Shown piece after piece: positions 1 through 64,000 of a stretch of 64,000 nt of DNA (the first letter of the stretch is position 1; each line of letters starts with the position of its first letter). A program made the translations under genes and the position numbers. The stretch is from NCBI RefSeq assembly GCF_018141005.1, contig NZ_CP046582.1, forward strand, positions 1,860,001 through 1,924,000, given 5' to 3'. The notes below the pieces were generated by a model that worked only from the letters and a program-made list of their open reading frames with translations, ran no database searches and was not told where the DNA came from. This DNA comes from Erwinia sp. E602. Its GTDB lineage: Bacteria > Pseudomonadota > Gammaproteobacteria > Enterobacterales > Enterobacteriaceae.

Positions 1-507
1 ATCAAGAAGGCCAATATGGCCGGGGCGAAAATCGAAATCATCACCACGCCAAACATTGAAGGCGCGGTGGAAGGCGGCCAGCTGGTACAGCAGATCGCCC
101 GGTCGGCCGGCCTCAACGTCGCGGTGCGCCGCGTGCCGTACGACGGTTACTGGTCAGCCCACTGGATGAAAGATCCGATCGGCTACGGCTCGGTCAACCC
201 GCGCCCGACGCTGGATATGCTGTTCTCCCAGTTCTATCTCTCCACCGCGCCGTGGAACGAGTCCGGCTGGAAAAACGAGCAGTTCGATCAGCTGGTGGCC
301 GCCGCCCGTGGCGAAAGCGACCAGGGCAAACGCAAGCAGATGTACGGCGATATGCAGAAGCTGGTCTACGACAACTGCGGCACGCTGATCCCGGCCTTCA
401 TCAGCTCGATGGACGGCTGTAGTAAGAAAGTGAAAGGGGTGGAAGCCTGGCCGTCTGGCATGATGATGGGCTATCGTTTCCACGAGTTTGCCTGGTTGGC
501 TGCATAA
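1..507 (+). CDS. ABC transporter substrate-binding protein, family 5 (C-terminal part)
   Basis: This is the C-terminal part (about 168 codons) of a periplasmic solute-binding protein. The reading frame is open from base 1, so the start and signal peptide lie upstream of the window. The late SBP_bac_5 pattern is visible: a domain-closing segment with PYDGYWSAHW, then a helical EQFDQLVAAARGE stretch, then a DMQKLVYDN block and a hydrophobic end. The family binds peptides, opines, nickel or other small amino compounds and delivers them to DppBC-type permeases, and such genes follow 14 bp downstream. The ligand cannot be read from the sequence, but the downstream amidohydrolase and FAD oxidoreductase suggest an N-acylated or amine-containing compound. 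Confidence 0.85.
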   Translation: MKKANMAGAKIEIITTPNIEGAVEGGQLVQQIARSAGLNVAVRRVPYDGYWSAHWMKDPIGYGSVNPRPTLDMLFSQFYLSTAPWNESGWKNEQFDQLVAAARGESDQGKRKQMYGDMQKLVYDNCGTLIPAFISSMDGCSKKVKGVEAWPSGMMMGYRFHEFAWLAA

Positions 508-521
508 GCAGGAGAACGGCG

Positions 522-1475
522 ATGAACAGGTACATACTCAAACTGATACTCCGGCGTGTAGGGTCGGGTTTACTTACGCTCTTCATCGTCTCGGCGCTGG
601 TGTTCTTTATCACCAGCCTGCTGCCGGGCGATGCGGCGCAGATGATCCTTGGCCAGTCAGCCACCCCGGAAACGGTGGCGGCACTGCGCCAGCAGCTGGG
701 ACTGGATCAGCCGCTGCTCGTACGTTACGTCAGCTGGCTGGCCGGTATGGTTCAGGGCGATTTTGGTACCTCCTTCGCCAGCAACGTGCCGGTGTCGCAG
801 CTGGTCTCCCAGCGCATTCCGGCCACCTTCCAGCTGGCCGTTACCACCACCCTGGTGTCGGTACCGCTGGCGCTGGCCATCGGCATCACCGCCGCCATGA
901 AGCGCGGCTCCTTCCTGGACCGCGCGCTGGTGGTCAGCACCATGGCGGTGGTGGCGGTGCCGGAATTCCTGATTGCCACCGTGGCGGTGCTGATCTTCGC
1001 CGTTAAGCTGCAGTGGGTGCCGGCGATGTCGCTCGGCTCCACCCATCAGGACTTCCTCGGCTTCCTGCGCACCTTTGCGCTGCCGGTGATGACCCTGTGC
1101 TGCGTGATTATTGCCCAGATGGCGCGCATGACGCGCGCCGCTATCGTCAACCAGATGGACAGCCCGTATCTGGAAATGACCCTGCTTAAAGGCGTCAGTC
1201 CGCTGCGCGCGATGCTGCGCCACGCGCTGCCGAACGCGGTCGGGCCGATTGCCAACGCCATCTCACTCAGCCTCTCATACCTGTTTGGCGGGGTGATCAT
1301 TATCGAAAGTATCTTCAGCTATCCGGGCGTGGCCAGCCAGCTGGTGGATGCGGTGAGCAACCGCGATCTGCCGGTGGTGCAGATGTGCGTGATGTTCTTC
1401 GCCGCCTGCTACCTGACCCTGTTACTGGCGGCGGACGTGCTGACCATTGCATTTAATCCTAAGTGGAGGGGCTGA
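522..1475 (+). CDS. ABC transporter permease, DppB/OppB type
   Basis: Inner-membrane permease of 317 residues, the usual length for the DppB/OppB subfamily. Features seen are a first membrane helix near residues 13-33, the family segment TSLLPGDAAQMILGQ that opens the periplasmic loop, several more hydrophobic helices, and a cytoplasmic EAA-like loop (LLKGVSPLRAMLRHALPNA) that would contact the ATPase. A Shine-Dalgarno-like GGAG sits before ATG 522. It lies between the binding-protein gene and the second permease, with which its stop codon overlaps (TGATG), so the two are probably translationally coupled. The two permeases should form the heterodimeric channel. Confidence 0.9.
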   Translation: MNRYILKLILRRVGSGLLTLFIVSALVFFITSLLPGDAAQMILGQSATPETVAALRQQLGLDQPLLVRYVSWLAGMVQGDFGTSFASNVPVSQLVSQRIPATFQLAVTTTLVSVPLALAIGITAAMKRGSFLDRALVVSTMAVVAVPEFLIATVAVLIFAVKLQWVPAMSLGSTHQDFLGFLRTFALPVMTLCCVIIAQMARMTRAAIVNQMDSPYLEMTLLKGVSPLRAMLRHALPNAVGPIANAISLSLSYLFGGVIIIESIFSYPGVASQLVDAVSNRDLPVVQMCVMFFAACYLTLLLAADVLTIAFNPKWRG

Positions 1476-2329
1476 TGAATACACTGACGCTACCGTGGCG
1501 CTTCTTTCAATCTCTCAACGTCAGCGGCCGTTGCGGCCTGCTGATCACCCTGTTCTGGATCCTGATGGCGGTGTTTGGCACCGCGCTGGCGCCGCACAAT
1601 CTGGAGGACATCGGTGCCGGCCCGATGTTCGGCTCGTTCAGCCGCGAGTTCTGGTTCGGCACCGACTACCTCGGCCGCGATATTTTCAGCCGCATCCTCT
1701 ACGGTGCGCGCTACTCGATTGGCCTGGCGCTGACCGCAGCGATCCTGGCAAGCCTGGTCGGTACGCTGCTGGCGCTGCTGGCGGCGGTGGCCGGCCGCTG
1801 GCTGGAAGAGGTGCTGGGGCGGATTAACGACGCGATGCTGGTACTGCCGGGGAAAATTCTGGCGCTGATGATCGTCGCGGTGTTTGGCTCCTCGCTGCCG
1901 ATGCTGATTATCACCGCCGTGTTTACCTACTGGCCGGGTGCCTATCGTATCGCCTACGCCATGGCCTCCAGCCTGCGGTCAATGGACTACGTGCAGGCGT
2001 CACGGCTGCGCGGCGAGAGCCGCCTCTACGTGGCGATCCACGATATTCTGCCGAATATGCTGCACCCGATGCTCACCGACTTCGGCCTGCGCTTTGTCTA
2101 CATCGTGCTGCTGCTCAGCGGCCTGAGCTTCCTCGGCCTCGGCGTACAGCCGCCGTACGCCGACTGGGGCACGCTGGTGCGTGAAAATCTACAGGGCCTG
2201 TTTGACGGCTCACCGGCGGTGCTGATGCCAGCGGTGGCGATTGCCAGCCTGACCATCGGTGCCAACCTGTTTATCGACAGCCTGCAGGCGATGCGCCCGA
2301 TGGCAACGCTGGCTAAGGGGACCGCATGA
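1475..2329 (+). CDS. ABC transporter permease, DppC/OppC type
   Basis: Second permease of the importer, 284 residues. ATG 1475 is chosen because it overlaps the stop of the previous gene and is preceded by GGAGGGG; an in-frame GTG 12 bp upstream lies inside that ribosome-binding site and is less likely. The N-terminal helix is followed by the periplasmic FWFGTDYLGRDIFSRILYG segment typical of DppC/OppC proteins, and the EAA-like loop contains ASRLRGESRLYVAIHDILPN. It should pair with the upstream permease. The stop overlaps the start of the ATPase gene (ATGA). Confidence 0.9.
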   Translation: MNTLTLPWRFFQSLNVSGRCGLLITLFWILMAVFGTALAPHNLEDIGAGPMFGSFSREFWFGTDYLGRDIFSRILYGARYSIGLALTAAILASLVGTLLALLAAVAGRWLEEVLGRINDAMLVLPGKILALMIVAVFGSSLPMLIITAVFTYWPGAYRIAYAMASSLRSMDYVQASRLRGESRLYVAIHDILPNMLHPMLTDFGLRFVYIVLLLSGLSFLGLGVQPPYADWGTLVRENLQGLFDGSPAVLMPAVAIASLTIGANLFIDSLQAMRPMATLAKGTA

Positions 2330-3990
2330 ATATTATGCCGCACACTGCAACACCGACGGTCGCCGTTGACAACCTGCGGGTCACCGCTCATGCCGACGAC
2401 GGCCGGGAGATTACCCTGGTCTCGGATATTCACTTCACCGTGCAGAAGGGCGAGGTGCTGGCGCTGATCGGCGAGTCCGGCTCCGGTAAAACCACCATCG
2501 CGCTGGCGCTGATGGGCTATGCCCGCCACGGCTGCCATATTGCCGGGGGTACCATTCACGTGGCCGGCACCGACGTCACCTCGCTGTCACGCGCTGAGCT
2601 GTGCCAGTTCCGCGGCAACAAAGTGGCCTATATTGCCCAGAGCGCCGCCGCCTCCTTCAACCCGGCGATGAAAATCATGGACCAGGTGGTCGAGCCGGTG
2701 GTGATCCACGGCGTGATGAAGCGCGCGGAGGCCGAGAAAAAGGCGGTGGAGCTGTTCCGCGAACTGGCGCTGCCGAACCCGGACACCATCGGCGATCGCT
2801 ATCCGCACCAGGTTTCCGGCGGCCAGCTGCAGCGCCTGATGACCGCCATGGCGCTGATTGGCGATCCGGAAGTGGTGATCCTCGATGAACCGACCACCGC
2901 GCTGGACGTCACCACCCAGGTGGAGGTGCTGAAGGCCTTCCGCCGCGTGGTGCGTCAGCGCGGCACCACCGCCATCTACGTCAGTCACGATCTGGCGGTG
3001 GTGGCGCAGATGGCCGATAAAATTCTGGTGCTGCTGAAGGGGCAGATTGCCGAGTACGGCACCACCAGCCAGCTGCTGAACGCCCCGCAGGCGGAGTACA
3101 GCCATCAGCTGCTGGACGCGGCACGGCAACAGCCGCGCCCCAGCCCGTGGCAGGCACAGCAGAATGAGGAACAACCGCTGCTGCAGGTGCGCGACCTGGC
3201 GGCCGGTTATGGCCCGCGCGACGCGGACGGTCAGCCGAAAGTGAAAATTTTGCAGGATATCAACTTCAGCCTGTATCGCGGCCAGTCGATCGGTATTATC
3301 GGTGAGTCCGGCTCCGGCAAAACCACCCTGGCGCACGCTATCGCCGGCATGAACAGGCCCTGCGGCGGCCACATTCTGTTTAACGGCCACTACATTGACG
3401 GGGATATGCATCGCCGCCCCGAAAACGAGCTGCGGCGCATTCAGTACGTGTTCCAGATGGCCGATACCGCACTGAATCCGGCGCACAGCATTGAGGCCAT
3501 CCTTAAGCGGCCCCTGAAGCTGTTTCACGGCCTGCGCGGGCCCGCGCTGGAAAAACGCCTGTTCGAACTGCTGGATCTGGTGCGGTTACCGCGCAGCGTA
3601 CTGTGGCGCAAGCCCTGGTCGCTTTCCGGCGGGCAGAAGCAGCGCGTCAACCTGGCGCGGGCGCTGGCCGCCGAGCCGGACCTGATCCTCTGCGATGAGG
3701 TCACCTCGGCGCTGGATACGGTAGTGGCGGCGGCGGTACTCGATCTGATTACCGAGCTGCGCCGCGAGCTGGGGCTGACGGTGCTGTTTATCAGCCACGA
3801 TCTGCACGCGGTGCGCTCGGTGTGTGACGAAATTGTGGTGATGAAAAACGGCCGCATGGTCACCCAGGTGGCGCGGGCTGACTACGACAAGCCATCAACG
3901 GAAATTTACTACGAGCGCCTGAAGCGCGCCGTGCCGGAACTGCGCCAGGGCTGGCTGGATGAACATGAAGAGAGCGATATCGCCCTCTGA
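2326..3990 (+). CDS. Dual ABC ATPase (fused DppD-DppF type)
   Basis: One 554-residue polypeptide carries two complete nucleotide-binding domains, so it can power the importer alone in place of separate DppD and DppF subunits. Domain 1 has Walker A GESGSGKT at residues 49-56, signature VSGGQ at 163-167 and Walker B ILDE at 185-188. Domain 2 has Walker A at 326-333, signature LSGGQ at 433-437 and Walker B with D457/E458 (ILCDEV, a Cys in place of the usual Leu). Fused ATPases of this kind are known (YejF, GsiA). The ATGA overlap with the preceding permease indicates one operon. A gap of about 90 bp containing a hairpin separates it from the enzyme genes. Confidence 0.93.
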
Positions 3991-4016
3991 CGTCAGCGGC
4001 GCAGGCCGATGCTGAA

Positions 4017-4037
4017 CGGGCGGGAAGATGCCGCCCG
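4017..4037 (+). terminator. Intra-operon hairpin between transporter and enzyme genes
   Basis: A perfect 7-bp inverted repeat (CGGGCGG / CCGCCCG, 7-nt loop) lies 27 bp after the ATPase stop. There is no T-run, so it is more likely an mRNA-processing or partial-termination element than a full terminator. It could lower or stabilise expression of transporter mRNA relative to the downstream enzymes. Confidence 0.4.
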
Positions 4038-4081
4038 ACGATAACATGACCCAATTAAACGATTACTGGTAAGGAACATTC

Positions 4082-5413
4082 ATGCCTGCACCGATTCGAT
4101 ACGTTCAGGACAGCCCGTATTTCCCGCCGTCGGCGGACGTGGTGGTGATTGGCGCCGGTATTGCCGGTACCGCCGCCGCGTATGAGCTGGCAAAAAAAGG
4201 CGTCAGCGTGGTGCTGATTGAGAAAGGGCTGGTGGGCGGCGAACAGTCGAGCCGCAACTGGGGCTGGTGCCGCCAGCAGAACCGCGACGAGCGCGAGCTG
4301 CCGCTGATGATCTACGCCATCCAGCGCTGGAGCGAACTGGCGGCCGAAACCGGCGAAGAGCTGGGCTTCCGCCGCAGCGGGCTGGTGTATGCCACCAGAA
4401 GCCAGGACGACATCAACGCCTGGGAGAACTGGAACCGCATGGCGGCTAACTACGGCTTTAGCAGCGAAATTCTTACCGCCGAACGCGCCAAAGCGCTGAC
4501 GCCGGGCAGCACCAGCCAGTGGCTGGGCGGCATCTCCTCGCCGACCGACGGCCACGCCGAACCGGCGCTGGCGGCTCCCGGACTGGCGATTGCCGCCCAG
4601 CGGCTGGGCGCATTCGTGTTCCAGCAGTGCGCGGTGCGCGGGCTGGATATCTCCGCCGGCAGGGTCAGCGGCGTGATCACCGAACGCGGCCTGATCAAAA
4701 CCAGCAGCGTTATCTGCGCAGGCGGGGCCTGGACCTCGATGTTCTGCCGCCGCCACGGCATCGATCTGCCGCTGGGTAACGTGATCGGCACCGCCTTCCG
4801 CACCGCGCCGATCGAACAGAAAATCGCGCTGCCGCTCTACACGCCGGGCTTTGCCTGTCGCCCGCAGCTGGACGGCAGCTACACCATGTCGGTCTCCGGC
4901 CGTGGCCGCCTGGAGCCGGGCGCGCAGGGGCTGCGCTACGCGCGGCAGTTCTGGCCGACCTTTAAGGCGCGGCGTAAAAATCTGACCCTGAACCTCGGCC
5001 TTGCCCCGTTTATCCGCGGCCCGGAAGCCCCGGCGCGCTGGCAGATGGACGGCATCTCACCGTTTGAACAGGTGCGTATTCTTGACCCGCGCCCGGATAT
5101 GGCGATGGTCGAAGAGGGACTGGCGGCGATGCGCAGCGAGTTCCCGCAGATGCAGCAGATCCGCCTGGAGCAGGCGTGGGGCGGCATGATTGACAGCACC
5201 CCGGACGCGGTGCCGGTGATCTCCACCGTGGGCAAACTGCCGGGGCTGGTGATCTCCGCCGGCTACAGCGCCCACGGCTTCGGCATCGGCCCGGGTGCCG
5301 GGCGTCTGGCCGCCGACCTTGCCACGCTGGATACGCCGGTGGTTGACCCGGCCCCGTTCCGTTACGAACGTCTCACCGACGGTTCCGGGCTAAAAGCGCC
5401 CGGGCTGATGTAA
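4082..5413 (+). CDS. FAD-dependent amine/D-amino-acid oxidoreductase (DAO family)
   Basis: Flavoprotein of 443 residues with an N-terminal Rossmann dinucleotide-binding motif GAGIAG at residues 24-29 and a terminal acidic residue of the beta-alpha-beta fold (VVLIEKG). It continues as a DadA/PuuB/SoxB-like DAO domain, with a late FAD-contact segment around GYSAHGFGIGPGAGRL. Such enzymes oxidise amines, N-substituted amino acids or D-amino acids to imines that hydrolyse to oxo acids. The SSRNWGWCRQQ segment sits where related oxidases attach or contact the flavin, but its role here is not established. GTAAGGA precedes ATG 4082. The neighbouring permease and aminotransferase genes fit a catabolic role; the substrate is unknown. 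Confidence 0.85.
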   Translation: MPAPIRYVQDSPYFPPSADVVVIGAGIAGTAAAYELAKKGVSVVLIEKGLVGGEQSSRNWGWCRQQNRDERELPLMIYAIQRWSELAAETGEELGFRRSGLVYATRSQDDINAWENWNRMAANYGFSSEILTAERAKALTPGSTSQWLGGISSPTDGHAEPALAAPGLAIAAQRLGAFVFQQCAVRGLDISAGRVSGVITERGLIKTSSVICAGGAWTSMFCRRHGIDLPLGNVIGTAFRTAPIEQKIALPLYTPGFACRPQLDGSYTMSVSGRGRLEPGAQGLRYARQFWPTFKARRKNLTLNLGLAPFIRGPEAPARWQMDGISPFEQVRILDPRPDMAMVEEGLAAMRSEFPQMQQIRLEQAWGGMIDSTPDAVPVISTVGKLPGLVISAGYSAHGFGIGPGAGRLAADLATLDTPVVDPAPFRYERLTDGSGLKAPGLM

Positions 5414-5422
5414 GGAATCACC

Positions 5423-6271
5423 ATGACCGTAGAATTTATTCCGCTGCGCGACGCGCACCTTGATGCGGCGTTCGCGCTGACGCAGAAACTGCAGTGGCCG
5501 CACCGGCCGGGCGACTGGCAGCAGGCGCTGCTGCTGGGCGAGGGGATTGCCGCCGTGGAGAACGGCGAGCTGATTGGCACCCTGATCACCTGGCGCTGGG
5601 GGGCGGACTATTCCACCCTCGGGCTGGTGATCGTTGACGATGCTCAGCAGGGGCGCGGCATTGGTAAGCAGCTGATGCTGGCCGGGCTTGAGACCCTGGC
5701 GGGCAGCAATATCCGCCTGCACGCCACCGAAGCGGGCAAAGGGCTGTATGAAAAGCTCGGTTTTGTCGCCACCGGCCACGTCGAACAGCACCAGTGCCGC
5801 CAGCTGCCGGCGGTGGCCGCGCCTGCCTGCGCCGCGCACCAGCAGATCCGCAGCGCCCGCCAGCAGGACGCCACGCTGCTGACCGCGCTGGATCGTCAGG
5901 CCACCGGCCAGCAGCGGCCACGGCTGATCGCTAACCTGCTGGAGAGCGCGGAGCGCATTCTGGTGCTGGAAGAGCAGGGGGCCGCGGCCGGTTTTGCCTG
6001 CCTGCGCCGCTTCGGCCACGGTTACGCCATTGGGCCGGTGACCGCCCGCACTCCGGCGGCGGCGAAGCTGTTGATCGGCCAGCTGCTGAGTACGCTGGGC
6101 GGACAGTTTGTCCGTATCGACACCGACCGCGAGGCCGGTATCGGCCCGTGGCTGACCGAACAGGGGCTGCCGGAAGTGGACGCGCCGACCACCATGATTA
6201 AAGGGACCCCGTGGCGGCCGGAAAGCGGCGGCATGCAGGCGTTCGGGCTGATGTCCCAGGCGATGGCCTGA
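5423..6271 (+). CDS. GNAT-family N-acetyltransferase, two-domain
   Basis: Protein of 282 residues. The N-terminal half is a GNAT acyl-CoA-binding fold with motif A QQGRGIGKQL at about residues 75-84. The C-terminal half (about 145-282) resembles a second, degenerate GNAT-like domain, as in YitH/HPA2-type double-domain acetyltransferases. It starts 9 bp after the oxidoreductase gene and its stop overlaps the next start (TGATG), so it belongs to the same operon. A role in acetylating a pathway intermediate or detoxifying the amine substrate is inference; no substrate-specific motif was recognised. Confidence 0.8.
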   Translation: MTVEFIPLRDAHLDAAFALTQKLQWPHRPGDWQQALLLGEGIAAVENGELIGTLITWRWGADYSTLGLVIVDDAQQGRGIGKQLMLAGLETLAGSNIRLHATEAGKGLYEKLGFVATGHVEQHQCRQLPAVAAPACAAHQQIRSARQQDATLLTALDRQATGQQRPRLIANLLESAERILVLEEQGAAAGFACLRRFGHGYAIGPVTARTPAAAKLLIGQLLSTLGGQFVRIDTDREAGIGPWLTEQGLPEVDAPTTMIKGTPWRPESGGMQAFGLMSQAMA

Positions 6272-7197
6272 TGAATATCGTCTACAAATCTGAAGCGGAG
6301 CGCGGGCGTATCTGGGCCGGTCTGCTGGCTGACATGGCCCCGGAGGCCAGCTTCCGCCAGTGGCCGGACGTGGGCAATGCCGCAGAGGTGGAGTACCTGG
6401 TCGCCTGGCAGCCGCCGGAAGACATCATGCAGCAGTTCCCCAATCTTAAGGTGCTGTTCTCCGTCGGGGCCGGGGCCGATCAGTTTGACTACTCACGCCT
6501 GCCCGCCGACCTGCCGGTGGTACGGATGATCGAACCGGGGCTGACCAGCGGCATGGTCGAGTACGTCACCTTTGCCGTGCTCGGCCTGCATCGCGATATG
6601 CCGCGCTACCTGCAGCAGCAGCGTGCGGGCGTCTGGCAGGCGCACCCGGTGCAAACCGCAGCAAAACGCCGCATCGGCGTGATGGGGCTGGGTACACTGG
6701 GCGAAGCGGTGCTCAAACCGCTGGTGGCGATGGGCTTCGACTGCGGCGGCTGGAGCCGCACCCCGCGCGATCTGCCGGGGGTACGCTGCTGGGCAGGGGA
6801 TGAACAGCTGGGTGAGTTTCTGGCGCGCAGCGATATCCTCATCTGCCTGCTGCCGCTCACCGAACGCACCGAAGGGATGCTTAACGCCGATCTGTTCGGC
6901 CAGTTACCCGCCGGTGCGGCGCTGGTGCAGGCCGGGCGCGGCGCGCAGCTGAACCATCAGCATCTGCTGGACGCGCTGGACGCCGGTCAGCTGAGCGCGG
7001 CGGTGGTCGACGTTACCGCCCCCGAGCCGCTGCCCGCTGAGCACCGATTCTGGCACCATCCGCAGATCTGGCTGACGCCACATATCGCCAGCCAGACCCA
7101 GCCGGAGAGTGCCGTTGTCGCGCTGCTGGCCAACATTCGTCGCCATCAGCGCGGAGAACCTATGGTCGGCGTCGTCGACCGTCAACAAGGATATTAA
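6271..7197 (+). CDS. D-2-hydroxyacid dehydrogenase, GhrA-like
   Basis: NAD(P)-dependent 2-hydroxyacid dehydrogenase of 308 residues, the size of glyoxylate/hydroxypyruvate reductase A. The nucleotide-binding GLGTLG is at residues 139-144. The catalytic triad of the family is intact: R223 (QAGRGAQ), E252 (APEPLP) and H271 (TPHIAS), each at a constant offset from E. coli GhrA as recalled. ATG 6271 overlaps the previous stop. In this operon it could reduce the 2-oxo acid or glyoxylate released by the FAD oxidase, which is inference. It is probably a pathway-dedicated paralogue rather than the housekeeping ghrA. Confidence 0.85.
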   Translation: MNIVYKSEAERGRIWAGLLADMAPEASFRQWPDVGNAAEVEYLVAWQPPEDIMQQFPNLKVLFSVGAGADQFDYSRLPADLPVVRMIEPGLTSGMVEYVTFAVLGLHRDMPRYLQQQRAGVWQAHPVQTAAKRRIGVMGLGTLGEAVLKPLVAMGFDCGGWSRTPRDLPGVRCWAGDEQLGEFLARSDILICLLPLTERTEGMLNADLFGQLPAGAALVQAGRGAQLNHQHLLDALDAGQLSAAVVDVTAPEPLPAEHRFWHHPQIWLTPHIASQTQPESAVVALLANIRRHQRGEPMVGVVDRQQGY

Positions 7198-7198
7198 T

Positions 7199-8332
7199 AT
7201 GGATATTAATGCGTTAGTCGCGCTGCGGCGCGATCTGCACCAGCACCCGGAGCTGGCCTATAACGAACACCGCACCGCCGGCATCGTGGCTGAGATCCTC
7301 AGCGACCTGGGGCTGGAGGTGCACACCGGCATCGGTAAAACCGGCGTGGTCGGCGTGCTGAAACGGGGGTTAAGCTCGCGCAGCATCGGCCTGCGTGCCG
7401 ATATGGACGCGCTGCCGATGCAGGACAACGGCAGTCAGCCGTGGCGCAGCCAGACGGCCAGCGTCTGCCACGCCTGCGGCCACGACGGCCACACCACCAT
7501 GCTGCTGGGCGCGGCGGCGGCGCTGGCCGACGATCCGGGTTTTGACGGCACGGTGTACTTCATTTTCCAGCCGGCGGAAGAGGGGATGGCGGGGGCGAAG
7601 GCGATGATCGACGATGGCCTGTTTACCCGCTTCCCCTGCGATGCGGTCTACGCCATCCACAACTGGCCGCAGCTGCCTGCCGGGGTGGCGCAGACCCGCG
7701 CCGGGCCGATTATGGCGGCGGGCAGCGTGTTTAACATTACCGTTCACGGCGGCGGCGGCCACGCCGCGCAGCCGCAGCTGACCCCGGACACCCTGCTGGC
7801 CACCAGCGAACTGGTGGTGCAGCTGCACACCATTATCAGCCGTAACCTCGACCCCTGCGATCCGGCGGTGCTGACGGTAACCAAAATCAACGGCGGCTTC
7901 TCGCACAATATGATCCCGGCGCAGGCGGAGATTATGGGCACGGTGCGCAGCTTTGACGGCGGCGTGCAGGACGTGATTGAACGCCGCATGCGCGAGCTGG
8001 CGCAGTCGGTGACCGCCGCGCACGGCCTGCAGGCGGAGGTCAGTTATAAGCGTTACTACCCGGCCACCATTAACAGTGCGGCAGAGGCACAGATCGCCCT
8101 GCGCGCCGCGCGCCGCGCCGGTCTGGAGTATGGCGAAGCGCCAAAACCGGCGATGACCTCGGAAGATTTCGCCTTTATGTTGCAGGCGAAACCAGGGGCC
8201 TATCTGTGGCTGGGCTCGGCGGACAGCCACCCGCTGCACCACTCTGAATTTGATTTCAACGACGCGGTGATCCCGTACGGCATCCGCTGGTTTGTGGCGC
8301 TGGTGCAGGAAACGCTGGCGGCAGAAATTTAA
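7199..8332 (+). CDS. M20-family amidohydrolase (hippurate/IAA-amino-acid hydrolase-like)
   Basis: Zinc aminoacylase of 377 residues. The metal-binding region reads HACGHDGHTT with C93, H95 and H98, and the catalytic/ligand pair E127-E128 lies in PAEEG. A dimerisation (lid) domain follows at about residues 180-290, then a late metal-ligand His near LHHSEFDFND. Relatives hydrolyse N-acyl amino acids (hippurate, N-acetyl or indole-acetyl conjugates). ATG 7199 is used because it follows AAGGATATTA and comes just after the preceding stop at 7197; upstream in-frame codons overlap the dehydrogenase gene. It is the last gene of the tight operon and suggests that the imported compound carries an N-acyl bond. 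Confidence 0.88.
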   Translation: MDINALVALRRDLHQHPELAYNEHRTAGIVAEILSDLGLEVHTGIGKTGVVGVLKRGLSSRSIGLRADMDALPMQDNGSQPWRSQTASVCHACGHDGHTTMLLGAAAALADDPGFDGTVYFIFQPAEEGMAGAKAMIDDGLFTRFPCDAVYAIHNWPQLPAGVAQTRAGPIMAAGSVFNITVHGGGGHAAQPQLTPDTLLATSELVVQLHTIISRNLDPCDPAVLTVTKINGGFSHNMIPAQAEIMGTVRSFDGGVQDVIERRMRELAQSVTAAHGLQAEVSYKRYYPATINSAAEAQIALRAARRAGLEYGEAPKPAMTSEDFAFMLQAKPGAYLWLGSADSHPLHHSEFDFNDAVIPYGIRWFVALVQETLAAEI

Positions 8333-8364
8333 GTGATGTTCGTCGATTGATTACAACAGTTAAT

Positions 8365-8393
8365 GCTGCTGCCGTTCCGGGAACGGCAGCAGC
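8365..8393 (+). terminator. Strong GC hairpin after the ABC/catabolic operon
   Basis: A 29-nt near-perfect palindrome (arms GCTGCTGCCGTTCC and its complement around one G) begins 32 bp after the M20 hydrolase stop. There is no T-tract, so intrinsic termination would be weak; it may be a 3'-end stability element closing the operon before the aminotransferase gene. Confidence 0.5.
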
Positions 8394-8485
8394 AGCGTCC
8401 GGCTTATTGCGATACTTGACCTATGCCCGCGCTGCCTGAAGGCGAACAGGGTAACTCTTCATCTTGATGTCAATGAGGCAAAGAT

Positions 8486-9802
8486 ATGCATAATTTACTG
8501 GCTGAGCAGCAGACTTTTTCCGATAACGCCCTGTACCTCGACAAGCGCGGTGAGAACGTCCCGCGCGGCGTGGTGACCGCCCATCCGATTGTGATTGCCA
8601 AAGGCAAGGGCTCTGAAGTGTGGGACGTGGAAGGCAACCGTTATCTGGACTTCGTCGGCGGCATTGGCGTGCTGAACGTTGGCCACAGCCATCCGGCGGT
8701 GGTGAATGCGGTCACCGAGCAGCTGCAGCGGGTGTCACACGCCTGTTTCCAGGTGGCGGCTTATCCGGGCTATATTGACCTGGCGTCCCGTCTTAACAGG
8801 CTGGTGGGTGCCGGTGAAGAGTTTAAGAGCGTGTTTTTCACCAGCGGTGCGGAAGCGGTAGAGAACGCGGTGAAGATCGCCCGCGCCTACACCAACCGTT
8901 CCGGCATTATCGCCTTTGACGGCGCGTTCCACGGCCGCACGCTGCTGGGCTGCACCCTGACCGGGATGAGCCAGCCTTACAAGCAGAACTTCGGTCCGTT
9001 CCCGGGCGAAGTGTACCGCGTTCCGTTCCCGAACGCGTTCCACAACGTCTCAGAGCAGGACTGCCTGAAAGCGCTGGAGACGCTGTTTGCCGTGCAGATC
9101 CTGCCGGAGCGCGTGGCGGCAATCATCATCGAACCGGTGCAGGGCGACGGCGGCTTCCTCGCGGCTTCCCCAGCCTTTATGCAGGCGCTGCGTGAAATCA
9201 CCGAGCGTCACGGTATTCTGCTGATTTGTGATGAAGTGCAGACCGGCTTTGGCCGCACCGGCAAGATGTTTGGTTTCCAGCACACCGGCATCGTGCCGGA
9301 TCTGGTGACGGTGGCGAAGAGCCTCGGCGGCGGTCTGCCGATCTCCGGCGTGGTGGGCAAGGCGGCGATTATGGATGCGCCAACCCCGGGCGGCCTTGGC
9401 GGCACCTACGGCGGTAACGCGCTGGCCTGTGCGGCGTCGCTGGCGGTGCTGGATCTGCTGGAGCATGGCAATCTTCTGGAGCGGTCTAACCAGCTCGGCG
9501 AGCAGTTGAACGCACGTTTGCAGCAGCTGGCCGATAAGTACGCCTGTATTGGCGAAGTGCGCGGCATCGGCTTTATGCAGGCGGCAGAGATTATTGATTT
9601 TGAAACCGGCAAACCGGATGCCGCACTGACGCAAAAGATCCTCGACTGCGCCTGCCAGGAAGGGCTGTTGCTGATCAAGTGTGGTCTGCACCGTAACGTG
9701 GTGCGTTTCCTGGCGCCGCTGGTGACCAGCGATTCGCAGCTGGAAGAGGCGCTGCACATTTTTGATATTGCGCTGGCGCGGGCCACCGGCCGTCTGGGGT
9801 GA
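8486..9802 (+). CDS. gabT: Class-III aminotransferase, 4-aminobutyrate aminotransferase-like
   Basis: PLP-dependent omega-aminotransferase of 438 residues. Features seen are the cofactor-phosphate region TSGAEAVENAVKIAR, the DEVQTGFGRTG signature with the PLP-pyridine Asp, and the Schiff-base lysine K278 in VAKSLGGGLP. Length and motifs match GabT/PuuE. It would transfer an amino group from GABA or a similar omega-amino acid to 2-oxoglutarate. It starts 153 bp after the hydrolase with its own GAGG ribosome-binding site, and the Lrp-type regulator follows. Substrate specificity between GABA, 5-aminovalerate and other omega-amines cannot be decided from sequence. Confidence 0.85.
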   Translation: MHNLLAEQQTFSDNALYLDKRGENVPRGVVTAHPIVIAKGKGSEVWDVEGNRYLDFVGGIGVLNVGHSHPAVVNAVTEQLQRVSHACFQVAAYPGYIDLASRLNRLVGAGEEFKSVFFTSGAEAVENAVKIARAYTNRSGIIAFDGAFHGRTLLGCTLTGMSQPYKQNFGPFPGEVYRVPFPNAFHNVSEQDCLKALETLFAVQILPERVAAIIIEPVQGDGGFLAASPAFMQALREITERHGILLICDEVQTGFGRTGKMFGFQHTGIVPDLVTVAKSLGGGLPISGVVGKAAIMDAPTPGGLGGTYGGNALACAASLAVLDLLEHGNLLERSNQLGEQLNARLQQLADKYACIGEVRGIGFMQAAEIIDFETGKPDAALTQKILDCACQEGLLLIKCGLHRNVVRFLAPLVTSDSQLEEALHIFDIALARATGRLG

Positions 9803-9861
9803 CAGCAGGGTCACATAAACTGATTTATTATTGATATTATTATAGTTTTTATAATAACGGC

Positions 9862-9921
9862 CTGAAGATATAGCGCAGTAAAACGCTGGCGTGGCAGATA
9901 AAAAGCGTGCTATATCTTCAG
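9862..9921. promoter_or_regulatory. Inverted repeat upstream of the Lrp-type regulator (possible operator)
   Basis: Two perfect 13-nt arms, CTGAAGATATAGC (9862-9874) and its complement (9909-9921), are spaced 47 bp centre to centre. They lie in the AT-rich spacer between gabT and the Lrp/AsnC gene, which starts 36 bp further on. Next to them is a TTATTATA / TATAATAA palindrome (9837-9857). Lrp-family octamers wrap DNA over several phased sites, so an autoregulatory operator is plausible; this is inference. Confidence 0.45.
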
Positions 9922-9956
9922 CATAATGTGACGCAGTTGTGAATTTAAGGGGTGCT

Positions 9957-10463
9957 ATGAACGGCTTAATGAAACTGGATCGTATCGACATTAATATTCT
10001 GGTGCAGCTGCAGAAAGATGGCCGCATCAGTAATGTCAATCTGGCCGATGCCGTTGGGCTGTCGCCCAGCCCCTGCCTGCAACGCGTGAAACGCCTTGAG
10101 ACCGCCGGTTTTATTACCGGTTATGAGGCGCATATCAATCTGACCAAAATTACCGATTCGGTGACGGTGTTTACCGAGGTGACGCTTTCGGGGCACCGTC
10201 GCGAGGATTTTCTCAAGTTCGAGCAGGCGATCCGTGAGGTGGATGAGCTGATGGAGTGTCATCTGATCACCGGCGGTTACGACTACCTGTTACGCTTTAT
10301 CACCCGCAGCATTGAACATTATCAGGAGGTGATTGAAGGGCTGCTGGATGCCAAAGTGGGCATCGATAAGTACTTCAGTTACATCGTGATCAAGTCCCCG
10401 ATTATGAAAAGCACCGTGCCGTTGCGCTCGCTGATAGCGCGGCATACGCAGGTGGAGTTTTAA
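9957..10463 (+). CDS. Lrp/AsnC-family transcriptional regulator
   Basis: Regulator of 168 residues. An N-terminal winged helix-turn-helix (about residues 5-55) contains LDRIDINILVQLQKDGRISNVNLADAVGLSPSPCLQRVKRLE, quoted here only as the landmarks LDRIDINIL and LSPSPCLQRVKRLE. A RAM/AsnC ligand-binding domain follows, with a late GGYDYLLR motif. ATG 9957 is preceded by AAGGGG-like spacing; a GTG 18 bp upstream is possible but lies in the ribosome-binding site. Lrp paralogues usually regulate an adjacent amino-acid catabolic gene, so gabT and perhaps the upstream operon are likely targets. The inverted repeat in front of the gene supports autoregulation. Confidence 0.9.
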   Translation: MNGLMKLDRIDINILVQLQKDGRISNVNLADAVGLSPSPCLQRVKRLETAGFITGYEAHINLTKITDSVTVFTEVTLSGHRREDFLKFEQAIREVDELMECHLITGGYDYLLRFITRSIEHYQEVIEGLLDAKVGIDKYFSYIVIKSPIMKSTVPLRSLIARHTQVEF

Positions 10464-10531
10464 TCCTGTCCCGGATAATGGCTGGCTGCTGGCTGCTGGC
10501 CGCTGGTCGCTTCGGGTTTCGGTGCCCGGCT

Positions 10532-10633
10532 AATCGGGGTTTATCCGGAACGCGGACACGCCAGTAACGTCCCTGGGCTCTGCCGGGCACGTCCGTGTGC
10601 CCGAAGGTCCGCTTATCCGGATAAACCCCGATT
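10532..10633. repeat. 18-bp inverted repeat enclosing an inner hairpin
   Basis: Arms AATCGGGGTTTATCCGGA (10532-10549) and its exact complement (10616-10633) enclose 66 bp. That interval contains a second hairpin, CGGGCAC / GTGCCCG (10584-10603). It begins 68 bp after the Lrp gene stop. It may be a palindromic intergenic element or a transcript-end structure. Confidence 0.65.
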
Positions 10634-10689
10634 GCCTGCTATTTTCTGCGTCGCTGTTTTAAAACCAGACAAAAAAATCAAATAAACCT

Positions 10690-10719
10690 AATCAGACCAA
10701 ATCAGACCAAATCAGACCA
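10690..10719. repeat. Three perfect tandem copies of a 10-bp unit
   Basis: The unit AATCAGACCA is repeated three times head to tail and followed by a degenerate AGTCAG. It is compatible with slipped-strand copy-number change; no function was recognised. Confidence 0.8.
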
Positions 10720-10747
10720 AGTCAGTACGAATCCGAACCCGACACCG

Positions 10748-10943
10748 AAAGCCACGCCTTAAGACAGCAACGCAACAGCCAACAGGGAGGACGCGGGTGA
10801 AAAGGTTAGCCGGGCGTGCGGCGCAGGGAGCGCCGCCCGAGCTTACACGGACGTACTTGCAGCGTCCCGGCGTTCTTTTCGCCCGCGGCCGAACCCATCA
10901 CCCGAACTAAAAGCCATGCCCTTAAGACAGCAACGCAAAACCC
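10748..10943. repeat. Pair of dispersed direct repeats of about 33 bp
   Basis: Both copies contain AAAGCC, two or three pyrimidine-rich bases, then CTTAAGACAGCAACGCAA. The first copy is at 10748-10780 and the second at 10909-10943, about 160 bp apart, with a few differences and a one-base indel. The intervening GC-rich DNA would be the mobile or duplicated part if this were an element. Confidence 0.6.
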
Positions 10944-11098
10944 ACAGTGAACGGGCCATTTGATCGCCCGGCAGAAAATTTCCCCGGCTGCACGCATTTC
11001 CCCACAAAACGCCGTAGTTACCCGGCGTTACCAAAAAACTCCCCGTGGCAATCGCCGTACACTCTTCTTAATCGCCAGAAAACAGCCCCGGAGCCCCT

Positions 11099-11566
11099 AT
11101 GCAACCGTTTGTCCCGCGCCTCGCCGAATGGCGGCGTGATGAATACCTGCTCAGCAGTGACCCGCAGAAAATTGATATTGACTGGGTACATCGCCAGCTC
11201 ACCGAACACAGCTACTGGGCACAGGGGCAGAGCATCGAACTGACGCGCCGTTCGCTGGCGGCCTCAATGCCGTTTGGCATCTGGCACCTGCAGCAGCAGG
11301 TGGGTTTTGGCCGGCTGATCACCGACTACAGCCGCTTTGCCTACCTCAGCGACGTGATTATTGATAACGGGCACCGGGGTAAAGGCCTCGGCGGCTGGTT
11401 TGCGTCGGCCATTCTGAACCACCCCGACCTGCGCACCATCAAACGCTGGATGCTGGCCACCGACGATGCCCACGACGTCTATCGCCGTGCCGGCTGGCAG
11501 GCGGTGGCGAAGCCTGAGCGACTAATGGAATTTATACCCACCCCACCAGAGGACCGCACCCCATGA
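11099..11566 (+). CDS. GNAT-family N-acetyltransferase
   Basis: Single-domain GNAT of 155 residues. The acetyl-CoA pyrophosphate-binding motif A reads HRGKGLGGWF (about residues 92-101), preceded by the beta-strand YLSDVIID and followed by a C-terminal VYRRAGWQ segment typical of the fold. Its stop overlaps the hyuA start (ATGA), so it is translationally coupled to the hydantoinase genes and may modify their substrate or product, or protect the cell from it. The family is widespread and no substrate was recognised. Confidence 0.82.
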   Translation: MQPFVPRLAEWRRDEYLLSSDPQKIDIDWVHRQLTEHSYWAQGQSIELTRRSLAASMPFGIWHLQQQVGFGRLITDYSRFAYLSDVIIDNGHRGKGLGGWFASAILNHPDLRTIKRWMLATDDAHDVYRRAGWQAVAKPERLMEFIPTPPEDRTP

Positions 11567-13623
11567 GTTACCGCGTTGGCGTCGATATCGGCGGATCGTT
11601 CACCGATTTTGCCGTGCTGGATGAACGTGACAACAGCATCCGCACTCTGAAAGTCCTGTCGCGGCCGGACAGCCCCGGCAGTGAAATCACCACCGGCCTC
11701 GCGCAGCTGCAACAGCGCGACGGCATTAACCCGGCAGAGATCGGCTACTTCACCCACGGCACCACCGTTGGCGTTAATGCGGTGATCCAGCGTAAAGGCG
11801 TCAAGCTGGCGCTGTTCACCACCGACGGGTTCAGCGACGTGCTGGAGCTGGCGCGGCTGAAGATCCCGCATATTCATGACCTGTTTTCACGCCGCCCGGT
11901 GCCGCTGATCTCCCGCGATCGGGTGTTTGGCATCCGCGAGCGTACCGATCGTGACGGTAAGGTGCTGCAGGCGGTGGATCGTGCCAGCGTGGAGGAGGCG
12001 GTGGCCGCCGCCCGCGAAGCGGGCTGTCAGGGGATCGTGGTATCGCTGCTGCACAGCTATCGCAACGGCAGTAATGAAGCGCAGGTGCGTGAAATCGTGG
12101 CTGAGCTGGCACCGGAACTGCTCACCTCCTGCTCGGCGGAGATCTGGCCGATTATTCGAGAGTACGAACGCACCATTACCGCGGTGATTAACGCCTACGT
12201 GCAGCCAAAGGTGATTCACTATCTGGAGGCCTTTGAGCGGGCGCTGCAGCAGATGGGCGTGCCGGTGCCGCCGCGCATCACCAAATCCAACGGCGGGGTG
12301 ATGGGGCTGGATCAGGCCAAAGCCGAATGTGTGCAGATGGTCCTGTCCGGTACCGCTTCCGGGGTGATTGGGGCCAGCTATATCGCGGAAACCTGTGGTT
12401 TTGACCGGCTGCTGAGCCTGGATATCGGCGGCACCAGCGCCGACGTAGCGGTAATCATTGATGGCCGCCCTGAGTACGGCAGCGGCGAAATTATCGGTGA
12501 CTTCCCGATCTATATTCCATCGGTGTCGGTCACCTCGGTCGGCCAGGGCGGCGGCTCGATCGCCTGGATCGACAGCCTGGGGGTGTTACAGGTGGGCCCG
12601 GACAGCGCCGGTTCGCTGCCGGGCCCGGTCTGCTTCCGTCGCGGCGGCACCGAAGCGACGGCGACCGACGCCTTTGCCGCCTGTGGGCTGATCGGCCACG
12701 GCGACCTCGGTTATAACGCCGTGCAGGTGGACGTGGCCGGCGCGCGTGCCGCGGTGGAGAAGCTGGCGCAGCCGCTGGGCATCAGCGTCGAAGAGACCGC
12801 GGAAAACATCATCGCGCTGGCCATCTCCAGCATGTACAGCGACACCAGCGGGCTGATCTCACGCTTTGGACTCGACCCGCGTGAGTTTTACTTCCTCGCC
12901 TTCGGCGGTGCCGGGCCGATGATGGGCTGCTTCCTCGCCCGTGAACTGAAGCTGAAGGGCGTGGTGGTGCCGCCCACGCCGGGGGTGCTGGCCGCCTTTG
13001 GCGGGCTGGTGGCCGATATCAAAAATGACTTTATCCGCACGCTCTACTGCGAACTGACGCCGGCGGTCAGCGATGCACTGCGGCTTAACGCACAGCAGCT
13101 GCGCGACGAGGCCAGCGGCTGGCTGAGCCGTGAGTATGGCCCGAACCTGCCGTCGCAGTTCAGCTTCTCGGCCGAAATGCGCTATCGCGGTCAGTCGTTT
13201 GAGATTGACGTGGTGCTGCAGGAAAGCTGGCTGCTGACCGGCGACCTGGCAGCGATCCGCAGCGCCTTTGACGCCCATCACACCCGGCTGTTTGGCCATC
13301 ACGACGCGCACGCCGACGTGCAGCTGATCAACCTGCGGCTGGTGCTCAGCTCACCAACGCCAAAACCGCGGCTGCCCGAACTGGCTGGCGCCAGTGGTCC
13401 GGTGCCGGTGCAGCGCCAGGTCGACGCGTGGATCGATGGCCGCTGGTGGCAGGTCGATCTCGTTTCGCGCAGCGCGCTGGGTGCCGGACACCGGCTCACC
13501 GGGCCGGTGATTATCGCCCAGGACGACTGCACCACCTGTGTACCGCCGCAGATGCAGGTCGACGTCGACCGCTACGGCAACCTGATCATTACCCCGCAAA
13601 CCGGAGACGCTGATGGCCATTGA
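11563..13623 (+). CDS. hyuA: Hydantoinase/oxoprolinase family protein, subunit A
   Basis: Protein of 686 residues in the HyuA/OplA-like family (N-methylhydantoinase A, acetone carboxylase beta-type). The N-terminal actin-like ATPase motif GVDIGGSFTDFAV (residues 4-16) is followed by the FTHGTTVGVNAV segment, and a second phosphate-binding region LSLDIGGTSADVAV lies near residue 285. These enzymes use ATP hydrolysis to open a cyclic amide or activate a carbonyl, and work as a complex with subunit B. The ATG overlaps the GNAT stop and the stop overlaps the hyuB start by 11 bp, giving a coupled operon. Substrate (hydantoin, N-methylhydantoin, 5-oxoproline or other lactam) is not determined. Confidence 0.88.
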   Translation: MSYRVGVDIGGSFTDFAVLDERDNSIRTLKVLSRPDSPGSEITTGLAQLQQRDGINPAEIGYFTHGTTVGVNAVIQRKGVKLALFTTDGFSDVLELARLKIPHIHDLFSRRPVPLISRDRVFGIRERTDRDGKVLQAVDRASVEEAVAAAREAGCQGIVVSLLHSYRNGSNEAQVREIVAELAPELLTSCSAEIWPIIREYERTITAVINAYVQPKVIHYLEAFERALQQMGVPVPPRITKSNGGVMGLDQAKAECVQMVLSGTASGVIGASYIAETCGFDRLLSLDIGGTSADVAVIIDGRPEYGSGEIIGDFPIYIPSVSVTSVGQGGGSIAWIDSLGVLQVGPDSAGSLPGPVCFRRGGTEATATDAFAACGLIGHGDLGYNAVQVDVAGARAAVEKLAQPLGISVEETAENIIALAISSMYSDTSGLISRFGLDPREFYFLAFGGAGPMMGCFLARELKLKGVVVPPTPGVLAAFGGLVADIKNDFIRTLYCELTPAVSDALRLNAQQLRDEASGWLSREYGPNLPSQFSFSAEMRYRGQSFEIDVVLQESWLLTGDLAAIRSAFDAHHTRLFGHHDAHADVQLINLRLVLSSPTPKPRLPELAGASGPVPVQRQVDAWIDGRWWQVDLVSRSALGAGHRLTGPVIIAQDDCTTCVPPQMQVDVDRYGNLIITPQTGDADGH

Positions 13624-15589
13624 TGGACGTAACCTGCAAATTCTTGCCAACTACTGTGCCGCCGCCGCCGATGCGATGGCGTTTACCCTGATGCGCACCG
13701 CGCACTCCACCTTCGTGAAAGAGACGGAAGATTTTTCCTGCCAGATCGTCAGCCGCGACGGGCTGGCCTTTGCCTCGCCGCGCAGCTTCGGTGCGCCCTG
13801 GTACAGCGGCATCGATTACGGGCCGGTGCTGGCGCTGATCGACGGCTATCAGGAGGGGGATATCTGCATCACTAACGACTCCTACGCCGGTAACGTGGCG
13901 ACGCATACCCCGGATATCCATATCTGGAAACCGGTCTTCCATCAGGGCGAAATCGCCTGCTTTGTGGTCGGCCATATTCACAATACCGACGTCGGCGGCG
14001 CGGTGCCGGCTTCACTGTCGCGGTCGCTGACCGAGATCGTGCAGGAGGGGATCCGCATCCCGCCGCTGAAAATTATCAGCAACGGCGTGCTTAACGAGCA
14101 GGTGGCGCAGATTATGCGGCTGAACGTGCGCGCGCCGGATCAGAACTGGGGCGACTTTAACGCGCAGATCGCCTCGGTGAACATCGGTGAACGCAAGGTG
14201 CAGGAGATTATCGCCCGCTTTGGCATTGCCGACTTCCTTACCGGTGTGGAAGGCATTCTCGACTATGCCGAACAGCAGGCGCGCAGCATTATCCGCACTA
14301 TTCCCGACGGCGACTATTTCTATGCCGACTACGCCGATGAGGACAGTGAAGGCGGCTATCCGTGCCGCATCGCGGTGACGCTGCGGGTTAAGGGTGACAG
14401 CCTGGAGCTGGACTACACCGGCAGCGACCCGCAGCTGATGTCGTCGCTGAATATGCCCACCGGCGGCCGTGAGCGTCATCCGCTGGCGCTGGTGGGCGTG
14501 ACCTACGTGCTCTCCACCCTCGATCGTTCACTGCTGCTCAACGCCGGTACGCTGCGGCCGACCCGCGCGATCCTGCCGCCGGGCACCATTATGAACTGTG
14601 AGGCACCGGCGGCGGTGGGCATGCGCTCGCTGACCTGCGCGATGTCGCAGATTGCCACGGTCGGCGCGTTCTCGCTGGCGCTGCCGGACCGGCTGCCCGC
14701 CAACTCGCCGGGCGGTAACTCGATTATCAACATCCGTACCGTGGATGCGCAGAATCGCACGCTGGTGGCGTCGCTGGGGCCGGTGGGCGGCGGCGCGGGC
14801 GGCACGCCGAAGCACGACGGACCGGATGGCTCCGGCGGCCTCTCGGCGTTCCTGAAAAACACGCCGATCGAGATCAACGAAGCGGAAGTGCCGGTGCGTT
14901 TCCACCGCTACGGCCTGGCGGCGGACAGCGCCGGGGCGGGGGAGTATCGCGGCGGCCTGGCCACCGAGATGGCCTTTGAGGTGTTCGCGCCCAATACCAC
15001 CATCACCGCCCGAAACCGTAACCGATCGGTCTTCTCTTCCGCCGGTGCGGCGGGCGGCCGGGCGGGCAGTACCTCGTGGTTCCGCACCCGGCACGCCGAT
15101 GGCCATGTGACCGAGCATGGCAATACCGACGTGATCCACTGCGGACCGGGGGATATTGTCTCGGTCAAAGGCCCGGGGGCAGGGGGCTACGGCGATCCGC
15201 GCCGGCGCGATCCGCAGGCGGTACTGCGCGACGTGCAGTGCGGTTTTCTCAGCGAACAGGCGGCGCGTCAGCAGTATGGCGTGGCGGTTCAGCAGGGCGA
15301 GCTGGATCCTGCAGGCACCGCACGGCTGCGGGCGCAGATGGCGGCACCCGACGGGGAGCATTTTGACGTCGGCGATGCGCGGCGGGCGTTTGAAGCGCTG
15401 TGGACACCGGAACGCTACCGGCTGTTAACGGCATTTCTTGCCGAACGACCGGTGGTCTGGCGGCATTTCCTGAAACATGAGGTGTTCACTGCGGTAAAAG
15501 CCGGGCAGGGTAGTGAATTACCGCTGACGGAACAAATGCAGTCACTGTTTACTTTATTACTGGAACGCTTCCCGGCATTACGCATGTAA
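13613..15589 (+). CDS. hyuB: Hydantoinase/oxoprolinase family protein, subunit B
   Basis: Protein of 658 residues in the HyuB/OplB-like family, the partner of HyuA. Recognisable segments are the N-terminal DAMAFTLMRTAHSTFVKETEDFSCQI region (landmark RTAHSTFVKETEDFS), ITNDSYAGNVATHTPD near residue 85, and the glycine-rich SLGPVGGGAGGTPKHDGPDG and GPGAGGYGDP segments. It is somewhat longer at the C-terminus than many family members. ATG 13613 overlaps the hyuA stop and is preceded by GGAGACGC. With HyuA it should form the cytoplasmic ATP-dependent ring-opening enzyme. Confidence 0.88.
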   Translation: MAIDGRNLQILANYCAAAADAMAFTLMRTAHSTFVKETEDFSCQIVSRDGLAFASPRSFGAPWYSGIDYGPVLALIDGYQEGDICITNDSYAGNVATHTPDIHIWKPVFHQGEIACFVVGHIHNTDVGGAVPASLSRSLTEIVQEGIRIPPLKIISNGVLNEQVAQIMRLNVRAPDQNWGDFNAQIASVNIGERKVQEIIARFGIADFLTGVEGILDYAEQQARSIIRTIPDGDYFYADYADEDSEGGYPCRIAVTLRVKGDSLELDYTGSDPQLMSSLNMPTGGRERHPLALVGVTYVLSTLDRSLLLNAGTLRPTRAILPPGTIMNCEAPAAVGMRSLTCAMSQIATVGAFSLALPDRLPANSPGGNSIINIRTVDAQNRTLVASLGPVGGGAGGTPKHDGPDGSGGLSAFLKNTPIEINEAEVPVRFHRYGLAADSAGAGEYRGGLATEMAFEVFAPNTTITARNRNRSVFSSAGAAGGRAGSTSWFRTRHADGHVTEHGNTDVIHCGPGDIVSVKGPGAGGYGDPRRRDPQAVLRDVQCGFLSEQAARQQYGVAVQQGELDPAGTARLRAQMAAPDGEHFDVGDARRAFEALWTPERYRLLTAFLAERPVVWRHFLKHEVFTAVKAGQGSELPLTEQMQSLFTLLLERFPALRM

Positions 15590-15600
15590 TAGCGGTTAAG

Positions 15601-15647
15601 CCCACACATTTTTTGCGGTACGCCTCGTAAAACAGAATTTGTGTGGG
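15601..15647. repeat. Inverted repeat after hyuB
   Basis: Arms CCCACACA (15601-15608) and TGTGTGGG (15640-15647) flank a 31-bp interval containing a T6 run. It sits between hyuB and the small membrane-protein pair. It could be a transcript-end structure or an operator; no T-tract follows the right arm. Confidence 0.4.
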
Positions 15648-15751
15648 TGTCACTGGATATTTTACGATTTTAATTTCTGTTCACCGCGTTATTATTTTCT
15701 GCGTTGCAGCGATTCTGCTGTTTATTACGGAAATAACTAAGAGAGGTGAGC

Positions 15752-15943
15752 ATGGATTTCAGTTTAATTACCTTGTTGAAAGCCACATTCGGCGGGGCGG
15801 GCTGGGGGTTTGGCCTGTCCGGATTTGTCCCGCTGATTGCACCTTCGGTTGAGCTGACCACGCACGTCATGTACAGCGGAGCAGCCTGGGGCGCTGCCGT
15901 GCTGGCATCGTTGTATATTTTTGCCGCCTGGAAGTCCCGGTAA
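15752..15943 (+). CDS. Small membrane protein, 63 residues, unknown function
   Basis: The product has a first hydrophobic, glycine-rich segment (about residues 8-30, containing GGAGWGFGLSGFVPLI) and a second (about 38-58, WGAAVLASLYIFAAW), ending in a basic KSR. ATG 15752 has an AGAGGTGAG ribosome-binding site; an in-frame GTG 6 bp upstream is embedded in it. It overlaps the next gene by one base (TAATG), implying coupled translation of two membrane proteins. I do not recognise the family. The size and two-helix topology recall phage holins or toxin-like membrane peptides, but nothing specific supports either. Confidence 0.6.
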   Translation: MDFSLITLLKATFGGAGWGFGLSGFVPLIAPSVELTTHVMYSGAAWGAAVLASLYIFAAWKSR

Positions 15944-16284
15944 TGCAGCCTGCCTGGTACTTCCCGCACGATCACCAGCAGCTGTGCCACTTCTATATAG
16001 TGATATGTGTAAGTTATCTGGTGATGCATGTTGTCTGGGACTGGCGGTCAGATAAAACGCCGCCATTCTCATTCAGCACACTGAAGAACAAAGCTGACCA
16101 GGTATTCTCCAGCGTGACGCTGGCCTCCAGCCTGTTCTATATCGTGGTGCTGCTTGACTTAACCAATCCGCTGCGCGATACCGATCTGTTTATCTTTTCA
16201 ATGATTTTCAGCGCCCTCTGCGGCGTGCTGGTATCGCTGGCTATGATGGTGCCTTATGCTAACCGGTACCAGTCCAGGCCCTGA
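15943..16284 (+). CDS. Small membrane protein, 113 residues, unknown function
   Basis: Predicted three-helix membrane protein: hydrophobic stretches lie at about residues 15-31, 57-73 and 84-104. A Trp-Asp-rich loop (VVWDWRSDK) and a polar, basic segment separate helices 1 and 2. It starts at the last base of the upstream small gene, so the two form a coupled pair. After the stop comes a T10 run (16287-16296) but no clear hairpin. No family was recognised. The base composition is lower in GC than hyuAB, which may indicate separate acquisition. Confidence 0.6.
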   Translation: MQPAWYFPHDHQQLCHFYIVICVSYLVMHVVWDWRSDKTPPFSFSTLKNKADQVFSSVTLASSLFYIVVLLDLTNPLRDTDLFIFSMIFSALCGVLVSLAMMVPYANRYQSRP

Positions 16285-16397
16285 TTAAATTTTTTTTTTG
16301 GTACCCGTATTCACGCGTGAATTCATCCTGGCACTCAAAGTGATAAACGAAGTTGTGTTGCCTCTCATCTAACGGAACTTCATATTTATACAGCGCG

Positions 16398-17057
16398 TTA
16401 CTTCACCCGCGCCAGCACAAAGCCATCCCAGCCCTTTTCGCCCACGGTTTGCAGCGCGGTAGCCTCCAGCCGCGGATCGTTGCCGATCAGCCGCAGGAAG
16501 TCGCGTACGCCCTGAATATTCCAGTCGGTGGTGTCGCCGTCGGCGACTTTGCCGTTGCGCACCACGTTATCACCAATAATCAGCGTGCCCGGCCGGGAGT
16601 ATTTCAGCGCCCACTCCAGGTAGGCGGGGTTATTCTGCTTATCGGCATCGATAAACACCAGATCGAAGGGCGCAGACGAGGCCAGCTGCGGCAGGCTCTC
16701 CAGCGCCGGGCCGACCAGCACGGTGACCCGATCGGCCAGCCCGGCGCGGCGGATATTCTCCACCGCTACCGCCGCGTGGTGCGGCTGAAACTCCAGCGTA
16801 AATACCTGACCGTCTTCCGGCAGCGCCTTCGCCAGCCACAGCGTGCTGTAGCCGCCGAGGGTGCCGATCTCCAGAACCCGCTTTGCGCCGATCATTCTGG
16901 CGAACAGGTTGAGCAGCTTGCCCTGGTTCGGCGCCACGTCAATGGCGGGCAGGCCCGCCGCCTGGTTGGCCGCCAGCGCCGCGCTGAGCCCGTCATCCTG
17001 CGGCAGCAGCGTTTCCACCAGCCAGCCGTCGACCTGCGCCCAGCGCTCGCGGTTCAT
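16398..17057 (-). CDS. Class-I SAM-dependent O-methyltransferase
   Basis: Protein of 219 residues in the catechol/caffeoyl-CoA O-methyltransferase-like family (Methyltransf_3). Motif I VLEIGTLGGYSTLWLA binds SAM, FDLVFIDADK holds the metal-binding Asp, and LIIGDNVVRNG supplies the second metal ligand. The start ATG 17057 is set by an MNRERW N-terminus lying 4 bp after the roxA stop; longer frames would overlap roxA. It is in the same direction as roxA and probably co-transcribed. The physiological acceptor is unknown. It is not part of the E. coli roxA-phoQ neighbourhood as I recall it, so it looks like a lineage-specific insertion. Confidence 0.82.
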   Translation of the reverse strand: MNRERWAQVDGWLVETLLPQDDGLSAALAANQAAGLPAIDVAPNQGKLLNLFARMIGAKRVLEIGTLGGYSTLWLAKALPEDGQVFTLEFQPHHAAVAVENIRRAGLADRVTVLVGPALESLPQLASSAPFDLVFIDADKQNNPAYLEWALKYSRPGTLIIGDNVVRNGKVADGDTTDWNIQGVRDFLRLIGNDPRLEATALQTVGEKGWDGFVLARVK

Positions 17058-17061
17058 CGCC

Positions 17062-18189
17062 TTACTCCTCGTCGCCGAAATACCAGTAGCCGCTGTTGAC
17101 CAGCGCCGCCAGCTGGGCGAGGAACGACGGGTCGTCCAGCGCGTCGCCAAACTGCGCCTGGCCCAGGGTCAGCTGATTAGCCAGCGCGGTCAGCGCGGCG
17201 CGGTGCGGCGAATCAAGCTGTTCACCGTTGATAAACACCGCCTCGCCGATTGACACCACGCGCAGTCCGCCCAGGCGGGTCAGCTCGTCGCCCTGCTGCA
17301 GCGCGTCGTAGATCTCATCCGGCTGGTAAGGCGGCTCCGGCGGGGCGATATCCAGTTCGTGGCGCGACTGCGAGATAAACTCACCAAACCACTGGTTAAA
17401 CTGACCCGGCTGGTCGATGACGTTAAGCATCATCTGGCGGATGCCTTCCAGCTCGGACGGCAGGATCTCCGCCGGGTTTTCGCGCGGCTGCACGTCCGGA
17501 TCGCTGAAGCGGTGGCTGCCCAGCTCGCGGGAGAGCACATGGTCGGCAAAGCCGCTGATCAGCTCACGGCCGCTCGGCGCACGGAAGCCAACGGAGTAGT
17601 TAATCGCGCTCTCCAGCGAGTAGCCTTCGTGCGGGAACCCCGGTGGAATATAGAGGATATCGCCCGGCTCCATCTCTTCATCGATAATGGCGTCGAACGG
17701 CTCGACCTGCAGCAGGTCCGGGTGCGGACAGTGCTGCTTCAGTTCGGTTTTCTCACCCACGCGCCAGCGGCGGCGGCCGGTGCCCTGGATAATAAATACG
17801 TCGTACTGGTCGAAATGCGGGCCGACGCCGCCGCCGGGCACCGAGAAGGAGATCATCAGGTCGTCGGTACGCCAGTCGGGCAGGAAGCGGAACGGGCGCA
17901 TCAGCGCGGCAGACGGCGCGTGCCAGTGGTCAACGGCCTGCACCAGCAGTGACCAGTTGTTCTCACCCAGGTGGTCGTAGCTCTGAAACGGGCCGTGAGC
18001 CACCTGCCATTTGCCCTCGTCATGGCTGACCAGCCGGCTGTCGACTTCATTTTCCATCGCCAGCCCGGCCAGTTCGTCCGGGGAGATCGGATCAACAAAG
18101 TTTTTAAAACCACGTTTCAGTACCACCGGGCGTTTTTGCCAGTAGCGCTGAATAAATTCGGGCCAGTTAAGGTCGAGCTGATAATCCAT
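17062..18189 (-). CDS. roxA: Ribosomal protein uL16 arginine 3-hydroxylase (JmjC-type oxygenase)
   Basis: Fe(II)/2-oxoglutarate-dependent oxygenase of 375 residues that hydroxylates an arginine of ribosomal protein L16. The JmjC metal triad is visible as H125 and D127 in GPHFDQYD and the distal His in FPHEGYSLE; positions of the first two coincide with E. coli YcfD/RoxA as recalled. The C-terminal half is the dimerisation and winged-helix region. It lies next to phoQ in the same orientation, as in E. coli. A 146-bp gap separates it from phoQ. Confidence 0.94.
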   Translation of the reverse strand: MDYQLDLNWPEFIQRYWQKRPVVLKRGFKNFVDPISPDELAGLAMENEVDSRLVSHDEGKWQVAHGPFQSYDHLGENNWSLLVQAVDHWHAPSAALMRPFRFLPDWRTDDLMISFSVPGGGVGPHFDQYDVFIIQGTGRRRWRVGEKTELKQHCPHPDLLQVEPFDAIIDEEMEPGDILYIPPGFPHEGYSLESAINYSVGFRAPSGRELISGFADHVLSRELGSHRFSDPDVQPRENPAEILPSELEGIRQMMLNVIDQPGQFNQWFGEFISQSRHELDIAPPEPPYQPDEIYDALQQGDELTRLGGLRVVSIGEAVFINGEQLDSPHRAALTALANQLTLGQAQFGDALDDPSFLAQLAALVNSGYWYFGDEE

Positions 18190-18335
18190 GATAATTTCCT
18201 GAAACGGCTGAGTGCAGCGGCAATGTGCAGAGAGTATAACAGGGCAGGGCAGCCGGAGGGTAATGTCATCAGCAGGTGCGGATTAACGCTGGGTGCATCG
18301 GCGGCCGTTCCTGTCAGGCCACCGCTGTCCGAGGA

Positions 18336-19796
18336 CTAAGGGATGCCGTGCAGCACTTCCTGGCGGCGGAAAATGACCTCCATCCTCGCGCCGCCGAGCG
18401 GGCTTTCATGGGCGCTGATTTCGCCGCTGTACTGTTCAAGGATCTCACGCGCCAGCCCCAGCCCCAGCCCCTGGCCGGGGCGCAGGGTGTCGGCACGCTG
18501 GCCGCGTATAAACACCAGGTCACGTTTGCTCTCCGGGATGCCCGGCCCGTCGTCTTCGACGATCAGCAGCAGCGAATTCTCGGTAAGATGGGCGCTGATC
18601 TCAACAAACTCCAGGCAATATTTACAGGCGTTATCCAGCACGTTGCCCATCACTTCCATAAAATCATTCTGCTCGCCGACGAACACCAGTTCGGGCGAGA
18701 TATCCAGCGTCAGCACCACGCCCTTACGCTGGTAGACCTTATTCAGCGCCGAACACAGCCCATCGAGCAGCGCCGGTACCGAGTGCAGATCGCGCTTCAG
18801 CGCGTGGTGATCGGCCTGCATGCTGGCGCGGTGCAGGTAGTAGCCGATCTGCTGCGAGATGCGGCTGATCTGCTCCAGCATAATCGGCTCGGCCTGCTCC
18901 ACCGACAGATTTCTGCCGTTGCGCAGCGAGCGCAGGGTGGTTTGCAGTACCGCCAGCGGCGTTTTCAGGCTGTGGGTCAGGTCACTGAGGGTGGTGCGAT
19001 AGCGGGTGTAGCGCTGGCGCTCGTTGTCCAGCAGCAGGTTGAGGTTACGGACCAGGCTTTTCAGCTCCTGCGGGGGGGCCGGGTCGAGCGCGTCGCGGGT
19101 GCCGTTCTCCAGCTCATGCACCTGGCGGGCCAGCGCGCCAATTGGCCGCAGGCTCCAGTGCGCCGCCAGCCACAGCAGAGGAATAATCAGCAGCAGGTTG
19201 GCCAGCAGTACGTAGCTGAACCACGACCAGACCACGTCGGAGTGCTGCAGCTCCTGCGGAATGGAGTCGACCACCACAATGGTCAGCGGCGGCAGGTTGG
19301 CGCTGGCCTCGTAGCGGTTGACCGCCACCGAGTGGGTAAAGGTGTCGTTGCCGTCATCGTCGTAGGCGGTCAGTTTATTCTGCGCGTCGCGGTCGTTGCC
19401 CAGCACTTCGCGGCTGGTTCGGTTATTGGTATCGATTTCGTAGAAGTCTGATTTATCCAGCCATTCGGGGCGGATTTTGCTGCTGATATCCGGCACGTCA
19501 CGCTGCTGCCACAGCAGCTTGCCGTTTCTGTCATAGATAAACACCAGCGCCGGAAAGTTGAGCGTCATCCGCTCTGGCTGCACGATGCTCAGCCGGCCGT
19601 CCTGCCACTGTGCGAGGGTAAAGAACAGGTTGCTTTCGCTGCGCAGGACACGGTAGGTGTTTTTATCGAAGTTGACCACGTAGCCGACCACGGCGACCAT
19701 GCCGTAAGAGAGGGACATGATCAGCACCACCGCCGCGGTGGCCAGCAGGAAACGGAACCGCAGCGACAGCGGCTTTTTGCGCCAGAACAGGTTCAT
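18336..19796 (-). CDS. phoQ: Sensor histidine kinase PhoQ
   Basis: Inner-membrane sensor of 486 residues, the same length as E. coli PhoQ. The first membrane helix is at about residues 17-38, followed by the periplasmic sensor with an acidic patch (YDDDGND) like the Mg2+/cationic-peptide-binding surface, and a second helix near 195-216. A HAMP domain, the phosphoacceptor His in [14 protein letters not shown], and the ATPase N and G boxes ([25 protein letters not shown]) follow. It phosphorylates PhoP under low Mg2+, acidity or antimicrobial-peptide stress. It starts 4 bp after the phoP stop in the phoPQ operon. Confidence 0.97.
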
Positions 19797-19800
19797 CGGG

Positions 19801-20469
19801 TTACAGGTCGAAGCGGTAGCCCTGACCGCGTACCGTGGTGATCACTTCCGCGCTGTGCTCGGCCTGAATTTTCTTACGCAGGCGGCCCATTAATACGTCG
19901 ATGGTGTGGCTCTCGCGCAGCTCGGCGTCCGGGTAAAGCTGCAGCATCAGCGAATCTTTACTGACCACTTTACCGGCGTTGCGGATCAGCGTTTCGATAA
20001 TGGTGTACTCAAAGGCAGTCAGTTTGATCTGGTTTTCATTGACCGTCAGCTCACGGCGGGAGAGGTCGATCTGGAACGGGGCCAGGGTAATAATCTGTGA
20101 CGCCAGCCCGCTGTTGCGGCGCATCAGCGCCTGCATCCGTGCGACCACCTCTTCAATATGAAAGGGTTTGGTAACGTAATCATCGGCCCCGGCTTCCAGC
20201 GCCTCGACTTTGGCCTGCCAGCCGTCACGGGCGGTGAGCACCAGAATCGGCTGGCGTACGTCTTCACTGCGCCAGCGGCGGATCAGCGCCATGCCGTCTT
20301 CATCCGGCAGCCCGAGATCGACCAGGGTAATATCCGGCGTGTGCTCACTGAGAAAATAATCCGCCTCTTTGGCATCTTCGGCCGCATCCACCTGGTGCCC
20401 CATATCCCGCAGCTGTACCGCCAGGTGATGACGCAGTAGTTGATTATCTTCCACCACTAACACTCGCAT
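19801..20469 (-). CDS. phoP: Response regulator PhoP
   Basis: OmpR-class regulator of 222 residues. The receiver domain has the acidic pocket EDNQ at residues 7-10 and phosphorylation site D51 ([11 protein letters not shown]), with the conserved Thr/Lys region VLTARD and TKPF. A C-terminal winged helix ends in [10 protein letters not shown]. It controls Mg2+ homeostasis, LPS modification and acid/peptide resistance. The gene is first in the phoPQ operon and is preceded by a good PhoP box and -10 element, which indicates positive autoregulation. Confidence 0.97.
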
Positions 20470-20520
20470 AGCTCTTTCCTTTAGAAACGACGTCGCTGTT
20501 CACCAGCATAAACCGGGAAC

Positions 20521-20555
20521 AGTATAGGTGAAAGGGGGTAAACAGCAGATTAACG
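20521..20555 (-). promoter_or_regulatory. PhoP box and -10 of the phoP promoter
   Basis: Read on the minus strand: CGTTAA (20555-20550), 5-bp spacer, TGTTTA (20544-20539), 12-bp spacer, TATACT (20526-20521). PhoP-activated promoters carry two (T/G)GTTTA half-sites 5 bp apart, 12 bp upstream of the -10 hexamer. Geometry fits exactly; the proximal half matches fully and the distal half in four of six positions. Confidence 0.75.
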
Positions 20556-20577
20556 CGGGCCGCTAAACACGGCCCGC
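20555..20577 (-). terminator. Hairpin downstream of purB
   Basis: Perfect 8-bp arms GCGGGCCG / CGGCCCGC with a 7-nt loop start 9 bp beyond the purB stop. No uridine run follows. It separates purB from the phoP promoter and its last base coincides with the distal PhoP half-site. Confidence 0.6.
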
Positions 20578-20585
20578 AGGGGAAA

Positions 20586-22630
<2,045 letters not shown>

Positions 22631-22673
22631 GGTGGCTCCTGTTATCGTCCCGCGTCGTGCGGGAGGCCCGGCT

Positions 22674-23792
22674 TTATGCAGTAACCAGCGGCAGACGCTG
22701 TTCAATAATACCGCCGCCGAGGCAGACGTCATCCAGATAAAACACCGCGGACTGGCCCGGCGTCACCGCCGCCACCGGCAGATCAAAACGCACCTCAATG
22801 CGCTCATCGTCCAGCGGCGTGACGGTGCAGGGGATATCTTCCTGACGATAGCGGGTTTTCACCACGCAGCGCAGCGGGGCGGTAAGCGGCGTGCGATCCA
22901 CCCAGTGCAGCTGCTGGGCAACAAGGCCGACCGACATCAGGCGCGGGTGATCGTGGCCCTGAGCCACCACCAGCACGTTGTTCGCCACGTCTTTATCCAC
23001 CACGTACCACGGCTCCTCGCCGTGATCTTTGGTGCCGCCAATGCCTAAGCCTTTGCGCTGGCCGAGGGTGTGGTACATCAGCCCCTGGTGCTGACCGACG
23101 GTATCACCGGCTACGGAGACAATCGGGCCGGGCTGCGCGGGCAGATAGCGACGCAGGAACTCGGTGAACTTGCGCTCGCCGATAAAACAGATGCCGGTGG
23201 AGTCTTTTTTCTTCGCGGTGACCAGCTCCAGCTGTTCTGCAATGCGGCGCACTTCCGGCTTCGGCAGATCGCCGACCGGGAACAGGCTCTGCGCGATCTG
23301 GTCGCTGCCTAAGGTGTAGAGGAAGTAGCTCTGGTCTTTGTTGCCGTCCAGCCCGCGCAGCAGCTGACTTTTACCGTCAACGTCATGGCGGCGCACGTAG
23401 TGGCCGGTGGCGATAAAGTCCGCGCCAAGGTCTTCGGCTGCAAACTCCAGGAAGGCTTTAAATTTGATCTCTTTATTGCACAGGATGTCCGGGTTAGGCG
23501 TGCGTCCGGCCTTGTACTCTTCCAGGAAGTGCTCGAAGACGTTGTCCCAGTATTCGGCGGCGAAGTTGATGGTGTGCAGATGGATCCCTAATTTGTCACA
23601 CACCGCCTGCGCGTCAGCCAGGTCGGTGGCTGCCGTACAGTACTCTTCGCCATCGTCCTCCTCCCAGTTTTTCATAAACAGGCCTTCGACCTGATAACCC
23701 TGCTGCATCAGCAGCCAGGCAGAAACGGAGGAGTCCACGCCGCCGGACATCCCGACGATCACTTTTTTCTGGCTGTTCATACTGTTCGACAT
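22674..23792 (-). CDS. mnmA: tRNA-specific 2-thiouridylase MnmA
   Basis: Enzyme of 372 residues that thiolates U34 of tRNA-Lys, -Glu and -Gln using sulfur relayed from IscS/Tus proteins. The N-terminal PP-loop GMSGGVDSS (from about residue 14) activates the uridine as adenylate. The two catalytic cysteines are visible in [12 protein letters not shown] and [10 protein letters not shown]. The length and nearly the whole sequence follow E. coli MnmA. It leads into hflD after 43 bp and probably belongs to an rluE-nudJ-mnmA-hflD-purB transcript. Confidence 0.97.
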
Positions 23793-23859
23793 TTAATACC
23801 CAACCTGAGGTTTTAAGGAGCCGTTAAAGGCGGCTCTGATAAAATTGCGGCATATTCTA

Positions 23860-24333
23860 TCATGCGTTGCTGGCGCGCGCATCCTCGCTAAACGGCCACT
23901 GAAAGGCGCTGAGCAGGGCCAGCGGATGGCGGGTTCCCTGCTGGTAAATACGCAGGCTTTCCGCCACCAGTGGCGATCGCAGCTTCTTCGAGGTGAGGAT
24001 CTCCTCTGGCGGCAGCCACCAGCAGCGGTCGATATCTTTATCCTGTGGGTAGGTCTCGACCATCGCCGGGAGATCCAGGCTGAACAGGAAACGCAGGAAC
24101 GGCGTATTATCCGGCGCGATCCACTGATGCATCGCCAGAAAGGCCTGCGGAACGGCATCAATGCCGGTCTCTTCCGACAGCTCACGCACGGCGGCCTGCA
24201 ACAGCGTTTCGTTGGCCTCCAGATGCCCGGCGGGCTGGTTCAGCGTGGCGCGGCCGCGCACCCGCTCTTCCACCACCAGGAACTGGCCTGCGGCCTGTAC
24301 GACGGTGGCGACGGTAACGTGGGGTTTAAACAT
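23860..24333 (-). CDS. nudJ: Nudix phosphatase NudJ
   Basis: Nudix hydrolase of 157 residues. The Nudix box is intact: G-x5-E-x7-R-E-L-x-x-E-E-T-G-I, starting at GHLEANET near residue 37, with the three metal-binding glutamates. In E. coli NudJ dephosphorylates thiamin pyrophosphate and its hydroxymethylpyrimidine precursor and also acts on nucleoside phosphates. Gene order between mnmA and rluE is as in E. coli. Confidence 0.93.
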
Positions 24334-24372
24334 TTCAGGCTCCGGTTGCTGCGCGCCAGGGGGCGGTCAGCG

Positions 24373-25029
24373 TTAAATTTGGTCGGTAATATCGCGCCAC
24401 TCGCCGGGTGCCAGCCCCTGTAACTGCAGCGCGCCCATTGAGAAGCGAATCAGGCGCAGGGTCGGGAAACCGATATGGGCGGTCATTCGCCGCACCTGGC
24501 GGTTACGCCCCTCAGACAACGTGATTTTTAGCCAGCAGGTGGGAATCGCCTTCCGCTCACGGATCGGCGGATTGCGCGGCCACAGCCACGCCGGTTCGGC
24601 CACCAGCTCCACGCCGGCGGGCAGGGTAGGGCCATCGTTCAGCACCACGCCGCTGCGCAGCGCCTGCAGATCGCTCTCCGCCGGCTCGCCCTCCACCTGC
24701 ACATAATAAATTTTGCCGGTGCGCTTACCGGGCTGGGTCAGCTGCGCCTGCAGCGCGCCGTCGTTGGTCAGCACCATCAGCCCTTCGCTGTCGCGATCCA
24801 GTCGCCCGGCGGCATAGATCCCCGGCTGCGGAACATAATCCTTCAGCGTGCGCCGCCCGGCTTCGTCGCTGAACTGCGGCAGCACATCAAAGGGTTTGTT
24901 AAACAGCACCACGCAGCGGGGCCCTTTGGGGGCAGCCGGGCGGCGCTGTGGCGGGCTGGAGCGTTTAACGCGGTGATTAGCAACAGAAGTTTTTCGCATG
25001 GTCTTTGCACTTGAGAACAATAGGCGCAT
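24373..25029 (-). CDS. rluE: 23S rRNA pseudouridine(2457) synthase RluE
   Basis: RsuA-family pseudouridine synthase of 218 residues; E. coli RluE is 217. The catalytic Asp lies in [17 protein letters not shown] and the basic [10 protein letters not shown] motif is present. The start is ambiguous: ATG 25029 has GAGG 5 bp upstream and its N-terminus resembles E. coli RluE (MRxLxSS), but a consensus TATAAT (25033-25028) overlaps that very codon. A transcript from that promoter would begin downstream and could only use ATG 24999. The gene is divergent from icd with about 100 bp between. Confidence 0.93.
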
Positions 25030-25033
25030 TATA
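25028..25033 (-). promoter_or_regulatory. Consensus -10 hexamer overlapping the rluE start
   Basis: TATAAT on the minus strand is followed at once by G, so its last bases form the upstream candidate ATG of rluE. No -35 at ideal spacing was found; TTGACT lies 26 bp upstream, which is too far. It is either a promoter for an rluE message beginning near 25021 or a chance match. Confidence 0.35.
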
Positions 25034-25130
25034 CCTCAATCTTCAGAGGATTGGCGCAGAGTCAATATTCGAGTAGTATTGACGCGCATCTTACAAGTCA
25101 TTAACAAAAAAGCGCTCGAAGGAGAGGTTG

Positions 25131-26381
25131 ATGGAAAGCAAAGTAGTTGTTCCGGCGGAAGGTCAGAAAATCACCCTGGATCAGGGAAAACTGAACGTAC
25201 CTAACAATCCAATCATCCCGTTTATTGAAGGTGATGGCATTGGGGTAGACGTTTCCCCGGTGATGATCAAAGTTGTCGACGCTGCCGTGAAGAAAGCTTA
25301 CAACGGTGAGCGTAAAATCTCCTGGATGGAAATTTACACCGGTGAGAAATCCGTAGAGCTGTACGGTCAGGACGTCTGGCTGCCGGAAGAGACCCTCGAA
25401 CTGATTAAAGAGTATCGCGTGGCCATCAAAGGCCCACTGACCACCCCGGTCGGCGGCGGTATTCGCTCCCTGAACGTGGCCCTGCGCCAGCAGTTAGACC
25501 TCTACATCTGCCTGCGTCCGGTGCGTTACTACACCGGCACCCCAAGCCCGGTAAAACGCCCACAGGACACCGATATGGTGATCTTCCGCGAAAACGCCGA
25601 AGACATCTATGCCGGTATCGAGTGGAAAGCGGGTACGCCGGAAGCCGAGAAAGTGATCAAGTTCCTGCGCGAAGAGATGGGCGTGAAGAAAATTCGCTTC
25701 CCTGAGCAGTGCGGTATCGGCGTTAAGCCGTGTTCAGAAGAAGGCACCAAGCGCCTGGTCCGTGCGGCGATCGAATATGCGATCACCAACGACCGTGACT
25801 CAGTGACCCTGGTTCACAAAGGCAACATCATGAAGTTCACCGAAGGTGCCTTCAAGGACTGGGGCTATGAACTGGCGCGTCAGGAGTTCGGCGGCGAGCT
25901 GATCGACGGCGGCCCGTGGGTGAAAATCAAGAACCCGAACAACGGCAAAGAGATCGTGATCAAAGACGTGATCGCCGACGCCTTCCTGCAGCAGATCCTG
26001 CTGCGTCCGGCCGAGTACGACGTGATTGCCTGTATGAACCTGAACGGCGACTACATCTCTGACGCCCTGGCTGCACAGGTTGGCGGTATCGGTATCGCTC
26101 CTGGCGCAAACATCGGTGACGAGTGCGCGCTGTTCGAAGCCACCCACGGTACCGCACCTAAGTACGCGGGCCAGGATAAAGTGAACCCAGGTTCCGTGAT
26201 CCTGTCCGCTGAAATGATGCTGCGTCACCTGGGCTGGTTCGAAGCCGCAGACCTGATCATCAAAGGCATGGAAGGCGCGATCGCAGCCAAGACCGTGACC
26301 TACGACTTCGAACGTCTGATGGACGGCGCTAAGCTGCTGAAATCTTCAGAGTTTGGCGATGCAATGATCTCTCACATGTAA
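25131..26381 (+). CDS. icd: NADP-dependent isocitrate dehydrogenase
   Basis: TCA-cycle enzyme of 416 residues, identical in length to E. coli Icd. It converts isocitrate to 2-oxoglutarate with NADP+. The phosphorylatable serine controlled by AceK lies in GGGIRSLN (about residue 113), and metal/substrate regions [11 protein letters not shown] and [13 protein letters not shown] are present. ATG 25131 follows GGAGAGG; an adjacent TTG gives a one-codon longer frame and is not used. It is divergent from rluE as in E. coli. The gene shows strong codon bias, as expected for high expression. Confidence 0.98.
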
Positions 26382-26406
26382 TGTGGTGAGTGGGTGATTG
26401 TGAAAG

Positions 26407-26434
26407 CGGGGGCCCTGGTGGCCCCCGTTTTTTT
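26407..26434 (+). terminator. Rho-independent terminator of icd
   Basis: Perfect 8-bp GC stem CGGGGGCC / GGCCCCCG, a CTGGT loop and a T7 tail, 25 bp after the icd stop. Confidence 0.93.
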
Positions 26435-26488
26435 GCCTGAAAAAACCTTTCCGCAAAACTCTTCCCCAGAACGGGCTAAATGGAGCAT

Positions 26489-27092
26489 ATGGACATCAAT
26501 CTGACCGGCTTTATTCCAGCACTATTGCCCGTTGCACTCTCTCCCGGCGCAAGCTTCACGCTTGTTATGAGCAGCGCACTGGCCGGTGGACGCAGCGGAC
26601 TTTGCAAGAACCCTTGCCGGAACAGCATTGGGTATCTACACCCATGCGCTGTTGATCGGACTCGGCATAACTGCCGTGATTGTCTCGTCTCCGGCGGTCT
26701 ATGGTTTTCTGAAAATTGCGGGAACCCTCTATCTTCTTTGGTTAGGGATGATGCTCATCCGTAGTGGCCTGGATGCCAGGCCCATTCAACTCAAAAAAAG
26801 CCTGTCTGCAGTTACGGTAAAAGAGGCGTGGCTTGCCAACGTTCTGAATCCTAAAGCCATCATTTTCTATCTGACCGTTGTCTCCCAGTTTGCCGGTAAG
26901 CAGGGTGGCGTTGGCAATTACCTGACCTTAGCCTCCGTGCACGTGCTGGTTATGAGCGTCTGGCTTATCGTTATCAGCTACACCCTGATTTTTTCAGCAA
27001 AAAAGAGCAATCCATCCCGGTTAAAAAAATACGTCAACACCTGCGGAGGGGGGCTGCTGGTCATTTTTGCCCTTCACAACTTTATTGAATAA
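26489..27092 (+). pseudogene. LysE/RhtB-family amino-acid exporter, frameshifted
   Basis: The first part (from ATG 26489, preceded by GGAG) encodes MDINLTGFIPALLPVALSPGAS and onward, the LysE-family N-terminal helix with the PGPS-like motif. Reading frame is lost near 26597-26601 (sequence AGCGGACTTTGC): removing one base restores FARTLAGTALGIYTHALLIG and the rest of the exporter to the stop at 27092. The downstream part keeps KEAWLANVLNPKAIIFYLTV, the second family hallmark. The intact protein would be about 200 residues with six membrane helices and export an amino acid. A single-base sequencing error cannot be excluded. Confidence 0.8.
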
Positions 27093-27360
27093 CTCCTGGC
27101 AGGTTAGCGAGCGAATTAAATAAAACCTGAGTCAGCCCAAATCCGCAATCTGCTTTTAAATCTGCGGTGATCCCTCAACAGCATTCATGCTAAACAGTCT
27201 CTGTGATCCAAATCAGTGGGGAGTCGCTGCCCCGTGGCGGGGATTTCGAGGGCGTGAGCGGGCTGGAGATCGTGTGGGCAGGGGACAGTACTGCAAAAAA
27301 TACACAAATGGTGCTCAGAGTGATAGGGTTAACTCTTTGCCACAGAAAGAGGAAAAGCTA

Positions 27361-27672
27361 ATGATTGTAAGGACCTGGCACGGATGTGTTCCGCTTAAAC
27401 ATGCTGAAGGTTTTGCAAGACACCTGGAAAAGACAGGGGTAAAACATTCAGAAAGCATCCCCGGCAACAAAGGTGCATATGTCCGCAGGGAAACCCAGGG
27501 CGGCTGGGAGCATTTCTTCCTGGCGACTTACTGGCAGGATCTGCAGTCGGTAAAAGCCTTTGCCGGAGAAAACTATCATGTGGCGGTGACCTACCCGGAC
27601 GATGAAGAGTTCGAGCTGCTCTCCGACCCGTATGTTTTCCAGCATGAAGTGGAAAGCAGCGTAGCCCTTTAG
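27361..27672 (+). CDS. Antibiotic-biosynthesis-monooxygenase (ABM)-like small protein
   Basis: Protein of 103 residues with the dimeric alpha/beta-barrel pattern of ABM-like proteins: an initial beta strand MIVRTWHGCV, a helix (HAEGFARHLEK), then GAYVRRE, WEHFFLATYWQDLQSVKAFAG and a C-terminal strand YVFQHEV. ATG 27361 follows GAGGAAAAGC. Some ABM proteins are haem oxygenases or quinone monooxygenases, but many have no known activity, so no function is assigned. It is isolated between the broken exporter and the AT-rich ankyrin-like gene. Confidence 0.72.
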   Translation: MIVRTWHGCVPLKHAEGFARHLEKTGVKHSESIPGNKGAYVRRETQGGWEHFFLATYWQDLQSVKAFAGENYHVAVTYPDDEEFELLSDPYVFQHEVESSVAL

Positions 27673-27969
27673 CCCTGTTTTCGCGCCGACCGGTTGGCTG
27701 GCTGAATTTGTCGTAGAGAGAACGCGGCTTTCTCAGAATTGTGTGCGCTGCCGGGATTGCATCCCGGCGCGTTGGCAATGCGCAGTTTCGGATCAGAATG
27801 CCATTCTGCATCAGAATCCTTGATAAGGAACAGGTTCTGGGGCGGTGCAAGACCATCAACTGCGCAGGCTTACTGGCCCGTTATGTGGTTAACATATCGC
27901 ACAATTTCATCGTTAAGCGCCAGAGCAGGAAGATCCGTTATCAGGTTTTAGTTAGTTTTGCGTATAAAC

Positions 27970-29376
27970 TTATTTTCCCGCCTGACAAACCTCCTTGATT
28001 CGTTGATCCCCATTATCAAAGGTATTCCCAGCAACAAAGTTAGACAGCGCTTCCCGTAGCTGCGTACAGGTTATACCCGCACTATGCAATGAACTGACCA
28101 CATGCGATCCCTCCCCCTCGGTATAAAATCCGTGAGCAAGTTGTGACGGCGACCATGCAGCACCCTGTGCTAGTATGTCGTGCATCACGAGGATCAGTAC
28201 CTGCGGATCGTCACCAGTGTATTTTTCTGCCCGGCCGATAGCTTTTTCCAGCACCGGATTGTTCCCTTTTTTATCTTTATAATCAGCCCACTGCACCACA
28301 TTTCTCTCGAGTATGGACTGGATCACAGCGTGGGGAGAATACTCAACAAGGTATTCCCACAGCGAATCAGCGTAATCTGCGGCTGGCTTCTCTTTAAGAA
28401 TATCTGGAGCGGCGGCAATTTTATCCGCTACCTCCACTATCCCCAGAAGCGCTTCTGCCTGAATGCGGTAAACAGGTTTTTCAGGAGGATGGTAGTCCCA
28501 TAAAAATTGAATAAGCTCTGCGTTAGCTTCAGGTATTATTCTGTAGTAAACCCTATCGTTCAGTAGTTCAGGCATCTTATCGAGGATAATTTTCGCGCTA
28601 GCCATATACTGTCTTTTTTGTTCTTCTGTAGGTGTACTTGAAAAGTATAAAGGCTGATCTAATGGATTATTCGCACGCAGAAATTCTCGGTTGCTTTTTG
28701 CCTGTTTATCATCACCATCCAGCTTTTCGGTAAACACGCGAACCGCATTAAGATTATTATTCTTTACCGCTGTTGAAAAGATAGAACCATTAAATGCGTA
28801 TTTCCGGAACGGATTAGCACCTCTGGACAGTAATTCCCGGAACGTCGTTTCAGGCATGTTTGAATTATTAACAGCTTCAACCAACATTTCTTGACGAAAC
28901 TCCACATCCTCAAGTCGTCGATTGAAACTCTCACTTCCCTTACTCTTACCTATATTAAGTAGTTGGTGGATGTCTCGTCCAGTCTGCAACTCTGTAAGTA
29001 AATTTGGACTGGTGGTGTTAATGGTGATAAATAACAATGTAAGGGAAATAATATGCCCGCATAATATCCCGGAAATGACAGGGGCATCTGCTCTGAAAAA
29101 GAGATAGCTAATCACCACCCCTCCCAGTATTGATCCAGAAGCAATGGGGATTATGCTTATAGATGTATAAACGTTGTAAAAATATAGCACCCACCAGAAA
29201 AATAATGTAGCCAGGATTTGAGGTAAAACCAGCCATAGAAAAAGGGAGCGAGCCCCTGAATGGCTGGTGGATTTTACCAACAAAAATAGAGTGACAAACC
29301 CCATGAAAAAAGGGGCTGTCAACATAATGAATAACATTAAAATATCAAACCAAGTTAAGCTGATAATGCCTGGCAT
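27970..29376 (-). CDS. Membrane protein with ankyrin-like repeats, unknown function
   Basis: Protein of 468 residues. Three to four hydrophobic helices lie in the first 120 residues (FDILMLFIMLTAPFFMGFV, then LFLWLVLPQILATLFFWWVL, then a further pair). The rest is soluble and helical with ankyrin-like pairs such as LVEAVNNSNM...LLSRGANPF and FSTAVKNNNLNAVRVF. ATG 29376 has AGGAG at 8 bp; a GTG 9 bp upstream abuts the ribosome-binding site. The gene is clearly more AT-rich than its surroundings, suggesting horizontal transfer. Similar membrane-plus-ankyrin proteins occur near polymorphic toxin or T6SS loci, but no partner is visible here. Confidence 0.7.
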   Translation of the reverse strand: MPGIISLTWFDILMLFIMLTAPFFMGFVTLFLLVKSTSHSGARSLFLWLVLPQILATLFFWWVLYFYNVYTSISIIPIASGSILGGVVISYLFFRADAPVISGILCGHIISLTLLFITINTTSPNLLTELQTGRDIHQLLNIGKSKGSESFNRRLEDVEFRQEMLVEAVNNSNMPETTFRELLSRGANPFRKYAFNGSIFSTAVKNNNLNAVRVFTEKLDGDDKQAKSNREFLRANNPLDQPLYFSSTPTEEQKRQYMASAKIILDKMPELLNDRVYYRIIPEANAELIQFLWDYHPPEKPVYRIQAEALLGIVEVADKIAAAPDILKEKPAADYADSLWEYLVEYSPHAVIQSILERNVVQWADYKDKKGNNPVLEKAIGRAEKYTGDDPQVLILVMHDILAQGAAWSPSQLAHGFYTEGEGSHVVSSLHSAGITCTQLREALSNFVAGNTFDNGDQRIKEVCQAGK

Positions 29377-29784
29377 CACTGACACTCCTTTTGAATTATT
29401 TTAAAAATCCCTTGCGCTATAGATATCAACAAATGATAAATTTGTGCATTTTAACATGGGAAGACTAAATTAATGTTATCTAAATCATAAACATTCACCA
29501 CTTACGGAATCTAAGTTCACACGAGTCATGTACACAAGCAACATAAGTGCATAATTTACAGGGCTGCAAGTTGTTGTTTTTGTGAGTATCCTTACATTTA
29601 TTTTTACTATTCAGAGCATTAGTGTCCGATTAATGGACCTGTGCGCATTGATAATCATGCAATGATAACGTCCGCTTCTGGCACACGGCTGCCGTAGCAG
29701 CCCTGACGCGCTTATCCTTCCATTGACTCAGCGTCGCTGACACATCATCGGCTTCAATGCACGGATCACGGACTGTGCCGGGTA
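29377..29784. other. AT-rich intergenic stretch with possible transposon debris
   Basis: No gene was found in these 408 bp. The left part (29390-29620) is AT-rich and holds the promoter region of the ankyrin-like gene. The right part (29620-29784) is GC-richer and begins around TAGTGTCCGATTAATGGACC, which looks like an element boundary. A short minus-strand frame resembling a transposase end was not supportable. Confidence 0.4.
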
Positions 29785-30108
29785 GTGTCTTACGGCTCGA
29801 AGAGTCAGCTGCAGGCGAGTGTGGTGATGATGCTGGAGGATACCAACGTCACCGCCAAACAACTGGACAGAACGCTGCATCAGCTGACGTACAGCAAAAA
29901 CTTCCATCCAAAGGCGGTGATTTTTGGTCAGTTCTATGCGATGGGTGCAGCTGAAAGCGAGAAGCAGCTGTATCGTCAGGTGATTAAGGATTTTGCCGGG
30001 CGGGTGAGTTATCCAGTCTACTATTACCCGGTATTCGGCCACGGTGAAACCAATAAACCGTTTATTCTCGCCCGGCGGGCGGAGATTTTATGCCGTATCG
30101 GTTATCCG
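29785..30108 (+). pseudogene. Peptidase S66 (LD-carboxypeptidase) C-terminal fragment
   Basis: The frame encodes a truncated S66 domain: MMLEDTN (catalytic Glu region), LDRTLHQLTYSKNFHPKAVIFGQF, then PVYYYPVFGHGETNKPF with the catalytic His. This is the order seen in LdcA/MccF C-terminal halves. The N-terminal half with the nucleophilic Ser is missing, and after ARRAEI the sequence no longer resembles the family and runs into the opposite YkgJ-family gene. There is no ribosome-binding site. It is a gene remnant, distinct from the complete ldcA at 41418-42347. Confidence 0.65.
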
Positions 30109-30145
30109 TTGTGCAGCCTGACGCAAGCGCCGGTTGTAAGCGGGT

Positions 30146-30454
30146 TCAGCGATACATCGTCGCCATCCCCTGGCGTTCGGTAATGCACTCGTCGGCACCC
30201 ATTTCGAATTCCCGGCAGATCAGCGGGCGGTTTTCGTAAATGGTGCACATCATGGTGTTGCGGTCCAGCGCCGCACACCAGCCATCGTCCAGCCGCAGCA
30301 TCACTTCACTGTCCCAGTCATCGTAATCGATAAACCGTTTCGGCACCCCGGTATCGGTGATCAGCATCACCTCCAGCTGGCAGCAGCAGGCGGCGCAGGT
30401 GGAACAGGTGACGGCGGGCGTATCCGCAAGCTGGGTAACGGGGATAGTGTTCAT
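30146..30454 (-). CDS. YkgJ-family cysteine cluster protein
   Basis: Protein of 102 residues with the YkgJ/UPF0153 cysteine pattern: CSTCAACC near residue 17, then C in GWCAALD, C in MMCTIYENRPLICREF, and a late C in GADECI. The Cx2Cx3C and CxxYxxRPxxCRxF motifs are proposed to bind Zn or an Fe-S cluster; function in bacteria is unknown. The ATG at 30454 has only a weak upstream ribosome-binding site. It faces the peptidase fragment, which it slightly overlaps. Confidence 0.82.
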   Translation of the reverse strand: MNTIPVTQLADTPAVTCSTCAACCCQLEVMLITDTGVPKRFIDYDDWDSEVMLRLDDGWCAALDRNTMMCTIYENRPLICREFEMGADECITERQGMATMYR

Positions 30455-30953
30455 AGTCGCGATATGCGTTTTACCTGAGGGCCCGCGTCGTATCGACGTG
30501 GCCGTTAAATGAGTGACCGATAAAGGAGGGGCATTTTGTCAAACGCTGCCGCTTTGTCAATCGTCGCTGTACTATCCCTGTGCCGCCTGTGCCGCCTGTG
30601 CCGCCTGTGCCGCCTGTGTTGCCTGTGTTGCCATATTCTGACGCTCTGAAGCCCTGACGCACAGGGATCGGCGCACGCTCCCTGCCTGCAATGGCGAATA
30701 AAAGCCCTGTGGGCATCACTAAAAACCCCTCCGCTTCACAGTTTTTATATTTAAAATCAGCGGTAAGGGGGGCTGAAAACCCTGCCGCTATCACAAAACG
30801 TGCGCATTATTTGAATCACCTCACTGTTTGCGCGCCGTTCAATAAGCCATTTCCACCTTCGGCCGGAAACCCGCTGTCTGTACCCCGCCGTCAGCCGGTT
30901 TAGACTGTAATTCGACTTCACATTCACCGACACGCGCAAAGGGATGCCGCCTT
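30455..30953. other. Gene-free spacer upstream of the PTS operon
   Basis: This 499-bp stretch contains a 9-bp tandem repeat (30581-30632) and no convincing gene. A minus-strand frame across 30471-30794 would read the repeat as Gly-Gly-Thr but lacks a ribosome-binding site and family features. The right end must hold the promoter of the EIIA gene; no CRP site or clear -10/-35 pair was identified. Confidence 0.55.
30581..30632. repeat. 9-bp tandem repeat
   Basis: Four perfect units TGCCGCCTG are followed by one variant TGTTGCCTG and a partial copy. Simple repeats of this type can change copy number by slippage. It is 320 bp upstream of the PTS operon. Confidence 0.85.
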
Positions 30954-31415
30954 ATGTTAATTGCACGAGAGAACATTTTTCTGAACCAGGCCTTCACCAG
31001 TAAGCAGGAGATATTTCGCTTTCTGGCGCGCCATGCGGTGGCGCAGGGCTGGGCGGAAAGCGCCGCCGCGATTGAGGCCGACCTGTGGCAGCGCGAGCAG
31101 CAGTACTCCACCGGGTTTGAAAATCAGATCGCCATTCCCCACGCCAAAACCGCCAACGTCAGCCAGACCGGGGTGATCTTTATTCGCCTGGCGCAGCCGA
31201 TTGAGTGGGAAAGCCTCGATGACCAGCCGGTACAAATTATCTTCGGCTTACTGGTGCCGGAATCCGGGGCGAAGGTTTTACATCTGCAGATCATTAACAG
31301 CCTGGCCAGCCAGATCGTTGAGGATGATTTTCGGCAGTTTCTGTTCATTGCAGAAAGCGAAAACGCGCTGTTCGAATTTATGAAATCACGCATTGCCATT
31401 GAGGAAGACGCATGA
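30954..31415 (+). CDS. PTS fructose-type EIIA component
   Basis: Protein of 153 residues, a complete PTS_EIIA_2 (fructose/mannitol) domain. The phosphoryl-accepting histidine is H63 in NQIAIPHAKTA. It would pass phosphate from HPr to the EIIB encoded next, whose start overlaps this stop (ATGA). In E. coli MngA the A, B and C domains are fused, whereas here they are separate. The linked alpha-mannosidase gene points to a mannoside substrate. Confidence 0.88.
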   Translation: MLIARENIFLNQAFTSKQEIFRFLARHAVAQGWAESAAAIEADLWQREQQYSTGFENQIAIPHAKTANVSQTGVIFIRLAQPIEWESLDDQPVQIIFGLLVPESGAKVLHLQIINSLASQIVEDDFRQFLFIAESENALFEFMKSRIAIEEDA

Positions 31416-31735
31416 ATATTGTCGGAGTGACCTCCTGTATTGCCGGACTGGCGCATACGCCGATGGCGGCAAAATCGCTGGAGAAAGAGGGCAGCAAACT
31501 GGGGCATCAGATCAAAATTGAGCAGCAGGGGGCGATGGGCATCCTGAATAAAATTACCCCGCAGGAGGTGGCCGCCGCCGATTTTGTGCTGATCGCCGCC
31601 GACCGCTCGATTGAAGAGGAGGAGCGCTTCGCCGGGAAAGTGATTATCCGGGTGAAAATCGGCCAGTGTGTCGGCCATGCGGCCGAGGTGATCGCCAAAT
31701 GCGTGACGGCGGTTGCCGCCCGTCAGCAATCATAA
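31412..31735 (+). CDS. PTS fructose-like EIIB component
   Basis: Protein of 107 residues with the fructose-specific EIIB fold. The phosphocysteine is C9 in VTSCIAGLAHT, the FruB/FrvB-type active-site sequence. It is coupled to the EIIA gene by a 4-bp overlap and followed by the EIIC gene after 13 bp. Confidence 0.9.
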   Translation: MNIVGVTSCIAGLAHTPMAAKSLEKEGSKLGHQIKIEQQGAMGILNKITPQEVAAADFVLIAADRSIEEEERFAGKVIIRVKIGQCVGHAAEVIAKCVTAVAARQQS

Positions 31736-31748
31736 ATCAGGTGCCGCA

Positions 31749-32852
31749 ATGAAAAAAATAATGGTCGATATCAAGAACCATCTGATGACCGGGATCTCCT
31801 TCGCTCTGCCGATCATTATTGCCGGTTCGCTGATGGTGGCGGTGGCGAAAATTATCGGCCTGGCCTTCGGTGCCGCCGATCTCAATGCCTTTGCCGAACA
31901 GGACGGGTTGAGCCACTGGCTGTACCTGACCCAGGAGACCGGTTTTAAAATCATCGGCCTGATGAACTACGTGCTGGGTGCCTACGTGGCCTACTCCATC
32001 GCCGGGAAAAAAGGGCTGGCCGCCGGTTTTACCGCCGGGCTGATCGCCTCGCTGACCGGCTCCGGTTTTCTCGGCGCGGCGCTGGGTGGGCTGCTGGCCG
32101 GTTACTCCTCTGAGTGGGTCTCACGCAAAGTGCAGATCACCGGGTCTGCGGCCACCTCGGTGCCGCTGATTATTCTGCCGTTTATCACCGTCGGGCTGCA
32201 GGTACTGGTGATGCTGCTGCTGCTGGGCGACGTCTTAAGCTGGCTGAACACCTCGCTGATGGCCTGGGTGCAGCAGATGACCGAAGACGGCACCAGCACG
32301 GTGCTGCTGGCGGTGGTGCTGGGCGGCATGATCTGCTTTGACCTCGGCGGCCCGGTCAATAAGGCCGCGTGGGGCACCGGCAATGTGCTGTTCCTCAGCG
32401 GCGTCTATATGCCGGCGATCCTCGTCAACGTGGCGATCATTATTCCCCCGCTCGGTTACGCGGCGGCGCGCTTCCTGCGCCCCGGCAACTTCAGCCAGAC
32501 GCTGAAAGAGGCGGGCAACGGCTCGGTGATTATGGGCATTCTCGGCATCTCGGAAGGGGCGATCCCCTTCACCCTGAAAAATCCGGCGCGTTTAATCCCG
32601 CTTAACGTGCTGGCCGGTGCGCTGGGTGCGATGACGGTGGCGCTGCTGAAAGCCTACCCGATTATGCCGCCGCTGGGCGGGCTGTACGGCGGTTTTACCG
32701 TCGGCAACGCCTGGGCCTATTTTGCCGGGGCGCTGGTGGGTACCGCGGTAATCGCCATCGGGGCCAATATGCTGGTCAACTTTAACGACAGCGCCGCCGG
32801 CGATGAAAACGGTCCGGTCGCCGCTGAAGAGATTGAAATCAAATTTGATTAA
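31749..32852 (+). CDS. PTS fructose-like EIIC component
   Basis: Polytopic membrane permease of 367 residues in the fructose-type EIIC family. It has eight or nine hydrophobic segments, a motif-rich loop (TGSGFLGAALGGLLAGY), the substrate-site region GGPVNKAAWG and the conserved EGAIPFT. ATG 31749 is used; upstream in-frame codons overlap the EIIB end. The C-terminal acidic tail (AAEEIEIKFD) is cytoplasmic. It imports and phosphorylates a sugar together with the two upstream proteins. Substrate is inferred to be 2-O-mannosylglycerate or another mannoside from the neighbouring glycosidase. Confidence 0.9.
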   Translation: MKKIMVDIKNHLMTGISFALPIIIAGSLMVAVAKIIGLAFGAADLNAFAEQDGLSHWLYLTQETGFKIIGLMNYVLGAYVAYSIAGKKGLAAGFTAGLIASLTGSGFLGAALGGLLAGYSSEWVSRKVQITGSAATSVPLIILPFITVGLQVLVMLLLLGDVLSWLNTSLMAWVQQMTEDGTSTVLLAVVLGGMICFDLGGPVNKAAWGTGNVLFLSGVYMPAILVNVAIIIPPLGYAAARFLRPGNFSQTLKEAGNGSVIMGILGISEGAIPFTLKNPARLIPLNVLAGALGAMTVALLKAYPIMPPLGGLYGGFTVGNAWAYFAGALVGTAVIAIGANMLVNFNDSAAGDENGPVAAEEIEIKFD

Positions 32853-32881
32853 CCGCCTGGTCCGGTTCTTAAGGAGAGATG

Positions 32882-35515
32882 ATGAAGCAGAAAACCGTTC
32901 ATATTTACAGCCACACGCACTGGGATCAGGAGTGGTACTTCACCCAGTCCCGCTCGCGGATTTATCTGTTTAACCACGTGAAAAATCTGCTGCGCGTGCT
33001 GGAAGAGAATGCCGATTTTCCCTGCTACCTGCTGGATGCGCAAAGTTCACTGATTGAAAGCTACCTGCAGTGGGCACCGGAAGACCGCGAGCGGCTGTAT
33101 AAGCTGGTCAGGGAGCAACGCCTGCTGACCGGGCCGTGGTTTACCCAGACCGATATGCTGGTGGTGCACCAGGAGTCGGTGGTGCGTAACCTGTGGTACG
33201 GCATGGAAATTGCCGCCGAGGCCGGGCACGCGATGCCGCTCGGCTATATCCCGGACTGCTTTGGCCAGGGCGGCAATATGCCGCAGATCTTCCGCCAGTT
33301 CGGTATTAAGCACGCGCTGTTCTGGCGCGGCATCGCCGACAATACGCTGCACGAAACCGAGTTCTTCTGGCAGGGTGACAACGGTGAGCAGGTGTTCGCG
33401 GTACAGATGCCGTGGGGCTATCACTACGGTGGCCTGCTGGATGAAACCCCGGAAACCCTGCCGGCGTTTCTGAATGAGAAAATGGCCGCCATCGAAGCGC
33501 GCAGCCAGCGACAGCATCTGCTCTATCCGCACGGTTTCGACCAGGCCCCGGTCCGGGAAAACCTGCCGCAGCTGGTGCGCCAGTTCAACGAGTGCGACCC
33601 GCAGCGCCACTATCAGGTCGCCAGCCCGCTGGCGTTTGTGCAGGCGCTGGAGGCGGAGGTCGCTGGGCAGGCGCGGGTGCTGCCGGGCGAGCTGACCGAA
33701 GGCAAGCACTCGCGGGTGCACAAGTCGATCTTCTCCTGCCGGGCGGATCTGAAACAGCTGAACAATGAGATCGAAGCGCTGCTGGTCAACACCCTCGAAC
33801 CGGTGCTGGCGATTGGCCGCGGGCTGGGGCTGGACTACCCGGCCAGGATCGTCGCCGATATCTGGAAGCTGATGTTCTATAACGCCGCCCACGACAGCAT
33901 TGGCGGTTGCAACAGCGACGCGACCAACCGCGATATTCACCAGCGCTATATTCATGCGCGCGATCTGGCGGTCAGTCTGCTGGAGCTGCACACCCGCTTA
34001 ATCAGCCAGCGTATACCGCGTGATGAAGAGTACAGCTTCACCGTGTTTAACCCGCTGACCAGCCCGCTGGCACCGCAGATCACCTTTGAGGCCTGGCTGC
34101 CGGGGCTGCCGTTCACCCTGCGTGATGCCCGCGGCCGGGCGCTGCCGTACGTGATTGAAGAGCAGCAGGAGCTGACTGCCTACGTGCTGAATCAGACTAT
34201 CCGCCTCAACCCCGGCAAGCCTTACCATAAGCCGGAAAAGGTCTACCGTACCCGGCTGACCGTGGCGGCCAGCGAACTGCCGGCGCTCGGCTACAGCCGC
34301 TGGCATCTCGACTTCAGCGCCGACGGCGCCAGCTGGCCGCAGCAGGACGACCAGCGGGTGATTGAGAACGCCAGCTACCGCATCGAGGTGGATGCGGACG
34401 GGCTGCTGACCATTACCGACAAAGCCAGCGGCAAACGCTATCCGCGACAGATGCTGTTTGTGGAAAACGGCGACGACGGCGACTCCTACAACTACTCGCC
34501 GCCGCGCGACGATCTGATCGTCACCTCTGAGGGGGCGCTGGTGGCGGCCAGCCGCAGCGGGCACGATCTCAGCCAGTCGCTTGAGCTGACGTACCGCCTG
34601 GCGGTGCCGCACGACCTCAACGAACGGGCGCAGGGGGTCACCGGCGGCAGCATGACCCTGTCCGCTACGGTGACGCTGCAACAGGACGCGCTGATCCGCT
34701 TTGACGTGAAGGTGGATAACCAGGTGCTCAGCCACCGCCTGTGCGTGCATTTTGCCAGCGATATCTCCGCCCGCGTCTCCCATGCCGACCAGCTGTTCGG
34801 CGTGGTCAGCCGCCCGGTTGCGCTGAGCGAATCACTGCAGGTGTGGCAGGCGGAGAACTGGCATGAAAAACCGATCGCCATTGAACCGATGCAGAGCTAC
34901 GTCAGCCTGCACGAAGAGCAGCACGGTTTCACCCTGCACACCAACGGCGTGCGCGAGTATGAAGTGGTCGGTGAGCGGTTCGATACCCTGTCCCTGACCC
35001 TGTTCCGTACCTTCAGCCATATGGGCCGTGAAAATCTGCTCTATCGTCCTGGCCGCGCCTCGGGTGAGTCGGTGGTCGCCACGCCGGATGCCCAACTGCA
35101 GGGGGAGCTGCGCTTCAGCTTCGCCTGGCGCATCTGCCAGGGCTCCTTTGACCAGGCGCAACACGGCCGGGTATCTAAACAGTGGCTGACCACCTTCCCG
35201 GTGTATCAGGACAGCGATTTCCTTAACGGACGCCTGCGCTTCTGTCTGGCGGACCAGCCGCGCGACCTGCCGCGCGAGTACAGCCTGCTTAACCTGCCTG
35301 CCGGGCCGGATGATGCGTTGGTCAGCGTGGTCAAATGCGCGGAACAGGGTAGCGGCATCATCGTGCGCCTGTACAATCCGCAGCGCGACCGGGCGGTCAG
35401 CGTGCCGTCGCTGACCGGGGCGCGTTTTGTGATGCTGGATGAACGGACGCCGATGGTCGCCAGGCAGCAGCTGAACCGCAACGATGTGCAGACGCTGTAT
35501 GTAGAAACGGAATAA
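32882..35515 (+). CDS. mngB: Alpha-mannosidase, glycoside hydrolase family 38, MngB-like
   Basis: Protein of 877 residues, the same length as E. coli MngB (mannosylglycerate hydrolase). The GH38 catalytic domain starts with HTHWDQEWYF (metal ligands His and Asp); LGYIPDCFGQGGNMPQIF holds the nucleophile-region Asp, and AHDSIGGCNSD supplies a later ligand. C-terminal beta-sandwich regions align with MngB (DDGDSYNYSPP, LRPGRASGE-like blocks). Two adjacent ATGs are present; the second (32882) has better spacing from AAGGAG. It would hydrolyse the 6-phosphorylated mannoside delivered by the PTS into mannose 6-phosphate and an aglycone. Actual substrate may differ from mannosylglycerate. Confidence 0.88.
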   Translation: MKQKTVHIYSHTHWDQEWYFTQSRSRIYLFNHVKNLLRVLEENADFPCYLLDAQSSLIESYLQWAPEDRERLYKLVREQRLLTGPWFTQTDMLVVHQESVVRNLWYGMEIAAEAGHAMPLGYIPDCFGQGGNMPQIFRQFGIKHALFWRGIADNTLHETEFFWQGDNGEQVFAVQMPWGYHYGGLLDETPETLPAFLNEKMAAIEARSQRQHLLYPHGFDQAPVRENLPQLVRQFNECDPQRHYQVASPLAFVQALEAEVAGQARVLPGELTEGKHSRVHKSIFSCRADLKQLNNEIEALLVNTLEPVLAIGRGLGLDYPARIVADIWKLMFYNAAHDSIGGCNSDATNRDIHQRYIHARDLAVSLLELHTRLISQRIPRDEEYSFTVFNPLTSPLAPQITFEAWLPGLPFTLRDARGRALPYVIEEQQELTAYVLNQTIRLNPGKPYHKPEKVYRTRLTVAASELPALGYSRWHLDFSADGASWPQQDDQRVIENASYRIEVDADGLLTITDKASGKRYPRQMLFVENGDDGDSYNYSPPRDDLIVTSEGALVAASRSGHDLSQSLELTYRLAVPHDLNERAQGVTGGSMTLSATVTLQQDALIRFDVKVDNQVLSHRLCVHFASDISARVSHADQLFGVVSRPVALSESLQVWQAENWHEKPIAIEPMQSYVSLHEEQHGFTLHTNGVREYEVVGERFDTLSLTLFRTFSHMGRENLLYRPGRASGESVVATPDAQLQGELRFSFAWRICQGSFDQAQHGRVSKQWLTTFPVYQDSDFLNGRLRFCLADQPRDLPREYSLLNLPAGPDDALVSVVKCAEQGSGIIVRLYNPQRDRAVSVPSLTGARFVMLDERTPMVARQQLNRNDVQTLYVETE

Positions 35516-35525
35516 CGAGGGAAAA

Positions 35526-37436
35526 ATGAGACTGTTCACCAACAAGCGGGTCAGAGATATTTTCAATCAGATTGCACAGGGCACCGTGACGCAAAGCGCG
35601 CTGGCGCAGGCGATGAACGTCTCCACGCGGACCATTCGCAGCGATCTGAAAGCGCTCAGCGATATCGTCAGCCACTCGGGTAACAGTCTTATTTACGATC
35701 GTAAAAAAGGGTTTTCGATTGACGTGGCCGACCGCGCCGGGTTCAGTTCGCTGCTCGAACAGTCGCAGCGTCCGTGGAAAGAGGCGCGCTGTGCGGCAGA
35801 GCGTCGCCGCGCGCTGCTGACGGCACTGCTGCATCAGGATGGCGCGGTGTCGCTGGAGGCGCTGGAAGCCCGCTGGTTTATCAGTATCTACAGCCTGCGC
35901 AACGATGTCGCGGTGCTGCGGCGGCACTTTGCCCACTACGCTATCGCGGTGCAGGCCGACGGCCAGGATCGGCTGACCCTGGCCGGCAGTGAAACCGCGT
36001 TGCGGCGCTGCATCTATGAACATCTGCTGCAGGCGAAGGATGTGGAAGAGGAGTATCAGACACTGTTTGCCACGTCGGGCAGGATTGCCGACCTGAAACA
36101 GTCGCTCAGCCAGGCGTTTCTGCTGCAGGGGCTGGCGTTAAGCGACGTCAACCTGCGCTTTTTTACCCTGATCTGCGCCATCGCCTGCGGCAGGATCCGC
36201 GCCGGCAGGGCGATCGGCGGGTTTACCTTCCCCGACGTCGAGCCGCAGTGGCAGCAGCTTGCCGGCGAGATCCTGCAGCTGCAGCTGGCGGTCAGCGGGG
36301 TGGAACAGAGCGAGGTGGACTATCTGGCGATGAACCTGGCGGCATTTTGTTCCGCGCTCCCGCTCGGCCAGCCCAACGCAGGCCTGTACGTGGCCGAACA
36401 GGCGGTGATGAATCATTTTCTCAGCTACATCAGCAGCGCCTGGTTTTGTGAGCTGAACTATGACGATCTGTCGCGGGAAAACCTGCTCAGACACATTACC
36501 GCGATGCGTATTCGGGTGAATTTCGGCATAACCATTATCAATCCGCTGATTGAACAGATTAAACGCCACTACCCGCTGATTTATGAAATGACGCTGGCGG
36601 CGTTCAGCGAGCTGGATCTGTGGTTCAGCGGGCCGATCAGCGACGACGAGATCGGTTATCTGGTGATGCATATCGGGGCCATTCTGGAGGAGACGCAGTC
36701 GAGGGACGCGCAGCACCCGGTCACCGCGCTGCTGGTCAGCGATCAGGGAGACGCCGCCACCCGGCTGGTGTGCCAGAAGATTATCCGTATGTACCCGAAC
36801 ATTATGATTAATCGCTGCCTCTCTGTGGCCCGCTATCAGCAGCTGGCGCAGGTGGAGGAGGACCTGGTGGTCACGCTGGCGGAAGTGGAAGAGAAGCACC
36901 CGCGAACCATCAGCCTGCCACCGCTGCCCGATCGCGGCCAGCTGGAGAGCATTAAGCCGCTGCTGTCCGTGGCCAGACCGTCGCCGGAGGCGATGAGCAA
37001 CTGGTTCCCGGCGGCACATTTCACCATCATTCGCGATGCGGACTACGACAAAGCCGCGCTGATTGCCATGATGGCCGGGCAGCTGCAGAGCAGTGGCCGG
37101 GTGGATACCAGCTACGCGGATTCGGTAATGGAGCGTGAGGCGCGCGCCTCGACGCTGCTGGATGATAAAATTGCCATCCCCCATCCGATGGGGCTGGTGG
37201 CGCTCAGTACGGTGGTGGCGGTGGCGATATTCCCGCAGGGCATCGAATGGGATGAGGGCAAAGTTGTCAGGCTGGTCTTTATGCTGGCCATCAGCGGGGA
37301 TGCGTTTGCCGACAGTATGCTGATCTATGATTACCTGACCAATATTCTGGATGATGACGTGATTGATAAATTAAGTCAGTCAGACAGCCATAACGATTTT
37401 ATTCTGCGCTCGGAGAACTATTTTTTACAGGCTTAA
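35526..37436 (+). CDS. PRD-containing transcriptional regulator with EIIA domain
   Basis: Regulator of 636 residues in the MtlR/ManR/LicR class. Two N-terminal helix-turn-helix domains (residues 1-60 and about 95-140), two PTS regulation domains (about 180-400, with conserved His such as GYLVMHIGAI), an EIIB-like segment (about 400-470) and a C-terminal EIIA domain with its phospho-His in KIAIPHPMGLV can be read. PTS phosphorylation of these histidines would make activity depend on sugar influx. It follows the mannosidase by 10 bp and so probably activates its own operon. Confidence 0.88.
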   Translation: MRLFTNKRVRDIFNQIAQGTVTQSALAQAMNVSTRTIRSDLKALSDIVSHSGNSLIYDRKKGFSIDVADRAGFSSLLEQSQRPWKEARCAAERRRALLTALLHQDGAVSLEALEARWFISIYSLRNDVAVLRRHFAHYAIAVQADGQDRLTLAGSETALRRCIYEHLLQAKDVEEEYQTLFATSGRIADLKQSLSQAFLLQGLALSDVNLRFFTLICAIACGRIRAGRAIGGFTFPDVEPQWQQLAGEILQLQLAVSGVEQSEVDYLAMNLAAFCSALPLGQPNAGLYVAEQAVMNHFLSYISSAWFCELNYDDLSRENLLRHITAMRIRVNFGITIINPLIEQIKRHYPLIYEMTLAAFSELDLWFSGPISDDEIGYLVMHIGAILEETQSRDAQHPVTALLVSDQGDAATRLVCQKIIRMYPNIMINRCLSVARYQQLAQVEEDLVVTLAEVEEKHPRTISLPPLPDRGQLESIKPLLSVARPSPEAMSNWFPAAHFTIIRDADYDKAALIAMMAGQLQSSGRVDTSYADSVMEREARASTLLDDKIAIPHPMGLVALSTVVAVAIFPQGIEWDEGKVVRLVFMLAISGDAFADSMLIYDYLTNILDDDVIDKLSQSDSHNDFILRSENYFLQA

Positions 37437-37454
37437 CCCGAATAAACGGGTTAA
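37433..37454 (+). terminator. Hairpin overlapping the regulator stop codon
   Basis: Perfect 8-bp arms TTAACCCG / CGGGTTAA with an AATAAA loop include the TAA stop of the regulator gene. No T-run follows, so it is a weak or partial terminator before the porin gene. Confidence 0.45.
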
Positions 37455-37504
37455 GCGGGATATCTGTGGGTATGTAGTTAATCTAAAATAATAATGGAGT
37501 TAAC

Positions 37505-38680
37505 ATGAATATCAGAAATTACCTCTGTGTATTAACCCTGTTCAGCGTTCCGGCCGTGGCGGGGATCACCTTTGATACACCGGAGGGCAGCCTTAAATTA
37601 TACGGTGACGTTGAATTTAACGTCGATGCCGCCAGCCGCACCGGGCAGTTAACTTCGCTGCGTACCAGCGCCGGTAAAGACTGGAAAGCCGGTGATGCGG
37701 AGCGCTGGGACGTAAACGGGCGCATCCTGATTGGCCTGGACGGCTATCGGCTGATGGATAACCGCAACTTTGCCGGTTTTACCGTGCAGCCGCTGGCCGA
37801 CCTGACCGGCTCAATGAACCTCGATGATGCCGCGTTCTTCTTTGGCAGAGAGCAGGACTGGAAATTCAAAGTGGGCCGCTATGAAGCCTATGATATGTTC
37901 CCGCTGAATCAGGATACGCTGATTGAGTACTCGGGTAACACTGCCAATAACCTCTATAACGACGGCTACGGCTACATTTATATGATGAAAGAGGGGCGCG
38001 GCCGCAGCAGCTCCGGCGGTGCCGTGCAGCTCAGCAAACAGAGCGGCCCGTTCTATTTCGAAGTCAATGCGCAGGCCAGCGACGGCACCACGCTGTTCCA
38101 GGAAAGGAACTATCACGGCAACGCGCTGGATAATAAAAAGAACACCATTTACCTGCGCCCGGTGGTGGCCTGGTCGTATAACGATCTCTCTGCCGCCATC
38201 GCCATGGAGCGCAACGTGGTCAGCAACGCCTATGGTTACACTGACAGTAACGGCCAGTTCAGCGACCAGTCAAAGCGTAACGGCTACGGTGCCACCTTTA
38301 CCTGGAACGGCCAGCGCGCTAACCCGGAAGATGGCGTGGTGCTGAATCTGAGCACCGCCTGGCTGGATGCCACCGGGGAGAAAGACTTCAGCGCCGGCAG
38401 TAATATTCTCTGGCACGATCTGGAGCTGGGCTATATTTACGCCAATAATGACGTCAAAGAGTTTAATCTGGCGAACCTGGATGTAAACAGTGACGGTGAA
38501 TTTATTCTGGGTAAATACACCATCCATACGCTGCACACCTCTTACCGTATCCGTAACGTGATGGAGATGAATAATTTTGATATTTATCTTGGTGCCTACT
38601 GGTCGAAGCTGAATATCGAACAGCAGCAGGATGATAAAGACCGCTACGGTGCCCGGGTAAGATTTAAATACCATTTCTGA
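37505..38680 (+). CDS. Outer-membrane carbohydrate porin
   Basis: Protein of 391 residues with a signal peptide (about residues 1-19, ending in PAVAG), then alternating hydrophobic/aromatic beta-strand segments (KLYGDVEFNV, DIYLGAYWSKL) and a terminal aromatic residue (RVRFKYHF), the usual outer-membrane insertion signal. This resembles specific sugar porins of Enterobacterales rather than general OmpC/F porins. It is preceded by a good ribosome-binding site (AATGGAG). It lies in the mannoside cluster and would let the glycoside cross the outer membrane. Confidence 0.82.
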   Translation: MNIRNYLCVLTLFSVPAVAGITFDTPEGSLKLYGDVEFNVDAASRTGQLTSLRTSAGKDWKAGDAERWDVNGRILIGLDGYRLMDNRNFAGFTVQPLADLTGSMNLDDAAFFFGREQDWKFKVGRYEAYDMFPLNQDTLIEYSGNTANNLYNDGYGYIYMMKEGRGRSSSGGAVQLSKQSGPFYFEVNAQASDGTTLFQERNYHGNALDNKKNTIYLRPVVAWSYNDLSAAIAMERNVVSNAYGYTDSNGQFSDQSKRNGYGATFTWNGQRANPEDGVVLNLSTAWLDATGEKDFSAGSNILWHDLELGYIYANNDVKEFNLANLDVNSDGEFILGKYTIHTLHTSYRIRNVMEMNNFDIYLGAYWSKLNIEQQQDDKDRYGARVRFKYHF

Positions 38681-38699
38681 TTAATCACTTTATTAGCTA

Positions 38700-38773
38700 C
38701 GTTTACTGCGGTGGATTATGCAGGGCTTGCCTGTGTCTTTGCCGCTGCATAGCGCAGTAAACGGACTTTTTTT
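38700..38773 (+). terminator. Branched rho-independent terminator of the porin gene
   Basis: Perfect 11-bp arms CGTTTACTGCG (38700-38710) and CGCAGTAAACG (38753-38763) enclose a second stem TATGCA / TGCATA (38717-38722, 38746-38751). A T7 run follows at 38767. It ends the porin message; the kinase gene begins 25 bp later. Confidence 0.85.
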
Positions 38774-38797
38774 AAATTAACGATGAGGCTATTCGGC

Positions 38798-39718
38798 ATG
38801 TATCTGGGGATAGATATTGGCGGTACCAAGATGGCGGCGGTGGTGATCGACAGCAACGGCACGGAAGCGGGGCGTTATCGCACGGCGACGGTAAAAAACG
38901 GCTACCGTCAGTTTATTGATGAGGTCATCCGTTTTATTGCGCAGATTGAGCAGGATATCGGGGAAACGCTGACCCCCGGTATTGCTCTGCCAGGCAGCGT
39001 ATCTGCGCTGAGCGGTAAAATCAAAAATTCTAATATTCTGCTGCTGAACGGTGAAGATCTGCAGCAGGATCTACGGGCGAGGCTGGGCAGAACGGTCTCT
39101 CTGGCAAACGATGCCAACTGCTTCGCGCTATCAGAAGCCTGCGATGGCGCAGGGCGGGGCAGTGAGGTGGTCTTCGGGCTGACGCTGGGCACCGGCTGCG
39201 GCGGCGGGCTGGCCATCGGCCGGCAGATATTCAGCGGCGCCTGGGGCAATGCCGCAGAGTGCGGGCACCTGACGCTGCCGGGATATCACCCGGCGGCGGA
39301 TGGCCCGGCGGTGACCTGCTACTGCGGGCGCGATAACTGCAGCGAGTCTTTTATCTCCGGCAGCGGCTTTGCTGAGCGGTATTTACAGCTAACGGGCGAT
39401 GCGCTGAGCACGCCGGAAATTCTGCAGCTGGCACGCACAGGCCATGCGCTGGCGCTGCAGCAGGTGGCGCGTTTCCGCGATCAGCTGGCGCGGCTGCTGG
39501 CCTCGGTGGTCAATATGGTCGATCCGCACGTCATCGTACTGGGGGGCGGGCTGTCAAACGAGCCGCTGCTGGTGGCGGAGATAGGCGCACAGGTGGCACC
39601 CAACGTATTTACCGATACTTTCTGCACGCCGGTACTGACGGCAGTGCACGGCGACAGCAGCGGAATGCGCGGTGCCGCCTGGCTGGCCCGGCGGGCAGAA
39701 GCGGGAACCCTGGCTTAG
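38798..39718 (+). CDS. ROK-family sugar kinase, Mak (manno/fructokinase)-like
   Basis: Kinase of 306 residues from ATG 38798 (a further ATG 15 bp upstream lies at the ribosome-binding site). The N-terminal phosphate motif GIDIGGTKMA, the catalytic-Asp region DANCFALSEA, and the ROK zinc motif CYCGRDNCSESFISGSGF are present. ROK proteins with a helix-turn-helix are excluded, since none is present. Several blocks (NGEDLQQDLRARL, NMVDPHVIVLGGGLSN, HGDSSGMRGAAWL) match E. coli Mak more than NagK. Mannokinase activity would rescue free mannose released by the linked alpha-mannosidase; this is inference. Confidence 0.85.
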   Translation: MYLGIDIGGTKMAAVVIDSNGTEAGRYRTATVKNGYRQFIDEVIRFIAQIEQDIGETLTPGIALPGSVSALSGKIKNSNILLLNGEDLQQDLRARLGRTVSLANDANCFALSEACDGAGRGSEVVFGLTLGTGCGGGLAIGRQIFSGAWGNAAECGHLTLPGYHPAADGPAVTCYCGRDNCSESFISGSGFAERYLQLTGDALSTPEILQLARTGHALALQQVARFRDQLARLLASVVNMVDPHVIVLGGGLSNEPLLVAEIGAQVAPNVFTDTFCTPVLTAVHGDSSGMRGAAWLARRAEAGTLA

Positions 39719-39975
39719 CGTCTGCCCCATATGGCTCTTATTGCCCACCTGCCCACCAGGCGCATAGCGGATGCGGTGGTCGCCAGCCGTAAGTGTACGC
39801 TCTGTGATCCCGGACAGAAAATAATACCGACATCAGACAGTTATCTGCTGTTAACACCACACAATTTAACATTCTGATGTAAACTGTTAACAAGCGGGGC
39901 GAAAAAATCCCGCTGGCAGTTCTCCCAGGCATGGATCTCAGCCTGGCATTATCGTCTGGTCATCAAGGGGGTTAT

Positions 39976-40422
39976 ATGACACAACGTTTAGGCGATCTGT
40001 TCCAGGAAATCAAAGACCGGATTGCGAAAGTTCGCGGCCTGACCAACGACGAGGATGTTGAGCCGGATGACCGGATCAAAATTCACAACCGCGCCTTCCT
40101 GCTGTTCTCCCTCGACTGTCTGCTGGACGAATACCGCACTAAAAATGCGTCTCTTTACTCTGCGCTGAGAGGAAGGGATGCGCTGCACCATCTGTTACTG
40201 AAAAAGTATGGCTGGACGCTGTACGAGATCCGTTCGCTGACGCTGGCCGACAGCCTGTTTGCCATTCAGGATGAGCTGGTGTTCGACAAGCTGCCGCAGG
40301 CGGTACAGAGCTATCTGCGGGACAATCAGTGGGATAAATTCAACAGCACCTTTGACGATCTGACCGATCAGGAGTGGGACCCGATGCTGGGCAACGGCCA
40401 TTTCGATCTGACCCAGCGTTAA
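39976..40422 (+). CDS. MltR-family protein (MtlR/YggD-like)
   Basis: Protein of 148 residues in the MltR family, all-helical, with characteristic NRAFLLFSLDCLLDEYRTK, LHHLLLKKYGWTLYEIRSLTLADSLFAIQDEL (landmark GWTLYEIRSLT) and a terminal WDPMLGNG. ATG 39976 is used because an upstream in-frame ATG lacks a ribosome-binding site and family similarity. E. coli MtlR represses the mannitol operon and its paralogue YggD has been reported to have fumarase activity, so the role here is uncertain. No mannitol PTS gene is nearby. Confidence 0.82.
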   Translation: MTQRLGDLFQEIKDRIAKVRGLTNDEDVEPDDRIKIHNRAFLLFSLDCLLDEYRTKNASLYSALRGRDALHHLLLKKYGWTLYEIRSLTLADSLFAIQDELVFDKLPQAVQSYLRDNQWDKFNSTFDDLTDQEWDPMLGNGHFDLTQR

Positions 40423-40458
40423 CCGCCCGGCGGCGGCCCGGTCCCCCGGCTGCCCGCC

Positions 40459-40491
40459 ATTGCGTTGCCTCTGCCCGTCGGGCAACGCAAT
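40459..40491. terminator. Hairpin downstream of the MltR-family gene
   Basis: Perfect 11-bp arms ATTGCGTTGCC / GGCAACGCAAT with an 11-nt loop. A second inverted repeat, CCTGACG / CGTCAGG (40492-40514), follows directly. No T-run is present. It may act bidirectionally between the plus-strand gene and the minus-strand small frame. Confidence 0.5.
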
Positions 40492-40509
40492 CCTGACGAA
40501 CCGTTGTCG

Positions 40510-40644
40510 TCAGGTTGACGCCGGGTGCCGGTGACAAAGCCGTTCCAGCAGCATGCCGGAGAGGCAGGCGGCAATAATCACCAGAAATCCCATCAGTGGA
40601 CCACCCGCCAGCAGCAGGGCGCAGAGTATGGCAGCGTTCATCAT
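40510..40644 (-). CDS. Candidate small hydrophobic protein, 44 residues
   Basis: An ATG-ATG start at 40644 opens a frame of 44 residues: a hydrophobic segment MMNAAILCALLLAGGPLM, a second IIAACLSGMLLE and a basic, histidine-bearing tail. It looks like a single- or double-span membrane miniprotein. The upstream AAGAAGAA is only a moderate ribosome-binding site, and the 3' end overlaps an inverted repeat. No homologue was recognised. Frame length is near what chance allows, so the call rests on composition only. Confidence 0.4.
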   Translation of the reverse strand: MMNAAILCALLLAGGPLMGFLVIIAACLSGMLLERLCHRHPAST

Positions 40645-40910
40645 GTCTGTTCTTCTTATCAGGAGTGACTCACAGCGCTATGTTGGCCCCAGGCCGCAGC
40701 CTGTGCAATGCGTGGGATCAAAAATTGCGACGCGATTCGCACAGGATGATTTTTCTCAATATATTAATGCATTTAATACATTCAGCGATGAATGTAATTG
40801 GCTATATTCACCGAAAAAAAGGGCGGATCTGCACGGATAAACGCGCGGAGTTCTTTAACAGAAGGGAGGAGGGGAGAGTCAGGCAGGTCAGGGTGGCTAA
40901 TATTGGGGAC
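40645..40910. other. AT-rich spacer without recognised genes
   Basis: No coding sequence was supported in these 266 bp. A purine-rich stretch (40855-40885) and several short AT tracts are present. The segment ends at the A8 run that forms the T-tail of a minus-strand terminator. Confidence 0.4.
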
Positions 40911-40943
40911 AAAAAAAAGCCCGCTAAACGCTCAGTTGCGGGC
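40911..40943 (-). terminator. Rho-independent terminator (sRNA / DinI-family gene)
   Basis: Stem GCCCGC / GCGGGC with a 13-nt loop and a T8 tail on the minus strand. It lies about 115 bp beyond the stop of the DinI-family gene and immediately after the ArcZ-like seed. Confidence 0.85.
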
Positions 40944-41035
40944 CAACACCAGGGAAATCGATTAAAAATAATAATAAGACTAATCTCAGGTAATGCAACT
41001 CGAAAGCGCCGCAACCTTGTGTAAATTTATGCAAA
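40911..41035 (-). ncRNA. Probable Hfq-dependent small RNA with an ArcZ-type seed
   Basis: On the minus strand GATTTCCCTGGTGTTGGC (40959-40942) matches, from memory, the conserved target-pairing stretch of ArcZ (RyhA); SdsR shares ATTTCCCTGG. It is followed directly by a GC hairpin and a T8 tail (40943-40911), the 3' architecture of Hfq-bound sRNAs. An AU-rich single-stranded stretch (TTATTATTATTTTTAATC) precedes the seed. The 5' end is not determined: it might be a primary transcript starting near 41030, or be processed from the 3' UTR of the DinI-family mRNA, whose stop is at 41060. The canonical arcZ locus beside arcB is elsewhere, so this would be a second copy or a distinct sRNA. Confidence 0.6.
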
Positions 41036-41059
41036 TATCATCAGCCCGTACAGCTTTGG

Positions 41060-41305
41060 TCAGAAAGACTCGGACACCAGCCACTGATCGGCCTCGTCGA
41101 ACATCTCTTCAATAATCCGCATCAGCGTGGCTTTGTCCGTTTTGCTGACGTCAGTTTTCACCCCGTTCGCCTGCATCGCTTTGACTTTGACCTCCATTTC
41201 CGGAAACACGCGCTGCACGCGTTTTTCCAGTTCGTTGCGAATCAACTCCCCGGCGTTGGCCAGCCCGGCAACGTTGCGCTTGTCATAAATCAGTTCAACA
41301 AACAT
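41060..41305 (-). CDS. DinI-family DNA-damage-inducible protein
   Basis: Protein of 81 residues with the DinI fold pattern: an N-terminal beta strand (MFVELIYDK), a helix with NELEKRVQRVFPE, a second strand VKVKAMQANGV, and an acidic C-terminal helix EEMFDEADQWLVSESF. DinI binds RecA and stabilises its filament, tuning the SOS response. AAGGAG lies 7 bp before the start. A perfect LexA box 23 bp upstream of the start supports SOS control. Other members of the family occur on phages and plasmids, and which paralogue this is remains open. Confidence 0.88.
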   Translation of the reverse strand: MFVELIYDKRNVAGLANAGELIRNELEKRVQRVFPEMEVKVKAMQANGVKTDVSKTDKATLMRIIEEMFDEADQWLVSESF

Positions 41306-41327
41306 CTCTGCTCCTTACGATTTTTAT

Positions 41328-41343
41328 CTGTATAAAAATACAG
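41328..41343 (-). promoter_or_regulatory. LexA (SOS) box
   Basis: CTGTATAAAAATACAG matches the CTG-N10-CAG LexA consensus with an AT-rich core. It ends 23 bp before the DinI-family start codon, so LexA binding would block its promoter. Confidence 0.9.
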
Positions 41344-41417
41344 GTATCCGTCGGGGGGTTCAACAGGATTTATCAGTCGCAGCATGGTTTTGCGGCGCGT
41401 GACGATAAAAATTGTCA

Positions 41418-42347
41418 CTAACGCAGCTGCGGATAGTCCGACAGGGTCAGTGCGGCGTGGCCGTCGCTAACGGCCAGCCTGCCGTGCGCCCCCAGCGGCA
41501 GCGTCACCGTATCGGCGGCATGCCCAAAAGCCAGCCCGCTGACTACCGGCAGGCCGGTCAGATTACGGATCAGCTGCCAGACGTCCGGGAAATCGTAGCC
41601 GCCGTCATAATCACTCAGCGTTGCGCCGGTAAAGCTGCCGGTAACAATAGCGGATTGCCGCGCCAGCACGCCGCTGTACAGCAGCTGCAGCAGCATACGT
41701 TCGGTGCGGAATGGGTGCTCGTTAATGTCTTCGATCACCATAATCCCTCCCTCAATCGCGGGCAGATACGGCGTGCCGGCCAGCGAGGCGATCATCGCCA
41801 GGTTTCCGCCCCACAGGGTGCCGCTGGCGTTAACTTCCCCTGCCGCCTCGCTGGTCTGCCAGTCGAGGGTGAAGCTTTCGCTGCTCAGCGCCTGCCAGAA
41901 GCACCCAAGCGTAAAGTCATTAAGGGTTTCCGGGCCAAAGTTGGCGGCCAGCATCGGCCCGCTGAAGCTTTTTACCCCGCACTGTGCCAGCAGCGCGAGC
42001 TGGATGGCGGTGAAGTCGCTGTGGCCGCAAAGCGCCAGCGGCGCATCGCGCAGTCGTTCTCCGAGAGCGGCATAGTTCAGCCGGGGGAGCAGGCGGCTGG
42101 CGCCGTAGCCGCCGCGTACCGCCAGCACGATATCAGGGAGTTCGGCCATGCTGGCCAGCCGGTTGATATCCGCCAGCCGGGTATCGTCGTCGCCGGCAAA
42201 GCGCCGGTCGCGGCGCTCAATGACCGCAGTGTTATCGACCCGATGCCCCCAGCCGCGCAGCCGCGCGACGCCAAGACGGGCCGCCGGCTGATTGTGGCAA
42301 TAGCCGGAAGGGGCGATCAGATGGATGTTGCGCGGAGTGATTGCCAT
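41418..42347 (-). CDS. ldcA: Muramoyltetrapeptide carboxypeptidase (LD-carboxypeptidase A)
   Basis: Peptidase S66 enzyme of 309 residues that removes the terminal D-Ala from murein tetrapeptides during cytoplasmic wall recycling. The triad regions are visible: Ser in LCGHSDFTAI, Glu in IMVIEDINEHPF and His in SGLAFGHAAD. N-terminal IHLIAPSG and AVRGGYGASRLL are also typical. No signal peptide is present, in keeping with a cytoplasmic enzyme. It is divergent from emtA, the arrangement found in E. coli. Confidence 0.93.
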   Translation of the reverse strand: MAITPRNIHLIAPSGYCHNQPAARLGVARLRGWGHRVDNTAVIERRDRRFAGDDDTRLADINRLASMAELPDIVLAVRGGYGASRLLPRLNYAALGERLRDAPLALCGHSDFTAIQLALLAQCGVKSFSGPMLAANFGPETLNDFTLGCFWQALSSESFTLDWQTSEAAGEVNASGTLWGGNLAMIASLAGTPYLPAIEGGIMVIEDINEHPFRTERMLLQLLYSGVLARQSAIVTGSFTGATLSDYDGGYDFPDVWQLIRNLTGLPVVSGLAFGHAADTVTLPLGAHGRLAVSDGHAALTLSDYPQLR

Positions 42348-42630
42348 AATGCTTACTTTTCTCCCTGCGGGGCGCGCGTGACGCCACTGTGCGATCGATA
42401 AATGATGAACATAACCTGGGGTAGAATCAGCCGCGCCGCGCGCTGCTGAAAATTTACGCGCTCAGAAATGAATCATTTCTCGCCTGTTATGTCCAATCAG
42501 AGCGATGATAAACAAAACTTTACGCTAAGTCGTTCACGGCGGCTAATAAATTAAGAATTACGGTAATTCTCAGTTCGTTACGATACCGTAATATGTAGCG
42601 CGAAGCGAAAGCGCAGAGGATAAGACAAGC

Positions 42631-43266
42631 GTGAAAACAAGCGTGAAGACGGTAGCGATAGCCGCTGCCTTACTGCTGGCGGGCTGCGCCAGCGAAACCC
42701 CAAAACGAATCGTCAGTCAGCCCTCTTCACCGCTGATTACCACACCGCCGAAACAGTCCACGCAGCCGTGGTCCGGCGTAACCCGCCATACGGCGCATAA
42801 CTACGGCGTTGACCCGAAGCTGGTGGATGCGATTATTGCGGTGGAGTCCGGCGGCAACCCGACGGTGGTCAGCAAATCGAACGCGGTGGGGCTGATGCAG
42901 ATCAAAGCCTCGACGGCCGGGCGTGAAGTGTACCGTTCGCAGGGCAAGGGCGGCCAGCCGAGCAAGTCTGAACTGCGCGACCCGGTAAAAAATATCGATA
43001 TCGGCACCGCCTATCTGCGCATCCTGCAGCAGCAGCAGCTGGCCGGCATCCGTAATCCGGAAACGCTGCGCTATGCCACCATCGTGGCCTACGTTAACGG
43101 TGCCGGCGCGCTGCTGCGCACCTTCTCACGCGACCGCGACCGGGCCATTGCGATGATTAACGCCATGAGTCCGGAAGAGTTCACCCGCCACGTGCAGGAT
43201 AAACATCCGGCGGCGCAGGCACCGCGCTATCTGTGGAAGGTGAACAGCACCTACCGCACCATCTGA
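42631..43266 (+). CDS. emtA: Membrane-bound endo-type lytic transglycosylase E
   Basis: Lipoprotein of 211 residues that cleaves murein glycan strands endolytically. The start is GTG 42631. A signal peptide ends in the lipobox LLLAGC with acylated C19, and a proline-rich linker follows. The SLT domain has catalytic E72 in IIAVESGGN, then GLMQIKASTAG and YATIVAYVNGAGAL. The family is also called MltE. The convergent ycgR gene ends 9 bp after its stop. Confidence 0.93.
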   Translation: MKTSVKTVAIAAALLLAGCASETPKRIVSQPSSPLITTPPKQSTQPWSGVTRHTAHNYGVDPKLVDAIIAVESGGNPTVVSKSNAVGLMQIKASTAGREVYRSQGKGGQPSKSELRDPVKNIDIGTAYLRILQQQQLAGIRNPETLRYATIVAYVNGAGALLRTFSRDRDRAIAMINAMSPEEFTRHVQDKHPAAQAPRYLWKVNSTYRTI

Positions 43267-43275
43267 TCCTCTGCG

Positions 43276-44013
43276 TTACTGGAAGCGGTTGGCTTTATCC
43301 CGGGCCAGCCGCTCCAGCGCAAACACCACCTGCTGCAGCTCTCGCTCCTGGCCCGGTTCCAGCGCCACAAATCGCAGGCTCAGGCGCGGGGTGACGATAG
43401 TCTGATTTTTACTGCCAATCACACTGCGCTGACTGATAGTGACCAGCTGAGTGTCGATTTCAAAGCGGCCATACTCGCCCATATCCACCCGCAGCTTTTT
43501 AATGGTGTCGCCGTCCTGCAGCGTTTCCGGTAACGGACCCTCGGCCAGCGCGCCGATGCCGCCCAGCGACAGATCCTGCAGGCGCAGGCGGCCTTCACCG
43601 CTGCCGTCCGGCCAGGGAACATAGCAGTAGAACACCGGCGTCAGCGGGGCATGAACGCGGAAAAACTCGCGGCGCTGGATCATCCACAGCACCTCCGGCA
43701 GCGCGGCGGTGAAGGCCGGCAGCCCATCCAGCTCGTCGGCCTGCAGCGCAGGCAGAGCGAACTCCACCTTGGCACCGCGCGTTTCTGCGGTCACGTGTAA
43801 ATTCTGTGCTTCGCGCGCCAGCTGGTTGTCGTAGTCGTTGCTGCCGTAATCCATCACCACCCGATCGCGATCGGCAGCCAGCAGGCGGGTGATAAACTGC
43901 CCGCGGGTGTGGTTGATCATCACCGGGGTCTGGTTTTCCAGCAGTTCGCGCAGGACTGCCAGCACGGCCAGTGGTCCACGTTTCAGGTATTGTTCTTTGT
44001 CTTCCTGTTTCAC
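43276..44013 (-). CDS. ycgR: Flagellar brake protein YcgR (c-di-GMP receptor)
   Basis: Protein of 245 residues with an N-terminal YcgR domain (about 1-105) and a C-terminal PilZ domain. The c-di-GMP-binding motifs are intact: RxxxR at 115-119 (RREFFR) and DxSxxG at 147-152 (DLSLGG). Bound to c-di-GMP, YcgR contacts the flagellar motor and slows swimming. GTG 44013 is chosen because CGGAG lies 8 bp upstream and the N-terminus then matches the E. coli length; a longer frame is possible. A sigma-28 promoter lies upstream, so it belongs to the flagellar class-3 regulon. Confidence 0.93.
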   Translation of the reverse strand: MKQEDKEQYLKRGPLAVLAVLRELLENQTPVMINHTRGQFITRLLAADRDRVVMDYGSNDYDNQLAREAQNLHVTAETRGAKVEFALPALQADELDGLPAFTAALPEVLWMIQRREFFRVHAPLTPVFYCYVPWPDGSGEGRLRLQDLSLGGIGALAEGPLPETLQDGDTIKKLRVDMGEYGRFEIDTQLVTISQRSVIGSKNQTIVTPRLSLRFVALEPGQERELQQVVFALERLARDKANRFQ

Positions 44014-44061
44014 TTGCAACTCCGATAAGTAGCGGACCACGGGCACTCAGCCCAGCGTGGT

Positions 44062-44088
44062 ATATCGGCCATTAAAGCAGAATCTTTA
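44062..44088 (-). promoter_or_regulatory. Sigma-28 (FliA) promoter of ycgR
   Basis: Minus strand: TAAAGATT (44088-44081), 11-bp spacer, GCCGATAT (44069-44062). The FliA consensus is TAAAGTTT-N11-GCCGATAA. The promoter is about 50 bp upstream of the ycgR start. Confidence 0.88.
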
Positions 44089-44222
44089 CGTTTTTTTTAC
44101 CTGACGGAGTAAAAATTTCCACAAAAATTCGTGTCTGAAATCACAAGGTTAGAATCTGTGTCCTATACTTTGTTCAGCACAGAACGTGGGTCTTTCTTAT
44201 TGTGAACGTAAAGGAGCTGTAA

Positions 44223-44471
44223 ATGGGTATTTTGTCCTGGATCATCTTTGGTCTGATCGCCGGTATTCTCGCCAAGTGGATTATGCCGGGTAAAGACGGC
44301 GGCGGTTTTATTATTACCGTTATTCTGGGTGTTGTCGGTGCGGTGGTTGGCGGCTGGATCAGTACCTTGTTTGGCTTCGGTAAAGTAGATGGTTTCAACT
44401 TCGGCAGCTTTGTGGTGGCGGTGATCGGTGCCATCGTGGTGCTGTGGATCTACCGTAAGGTGCGCAGTTAA
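44223..44471 (+). CDS. GlsB/YeaQ/YmgE-family stress-response membrane protein
   Basis: Hydrophobic protein of 82 residues with three membrane segments: ILSWIIFGLIAGILAKWIM, IITVILGVVGAVVGGWI and FVVAVIGAIVVLWIYRK. The GxxxG-rich pattern and length match the transglycosylase-associated (YmgE) family, which is often stress-induced. It lies between ycgR and treA as ymgE does in E. coli. The AAAGGAGCTGTAA before ATG 44223 is a strong ribosome-binding site. Confidence 0.92.
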   Translation: MGILSWIIFGLIAGILAKWIMPGKDGGGFIITVILGVVGAVVGGWISTLFGFGKVDGFNFGSFVVAVIGAIVVLWIYRKVRS

Positions 44472-44500
44472 AACGCCAGCGTAACCTGACGGTCTAAACA

Positions 44501-44530
44501 GGAGGGTGGCAGAGATGCCTCCCTTTTTTT
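44501..44530 (+). terminator. Rho-independent terminator of the ymgE-like gene
   Basis: Short GC stem GGAGG / CCTCC with a 12-nt loop and a T7 tail, about 30 bp after the stop. Confidence 0.8.
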
Positions 44531-44651
44531 ACGCCTGTAACCCCGGTTACGGTAAGCATTGCAGATGCAAAGCCGCCATAGCGGACCAGAAGAGGGGGGC
44601 AGCGCCGGGCAACCACTGGAGTGAGTATGCTGCGCCTGACGACGGCTGAGG

Positions 44652-44685
44652 TCTCCTGCGGGGCACAGAGGCTGCCCGCAGGAGA
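44652..44685 (-). terminator. Hairpin downstream of treA
   Basis: Perfect 11-bp arms TCTCCTGCGGG / CCCGCAGGAGA with a 12-nt loop, 6 bp after the treA stop on the minus strand. No T-tail follows. Confidence 0.6.
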
Positions 44686-44691
44686 ACGGGT

Positions 44692-46371
44692 CTATTTTGC
44701 CGGCTGCGCCGCGGCGCGGGTGAGATCGCCGACGTTATTACAGGTGACCCCCTTCGGACAGTAGCGATCCATCAGCATCAGGGTGACGCCGTTGGTCCAG
44801 CCGAAGCCGTCCTGCAGCGGATATTCTCCGCCGCCACCGCCGCCAAGGCCTTTACCTTCCACGACATATTTCTCAACCAGCTTATGCTCCCTGTCATAAG
44901 TCGCCTGCACGTTCTGCAGGAAGTTTACGCCAACCTGTTTCGCCAGTTCCGGCTTACCGTAGTTATCCAGACCCACCACGGCCACCCACTGCAGCGGCGC
45001 CCAGCCGTTGGGGGCATCCCACTGCTGGCCGTTGTTCACGGTGGTGGTCAGCAGGCCGCCTTCCTTCAGCAGCTGCGACTGTACCGCGCTGGCTGTGCGA
45101 CTGGCCTGGTCACCGGAGGCGATTTTCAGCCAGAGCGGGAACAGCGTTGCGGCGGTGAGCTGCGGGCGAATGCTGCCTTTCTGCCAGTCATAATCGCTGT
45201 AGAAGCCCTGCTTCTCATCCCACAGGGTGCGGTTGATCGCCGTTTTACGCTGTTCGGCCAGCGTGGTGAAACGTTTGGCCGCGTCCGCGTTTTTCGCCAC
45301 TTCGCTGGCCTTCGCCAGGGTGGTTTCCAGATGGTAAATCAGGGCGTTGAGATCCACCGGAATAATCCGCGTGGTATGGATAGTGGACAGATCGCCAGGC
45401 TTGTCGAACCAGCGCGAGCTGAAGTCCCAGCCGGAGGCTGCCCCGGCGCGCAGATCGCGATACAGTTCTTTCTTATCGCGTCCGTGGGCCTTTTCCGCGG
45501 TGGCGATATCATCCATATAGGATTCGGTGCGCGGCACGTCGCGGTCGTCCCAGTAGCGGTTAAGCACGCTGCCGTCTTTCAGCTTCACCACGCGTTCTTT
45601 CGCGCTGCCGCTGGCCAGCGTATCCGCCCCGGCCATCCAGTAGTCATACTCTTTCTGCAGCTGCGGCAGGTATTTCGCGTATACCGCATCGCCGCCGTGC
45701 TGCGCCAGCAGGTCGATCATCATGCTGAAGAACGGCGGCTGCGAACGGCTCAGGTAGTAGCTGCGGTTACCGTTGGGGATATGGCCGTACTTATCCAGCT
45801 CGCTGGCGAAGTTATCCACCATATCCTGCACCTTATCCCAGTGGCCGCTCTCTGCCAGCCCGAGCATGGTGAAGTAGCTGTCCCAGTAATAGACTTCACG
45901 GAAGCGGCCGCCCGGCACCACGTAGGGCTTCGGCAGCGGCAGCAGCGAATCAAACTCGCTGGCCCGGGTGGTGGAACGGGTCAGCACCGGCCACAGGCCG
46001 TCGATATGTTCACGCAGGCTCTGCCCGGCGGGCGGCACATACTTCTCACCCTCGGACGGCAGGGTAAAATTGGTGGCAACGAAGCGTTTCAGATCGAAGT
46101 TGCCCTGTGACTTCTGCATCTGCCAGTCGGCGAGGATCGCCGAGGGATCGCTCTTCGGTACAGCGTCAGCGAAGGTTTTCTGATCCGGGAAGAGTTTTGC
46201 CGACTGTACCGCGTGGAACAGCGGCCCGAGACGCACGTCAGGCGGCAGCGGATGACTGCTCAGCATTCGCTGGTTATCCTGCGCCTGTGCGGCCGCGGCG
46301 GCCATCAGCCCGGCCAGCAGCAGCGGGGCGAACATGCGGCTGTGGCTCTGACGTTTTTCGACACTTTTCAT
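44692..46371 (-). CDS. treA: Periplasmic trehalase
   Basis: GH37 enzyme of 559 residues that hydrolyses trehalose to two glucose units in the periplasm. A signal peptide covers about residues 1-30 (hydrophobic [14 protein letters not shown]). Trehalase signatures are present: [15 protein letters not shown] and [13 protein letters not shown], plus the glycine-rich loop [15 protein letters not shown]. Length is close to E. coli TreA (565). It is in the E. coli order next to the ymgE-like gene; osmotic or stationary-phase regulation is expected from family knowledge, but no specific promoter was identified. Confidence 0.95.
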
Positions 46372-46617
46372 CGTCTGTGCTCCTTGTCCAGACCAGAGTG
46401 GTCTGTAAGTGTTTGACCCTGCACAAAACTTTAGACCAGAATCACGAAAAGATCGGCCAGTGACCGGGAAATGTGAGGCAGACGGCGTTTTTCTGGCCGG
46501 CCAAAAGGGAAAAAGTGCGTTACAGACTTGAAGAGGGAAACCCGCGCCCGTAAAGCCTGCATGCCGTTACCGTGCACACAGGCCTGAACGGGAGCGGTTT
46601 ACGCACCGCCGGCGGTA

Positions 46618-47547
46618 TCAGAGATTAACGCAGGTCTCTTCTGCCAGGCCGAGCATAATATTCAGGTTCTGCACCGCCGCGCCGGATGCCCCTTTACCGA
46701 GGTTATCCAGCCGCGCTACCAGCATGCTCTGGCGCTGTTCCGCGTGGCTGAACACAAACAGCTCCATCTGATTGGTGTTGTTCAGCGCTTCCGGCAGCAG
46801 ATACGGGGCGGTTTCCTCATCGTAGCTGTTGTGCTCGCGGACGCTGATAAACGACTGCCCGTCATAGAAGTCGGCCAGCGCCTGATGCAGCGCCGCGCCG
46901 TCGCTGTTGTTCAGCGGCACAAACACCAGCATCCCCTGCGCGTAGTCGCCTACCGCCGGCTGGAAGATCGGCCGGCTGCTCAGCCCGCTCCACGCCTGAA
47001 TCTCTTTCAGGTGCTTATGGTTAAAGCCCAGCCCGTAACCGGCGTAACCGGTGCCCGCCTGCTGGTACTTCTCAATCATCGCCTTGCCGCCGCCGCTGTA
47101 GCCGGAAACCGCGTTAATCGCCAGCTCGCGATCCGCCGCCAGCAGGCCGGCGCGGGTTAATGGCGCCAGCAGTGCAATCGCGCCGGTGGCGTAGCAGCCC
47201 GGATTCGAGACGTGGCTGGCGCTGCGGATGCGGTCGCGCTGTCCTGCGTCCAGCTCTGGCAGGCCGTACACCCAGCCCGCCTGCACCCGGTGCGCCGAGC
47301 TGGCGTCCAGCACGCGCGCGCCAACGGCATCGGCCAGCGCTACCGCTTCTTTCGCCGCCTCGTCCGGCAGGCAAAGAATAGTGACGTCCGCCTGCTGCAT
47401 CAGCGCCTGACGGGCGGCGGCGTCTTTACGCTGCGCGTCGTCAATCTGGAGCAGCTCAATCTGCGGGTGATTTGCCAGCCGCTGCTGGATCTGCAGGCCG
47501 GTGGTGCCCGCCTGACCATCAATAAACACGCGATAGGTTTGAGTCAT
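46618..47547 (-). CDS. argC: N-acetyl-gamma-glutamyl-phosphate reductase, type 2
   Basis: Arginine-pathway enzyme of 309 residues that reduces N-acetylglutamyl 5-phosphate to the semialdehyde. The N-terminal nucleotide-binding GQAGTTGLQI (11-20) and the catalytic C118 in SNPGCYATG are present. Its length and the DGQAGTTG motif fit the shorter type-2 family (ArgC2), not the type-1 enzyme of the enterobacterial argCBH operon. ATG 47547 is set by the MTQTYRVFIDG start; the longer frame is not supported. The gene is solitary, with no other arginine gene nearby, so it may be a duplicate or have a special role. Confidence 0.87.
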   Translation of the reverse strand: MTQTYRVFIDGQAGTTGLQIQQRLANHPQIELLQIDDAQRKDAAARQALMQQADVTILCLPDEAAKEAVALADAVGARVLDASSAHRVQAGWVYGLPELDAGQRDRIRSASHVSNPGCYATGAIALLAPLTRAGLLAADRELAINAVSGYSGGGKAMIEKYQQAGTGYAGYGLGFNHKHLKEIQAWSGLSSRPIFQPAVGDYAQGMLVFVPLNNSDGAALHQALADFYDGQSFISVREHNSYDEETAPYLLPEALNNTNQMELFVFSHAEQRQSMLVARLDNLGKGASGAAVQNLNIMLGLAEETCVNL

Positions 47548-47726
47548 TACAGCCTTTGCCTTTAAGAAAGAGGAAACAGTGTTACCGGGGCGCGTGTGAT
47601 GTTCGGCGCTCAGGCTAACCAAACACGCATCACGATGAATTGACTGTTTATGAGTTTACATGCTGCCATTACACCTTATAAATGCGTTTATATGCAATTG
47701 TTTTGTGTAGTTATGCATATGCTTTT

Positions 47727-48488
47727 TCATCCCCGCCCAAATATCGCAATCACCGCATCCAGATGCTCTTTCATCGCCTTTTTCGCCGCGCGGGCGTCGC
47801 GGGCTTCCAGCGCGTTAAGGATCGCCAGGTGCTCGATCTCCGAGCGGTGCGGCATATCCTGCGGCGTATAGTGCTGCTGCAGGCTGCGGAACATGGTGCC
47901 GTAGCGGTGGCCGAGCAGGTGGGCGATGATAAAGGCGTAGGCCGGGTTGCCGCTGGCCTGGGCGATACGGATATGGAACAGCCGGTCGCCGGGGTGGGTG
48001 GCGGAGTTATTGCGGTTATCAAAGCAGTTCTGCTGGTAAGCCTCGCGGATCAGCCGCAGCTCTGCGTCAGAGGCGTGGCGGGCGGCCAGCGCGGCGGTTT
48101 CCGGCTCGATCAGCCGCCGGGTCTGCAGCAGCGAGAAGGGCGGCAGCTCGGCGCTGAAGTCCAGCTGGATATCCAGCTCATCGTCAACGTCCGCCCACTG
48201 ATTGCGCCCGGCCTGGGCCATCACCGGTTCAGCGGACGGCGCCGCGCGCTTGCTGCCGGTGTCACAGACGATCACCCCGTTGCCCACCCGCACATCCACC
48301 AGACCAATCACCTCCAGCGCGATCAGCGCCTCACGCACCGAGGCACGGCTCACCTGCAGCTGGCTGGCAAGGTCGCGTTCGGCGGGCAGTTTGCTGCCCG
48401 GCGGGAACTCACCGCTGTCGATCAGGTTTTTTAGCTGATCGGCAATCTGACGGTAAATCCTTGGATTTTCTAATTTTTTTATTGGCAT
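47727..48488 (-). CDS. GntR-family (FadR-type, FCD domain) regulator
   Basis: Regulator of 253 residues. The N-terminal winged helix-turn-helix (about 10-75) includes GSKLPAERDLASQLQVSRASVREALIALE. The C-terminal all-helical FCD domain (about 105-240) has the metal-ligand pattern D..H..H with FHIRIAQASGNPAYAFIIAHLLGHRYG and a late His region. It is divergent from the L-fucose genes and an operator-like palindrome sits between them, so it very probably represses the pathway until an intermediate binds. Confidence 0.9.
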   Translation of the reverse strand: MPIKKLENPRIYRQIADQLKNLIDSGEFPPGSKLPAERDLASQLQVSRASVREALIALEVIGLVDVRVGNGVIVCDTGSKRAAPSAEPVMAQAGRNQWADVDDELDIQLDFSAELPPFSLLQTRRLIEPETAALAARHASDAELRLIREAYQQNCFDNRNNSATHPGDRLFHIRIAQASGNPAYAFIIAHLLGHRYGTMFRSLQQHYTPQDMPHRSEIEHLAILNALEARDARAAKKAMKEHLDAVIAIFGRG

Positions 48489-48662
48489 GTGGCCCCAGCT
48501 TGTTTTTTAGCTTAAGCGATTCAGCTAGCATTTAACGGCAAAACTCCTTGCCGAATTGTTTTTCACGTGTGACAACTACGTTAATTAAAAGTCGTTTTAA
48601 ACCACCATTCATTGCCTCATCTTAACAATACGGTTTCGGTTTAAAACGTTTTTTTTCACCTT

Positions 48663-48679
48663 TAATGGCCTGACCATTA
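48663..48679. promoter_or_regulatory. Putative GntR operator before the L-fucose operon
   Basis: TAATGGCCTGACCATTA has perfect 6-bp outer arms (TAATGG / CCATTA) and the TGGxCxGACCA-like core typical of FCD-type GntR operators. It ends 24 bp before the first fucose gene, overlapping the expected promoter. Confidence 0.7.
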
Positions 48680-48702
48680 GTCCTTTAAGTACAGGAGTCA
48701 CT

Positions 48703-49440
48703 ATGCAGTTGCAGGGTAAAAAAGTGCTGATCACCGCCGCCGGGCAGGGGATTGGCCTGAACAGCGCCAAAGTGTTTGCTGCCGCCGGGGCGGAGGTCAT
48801 CGCCACCGATATCAATATCAGCAATCTGGATCTGCCGGGGATCACCGCCCGCCGTCTGGACGTGACCGACGGCGCGGCCATTCGCCAGCTGGCCGGGGAG
48901 ATCGGCACGCTGGACGTGCTGTTCAACTGCGCGGGCGTGGTGCACAGCGGCGATATTCTCAGCTGCAGCGAGCAGGAGTGGCAGTTTGCCCTCGATCTGA
49001 ATGTGACCGCGATGTTCCACACTATCCGCGCCTTCCTGCCTGCGATGCTGGAGCGCCAGCGTGGGTCGATTATCAATATGTCGTCAGTGGCGTCAAGCGT
49101 GAAAGGGGTGCCGAACCGTTTTGCTTACAGCGCTTCAAAAGCGGCGGTGATCGGCCTGACCCGCTCGGTAGCGGCGGATTACGTTAAGCAGGGGATCCGC
49201 TGCAACGCCATCTGCCCGGGCACCGTGGAGTCGCCGTCGCTGCGCCAGCGCATTGCCGAGCAGGCCGCCGCCGAGGGGCGCAGCATCGATGAAGTCTATC
49301 AGGCGTTTGTGGCGCGTCAGCCGGTGGGCCGCATCGGCACCACGGAAGAGATCGCCCAGCTGGCGCTCTATCTGGCCTCCGACGCCAGCTCGTACACCAC
49401 CGGCACGGTACAGATTATTGACGGCGGCTGGAGCAACTAA
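48703..49440 (+). CDS. SDR dehydrogenase, probable 2-keto-3-deoxy-L-fuconate dehydrogenase
   Basis: Short-chain dehydrogenase of 245 residues. The NAD(P)-binding TAAGQGIG is at 11-18, NCAGVV follows, and the catalytic pair Y142/K146 (YSASK) is intact. In the oxidative L-fucose route of Xanthomonas an SDR oxidises the 2-keto-3-deoxy acid at C4 to the 2,4-diketo compound; gene position next to the FAH hydrolase that uses that product supports this role. The second SDR of the cluster (52486) is better matched to L-fucose dehydrogenase. Strong ribosome-binding site AGGAG. Confidence 0.85.
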   Translation: MQLQGKKVLITAAGQGIGLNSAKVFAAAGAEVIATDINISNLDLPGITARRLDVTDGAAIRQLAGEIGTLDVLFNCAGVVHSGDILSCSEQEWQFALDLNVTAMFHTIRAFLPAMLERQRGSIINMSSVASSVKGVPNRFAYSASKAAVIGLTRSVAADYVKQGIRCNAICPGTVESPSLRQRIAEQAAAEGRSIDEVYQAFVARQPVGRIGTTEEIAQLALYLASDASSYTTGTVQIIDGGWSN

Positions 49441-49467
49441 GCTGCCGCGCCAACACCAGGAGAACTT

Positions 49468-50310
49468 ATGAAACTATTACGTTACGGACAGCCGGGCGCG
49501 GAGCAGCCTGGCATCCTCGATAACCAGGGCCATATCCGCGCGCTGCCCGCTGATTTTGCCGATATCAGCGGCGAGGTGCTGTTACCGGACTCGCTGAACA
49601 AACTGCGCCAGCTGGACGTTAACGCGCTGCCGCGGGTGGAGGGTAACCCGCGCATCGGGCCGTGCGTCGGTCAGGTGGGTAAATTTGTCTGTATCGGTCT
49701 GAACTACGCCGATCACGCGGCGGAAACCGGCGCGGAGATCCCTCAGGAGCCGGTGGTGTTTAACAAATGGACCAGCGCCATCTGCGGCCCGAACGACAAC
49801 GTCGAGATCCCGCGCGGTTCGCAGAAAACCGACTGGGAAGTCGAGCTGGGGGTGGTGATTGGTCTGGGCGGCCGCTACATCAGCGAAGCGCAGGCGATGG
49901 AGCATGTCGCCGGTTACTGCGTGATCAACGACGTTTCTGAGCGTGAATATCAGATTGAGCGCGGCGGTACCTGGGATAAAGGCAAAGGCTGCGACACCTT
50001 CGGCCCGCTGGGGCCGTGGCTGGTCACCGCCGATGAGATCCCGGACCCGCAGAACCTGAGCATGTGGCTGGAAGTGGACGGCAGGCGCTATCAGAACGGC
50101 AGCACCCGCACGATGATCTTTACCATCCCGCAGATCATCAGCTACCTGAGCCGCTTTATGAGCCTGCAGCCGGGTGATGTGATCTCTACCGGCACGCCGC
50201 CGGGCGTCGGCCTCGGCCAGAAACCGCCGGTCTATCTGCGCGCCGGCCAGGTGATGCGTCTTGGCATCGAAGGGCTGGGCGAGCAGCGCCAGTTAACCGT
50301 TCAGGCATAA
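49468..50310 (+). CDS. Fumarylacetoacetate-hydrolase-family protein (2,4-diketo-3-deoxy-L-fuconate hydrolase)
   Basis: FAH-family enzyme of 280 residues. The family core GLNYADHAAETGAEIP, the metal-ligand acidic residues in DWEVELGVVIG, and the C-terminal GDVISTGTPPGVG are clear. In the fucose pathway the member of this family cleaves the 2,4-diketo acid to pyruvate and lactate. It is 27 bp downstream of the SDR with its own AGGAG. Ureidoglycolate lyase is a related annotation, but the neighbours point to the sugar-acid role. Confidence 0.85.
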   Translation: MKLLRYGQPGAEQPGILDNQGHIRALPADFADISGEVLLPDSLNKLRQLDVNALPRVEGNPRIGPCVGQVGKFVCIGLNYADHAAETGAEIPQEPVVFNKWTSAICGPNDNVEIPRGSQKTDWEVELGVVIGLGGRYISEAQAMEHVAGYCVINDVSEREYQIERGGTWDKGKGCDTFGPLGPWLVTADEIPDPQNLSMWLEVDGRRYQNGSTRTMIFTIPQIISYLSRFMSLQPGDVISTGTPPGVGLGQKPPVYLRAGQVMRLGIEGLGEQRQLTVQA

Positions 50311-50332
50311 ATAACAATAAAAGGAAGCAGCG

Positions 50333-51620
50333 ATGACCACCATTACCGCCTTACGCACCGAAGATATCCGTTTCCCGACCTCGCTGTCGCTGGACGGCTC
50401 CGACGCCATGAACCCGGACCCGGACTATTCGGCGGCCTACGTGATTCTGGAAACCGACAACCCGGCGCTGAACGGCCACGGGCTGACCTTTACCATCGGC
50501 CGCGGCAACGAGATCTGCTGTATGGCGATCAAAGCGCTGCAGCACCTGGTGGTGGGCCGCAGGCTGGCGGATATCACCGCCGATATGGGCAAATTCTGGC
50601 GTGAGTTTACCAGCGACAGCCAGCTGCGCTGGATCGGCCCGGATAAAGGTGCCATCCACCTCGCCACCGGCGCTGTGGTTAACGCGGTATGGGATCTGTG
50701 GGCTAAGGCGGAAGGCAAGCCGCTGTGGCAGCTGGTCGGCGAGATGAGCCCGGAGGAGCTGGTGCGCTGCATCGATTTCCGTTACATCACCGACTGCATT
50801 ACCCCGGACGAAGCGCTGACGCTGCTGCATGAGCGGGCGCAGGGGAAAGAAGCGCGCCTGCAGTCACTGCTGGCAGAGGGCTATCCGTGCTACACCACCT
50901 CGGCGGGCTGGCTGGGCTACCCGGACGACAAGCTGCGTAAACTGTGTCAGCAGGCGGTGGACGCCGGCTTTGACTATCTGAAGCTGAAGGTTGGCCGCGA
51001 TTTGCAGGACGATATCCGCCGCGTGACCATCGCCCGTGAGGTGATTGGCCCGGATCGTAAGCTGATGATCGACGCCAACCAGGTGTGGGAAACCGGCGAG
51101 GCGATCGACTGGGTCAACCAGCTGGCCTTCGCCCGCCCGTGGTTTATCGAAGAGCCGACCAGCCCGGACGATATCGAAGGGCACCGCCGCATCCGCGAGG
51201 GCGTGGCACCGGTCAAGGTGGCGACCGGCGAAATGTGTCAGAACCGCATTATGTTCAAGCAGTTCATTATGCGCGGCGCGATTGACGTGGTGCAGATTGA
51301 CTCCTGCCGCATGGGTGGGGTCAATGAAATTCTGGCGGTGATGCTGATGGCGGCGAAGTACAACCTGCCGGTGTGCCCGCACGCCGGTGGCGTGGGGCTG
51401 TGTGAGTATGTGCAGCACCTGTCGATGATCGACTACCTGTCGATTGCCGCGACCCACGAAGGGCGGGTGATCGAGTTTGTCGACCATCTGCACGAGCACT
51501 TTGTTGACCCGTGCGTGATCAAAGGTGCGGCCTATATGCCGCCGACCGCGCCGGGCTTCTCGATTGAGATGCACGCGTCGTCCATCGAACAGTACCGTTA
51601 TCAGCAGCCGGAGCTGGCCG

Positions 51621-51637
<17 letters not shown>
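50333..51637 (+). CDS. L-fuconate dehydratase (enolase superfamily)
   Basis: Enolase-superfamily dehydratase of 434 residues. The acid/base lysines K217 and K219 lie in LKLKVG, metal ligands at D247 (MIDANQVWE), E273/E274 (FIEEPTSP) and E300, and catalytic H350 in CPHAGG. All positions are offset by one from Xanthomonas FucD as recalled, and the N-terminal capping domain fits. It dehydrates L-fuconate to 2-keto-3-deoxy-L-fuconate. The next gene starts inside its 3' end. Confidence 0.92.
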
Positions 51638-53609
<1,972 letters not shown>

Positions 53610-53690
53610 CTGACTCATCCGCTGGCCCGTCAGGGCCAGTTATTGCCGGTGTTTTTCGCTGTACTGGCCACAGTAACCGAGGAACCAAAC

Positions 53691-54926
53691 ATGCTCGTCA
53701 ATAAATCCGTTCACCCGGCGCAGCGCGCCGGTCAGCCCGCTGTTGCCGCTTTCCGGCTGGCGTTTATGCTGGTCACCGTACTGTTCTTCCTGTGGGGGCT
53801 CTCCTACGGGCTGCTCGACGTGCTCAACAAGCACTTCCAGGAAGTATTGCACGTGACCAAAGCCCAGTCCGGCCTGCTGCAGGCGGCCTACTTCGGAGCC
53901 TACTTTGTGGTGGCGCTTCCCGCTGGTTTCTTTATGGAACGCTACGGCTACAAGGCCGGGATTCTGGTTGGCCTGTGCCTCTACGCGCTGGGCGCGCTGC
54001 TGTTTGTGCCCGCCGCCGGGGCGGCCAGTTTTGCCCTGTTCCTGCTGGCGCTGTTTGTGATCGCGCTGGGATTAGGCTGCCTGGAAACGGCGGCCAACCC
54101 CTATGCCACGGTGCTCGGCGCGCCGGAAGGGGCGGAGCGGCGGCTCAACCTGGCGCAGTCGTTTAACGGGCTGGGGCAGTTTGTCGGGCCGGTGATCGGC
54201 GGCTCGCTGTTCTTCTCCGCCACACAGCAGAGCGGAACGGCAGGCCTGGACTCGGTAAAAACCACCTATGTGGCGATCGCCGCGCTGGTGCTGGTGATTG
54301 CCTTTATCTTTGGCCGCACCCGTCTGCCGGATATCCGCAGCCAGGAGGCGGAACAGAGCAGCCACGACGGTCGCGGGCTGTGGCAGCACGCCCATTTTAC
54401 CGGCGGGGTCATCGCCCAGTTCTTCTACGTGGCGGCACAGGTCGGCGTCGGCGCCTTCTTTATTAACTACACCACCGAACACTGGGCAACCCTGTCGAAC
54501 CAGAACGCCTCCTACCTGTTGTCGGTGGCGATGGTAAGCTTTATGGTCGGCCGTTTCTTCAGCACCTGGCTGATGGGCTATGTTCGCCCGGCCACGCTGC
54601 TGGTGGCCTATGCGGCGATCAATATCCTGCTCAGCGCGCTGGTGGTGGCTGGGATTGACGGCGTGTCGGTGGTGGCGCTGGTGGCGGTATTCTTCTTTAT
54701 GTCGATCATGTTCCCGACGCTGTTTGCCATGGGGGTGAAAAACATGGGCACCCACACCAAACGCGCCAGTTCGCTGATGATTATGGCGATTGTCGGCGGT
54801 GCGATTATGCCGTATCTGATGGGGGCGCTGGCCGATCGCTACAGCACGGCGGTGGCCTATCTGCTGCCGCTGCTCTGCTTTGCGGTGGTACTGAATTATG
54901 CCCTGCGTCAGCGCCGCGCGGGATAA
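53691..54926 (+). CDS. fucP: L-fucose:H+ symporter (MFS), FucP-like
   Basis: MFS transporter of 411 residues with about 12 membrane helices. The first helix follows a short cytoplasmic N-terminus (FFLWGLSYGLLDVLNKHFQEV, the FucP/FHS-family entry with the N..NHFQ pattern), and GLGCLETAANPYATVLG is the second FHS hallmark. ATG 53691 has GAGG 8 bp upstream. It is the last gene of the fucose operon and supplies free sugar, in line with a non-phosphorylating route. A terminator follows. Confidence 0.9.
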   Translation: MLVNKSVHPAQRAGQPAVAAFRLAFMLVTVLFFLWGLSYGLLDVLNKHFQEVLHVTKAQSGLLQAAYFGAYFVVALPAGFFMERYGYKAGILVGLCLYALGALLFVPAAGAASFALFLLALFVIALGLGCLETAANPYATVLGAPEGAERRLNLAQSFNGLGQFVGPVIGGSLFFSATQQSGTAGLDSVKTTYVAIAALVLVIAFIFGRTRLPDIRSQEAEQSSHDGRGLWQHAHFTGGVIAQFFYVAAQVGVGAFFINYTTEHWATLSNQNASYLLSVAMVSFMVGRFFSTWLMGYVRPATLLVAYAAINILLSALVVAGIDGVSVVALVAVFFFMSIMFPTLFAMGVKNMGTHTKRASSLMIMAIVGGAIMPYLMGALADRYSTAVAYLLPLLCFAVVLNYALRQRRAG

Positions 54927-54973
54927 TGTAAAAACGTTAATTTTACTTAATTCTGACTTATCGCAAATTTCCC

Positions 54974-54997
54974 CCCGCGCCCCGGCGCGGGTTTTTT
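54974..54997 (+). terminator. Rho-independent terminator of the fucose operon
   Basis: Perfect 7-bp stem CCCGCGC / GCGCGGG with a CCCG loop and a T6 tail, 47 bp after fucP. Confidence 0.92.
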
Positions 54998-55223
54998 ATT
55001 TCTCTGTTTTAACGCGATTTTTATCCTTATCTCAAATTAAGATTTTTCTTATTCCCCCTCTTTAAATCGTAAATATTTTTTGCTAAATATAACGGCATCT
55101 TCGTCCTTTTAGCAGGTTTCGTTCCCCTGTCAAGGTTGGACGCTGCCGGAAATTACAACATTCAATCAACGGTTTTTATTTCGCTGCGAAGCTACTTCGG
55201 CGGCGTTGCACAGGAGTGTCAGC

Positions 55224-58200
55224 ATGGCATGGCAGAATTGGTTTAAAAACGTTAACAACGCACCGGCCGCCGGCCGGGGTAAACGTGGACAAAAAAGCAA
55301 TGCTGGCGCGCGAGCGGCTGCGCCTTCCGCCTGGCTTCTGGAGCCACGTATGCTGTTCGATGGTGCGGTCGCCGCCACGGTGACCACCACGCTGAGCAAC
55401 AGCGACAGCGCGGTAGCGAAAACGGCCGATGACCATGCCGACAGCGCAAAGACCAGCGCCAGCAGCGATACCCGCCAGAGCGACGCCACGCAGGATGCGG
55501 GCGCTGAACAGCAGAGCCACAACAGCGATGTCAGCCAGAACAGCGACCCGAACGCCAGCAGTGATGCGGTGGCGATTGCGGCCACCGCCACCGCCACGCC
55601 ACGCCTAGAAGTGGCCTTTGTCGATACCTCGGTGGATGGCTATCAGAGCCTGATTGAGGGCATTAAACCGGGTGTCGAGGTGGTGCTGATTGACGGCAGC
55701 AGCAACGGCCTGCAGCAGATCGCCGACTGGGCCTCAACCCACAGCGGCTACGACGCGGTGCATATCTTCTCCCACGGCGTTGATGGTCAGATTAACCTCG
55801 GCAGCTTCGTGCTGAACGACAGCGCGATCCACACCGCCGACGTACAGGCCGCGCTGACCACCCTCGGCCAGGCACTGACCGCCGACGGCGATCTGCTGCT
55901 CTACGGCTGCGATGTCGGTGCCGGCGCAACCGGCAGTGCCTTTATCAGCGATCTCGCTACCGCCACCGGCGCGGATGTGGCCGCCTCCAGCGATGCCACC
56001 GGCAGCAGCCTGCTGGGCGGTAACTGGCTGCTTGAGAAGCACAGCGGGGAGATTGAGACTACCGCGTTAGCGGTGGAGGGCTATCAGGGTCTGCTGACTC
56101 AGGTAACGCTGACCGGAAGCGACATCGCTCCGGGTACCGGAGGTGACCCCTGGTATGCCACCAAAAACATCGGTGGCTATACCTTTACCTTTGCAGCGCC
56201 ACAGACCGGGGGCTTCTTAAGCATTGACCAGGTAGGGGGGCTGCAGGGGCTTTATGCCTTTGATTATAATTCGGTCAGCGGCAACGGCACGGTGCTGACC
56301 ATCAGGGCACCGGACGGCTATACCTTCGACCTGTCCGCCTTCAGGCTGGCGTCTGAAACTAATCTGGTCGATGTTGAAGTCACTTATGCCAATGGCTCCA
56401 CCGGTGCCATGCGTCTTTCTGGCGCCGCCGGCACGCCGACCCTGTGGGATTATATGGAGGGGTCGTTCAACGATATCACTCAGGCGGTGTTCACTTCTTC
56501 AGAAATGACCGTCCTGCAGAATTTTGACATTATCGATATCAAACCGATCGGCGGCGTGGCGCAGAACACCGCGCCGGCGATCGGCAACCTCAACGGCGAC
56601 AGCCTCACCTATATCGAAGACAGCCCGGCCATCACCCTGGACGTCGGTGGTAATGCCACCGTTACCGACGGCGATTCCGCCAACTTTGACGGCGGCAAAC
56701 TCACCGTCTCGATTACCGCCAACGGCACCGCCAGCGAAGATGTGCTGAGCATCCGCAATGACGGAAACGGCAGCGGGCAGATTGGCTTTAACGGCGTTGG
56801 CGTTACATGGGGCGGCACGGTAATCGGTATGGTCACCGGCGGCACGGCGGGCAACGATCTGGTGGTGTCACTGAACAGCAGCGCCACCCCGGAAGCGGTA
56901 CAGGCGCTGACCCGCGCTTTAACCTACAGCAACAGCAACATGCGCGAACCGTCTACCGACACGCGCAGCATCAGCATCACGGTCAGCGATGGCGATGGCC
57001 ACACCAGCACCCCTGCCACCGTGGAGGTGGCGGTGATCGGCCACAATGATGCGCCGAAGAACCCGGGTGGCGGTAACTGGGAGACCATCACCGAACGCGG
57101 CAGTGAAGCGCTGCTGTTTCTCGGGGTGGACATTGATACGGTGGAAGCCGGGCAGCTAATCACGGAAATGGCGATCAGCAGTGTCAGCAACGTCTACGGC
57201 GACAGCGAAAGCGGCGTCAACACCGACACCGGCAACGATGGTATCTATGGTGCCGGAGATATTCTGCATATCGATGGCAGCGCTATCCCGCTGGTTGAAG
57301 CCAGTGGCACTACCCAGAACAATGGCTTCAGCTGGTCGGTCACGCAGAGTGCAGACGGGAGCTACACGCTGACGCTGAGCAAAGCGGAAGGGGTCAGCCC
57401 GGAACTGGCCAGCGCCATTCTTAATGAGGCCACCTACAGCTACATTGGTAGTGACAGTACCATCACCTACCGCGCCTTTAGCGCGTCGCTGCTGAAAGAC
57501 AACGGCGGCACGGCAAACGGCGGTAAGGACAGCGACAGTGCCTCTATGATCGGCCTGTTTGATATGGCGCTGGCCCCGCTGGCAGCGAACAGCGCCCCGG
57601 TGATCGCTAACCTGGATGGCGACAGCATCACCTATACCGAAGGGCAGGATGCGGTGGCCCTGGATGCCGGGGCGGATGCCACGATTACCGACGGCGATTC
57701 GGCGAACTTTGACGGTGGCGCACTCACCGTTTCCATCACCGCTAACGGCCACGGCAGCGAAGACGTTCTGACTATCCGCACGGGCGGTGAACCGGGTAAA
57801 CAGATCACCGCCTACGGCAGCATCGTCAACTACAGCGGCCTGGATATCGGCTTCTACACCGGCGGCAGCAACGGCAACGATCTGGTGGTGACGCTGAACA
57901 GCAACGCCACCCCGGAAGCGGTGCAGGCGCTGGTGCGGGCGATCGCCTACCAGAACAGCAACGACCTCAATCCATCCACCGATACCCGCACCGTTACCGT
58001 CAGCGTCAGCGATGGCGACGGTGGCACCAGCAACCTGGCCACGCTGCAGGTTAACGTCACCGACGTGAACGATGCGCCGCTGGTTTACGGCAGTGGTCAT
58101 TACCAGATCTACCAGCAACGCGGCAGCGAACTGACCCTGTTCGACTCGGTAACCATTGATCCGGTGGAAGCCGGGCAGACCATCACCGAACTGCAGCTGA

Positions 58201-61200
58201 CCATCTGGAACTACTGGAACGACGGCAACATGAATGATGCGCTGACCATTGACGGCAGCGTGATCCCGTTAACCGCTGGCAGCGGCACCACGGCAATCAG
58301 TGGTCTGAGCTGGACGATATCGGGCGGTAGCAGCATCTCAATCCTGACGCTGTCGAAAGCGCAGGGGCTCAGCGGCGCGGCAGCCAGCGCGCTGGTGTCT
58401 GCTATCACCTACAGCAACACCGGCAGCGACGCGCAGTACGGTTTCCGTCAGTTCGAGCTGAGCAGCGTGAAGGACAGCGGCGGCACGGCAAACGGCGGCA
58501 GCGACACCATGAACTGGACGGGGGTATCCACCTGGTTTGATATCATGCTCGACGCGACAGTCAACAGCGCCCCGGCCATCGGCGGGCTGGATGGCGACAG
58601 CGTGACTTACGCCGAAGGCGCGGCCCCGGTAGTGCTGGATGCCAATGGCGATGCCACGGTAACGGACGGTGATTCCGCCGACTTCGACGGCGGCAGCCTG
58701 ACCGCTGCCGTCACCGCTAACGGTCACAGCAGTGAAGATGTGCTGAGCATCCTTACCGGCGGCGACGCGGGTAACATCATCGGCGTGAGCGGGAACAGCG
58801 TGACGTTTAACGGCGTGGCGTTCGGCACCGTCAGCGGCGGCAGCGATGGCAGCGATCTGGTGGTGGCGTTTAACGCAAATGCGACGCCGGAAGCGGTACA
58901 GGCACTGACCCGTGCGCTGACTTATCAGAACAGCAACGACAGCGATCCGTCGACTGACACCCGCAGCATCAGCATCACCGTCAGCGACGGCGACGGCGGC
59001 ACCAGCAATACGGCCACCCTGCAGGTGAGTGTGACTGGCGTCAATGATGCGCCTGTCGTTGCGGGCAGCGGCGGCAGCTACGGCTACAGCGAGCGCGACA
59101 GCGCCTTAACCCTGTTCAACGGCATCAACATCGATCCGGTTGAAGCGGGCCAGGCCATCACTGATTTTGTGATCCGCATTTGGTCCTACAACAGCTCCGC
59201 CAACAGCAGTGAAGTGTTGCATATCGACGGCAGCGATCTGCCGCTGACCAATGGCAGCGGCGTCACGGCGGATCATGGCTTCAGATGGAGCGTCTCGCAG
59301 ACGGGCGGCCAGAGCTACCTGAGCCTGACTAAGGCAGAGGGCATCAGCGCGGAAGCCGCAACGGCGCTGGTGGCGGGTATCACCTACCGCAATAACAATA
59401 CCGAAAGCACCGGCATGCGTGAAATTCTGTTCGCTGCCGTCTGGGATAATGGCGGGACGGATAACGGCGGCGTTGATTATTCTTCTGCCAATATCACGAC
59501 CTGGGTAAACCTGGCGATCCAGCCAGAGCAGAACAGCGCGCCGACGATCGGCGGGCTGGACGGCGACAGCGTCACTTACACCGAAGGCGCTGCCCCGGTA
59601 CTGCTGGATGCCGGTAACGATGCCACCGTCACCGACGGCGACTCGGCCAACCTTGACGGCGGCAGCCTGACCGTGTCGATCACCGCTAACGGCCACGGCA
59701 GCGAAGATGTGCTGAGCATCCGTACCGGCGGCGAAGCGGGTAATGTGATTGGCGTTGACGGTAACAGCGTCACTTACAACGGCGTGGCGATCGGCACCGT
59801 CAGCGGCGGCAGCGAAGGGCAGGATCTGGTGGTGGCGTTTAACGCCAGCGCCACGCCGGACGCGGTGCAGGCGCTGACGCGCGCGCTGGCTTATCAGAAT
59901 GCCAACAATACCGATCCGTCCACGGCTACCCGCAGCATCAGCATTACCGTCAGCGACGGGGACGGCGGCACCAGCAATACCGCCACCTTGCAGGTTGAGG
60001 TGAACGGCGTCAACGACGCGCCGCTGGTTAGCGGCAACGGCAACAGCATCCTCTATACGCAGCCCGGCGCCGAGGTCAATCTGTTCGGCCCGGTCACCAT
60101 CGATCCGGTGGAAGCCGGGCAGACCATCACTGAGCTGACGCTCACTTCATGGAACTTCGTGTTTAATAACACCAACCATGATGTGCTGAGCATCGACGGC
60201 AGCGTGATCCCGTTAGTCGCGGGCAGCGGCACCACGGCGATCAACGGCCTGAGCTGGACGATCGCCACCGACCTTGGCCTGAATATCCTGACGCTGTCGA
60301 AGGCGGAGGGGATCGGTGCCGCCGCGGCCAGCGCGGTGATATCGGGGATCACCTACAGCAACAGTGGCGGGGCGGATCAGTTCCCGATTCGCCAGTTTGT
60401 ACTGAACACCGTGAAGGACAGCGGCGGCACGGAAAATGGCGGCAGTGACAGCAGCTGGAGCGGCATCACCGCGACGGTCAATTTAAGTATCGCCCCGGCG
60501 GCCAACAGCGCGCCGACGATCGGCGGGCTGGACGGCGACAGCGTCACTTACACTGAAGGCGCTGCGCCGGTGCTGCTGGATGCCGGCAGCGATGCCACCG
60601 TCACCGACGGCGACTCGGCCAACTTTGACGGCGGCAGCCTGACCGTGTCGATCACCGCTAACGGCCACGGCAGCGAAGATGTGCTGAGCATCCGTACCGG
60701 CGGCGAAGCGGGTAGCGTCATCGGCGTGAACGGCAGCAGCGTCAGCTATAACGGCGTGGAGATCGGTACCGTCAGCGGCGGCAGCGAGGGGCACGACCTG
60801 GTGGTGGCGTTTAACGCGAACGCCACGCCGGAGGCGGTGCAGGCGCTGACCCGTGCGCTGACTTACCAGAACAGTAACAACAGCGATCCGTCCACCGACA
60901 CCCGCAGTATCAGCATCACGATCGGCGACGGTGACGATGGCACCAGCAGTACCGCCACCCTGCAGGTTGAGGTGAACGGCGTTAACGACGCGCCGCTAAT
61001 CAGCCTGAATAACAGCCTCACCTGGCTCAACGCAGGCACGCCACAGGCCCAGTTGTTCAGCCAGGTCACCATCGATCCGGTGGAAGCCGGACAGACCATA
61101 ACGCAACTGACCCTGACGGCCGATTTGCTGATTGATGGCAACCATGAGGTGTTGAGTGTTGACGGCACCACCATCACCCTTGGACAGTCGGCCTCTGGCA

Positions 61201-64000
61201 CCACCGCGTTGAATGGCCTCAGCTGGAGTCTGATTGTGTCGGGATCTTCGGCCAGCCTGGTCCTCTCTTCTGCCGGGGGCATCAGCGGTGCAGCCGCCAG
61301 TACTCTGGTGGAAGGGATCCGCTACAGCAACACCAGCAACACCACCAGCGGGGATGTTAATTCCGGGACACTTCGTCAGTTCACCCTGATCGGAGTGAAA
61401 GACAGCGGCGGCACGGCGAATGGCGGTATCGATACCCAGAACGTGTGGATGAACTCGCTGGTCATTGTCGAGCAGGGCACGCCAGTAGAAGCCCCGCAGG
61501 TCACCAGCGTGACGGCCTCCAGCCCGGATGGTTACTACAAAAGTGGCCAGACGGTGGTGATTACCGTTAATTACAGCGCCGATATGGTGGTCGACACCAC
61601 CGATGGTCGCCCGACACTGCAGCTTGAAGTCGGCGGTGCGACCCGTTATGCCACCTATAGCGGGCAGAACGCTGCGAACCAGCTGCAGTTCGAATATCTG
61701 GTTCAGCCGGGTGACAACAGCGCCGATCTTGAGGTCAGCGGCAACGCCGCGCTGCAACTGAACGGTGCGACGCTGCAAAGTGCAGCGGGAACGGCGGCCG
61801 ATCTGACGCTGCCGGAAGCGGGTACGCAGAACTCGCTGAGCGGGCAGAGCGCGATCGTGGTGGATACGGTACTGCCGGGTGCCACGATCAGCATTAATAA
61901 CCCGCTGCTGGGGATGGGGCAGTACGCCACCGTCACCATCACCTTTACCGAAGCGGTGACCGGCCTGACCCGTGACGATATCACCGTGGAAAACGGCACG
62001 CTTGGTACACTGTTCACCAGCGACGGTGGCGTGACCTGGCAGGCCAGCCTGGAGCCGACGACGGGCATTACTGCCGCAGGCAATCAGATCACCCTGAATA
62101 ATGCCGGCGTCAGCGATCGGGCGGGCAACGCGGGCGAGGGCAGCACCAGCATCAGCTATGACATCGACGGCGTGCGGCCGACGGTCAGCATTGCGCTGGA
62201 TAACAGCACGCTGAAGGCCGGTGCCAGCACCGCCGTAACGGTCACCTTCTCCGAGGCGGTCAGCGGCTTCAGCGGCGATAACCTCAACCCGACCAGCGGC
62301 ACGCTGGGTGAGTTCACGTCTGTTGACGGCGGTATCACCTGGACCGGTATCCTGACGGCGGAAAGTGATAATGACGGGGCTGATAATAAGATCTTCTTTG
62401 ATAACAGCGGCATCAGAGACCGTGCCGGGAATACCCTGCAGGGGCTAACCGTTTCCGATCCATATACGGTTGATACCCAGCTGCCAACCGCCACCATCCA
62501 GCTGAGCGATACCGCGCTGCGTGCGGGTGAGACGTCCGTTGTGACCATCACCTTCTCTGAGGCGGTCTCCGGCCTGACCCGCGAGGCGCTGACCGCGCCA
62601 AACGGCACGCTGTCCGAGCTGATCAGCACCGACGGCGGTATAACCTGGACCGGCACCTATACGCCGAACGCTGACGTGACCGATGCTACCAATCAGATCG
62701 TGCTCAATCAGACCTGGGTGCGTGACGCGGCAGGCAATACCGGCCAGGGCCTGGTGGAGTCGGACAACTTCGCCATCGACACCCAGCTGCCAACCGCCAC
62801 CATCCAGCTGAGCGATACCGCGCTGAAAGCGGGTGAAGCGTCCACCGTGACCATCACCTTCTCTGAGGCTGTGAGCGGCCTGACCCGCGAAGCGCTGACC
62901 GCGCCGAACGGCACCCTGTCCGAGCTGATCAGCACCGACGGCGGCGTGACCTGGACCGGCACCTACACGCCGAACGCCGACGTGACCGACGCGACTAACC
63001 AGCTGGTGCTGAATCAAACCTGGGTTCGTGACGCGGCAGGCAATATCGGCCAGGGCCTGGTGGAGTCGGACAACTTCGCCATCGACACGCAGCTGCCAAC
63101 CGCCACCATCCAGCTGAGCGACACCGCGCTGCGTGCGGGTGAGACGTCCGTTGTAACCATCACCTTCAGCGAAGCCGTCTCCGGCCTGACCCGCGACGCG
63201 CTGGCCGCGCCGAACGGCACCCTGTCCGAGCTGATCACCACCGACGGCGGGATCACCTGGACCGGCACCTACACGCCGAACGCCGACGTGACCGACGCGA
63301 CTAACCAGCTGATGCTGAACCAGACCTGGGTTCGTGATGCCGCAGGCAACACCGGACAGGGGCTGGTGGAGTCTGACAACTTCGCCATCGACACGCAGCT
63401 GCCAACCGCCACCATCCAGCTGAGCGACACCGCGCTGCGTGCGGGTGAGGCGTCCACCGTGACCATCACCTTCTCTGAGGCGGTCTCCGGCCTGACCCGC
63501 GAGGCGCTGACCGCGCCTAACGGCACGCTGTCCGAGCTGATCTCCACCGACGGCGGGATCACCTGGAAAGGGACCTACACGCCGAACGCTGACGTGACCG
63601 ACGCGACTAACCAGCTGGTGCTGAACCAGACCTGGGTGCGTGACGCCGCAGGCAATACCGGACAGGGCCTGGTGTCGTCTGATAACTTCGCCATCGACAC
63701 GCAACTGCCAACCGCCACGATCGAGCTTAGCGACACCGCGCTGAAAGCGGGTGAGGCGTCCACCGTGACTATCACCTTCTCTGAGGCGGTCTCCGGTCTG
63801 ACCCGCGAGGCGCTGACCGCGCCGAACGGCACGCTGTCCGAGCTGATCAGCACCGACGGCGGTATCACCTGGACCGGCACCTATACGCCGAACGCCGACG
63901 TGACCGACGCGACTAACCAGCTGGTGCTCAATCAGACCTGGGTACGCGATGCGGCAGGCAATATCGGTCAGGGCCTGGTGGAGTCGGACAACTTCGCCAT
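55224..64000 (+). CDS. Giant repetitive surface/secreted protein (N-terminal 2,925 or so residues)
   Basis: One frame stays open from ATG 55224 (AGGAG 8 bp upstream) to the window end; checks at several points kept it in phase. N-terminus: basic leader MAWQNWFKNV with the LEPRMLFDGA motif (a LEPR-type signal) near 39-48, a Ser/Asp/Ala-rich linker to about residue 126, then a DUF4347 domain (about 128-290: VAFVDTSVDGYQ, HIFSHGVDGQINLG, LLLYGCDVGAG). An unassigned region (290-447) leads into five cadherin-like units, then Ig-like repeats. This architecture is that of giant type-I-secreted adhesins. No secretion genes are in view and the C-terminal signal is beyond the window. Confidence 0.88.
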   Translation, partial: MAWQNWFKNVNNAPAAGRGKRGQKSNAGARAAAPSAWLLEPRMLFDGAVAATVTTTLSNSDSAVAKTADDHADSAKTSASSDTRQSDATQDAGAEQQSHNSDVSQNSDPNASSDAVAIAATATATPRLEVAFVDTSVDGYQSLIEGIKPGVEVVLIDGSSNGLQQIADWASTHSGYDAVHIFSHGVDGQINLGSFVLNDSAIHTADVQAALTTLGQALTADGDLLLYGCDVGAGATGSAFISDLATATGADVAASSDATGSSLLGGNWLLEKHSGEIETTALAVEGYQGLLTQVTLTGSDIAPGTGGDPWYATKNIGGYTFTFAAPQTGGFLSIDQVGGLQGLYAFDYNSVSGNGTVLTIRAPDGYTFDLSAFRLASETNLVDVEVTYANGSTGAMRLSGAAGTPTLWDYMEGSFNDITQAVFTSSEMTVLQNFDIIDIKPIGGVAQNTAPAIGNLNGDSLTYIEDSPAITLDVGGNATVTDGDSANFDGGKLTVSITANGTASEDVLSIRNDGNGSGQIGFNGVGVTWGGTVIGMVTGGTAGNDLVVSLNSSATPEAVQALTRALTYSNSNMREPSTDTRSISITVSDGDGHTSTPATVEVAVIGHNDAPKNPGGGNWETITERGSEALLFLGVDIDTVEAGQLITEMAISSVSNVYGDSESGVNTDTGNDGIYGAGDILHIDGSAIPLVEASGTTQNNGFSWSVTQSADGSYTLTLSKAEGVSPELASAILNEATYSYIGSDSTITYRAFSASLLKDNGGTANGGKDSDSASMIGLFDMALAPLAANSAPVIANLDGDSITYTEGQDAVALDAGADATITDGDSANFDGGALTVSITANGHGSEDVLTIRTGGEPGKQITAYGSIVNYSGLDIGFYTGGSNGNDLVVTLNSNATPEAVQALVRAIAYQNSNDLNPSTDTRTVTVSVSDGDGGTSNLATLQVNVTDVNDAPLVYGSGHYQIYQQRGSELTLFDSVTIDPVEAGQTITELQLTIWNYWNDGNMNDALTIDGSVIPLTAGSGTTAISGLSWTISGGSSISILTLSKAQGLSGAAASALVSAITYSNTGSDAQYGFRQFELSSVKDSGGTANGGSDTMNWTGVSTWFDIMLDATVNSAPAIGGLDGDSVTYAEGAAPVVLDANGDATVTDGDSADFDGGSLTAAVTANGHSSEDVLSILTGGDAGNIIGVSGNSVTFNGVAFGTVSGGSDGSDLVVAFNANATPEAVQALTRALTYQNSNDSDPSTDTRSISITVSDGDGGTSNTATLQVSVTGVNDAPVVAGSGGSYGYSERDSALTLFNGINIDPVEAGQAITDFVIRIWSYNSSANSSEVLHIDGSDLPLTNGSGVTADHGFRWSVSQTGGQSYLSLTKAEGISAEAATALVAGITYRNNNTESTGMREILFAAVWDNGGTDNGGVDYSSANITTWVNLAIQPEQNSAPTIGGLDGDSVTYTEGAAPVLLDAGNDATVTDGDSANLDGGSLTVSITANGHGSEDVLSIRTGGEAGNVIGVDGNSVTYNGVAIGTVSGGSEGQDLVVAFNASATPDAVQALTRALAYQNANNTDPSTATRSISITVSDGDGGTSNTATLQVEVNGVNDAPLVSGNGNSILYTQPGAEVNLFGPVTIDPVEAGQTITELTLTSWNFVFNNTNHDVLSIDGSVIPLVAGSGTTAINGLSWTIATDLGLNILTLSKAEGIGAAAASAVISGITYSNSGGADQFPIRQFVLNTVKDSGGTENGGSDSSWSGITATVNLSIAPAANSAPTIGGLDGDSVTYTEGAAPVLLDAGSDATVTDGDSANFDGGSLTVSITANGHGSEDVLSIRTGGEAGSVIGVNGSSVSYNGVEIGTVSGGSEGHDLVVAFNANATPEAVQALTRALTYQNSNNSDPSTDTRSISITIGDGDDGTSSTATLQVEVNGVNDAPLISLNNSLTWLNAGTPQAQLFSQVTIDPVEAGQTITQLTLTADLLIDGNHEVLSVDGTTITLGQSASGTTALNGLSWSLIVSGSSASLVLSSAGGISGAAASTLVEGIRYSNTSNTTSGDVNSGTLRQFTLIGVKDSGGTANGGIDTQNVWMNSLVIVEQGTPVEAPQVTSVTASSPDGYYKSGQTVVITVNYSADMVVDTTDGRPTLQLEVGGATRYATYSGQNAANQLQFEYLVQPGDNSADLEVSGNAALQLNGATLQSAAGTAADLTLPEAGTQNSLSGQSAIVVDTVLPGATISINNPLLGMGQYATVTITFTEAVTGLTRDDITVENGTLGTLFTSDGGVTWQASLEPTTGITAAGNQITLNNAGVSDRAGNAGEGSTSISYDIDGVRPTVSIALDNSTLKAGASTAVTVTFSEAVSGFSGDNLNPTSGTLGEFTSVDGGITWTGILTAESDNDGADNKIFFDNSGIRDRAGNTLQGLTVSDPYTVDTQLPTATIQLSDTALRAGETSVVTITFSEAVSGLTREALTAPNGTLSELISTDGGITWTGTYTPNADVTDATNQIVLNQTWVRDAAGNTGQGLVESDNFAIDTQLPTATIQLSDTALKAGEASTVTITFSEAVSGLTREALTAPNGTLSELISTDGGVTWTGTYTPNADVTDATNQLVLNQTWVRDAAGNIGQGLVESDNFAIDTQLPTATIQLSDTALRAGETSVVTITFSEAVSGLTRDALAAPNGTLSELITTDGGITWTGTYTPNADVTDATNQLMLNQTWVRDAAGNTGQGLVESDNFAIDTQLPTATIQLSDTALRAGEASTVTITFSEAVSGLTREALTAPNGTLSELISTDGGITWKGTYTPNADVTDATNQLVLNQTWVRDAAGNTGQGLVSSDNFAIDTQLPTATIELSDTALKAGEASTVTITFSEAVSGLTREALTAPNGTLSELISTDGGITWTGTYTPNADVTDATNQLVLNQTWVRDAAGNIGQGLVESDNFA
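55602..56093 (+). other. DUF4347 domain of the giant protein
   Basis: Codons about 127-290 of the giant protein encode the DUF4347 domain recognised by RLEVAFVDTSVDGYQ, VVLIDGSSNGL, IFSHGVDGQINLG and LLLYGCDVGAGATG. In known proteins it often precedes cadherin- or VCBS-like repeats near the N-terminus. Confidence 0.8.
56565..61490 (+). repeat. Five tandem cadherin-like units of about 970-1,020 bp
   Basis: Each unit opens with N-(T/S)-A-P-x-I-x-x-L-x-GDS, then a TDGDSA-F/L-DGG block, a TRALTY-like segment and STDTRSISITVSDGD, and in the second half (I/V)DPVEAGQ. Unit starts are 56565, 57588, 58563, 59532 and 60504, and the last ends near 61490. Units 4 and 5 are nearly identical in their first 210 bp, whereas unit 1 is the most divergent. 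Confidence 0.88.
61491..62471 (+). other. Transition domains between cadherin-like and Ig-like arrays
   Basis: About 327 codons, beginning VEAPQVTSVTAS. They include a Big-like domain with SGQTVVITVNYS and two degenerate Ig-like units (ATISINNPLLGMGQ, TVSIALDNSTLKAG) that resemble the following repeat but differ substantially. They look like older members of the same repeat family. Confidence 0.7.
62472..64000 (+). repeat. 306-bp (102-codon) near-identical tandem Ig-like repeats
   Basis: Starts of DTQLPTATIQLSDTAL are at 62472, 62778, 63084, 63390 and 63696, exactly 306 bp apart; the next copy would begin at 64002. Each unit encodes a bacterial Ig-like domain containing TITFSEAVSGLTR, a TDGGITW or TDGGVTW strand and NQTWVRDAAGN. 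Copies differ by only a handful of bases, indicating recent expansion or gene conversion. Copy number beyond the window is unknown. Confidence 0.95.

Follow-up and report, generated by a model that had tools for sequence, protein, structure and literature searches.

In the window (the whole 64-kb stretch of Erwinia DNA that was analysed), an unannotated small RNA (sRNA) is probably encoded at the 3′ end of a dinI-type gene that is preceded by a LexA-type box. It is moderately probable that this sRNA is of the Hfq type, 50-55 nt long, and either cut out of the mRNA, transcribed internally, or both; it would act in trans on the targets of the ArcZ pairing sequence (seed). Comparative evidence places the sequence beyond chance, and the features on which this reading is built are listed in table 1.

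A direct sequence search finds the seed-bearing 18-mer at 40959-40942 of the minus strand, and GATTTCCCTGGTGTTGGC is the sole match in the 64-kb window at up to three mismatches (chance expectation 0.05). The identical 18-mer occurs in an authentic arcZ gene, that of Escherichia coli SMS-3-5. Thus, its identification with the ArcZ pairing region in the first-pass annotation stands, and the objection raised there, that the 18-mer might be foreign to genuine arcZ, falls away. The other described elements are also present, namely the AU-rich stretch upstream, the GC hairpin (GCCCGC...GCGGGC) 3′ of the seed, and the T8 at 40918-40911. The 5′ arm of the hairpin overlaps the end of the seed, and UUUCCCUGGUGUUGGC runs straight into the terminator, which presumably also ends the dinI-like transcript. 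The folding of the hairpin does not stand out from shuffled sequences (z = -0.54; 56 of 200 shuffles equal or better). A simple consensus scanner reported neither promoter nor terminator at the locus, and the terminator may have been missed because the scanner takes loops of 3-8 nt only. The terminator stem is kept in all 16 distinct rows of the alignment, and these rows show no covariation in it. The module formed by seed and terminator agrees with the extended ArcZ cleavage context CCCUGGUGUUGGCGCA only as far as GGC.

Table 1. Features of the dinI-linked module and its surroundings (positions within the window)
Feature	Position	Strand	Basis
DinI-family gene, 81 aa	41060..41305	-	Pfam PF06183, 71.6 bits, above cut-off; PHROG DinI
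LexA-type SOS box CTGTATTTTTATACAG	41328..41343 (read 41343-41328)	-	Sequence
Candidate internal promoter, TTGCAT (40998-40993) N16 TATTAT (40976-40971)	40971..40998	-	TTGCA-type block conserved in 18-locus alignment; inferred
Proposed mature sRNA of roughly 50-56 nt, with a short 5′ segment ahead of the seed, then the terminator hairpin and U8	40911..40966	-	Alignment A1 and covariance model R1; both ends inferred
18-mer GATTTCCCTGGTGTTGGC, ArcZ-identical pairing (seed) sequence	40942..40959	-	Location, arcZ identity, conservation
Possible RNase E cleavage site GA↓UUU immediately 5′ of CCCUGGUGUUGG/CCCUGGUGUUGGC (consensus RN↓WUU)	40955..40959	-	Sequence; consensus as described for ArcZ in PMC11331407
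Rho-independent-type terminator GCCCGC...GCGGGC + T8	40911..40943	-	Sequence, folding, alignment
ECs1072-family phage-associated protein, downstream; prophage trace near module	39931..40422	+	Family and PHROG scans

The seed is that of ArcZ but the RNA itself is not, because the ArcZ family model (RF00081, gathering threshold 66) gives the window locus only 13.4 bits (E = 5.8, in a loose-threshold search) versus 56.3 bits (E = 2.1e-11) for the genome's own arcZ, a control which is also below 66 yet far higher. This own arcZ adjoins arcB (G000:C2:497044-497146) and has 16 of the 18 nt in common (TTTCCCTGGTGTTGGC). The neighbors of the window locus are dinI-like and ldcA genes, not arcB. From the first reading of the DNA, the part that holds is an ArcZ pairing region adjoining an SOS-type gene, likely within a functional sRNA. 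A second arcZ copy or another RNA of the ArcZ family is rejected, as the seed alone is shared and neither the ArcZ hairpins nor the ArcZ terminator are found. No family reaches its threshold in the Rfam scan of the whole window, and SdsR, to which a relation had also been suggested, is absent among the 10 Rfam matches at E ≤ 10. Apart from the identical pairing sequence, the module resembles ArcZ in its RNase E-type context and in a size near that of processed ArcZ (56 nt, PMC11331407). It differs in locus and terminator, in the missing small second hairpin, and in the low score on the family model. According to the same study, RNase E, with Hfq, cuts ArcZ at RN↓WUU right before CCCUGGUGUUGGCGCA (PMC11331407).

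The neighboring gene agrees with the DinI-family, SOS-type gene proposed from the sequence, both by its family match and by its LexA-type box (table 1). On the NCBIfam DinI equivalog model (NF007893) it receives 39 bits, below the cut-off of 111, and so it does not count as a true dinI. Upstream of the dinI-like gene, a CTGT-N8-[AC]CAG box is located in all 18 module-bearing loci. The five neighboring ORFs scanned are the DinI-like one, LdcA, EmtA, the phage-associated protein, and one without family; none of them is of the luxR/luxI type that accompanies YenS. A small ORF (MATIYIPSLMGLL..., L111:2104-2364 and similar), which matches no Pfam or PHROG family, is conserved either after the module or, in five module-less loci, directly after dinI.

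The 14-mer seed TTCCCTGGTGTTGG was searched in 37 Erwinia genomes, and all matching sites were fetched and grouped. It occurs 92 times: 36 sites are in arcZ, 17 follow dinI, 25 are antisense to a transporter leader, four plus three belong to other terminator-bearing loci, and three lie antisense before an ABC-transporter gene. Four sites are outside these groups, and one of them (L127) falls in a prophage. The DinI protein was also used as query instead of the seed, in order to lessen selection on the seed. It found a match in 36 of the 37 genomes, 18 with and 18 without the module, with one genome lacking such a gene. The seed is exact in 17 of the 18 module loci and has one substitution in the other (G310, GTTAG variant). 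One genome counted as module-less (G309) shows a bare ATTCCCTGG in the UTR, perhaps by chance. A covariance model (R1) built from 17 of the 18 module loci scores at least 63.9 bits in all 18, and the next best match in the genus is 39.1 bits.

Mean pairwise identity among the 18 module loci (152 pairs, one near-identical pair dropped) is 99% in the seed 14-mer, 34% in the first 40 nt of the UTR, and 59% at third codon positions, figures that are conditional on module-bearing loci having been recognised by a pattern containing the seed. Because of this pattern, only the contrast between seed and flanks and the all-or-none presence of the module are informative. Poor conservation of the 18-mer between conserved flanks, named at the outset as a contrary outcome, is the opposite of what these loci show, the seed being far more conserved than its surroundings. 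Among the 37 loci examined, the gap between dinI and the small ORF could be measured only where this downstream ORF is common. It spans 269-337 nt with the module (eight loci) versus 103-144 nt without it (five loci), a contrast best read as the insertion or deletion of a discrete segment. Mapped onto an arcB tree covering 36 genomes, the module requires six or more gains or losses (shuffled mean 12.3), and its distribution is clustered but patchy.

Apart from the two sRNA loci, the window genome has one exact 14-nt complement of the seed, which lies in a symporter-like leader. The predicted duplex has -27.3 kcal/mol, and none of 300 shuffles reaches this value. Good pairing is also predicted for two weaker sites, located at gene starts and picked from matches with two mismatches (two and none of 300 shuffles as low, respectively). 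The same complement is invariant upstream of a metabolite/H+ symporter-like gene across Erwinia (L121, L071, and 23 loci like them); among the 26 loci listed, the 11 in which a start motif was found have it 130-222 nt ahead of the start. This transporter-leader group (25 of the 92 sites) was assembled by eye, and the two of its proteins that were scanned resemble metabolite/H+ symporters below the curated cut-off. Judging from its sequence, the symporter leader is likely a conserved ArcZ target. The third seed sites per genome were accordingly rejected as further sRNAs, these 25 being the opposite strand of likely targets. The starts of flhD, ftsZ, dinI, ldcA, and emtA show no unusual pairing (105, 89, 219, 88, and 204 of 300 shuffles as low, respectively). 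For the flhD leader z is -0.3, and for ftsZ, where the 24-nt 5′ part was set against positions -200 to +60, z is -0.5 with a duplex of -17.0 kcal/mol. An ArcZ-like pairing with flhD and a DinR-like pairing with ftsZ were thus discarded, the duplexes being no better than shuffled ones. As a separate observation, in L074, L092, and L146 the seed complement immediately precedes the start codon of a gene for an ABC-transporter substrate-binding protein; the one in L074 is similar, below cut-off, to 2-aminoethylphosphonate binding proteins.

Beyond Erwinia, the seed followed by a T-run and with a next base other than that of ArcZ (pattern GGC[ACT], in which the base after the seed rules out ArcZ) is found in 35 of 295 family genomes and 21 of 154 genera, the window genome included. 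The reversed-seed counterpart of this pattern is absent across the 295 genomes. The best R1 matches outside the genus are in G230 (50.2 bits) and G130 (39.6 bits). Two loci of genus g130 (L251 and L252) carry an intergenic ATTTCCCTGGTGTTTGGCCCGTC and a terminator, with 50.2 and 39.6 bits on R1, and no dinI relative lies beside them in the fetched stretch.

A luxR-type gene is located 58-266 nt downstream on the same strand in 10 of the 16 fetched loci with a non-ArcZ seed and terminator; these calls are our own reading with the longest-ORF start, the protein family having been scanned for L213 and the Erwinia locus L090 only. The arrangement of ArcZ seed and terminator upstream of luxR-type genes is seen in many genera (L205-L208, L211-L214, L216, L217, L090, and L151). 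YenS-type RNAs are known at such luxR loci (PMC3493969). From their position, the luxR-linked loci possibly represent YenS-type RNAs with an ArcZ seed, and the 10 of 16 upstream locations are those expected from YenS and the similar RNA of Pantoea stewartii (PMC3493969). The window locus, unlike YenS, is without a luxR-type neighbor.

Seven wider loci were fetched and the proteins of two were scanned. L363 includes an EPS depolymerase (phrog_4250), a lysozyme-type protein, and a CI-like repressor, and L357 includes UmuDC-like and baseplate proteins. Elsewhere, a depolymerase is found in L107 and holins in L098 and L064. The protein that follows in several of these loci is presumably Icd.

In viral contigs, the 16-mer TTTCCCTGGTGTTGGC is present in 49, and the 14-mer with a T-run within range in 33, compared with six for the reversed and none for a permuted seed. 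A hairpin precedes the T-run in 38 of 60 pooled viral contigs by our own energy rule, and they belong to several unrelated families, near-duplicates included. The neighbors of such seed modules include a Q antiterminator (viral L370, L393, and L424, and Erwinia L127), holins (L414), integrases (L365, L378, and L419, the site of the last failing the hairpin rule), and DinI (L378). Judging from the contig names, a single genome can have several viral contigs with a seed module (2848317263, 2836755666). The dinI module itself occurs in five of 75 viral loci having a DinI relative. A 451-nt query matches 14 plasmid and 21 annotated-phage records, essentially in the dinI coding part, and no plasmid or annotated-phage record over 80% of its length. 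The 81-nt module matches 50 annotated-phage records at E ≤ 10, none of which covers 80% of it, and three prophage seed modules have no match in annotated phages. The CyaR seed, used as a comparator, gave 105 viral stretches when combined with a T-run, many of them at one locus position among the 80 listed; this pile-up may reflect a host gene that adjoins an attachment site. Since the comparator is so frequent, the viral-contig count alone is no proof of phage origin, and the neighboring genes weigh more.

The SOS-linked sRNA has to be weighed against other readings of the same locus. The sRNA could be made only from its own internal promoter (TTGCAT-N16-TATTAT), dinI being incidental and SOS induction absent. 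Indeed, a TTGCA-type block and a weaker one resembling a -10 element are kept in front of the seed at similar spacing, whereas the remaining UTR diverges. Nevertheless, all 17 GGCCCG-type sites among the 92 are behind a dinI-like gene, several species match the promoter poorly, and the scanner is silent in the window, so this reading seems rather unlikely. It is highly improbable that the module is an unprocessed mRNA 3′ end, conserved merely as the dinI terminator, with no action in trans and a coincidental match to ArcZ. Terminators are conserved for their own sake, but they need no conserved unpaired UUUCCCUGGUGUU, which is exact in 17 of the 18 loci; moreover, the reversed pattern has no match in the 37 genomes of the genus and none with a T-run among the matches listed from the 295 genomes of the family.

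A degenerate arcZ duplicate that moved behind dinI would account for the 16-18 nt identical to arcZ, but the identity ends at the seed, the second hairpin and terminator of ArcZ are missing, and with 13.4 bits on RF00081 this origin is scarcely credible. The RNA could also be a phage-derived competitor, mainly occupying ArcZ targets or Hfq and thereby blunting ArcZ during prophage induction. Such a role would fit the prophage-type genes in the vicinity and the occurrence of ArcZ-seed modules in viral contigs. On the other hand, the RNA has the seed and not the target sequence, and so is not an AgvB-like target mimic, and a rival with the same seed should reproduce the regulation instead of blocking it; a competitor is thus very unlikely.

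For the favored SOS-linked sRNA, DNA damage would lead to a dinI-like mRNA extending to the terminator, and RNase E with Hfq would cut it at RN↓WUU just before CCCUGGUGUUGG, as in ArcZ. The conserved candidate promoter inside the transcript may supply basal RNA. The freed RNA of 50-55 nt would pair with mRNAs having the ArcZ target sequence CCAACACCAGGGAA, for instance the leader of the metabolite/H+ symporter, which would subject some of the ArcZ regulon to SOS control. Being near prophage-derived genes, the module may have spread or been kept with them.

A 3′-end RNA borrowing the seed of an unrelated core sRNA is not without parallel, as DapZ of Salmonella is a 3′UTR sRNA having the seed of GcvB; the module differs in its seed and in its proposed trigger, SOS. 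Closer in position is DinR of Klebsiella pneumoniae, an Hfq-dependent sRNA cut from the dinI mRNA by RNase E, which shows that a LexA-controlled dinI mRNA can release such an RNA (PMC10907235). In that study, dinI was the sole Hfq-enriched SOS-box gene associated with an sRNA, and whether other species release an sRNA from dinI was left for later (PMC10907235). The module resembles DinR in its position at a dinI-type 3′ end next to the terminator and in the LexA-type box of its 18 loci, and by analogy release by RNase E and Hfq is plausible. DinR itself is 157 nt long, starts inside the coding sequence, and pairs with ftsZ through a Klebsiella-specific region (PMC10907235). The module, unlike DinR, follows a gene below the DinI equivalog cut-off, carries the ArcZ seed, and has no unusual pairing with ftsZ.

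A prior description of the ArcZ-seed module was not found in the open-access literature. Phage, SOS, and YenS are not mentioned in the main text of the ArcZ review, dinI and SOS do not appear in the available text of the Erwinia amylovora Hfq-sRNA paper, and ArcZ is absent from the main text of a review on phage sRNAs (PMC12197685). The phage-encoded StxS, AgvB, and PreS covered by the latter are comparable as phage-borne RNAs acting on host networks, and StxS is said there to activate rpoS in a way that is typical of host sRNAs (PMC12197685).

The module is therefore a different candidate answer, from another genus, to the question of sRNA release from dinI raised in Klebsiella. With the seed of the global sRNA ArcZ (RpoS, motility) at a dinI 3′ end, a testable wire from DNA damage to the ArcZ network is proposed, a network to which DNA damage or phages may have access. 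In a wider and more tentative picture, the ArcZ seed might be a portable cassette: Enterobacterales prophages and prophage-derived loci (with Q/holin, integrase, or dinI) and quorum-sensing loci would repeatedly carry short seed-plus-terminator RNAs, through which phage induction, SOS, and cell density plug into the ArcZ regulon, the dinI-linked module being the SOS version. If this is true, the ArcZ seed, recurring in prophage and quorum-sensing loci that are unrelated, would be a shared currency exploited by mobile elements.
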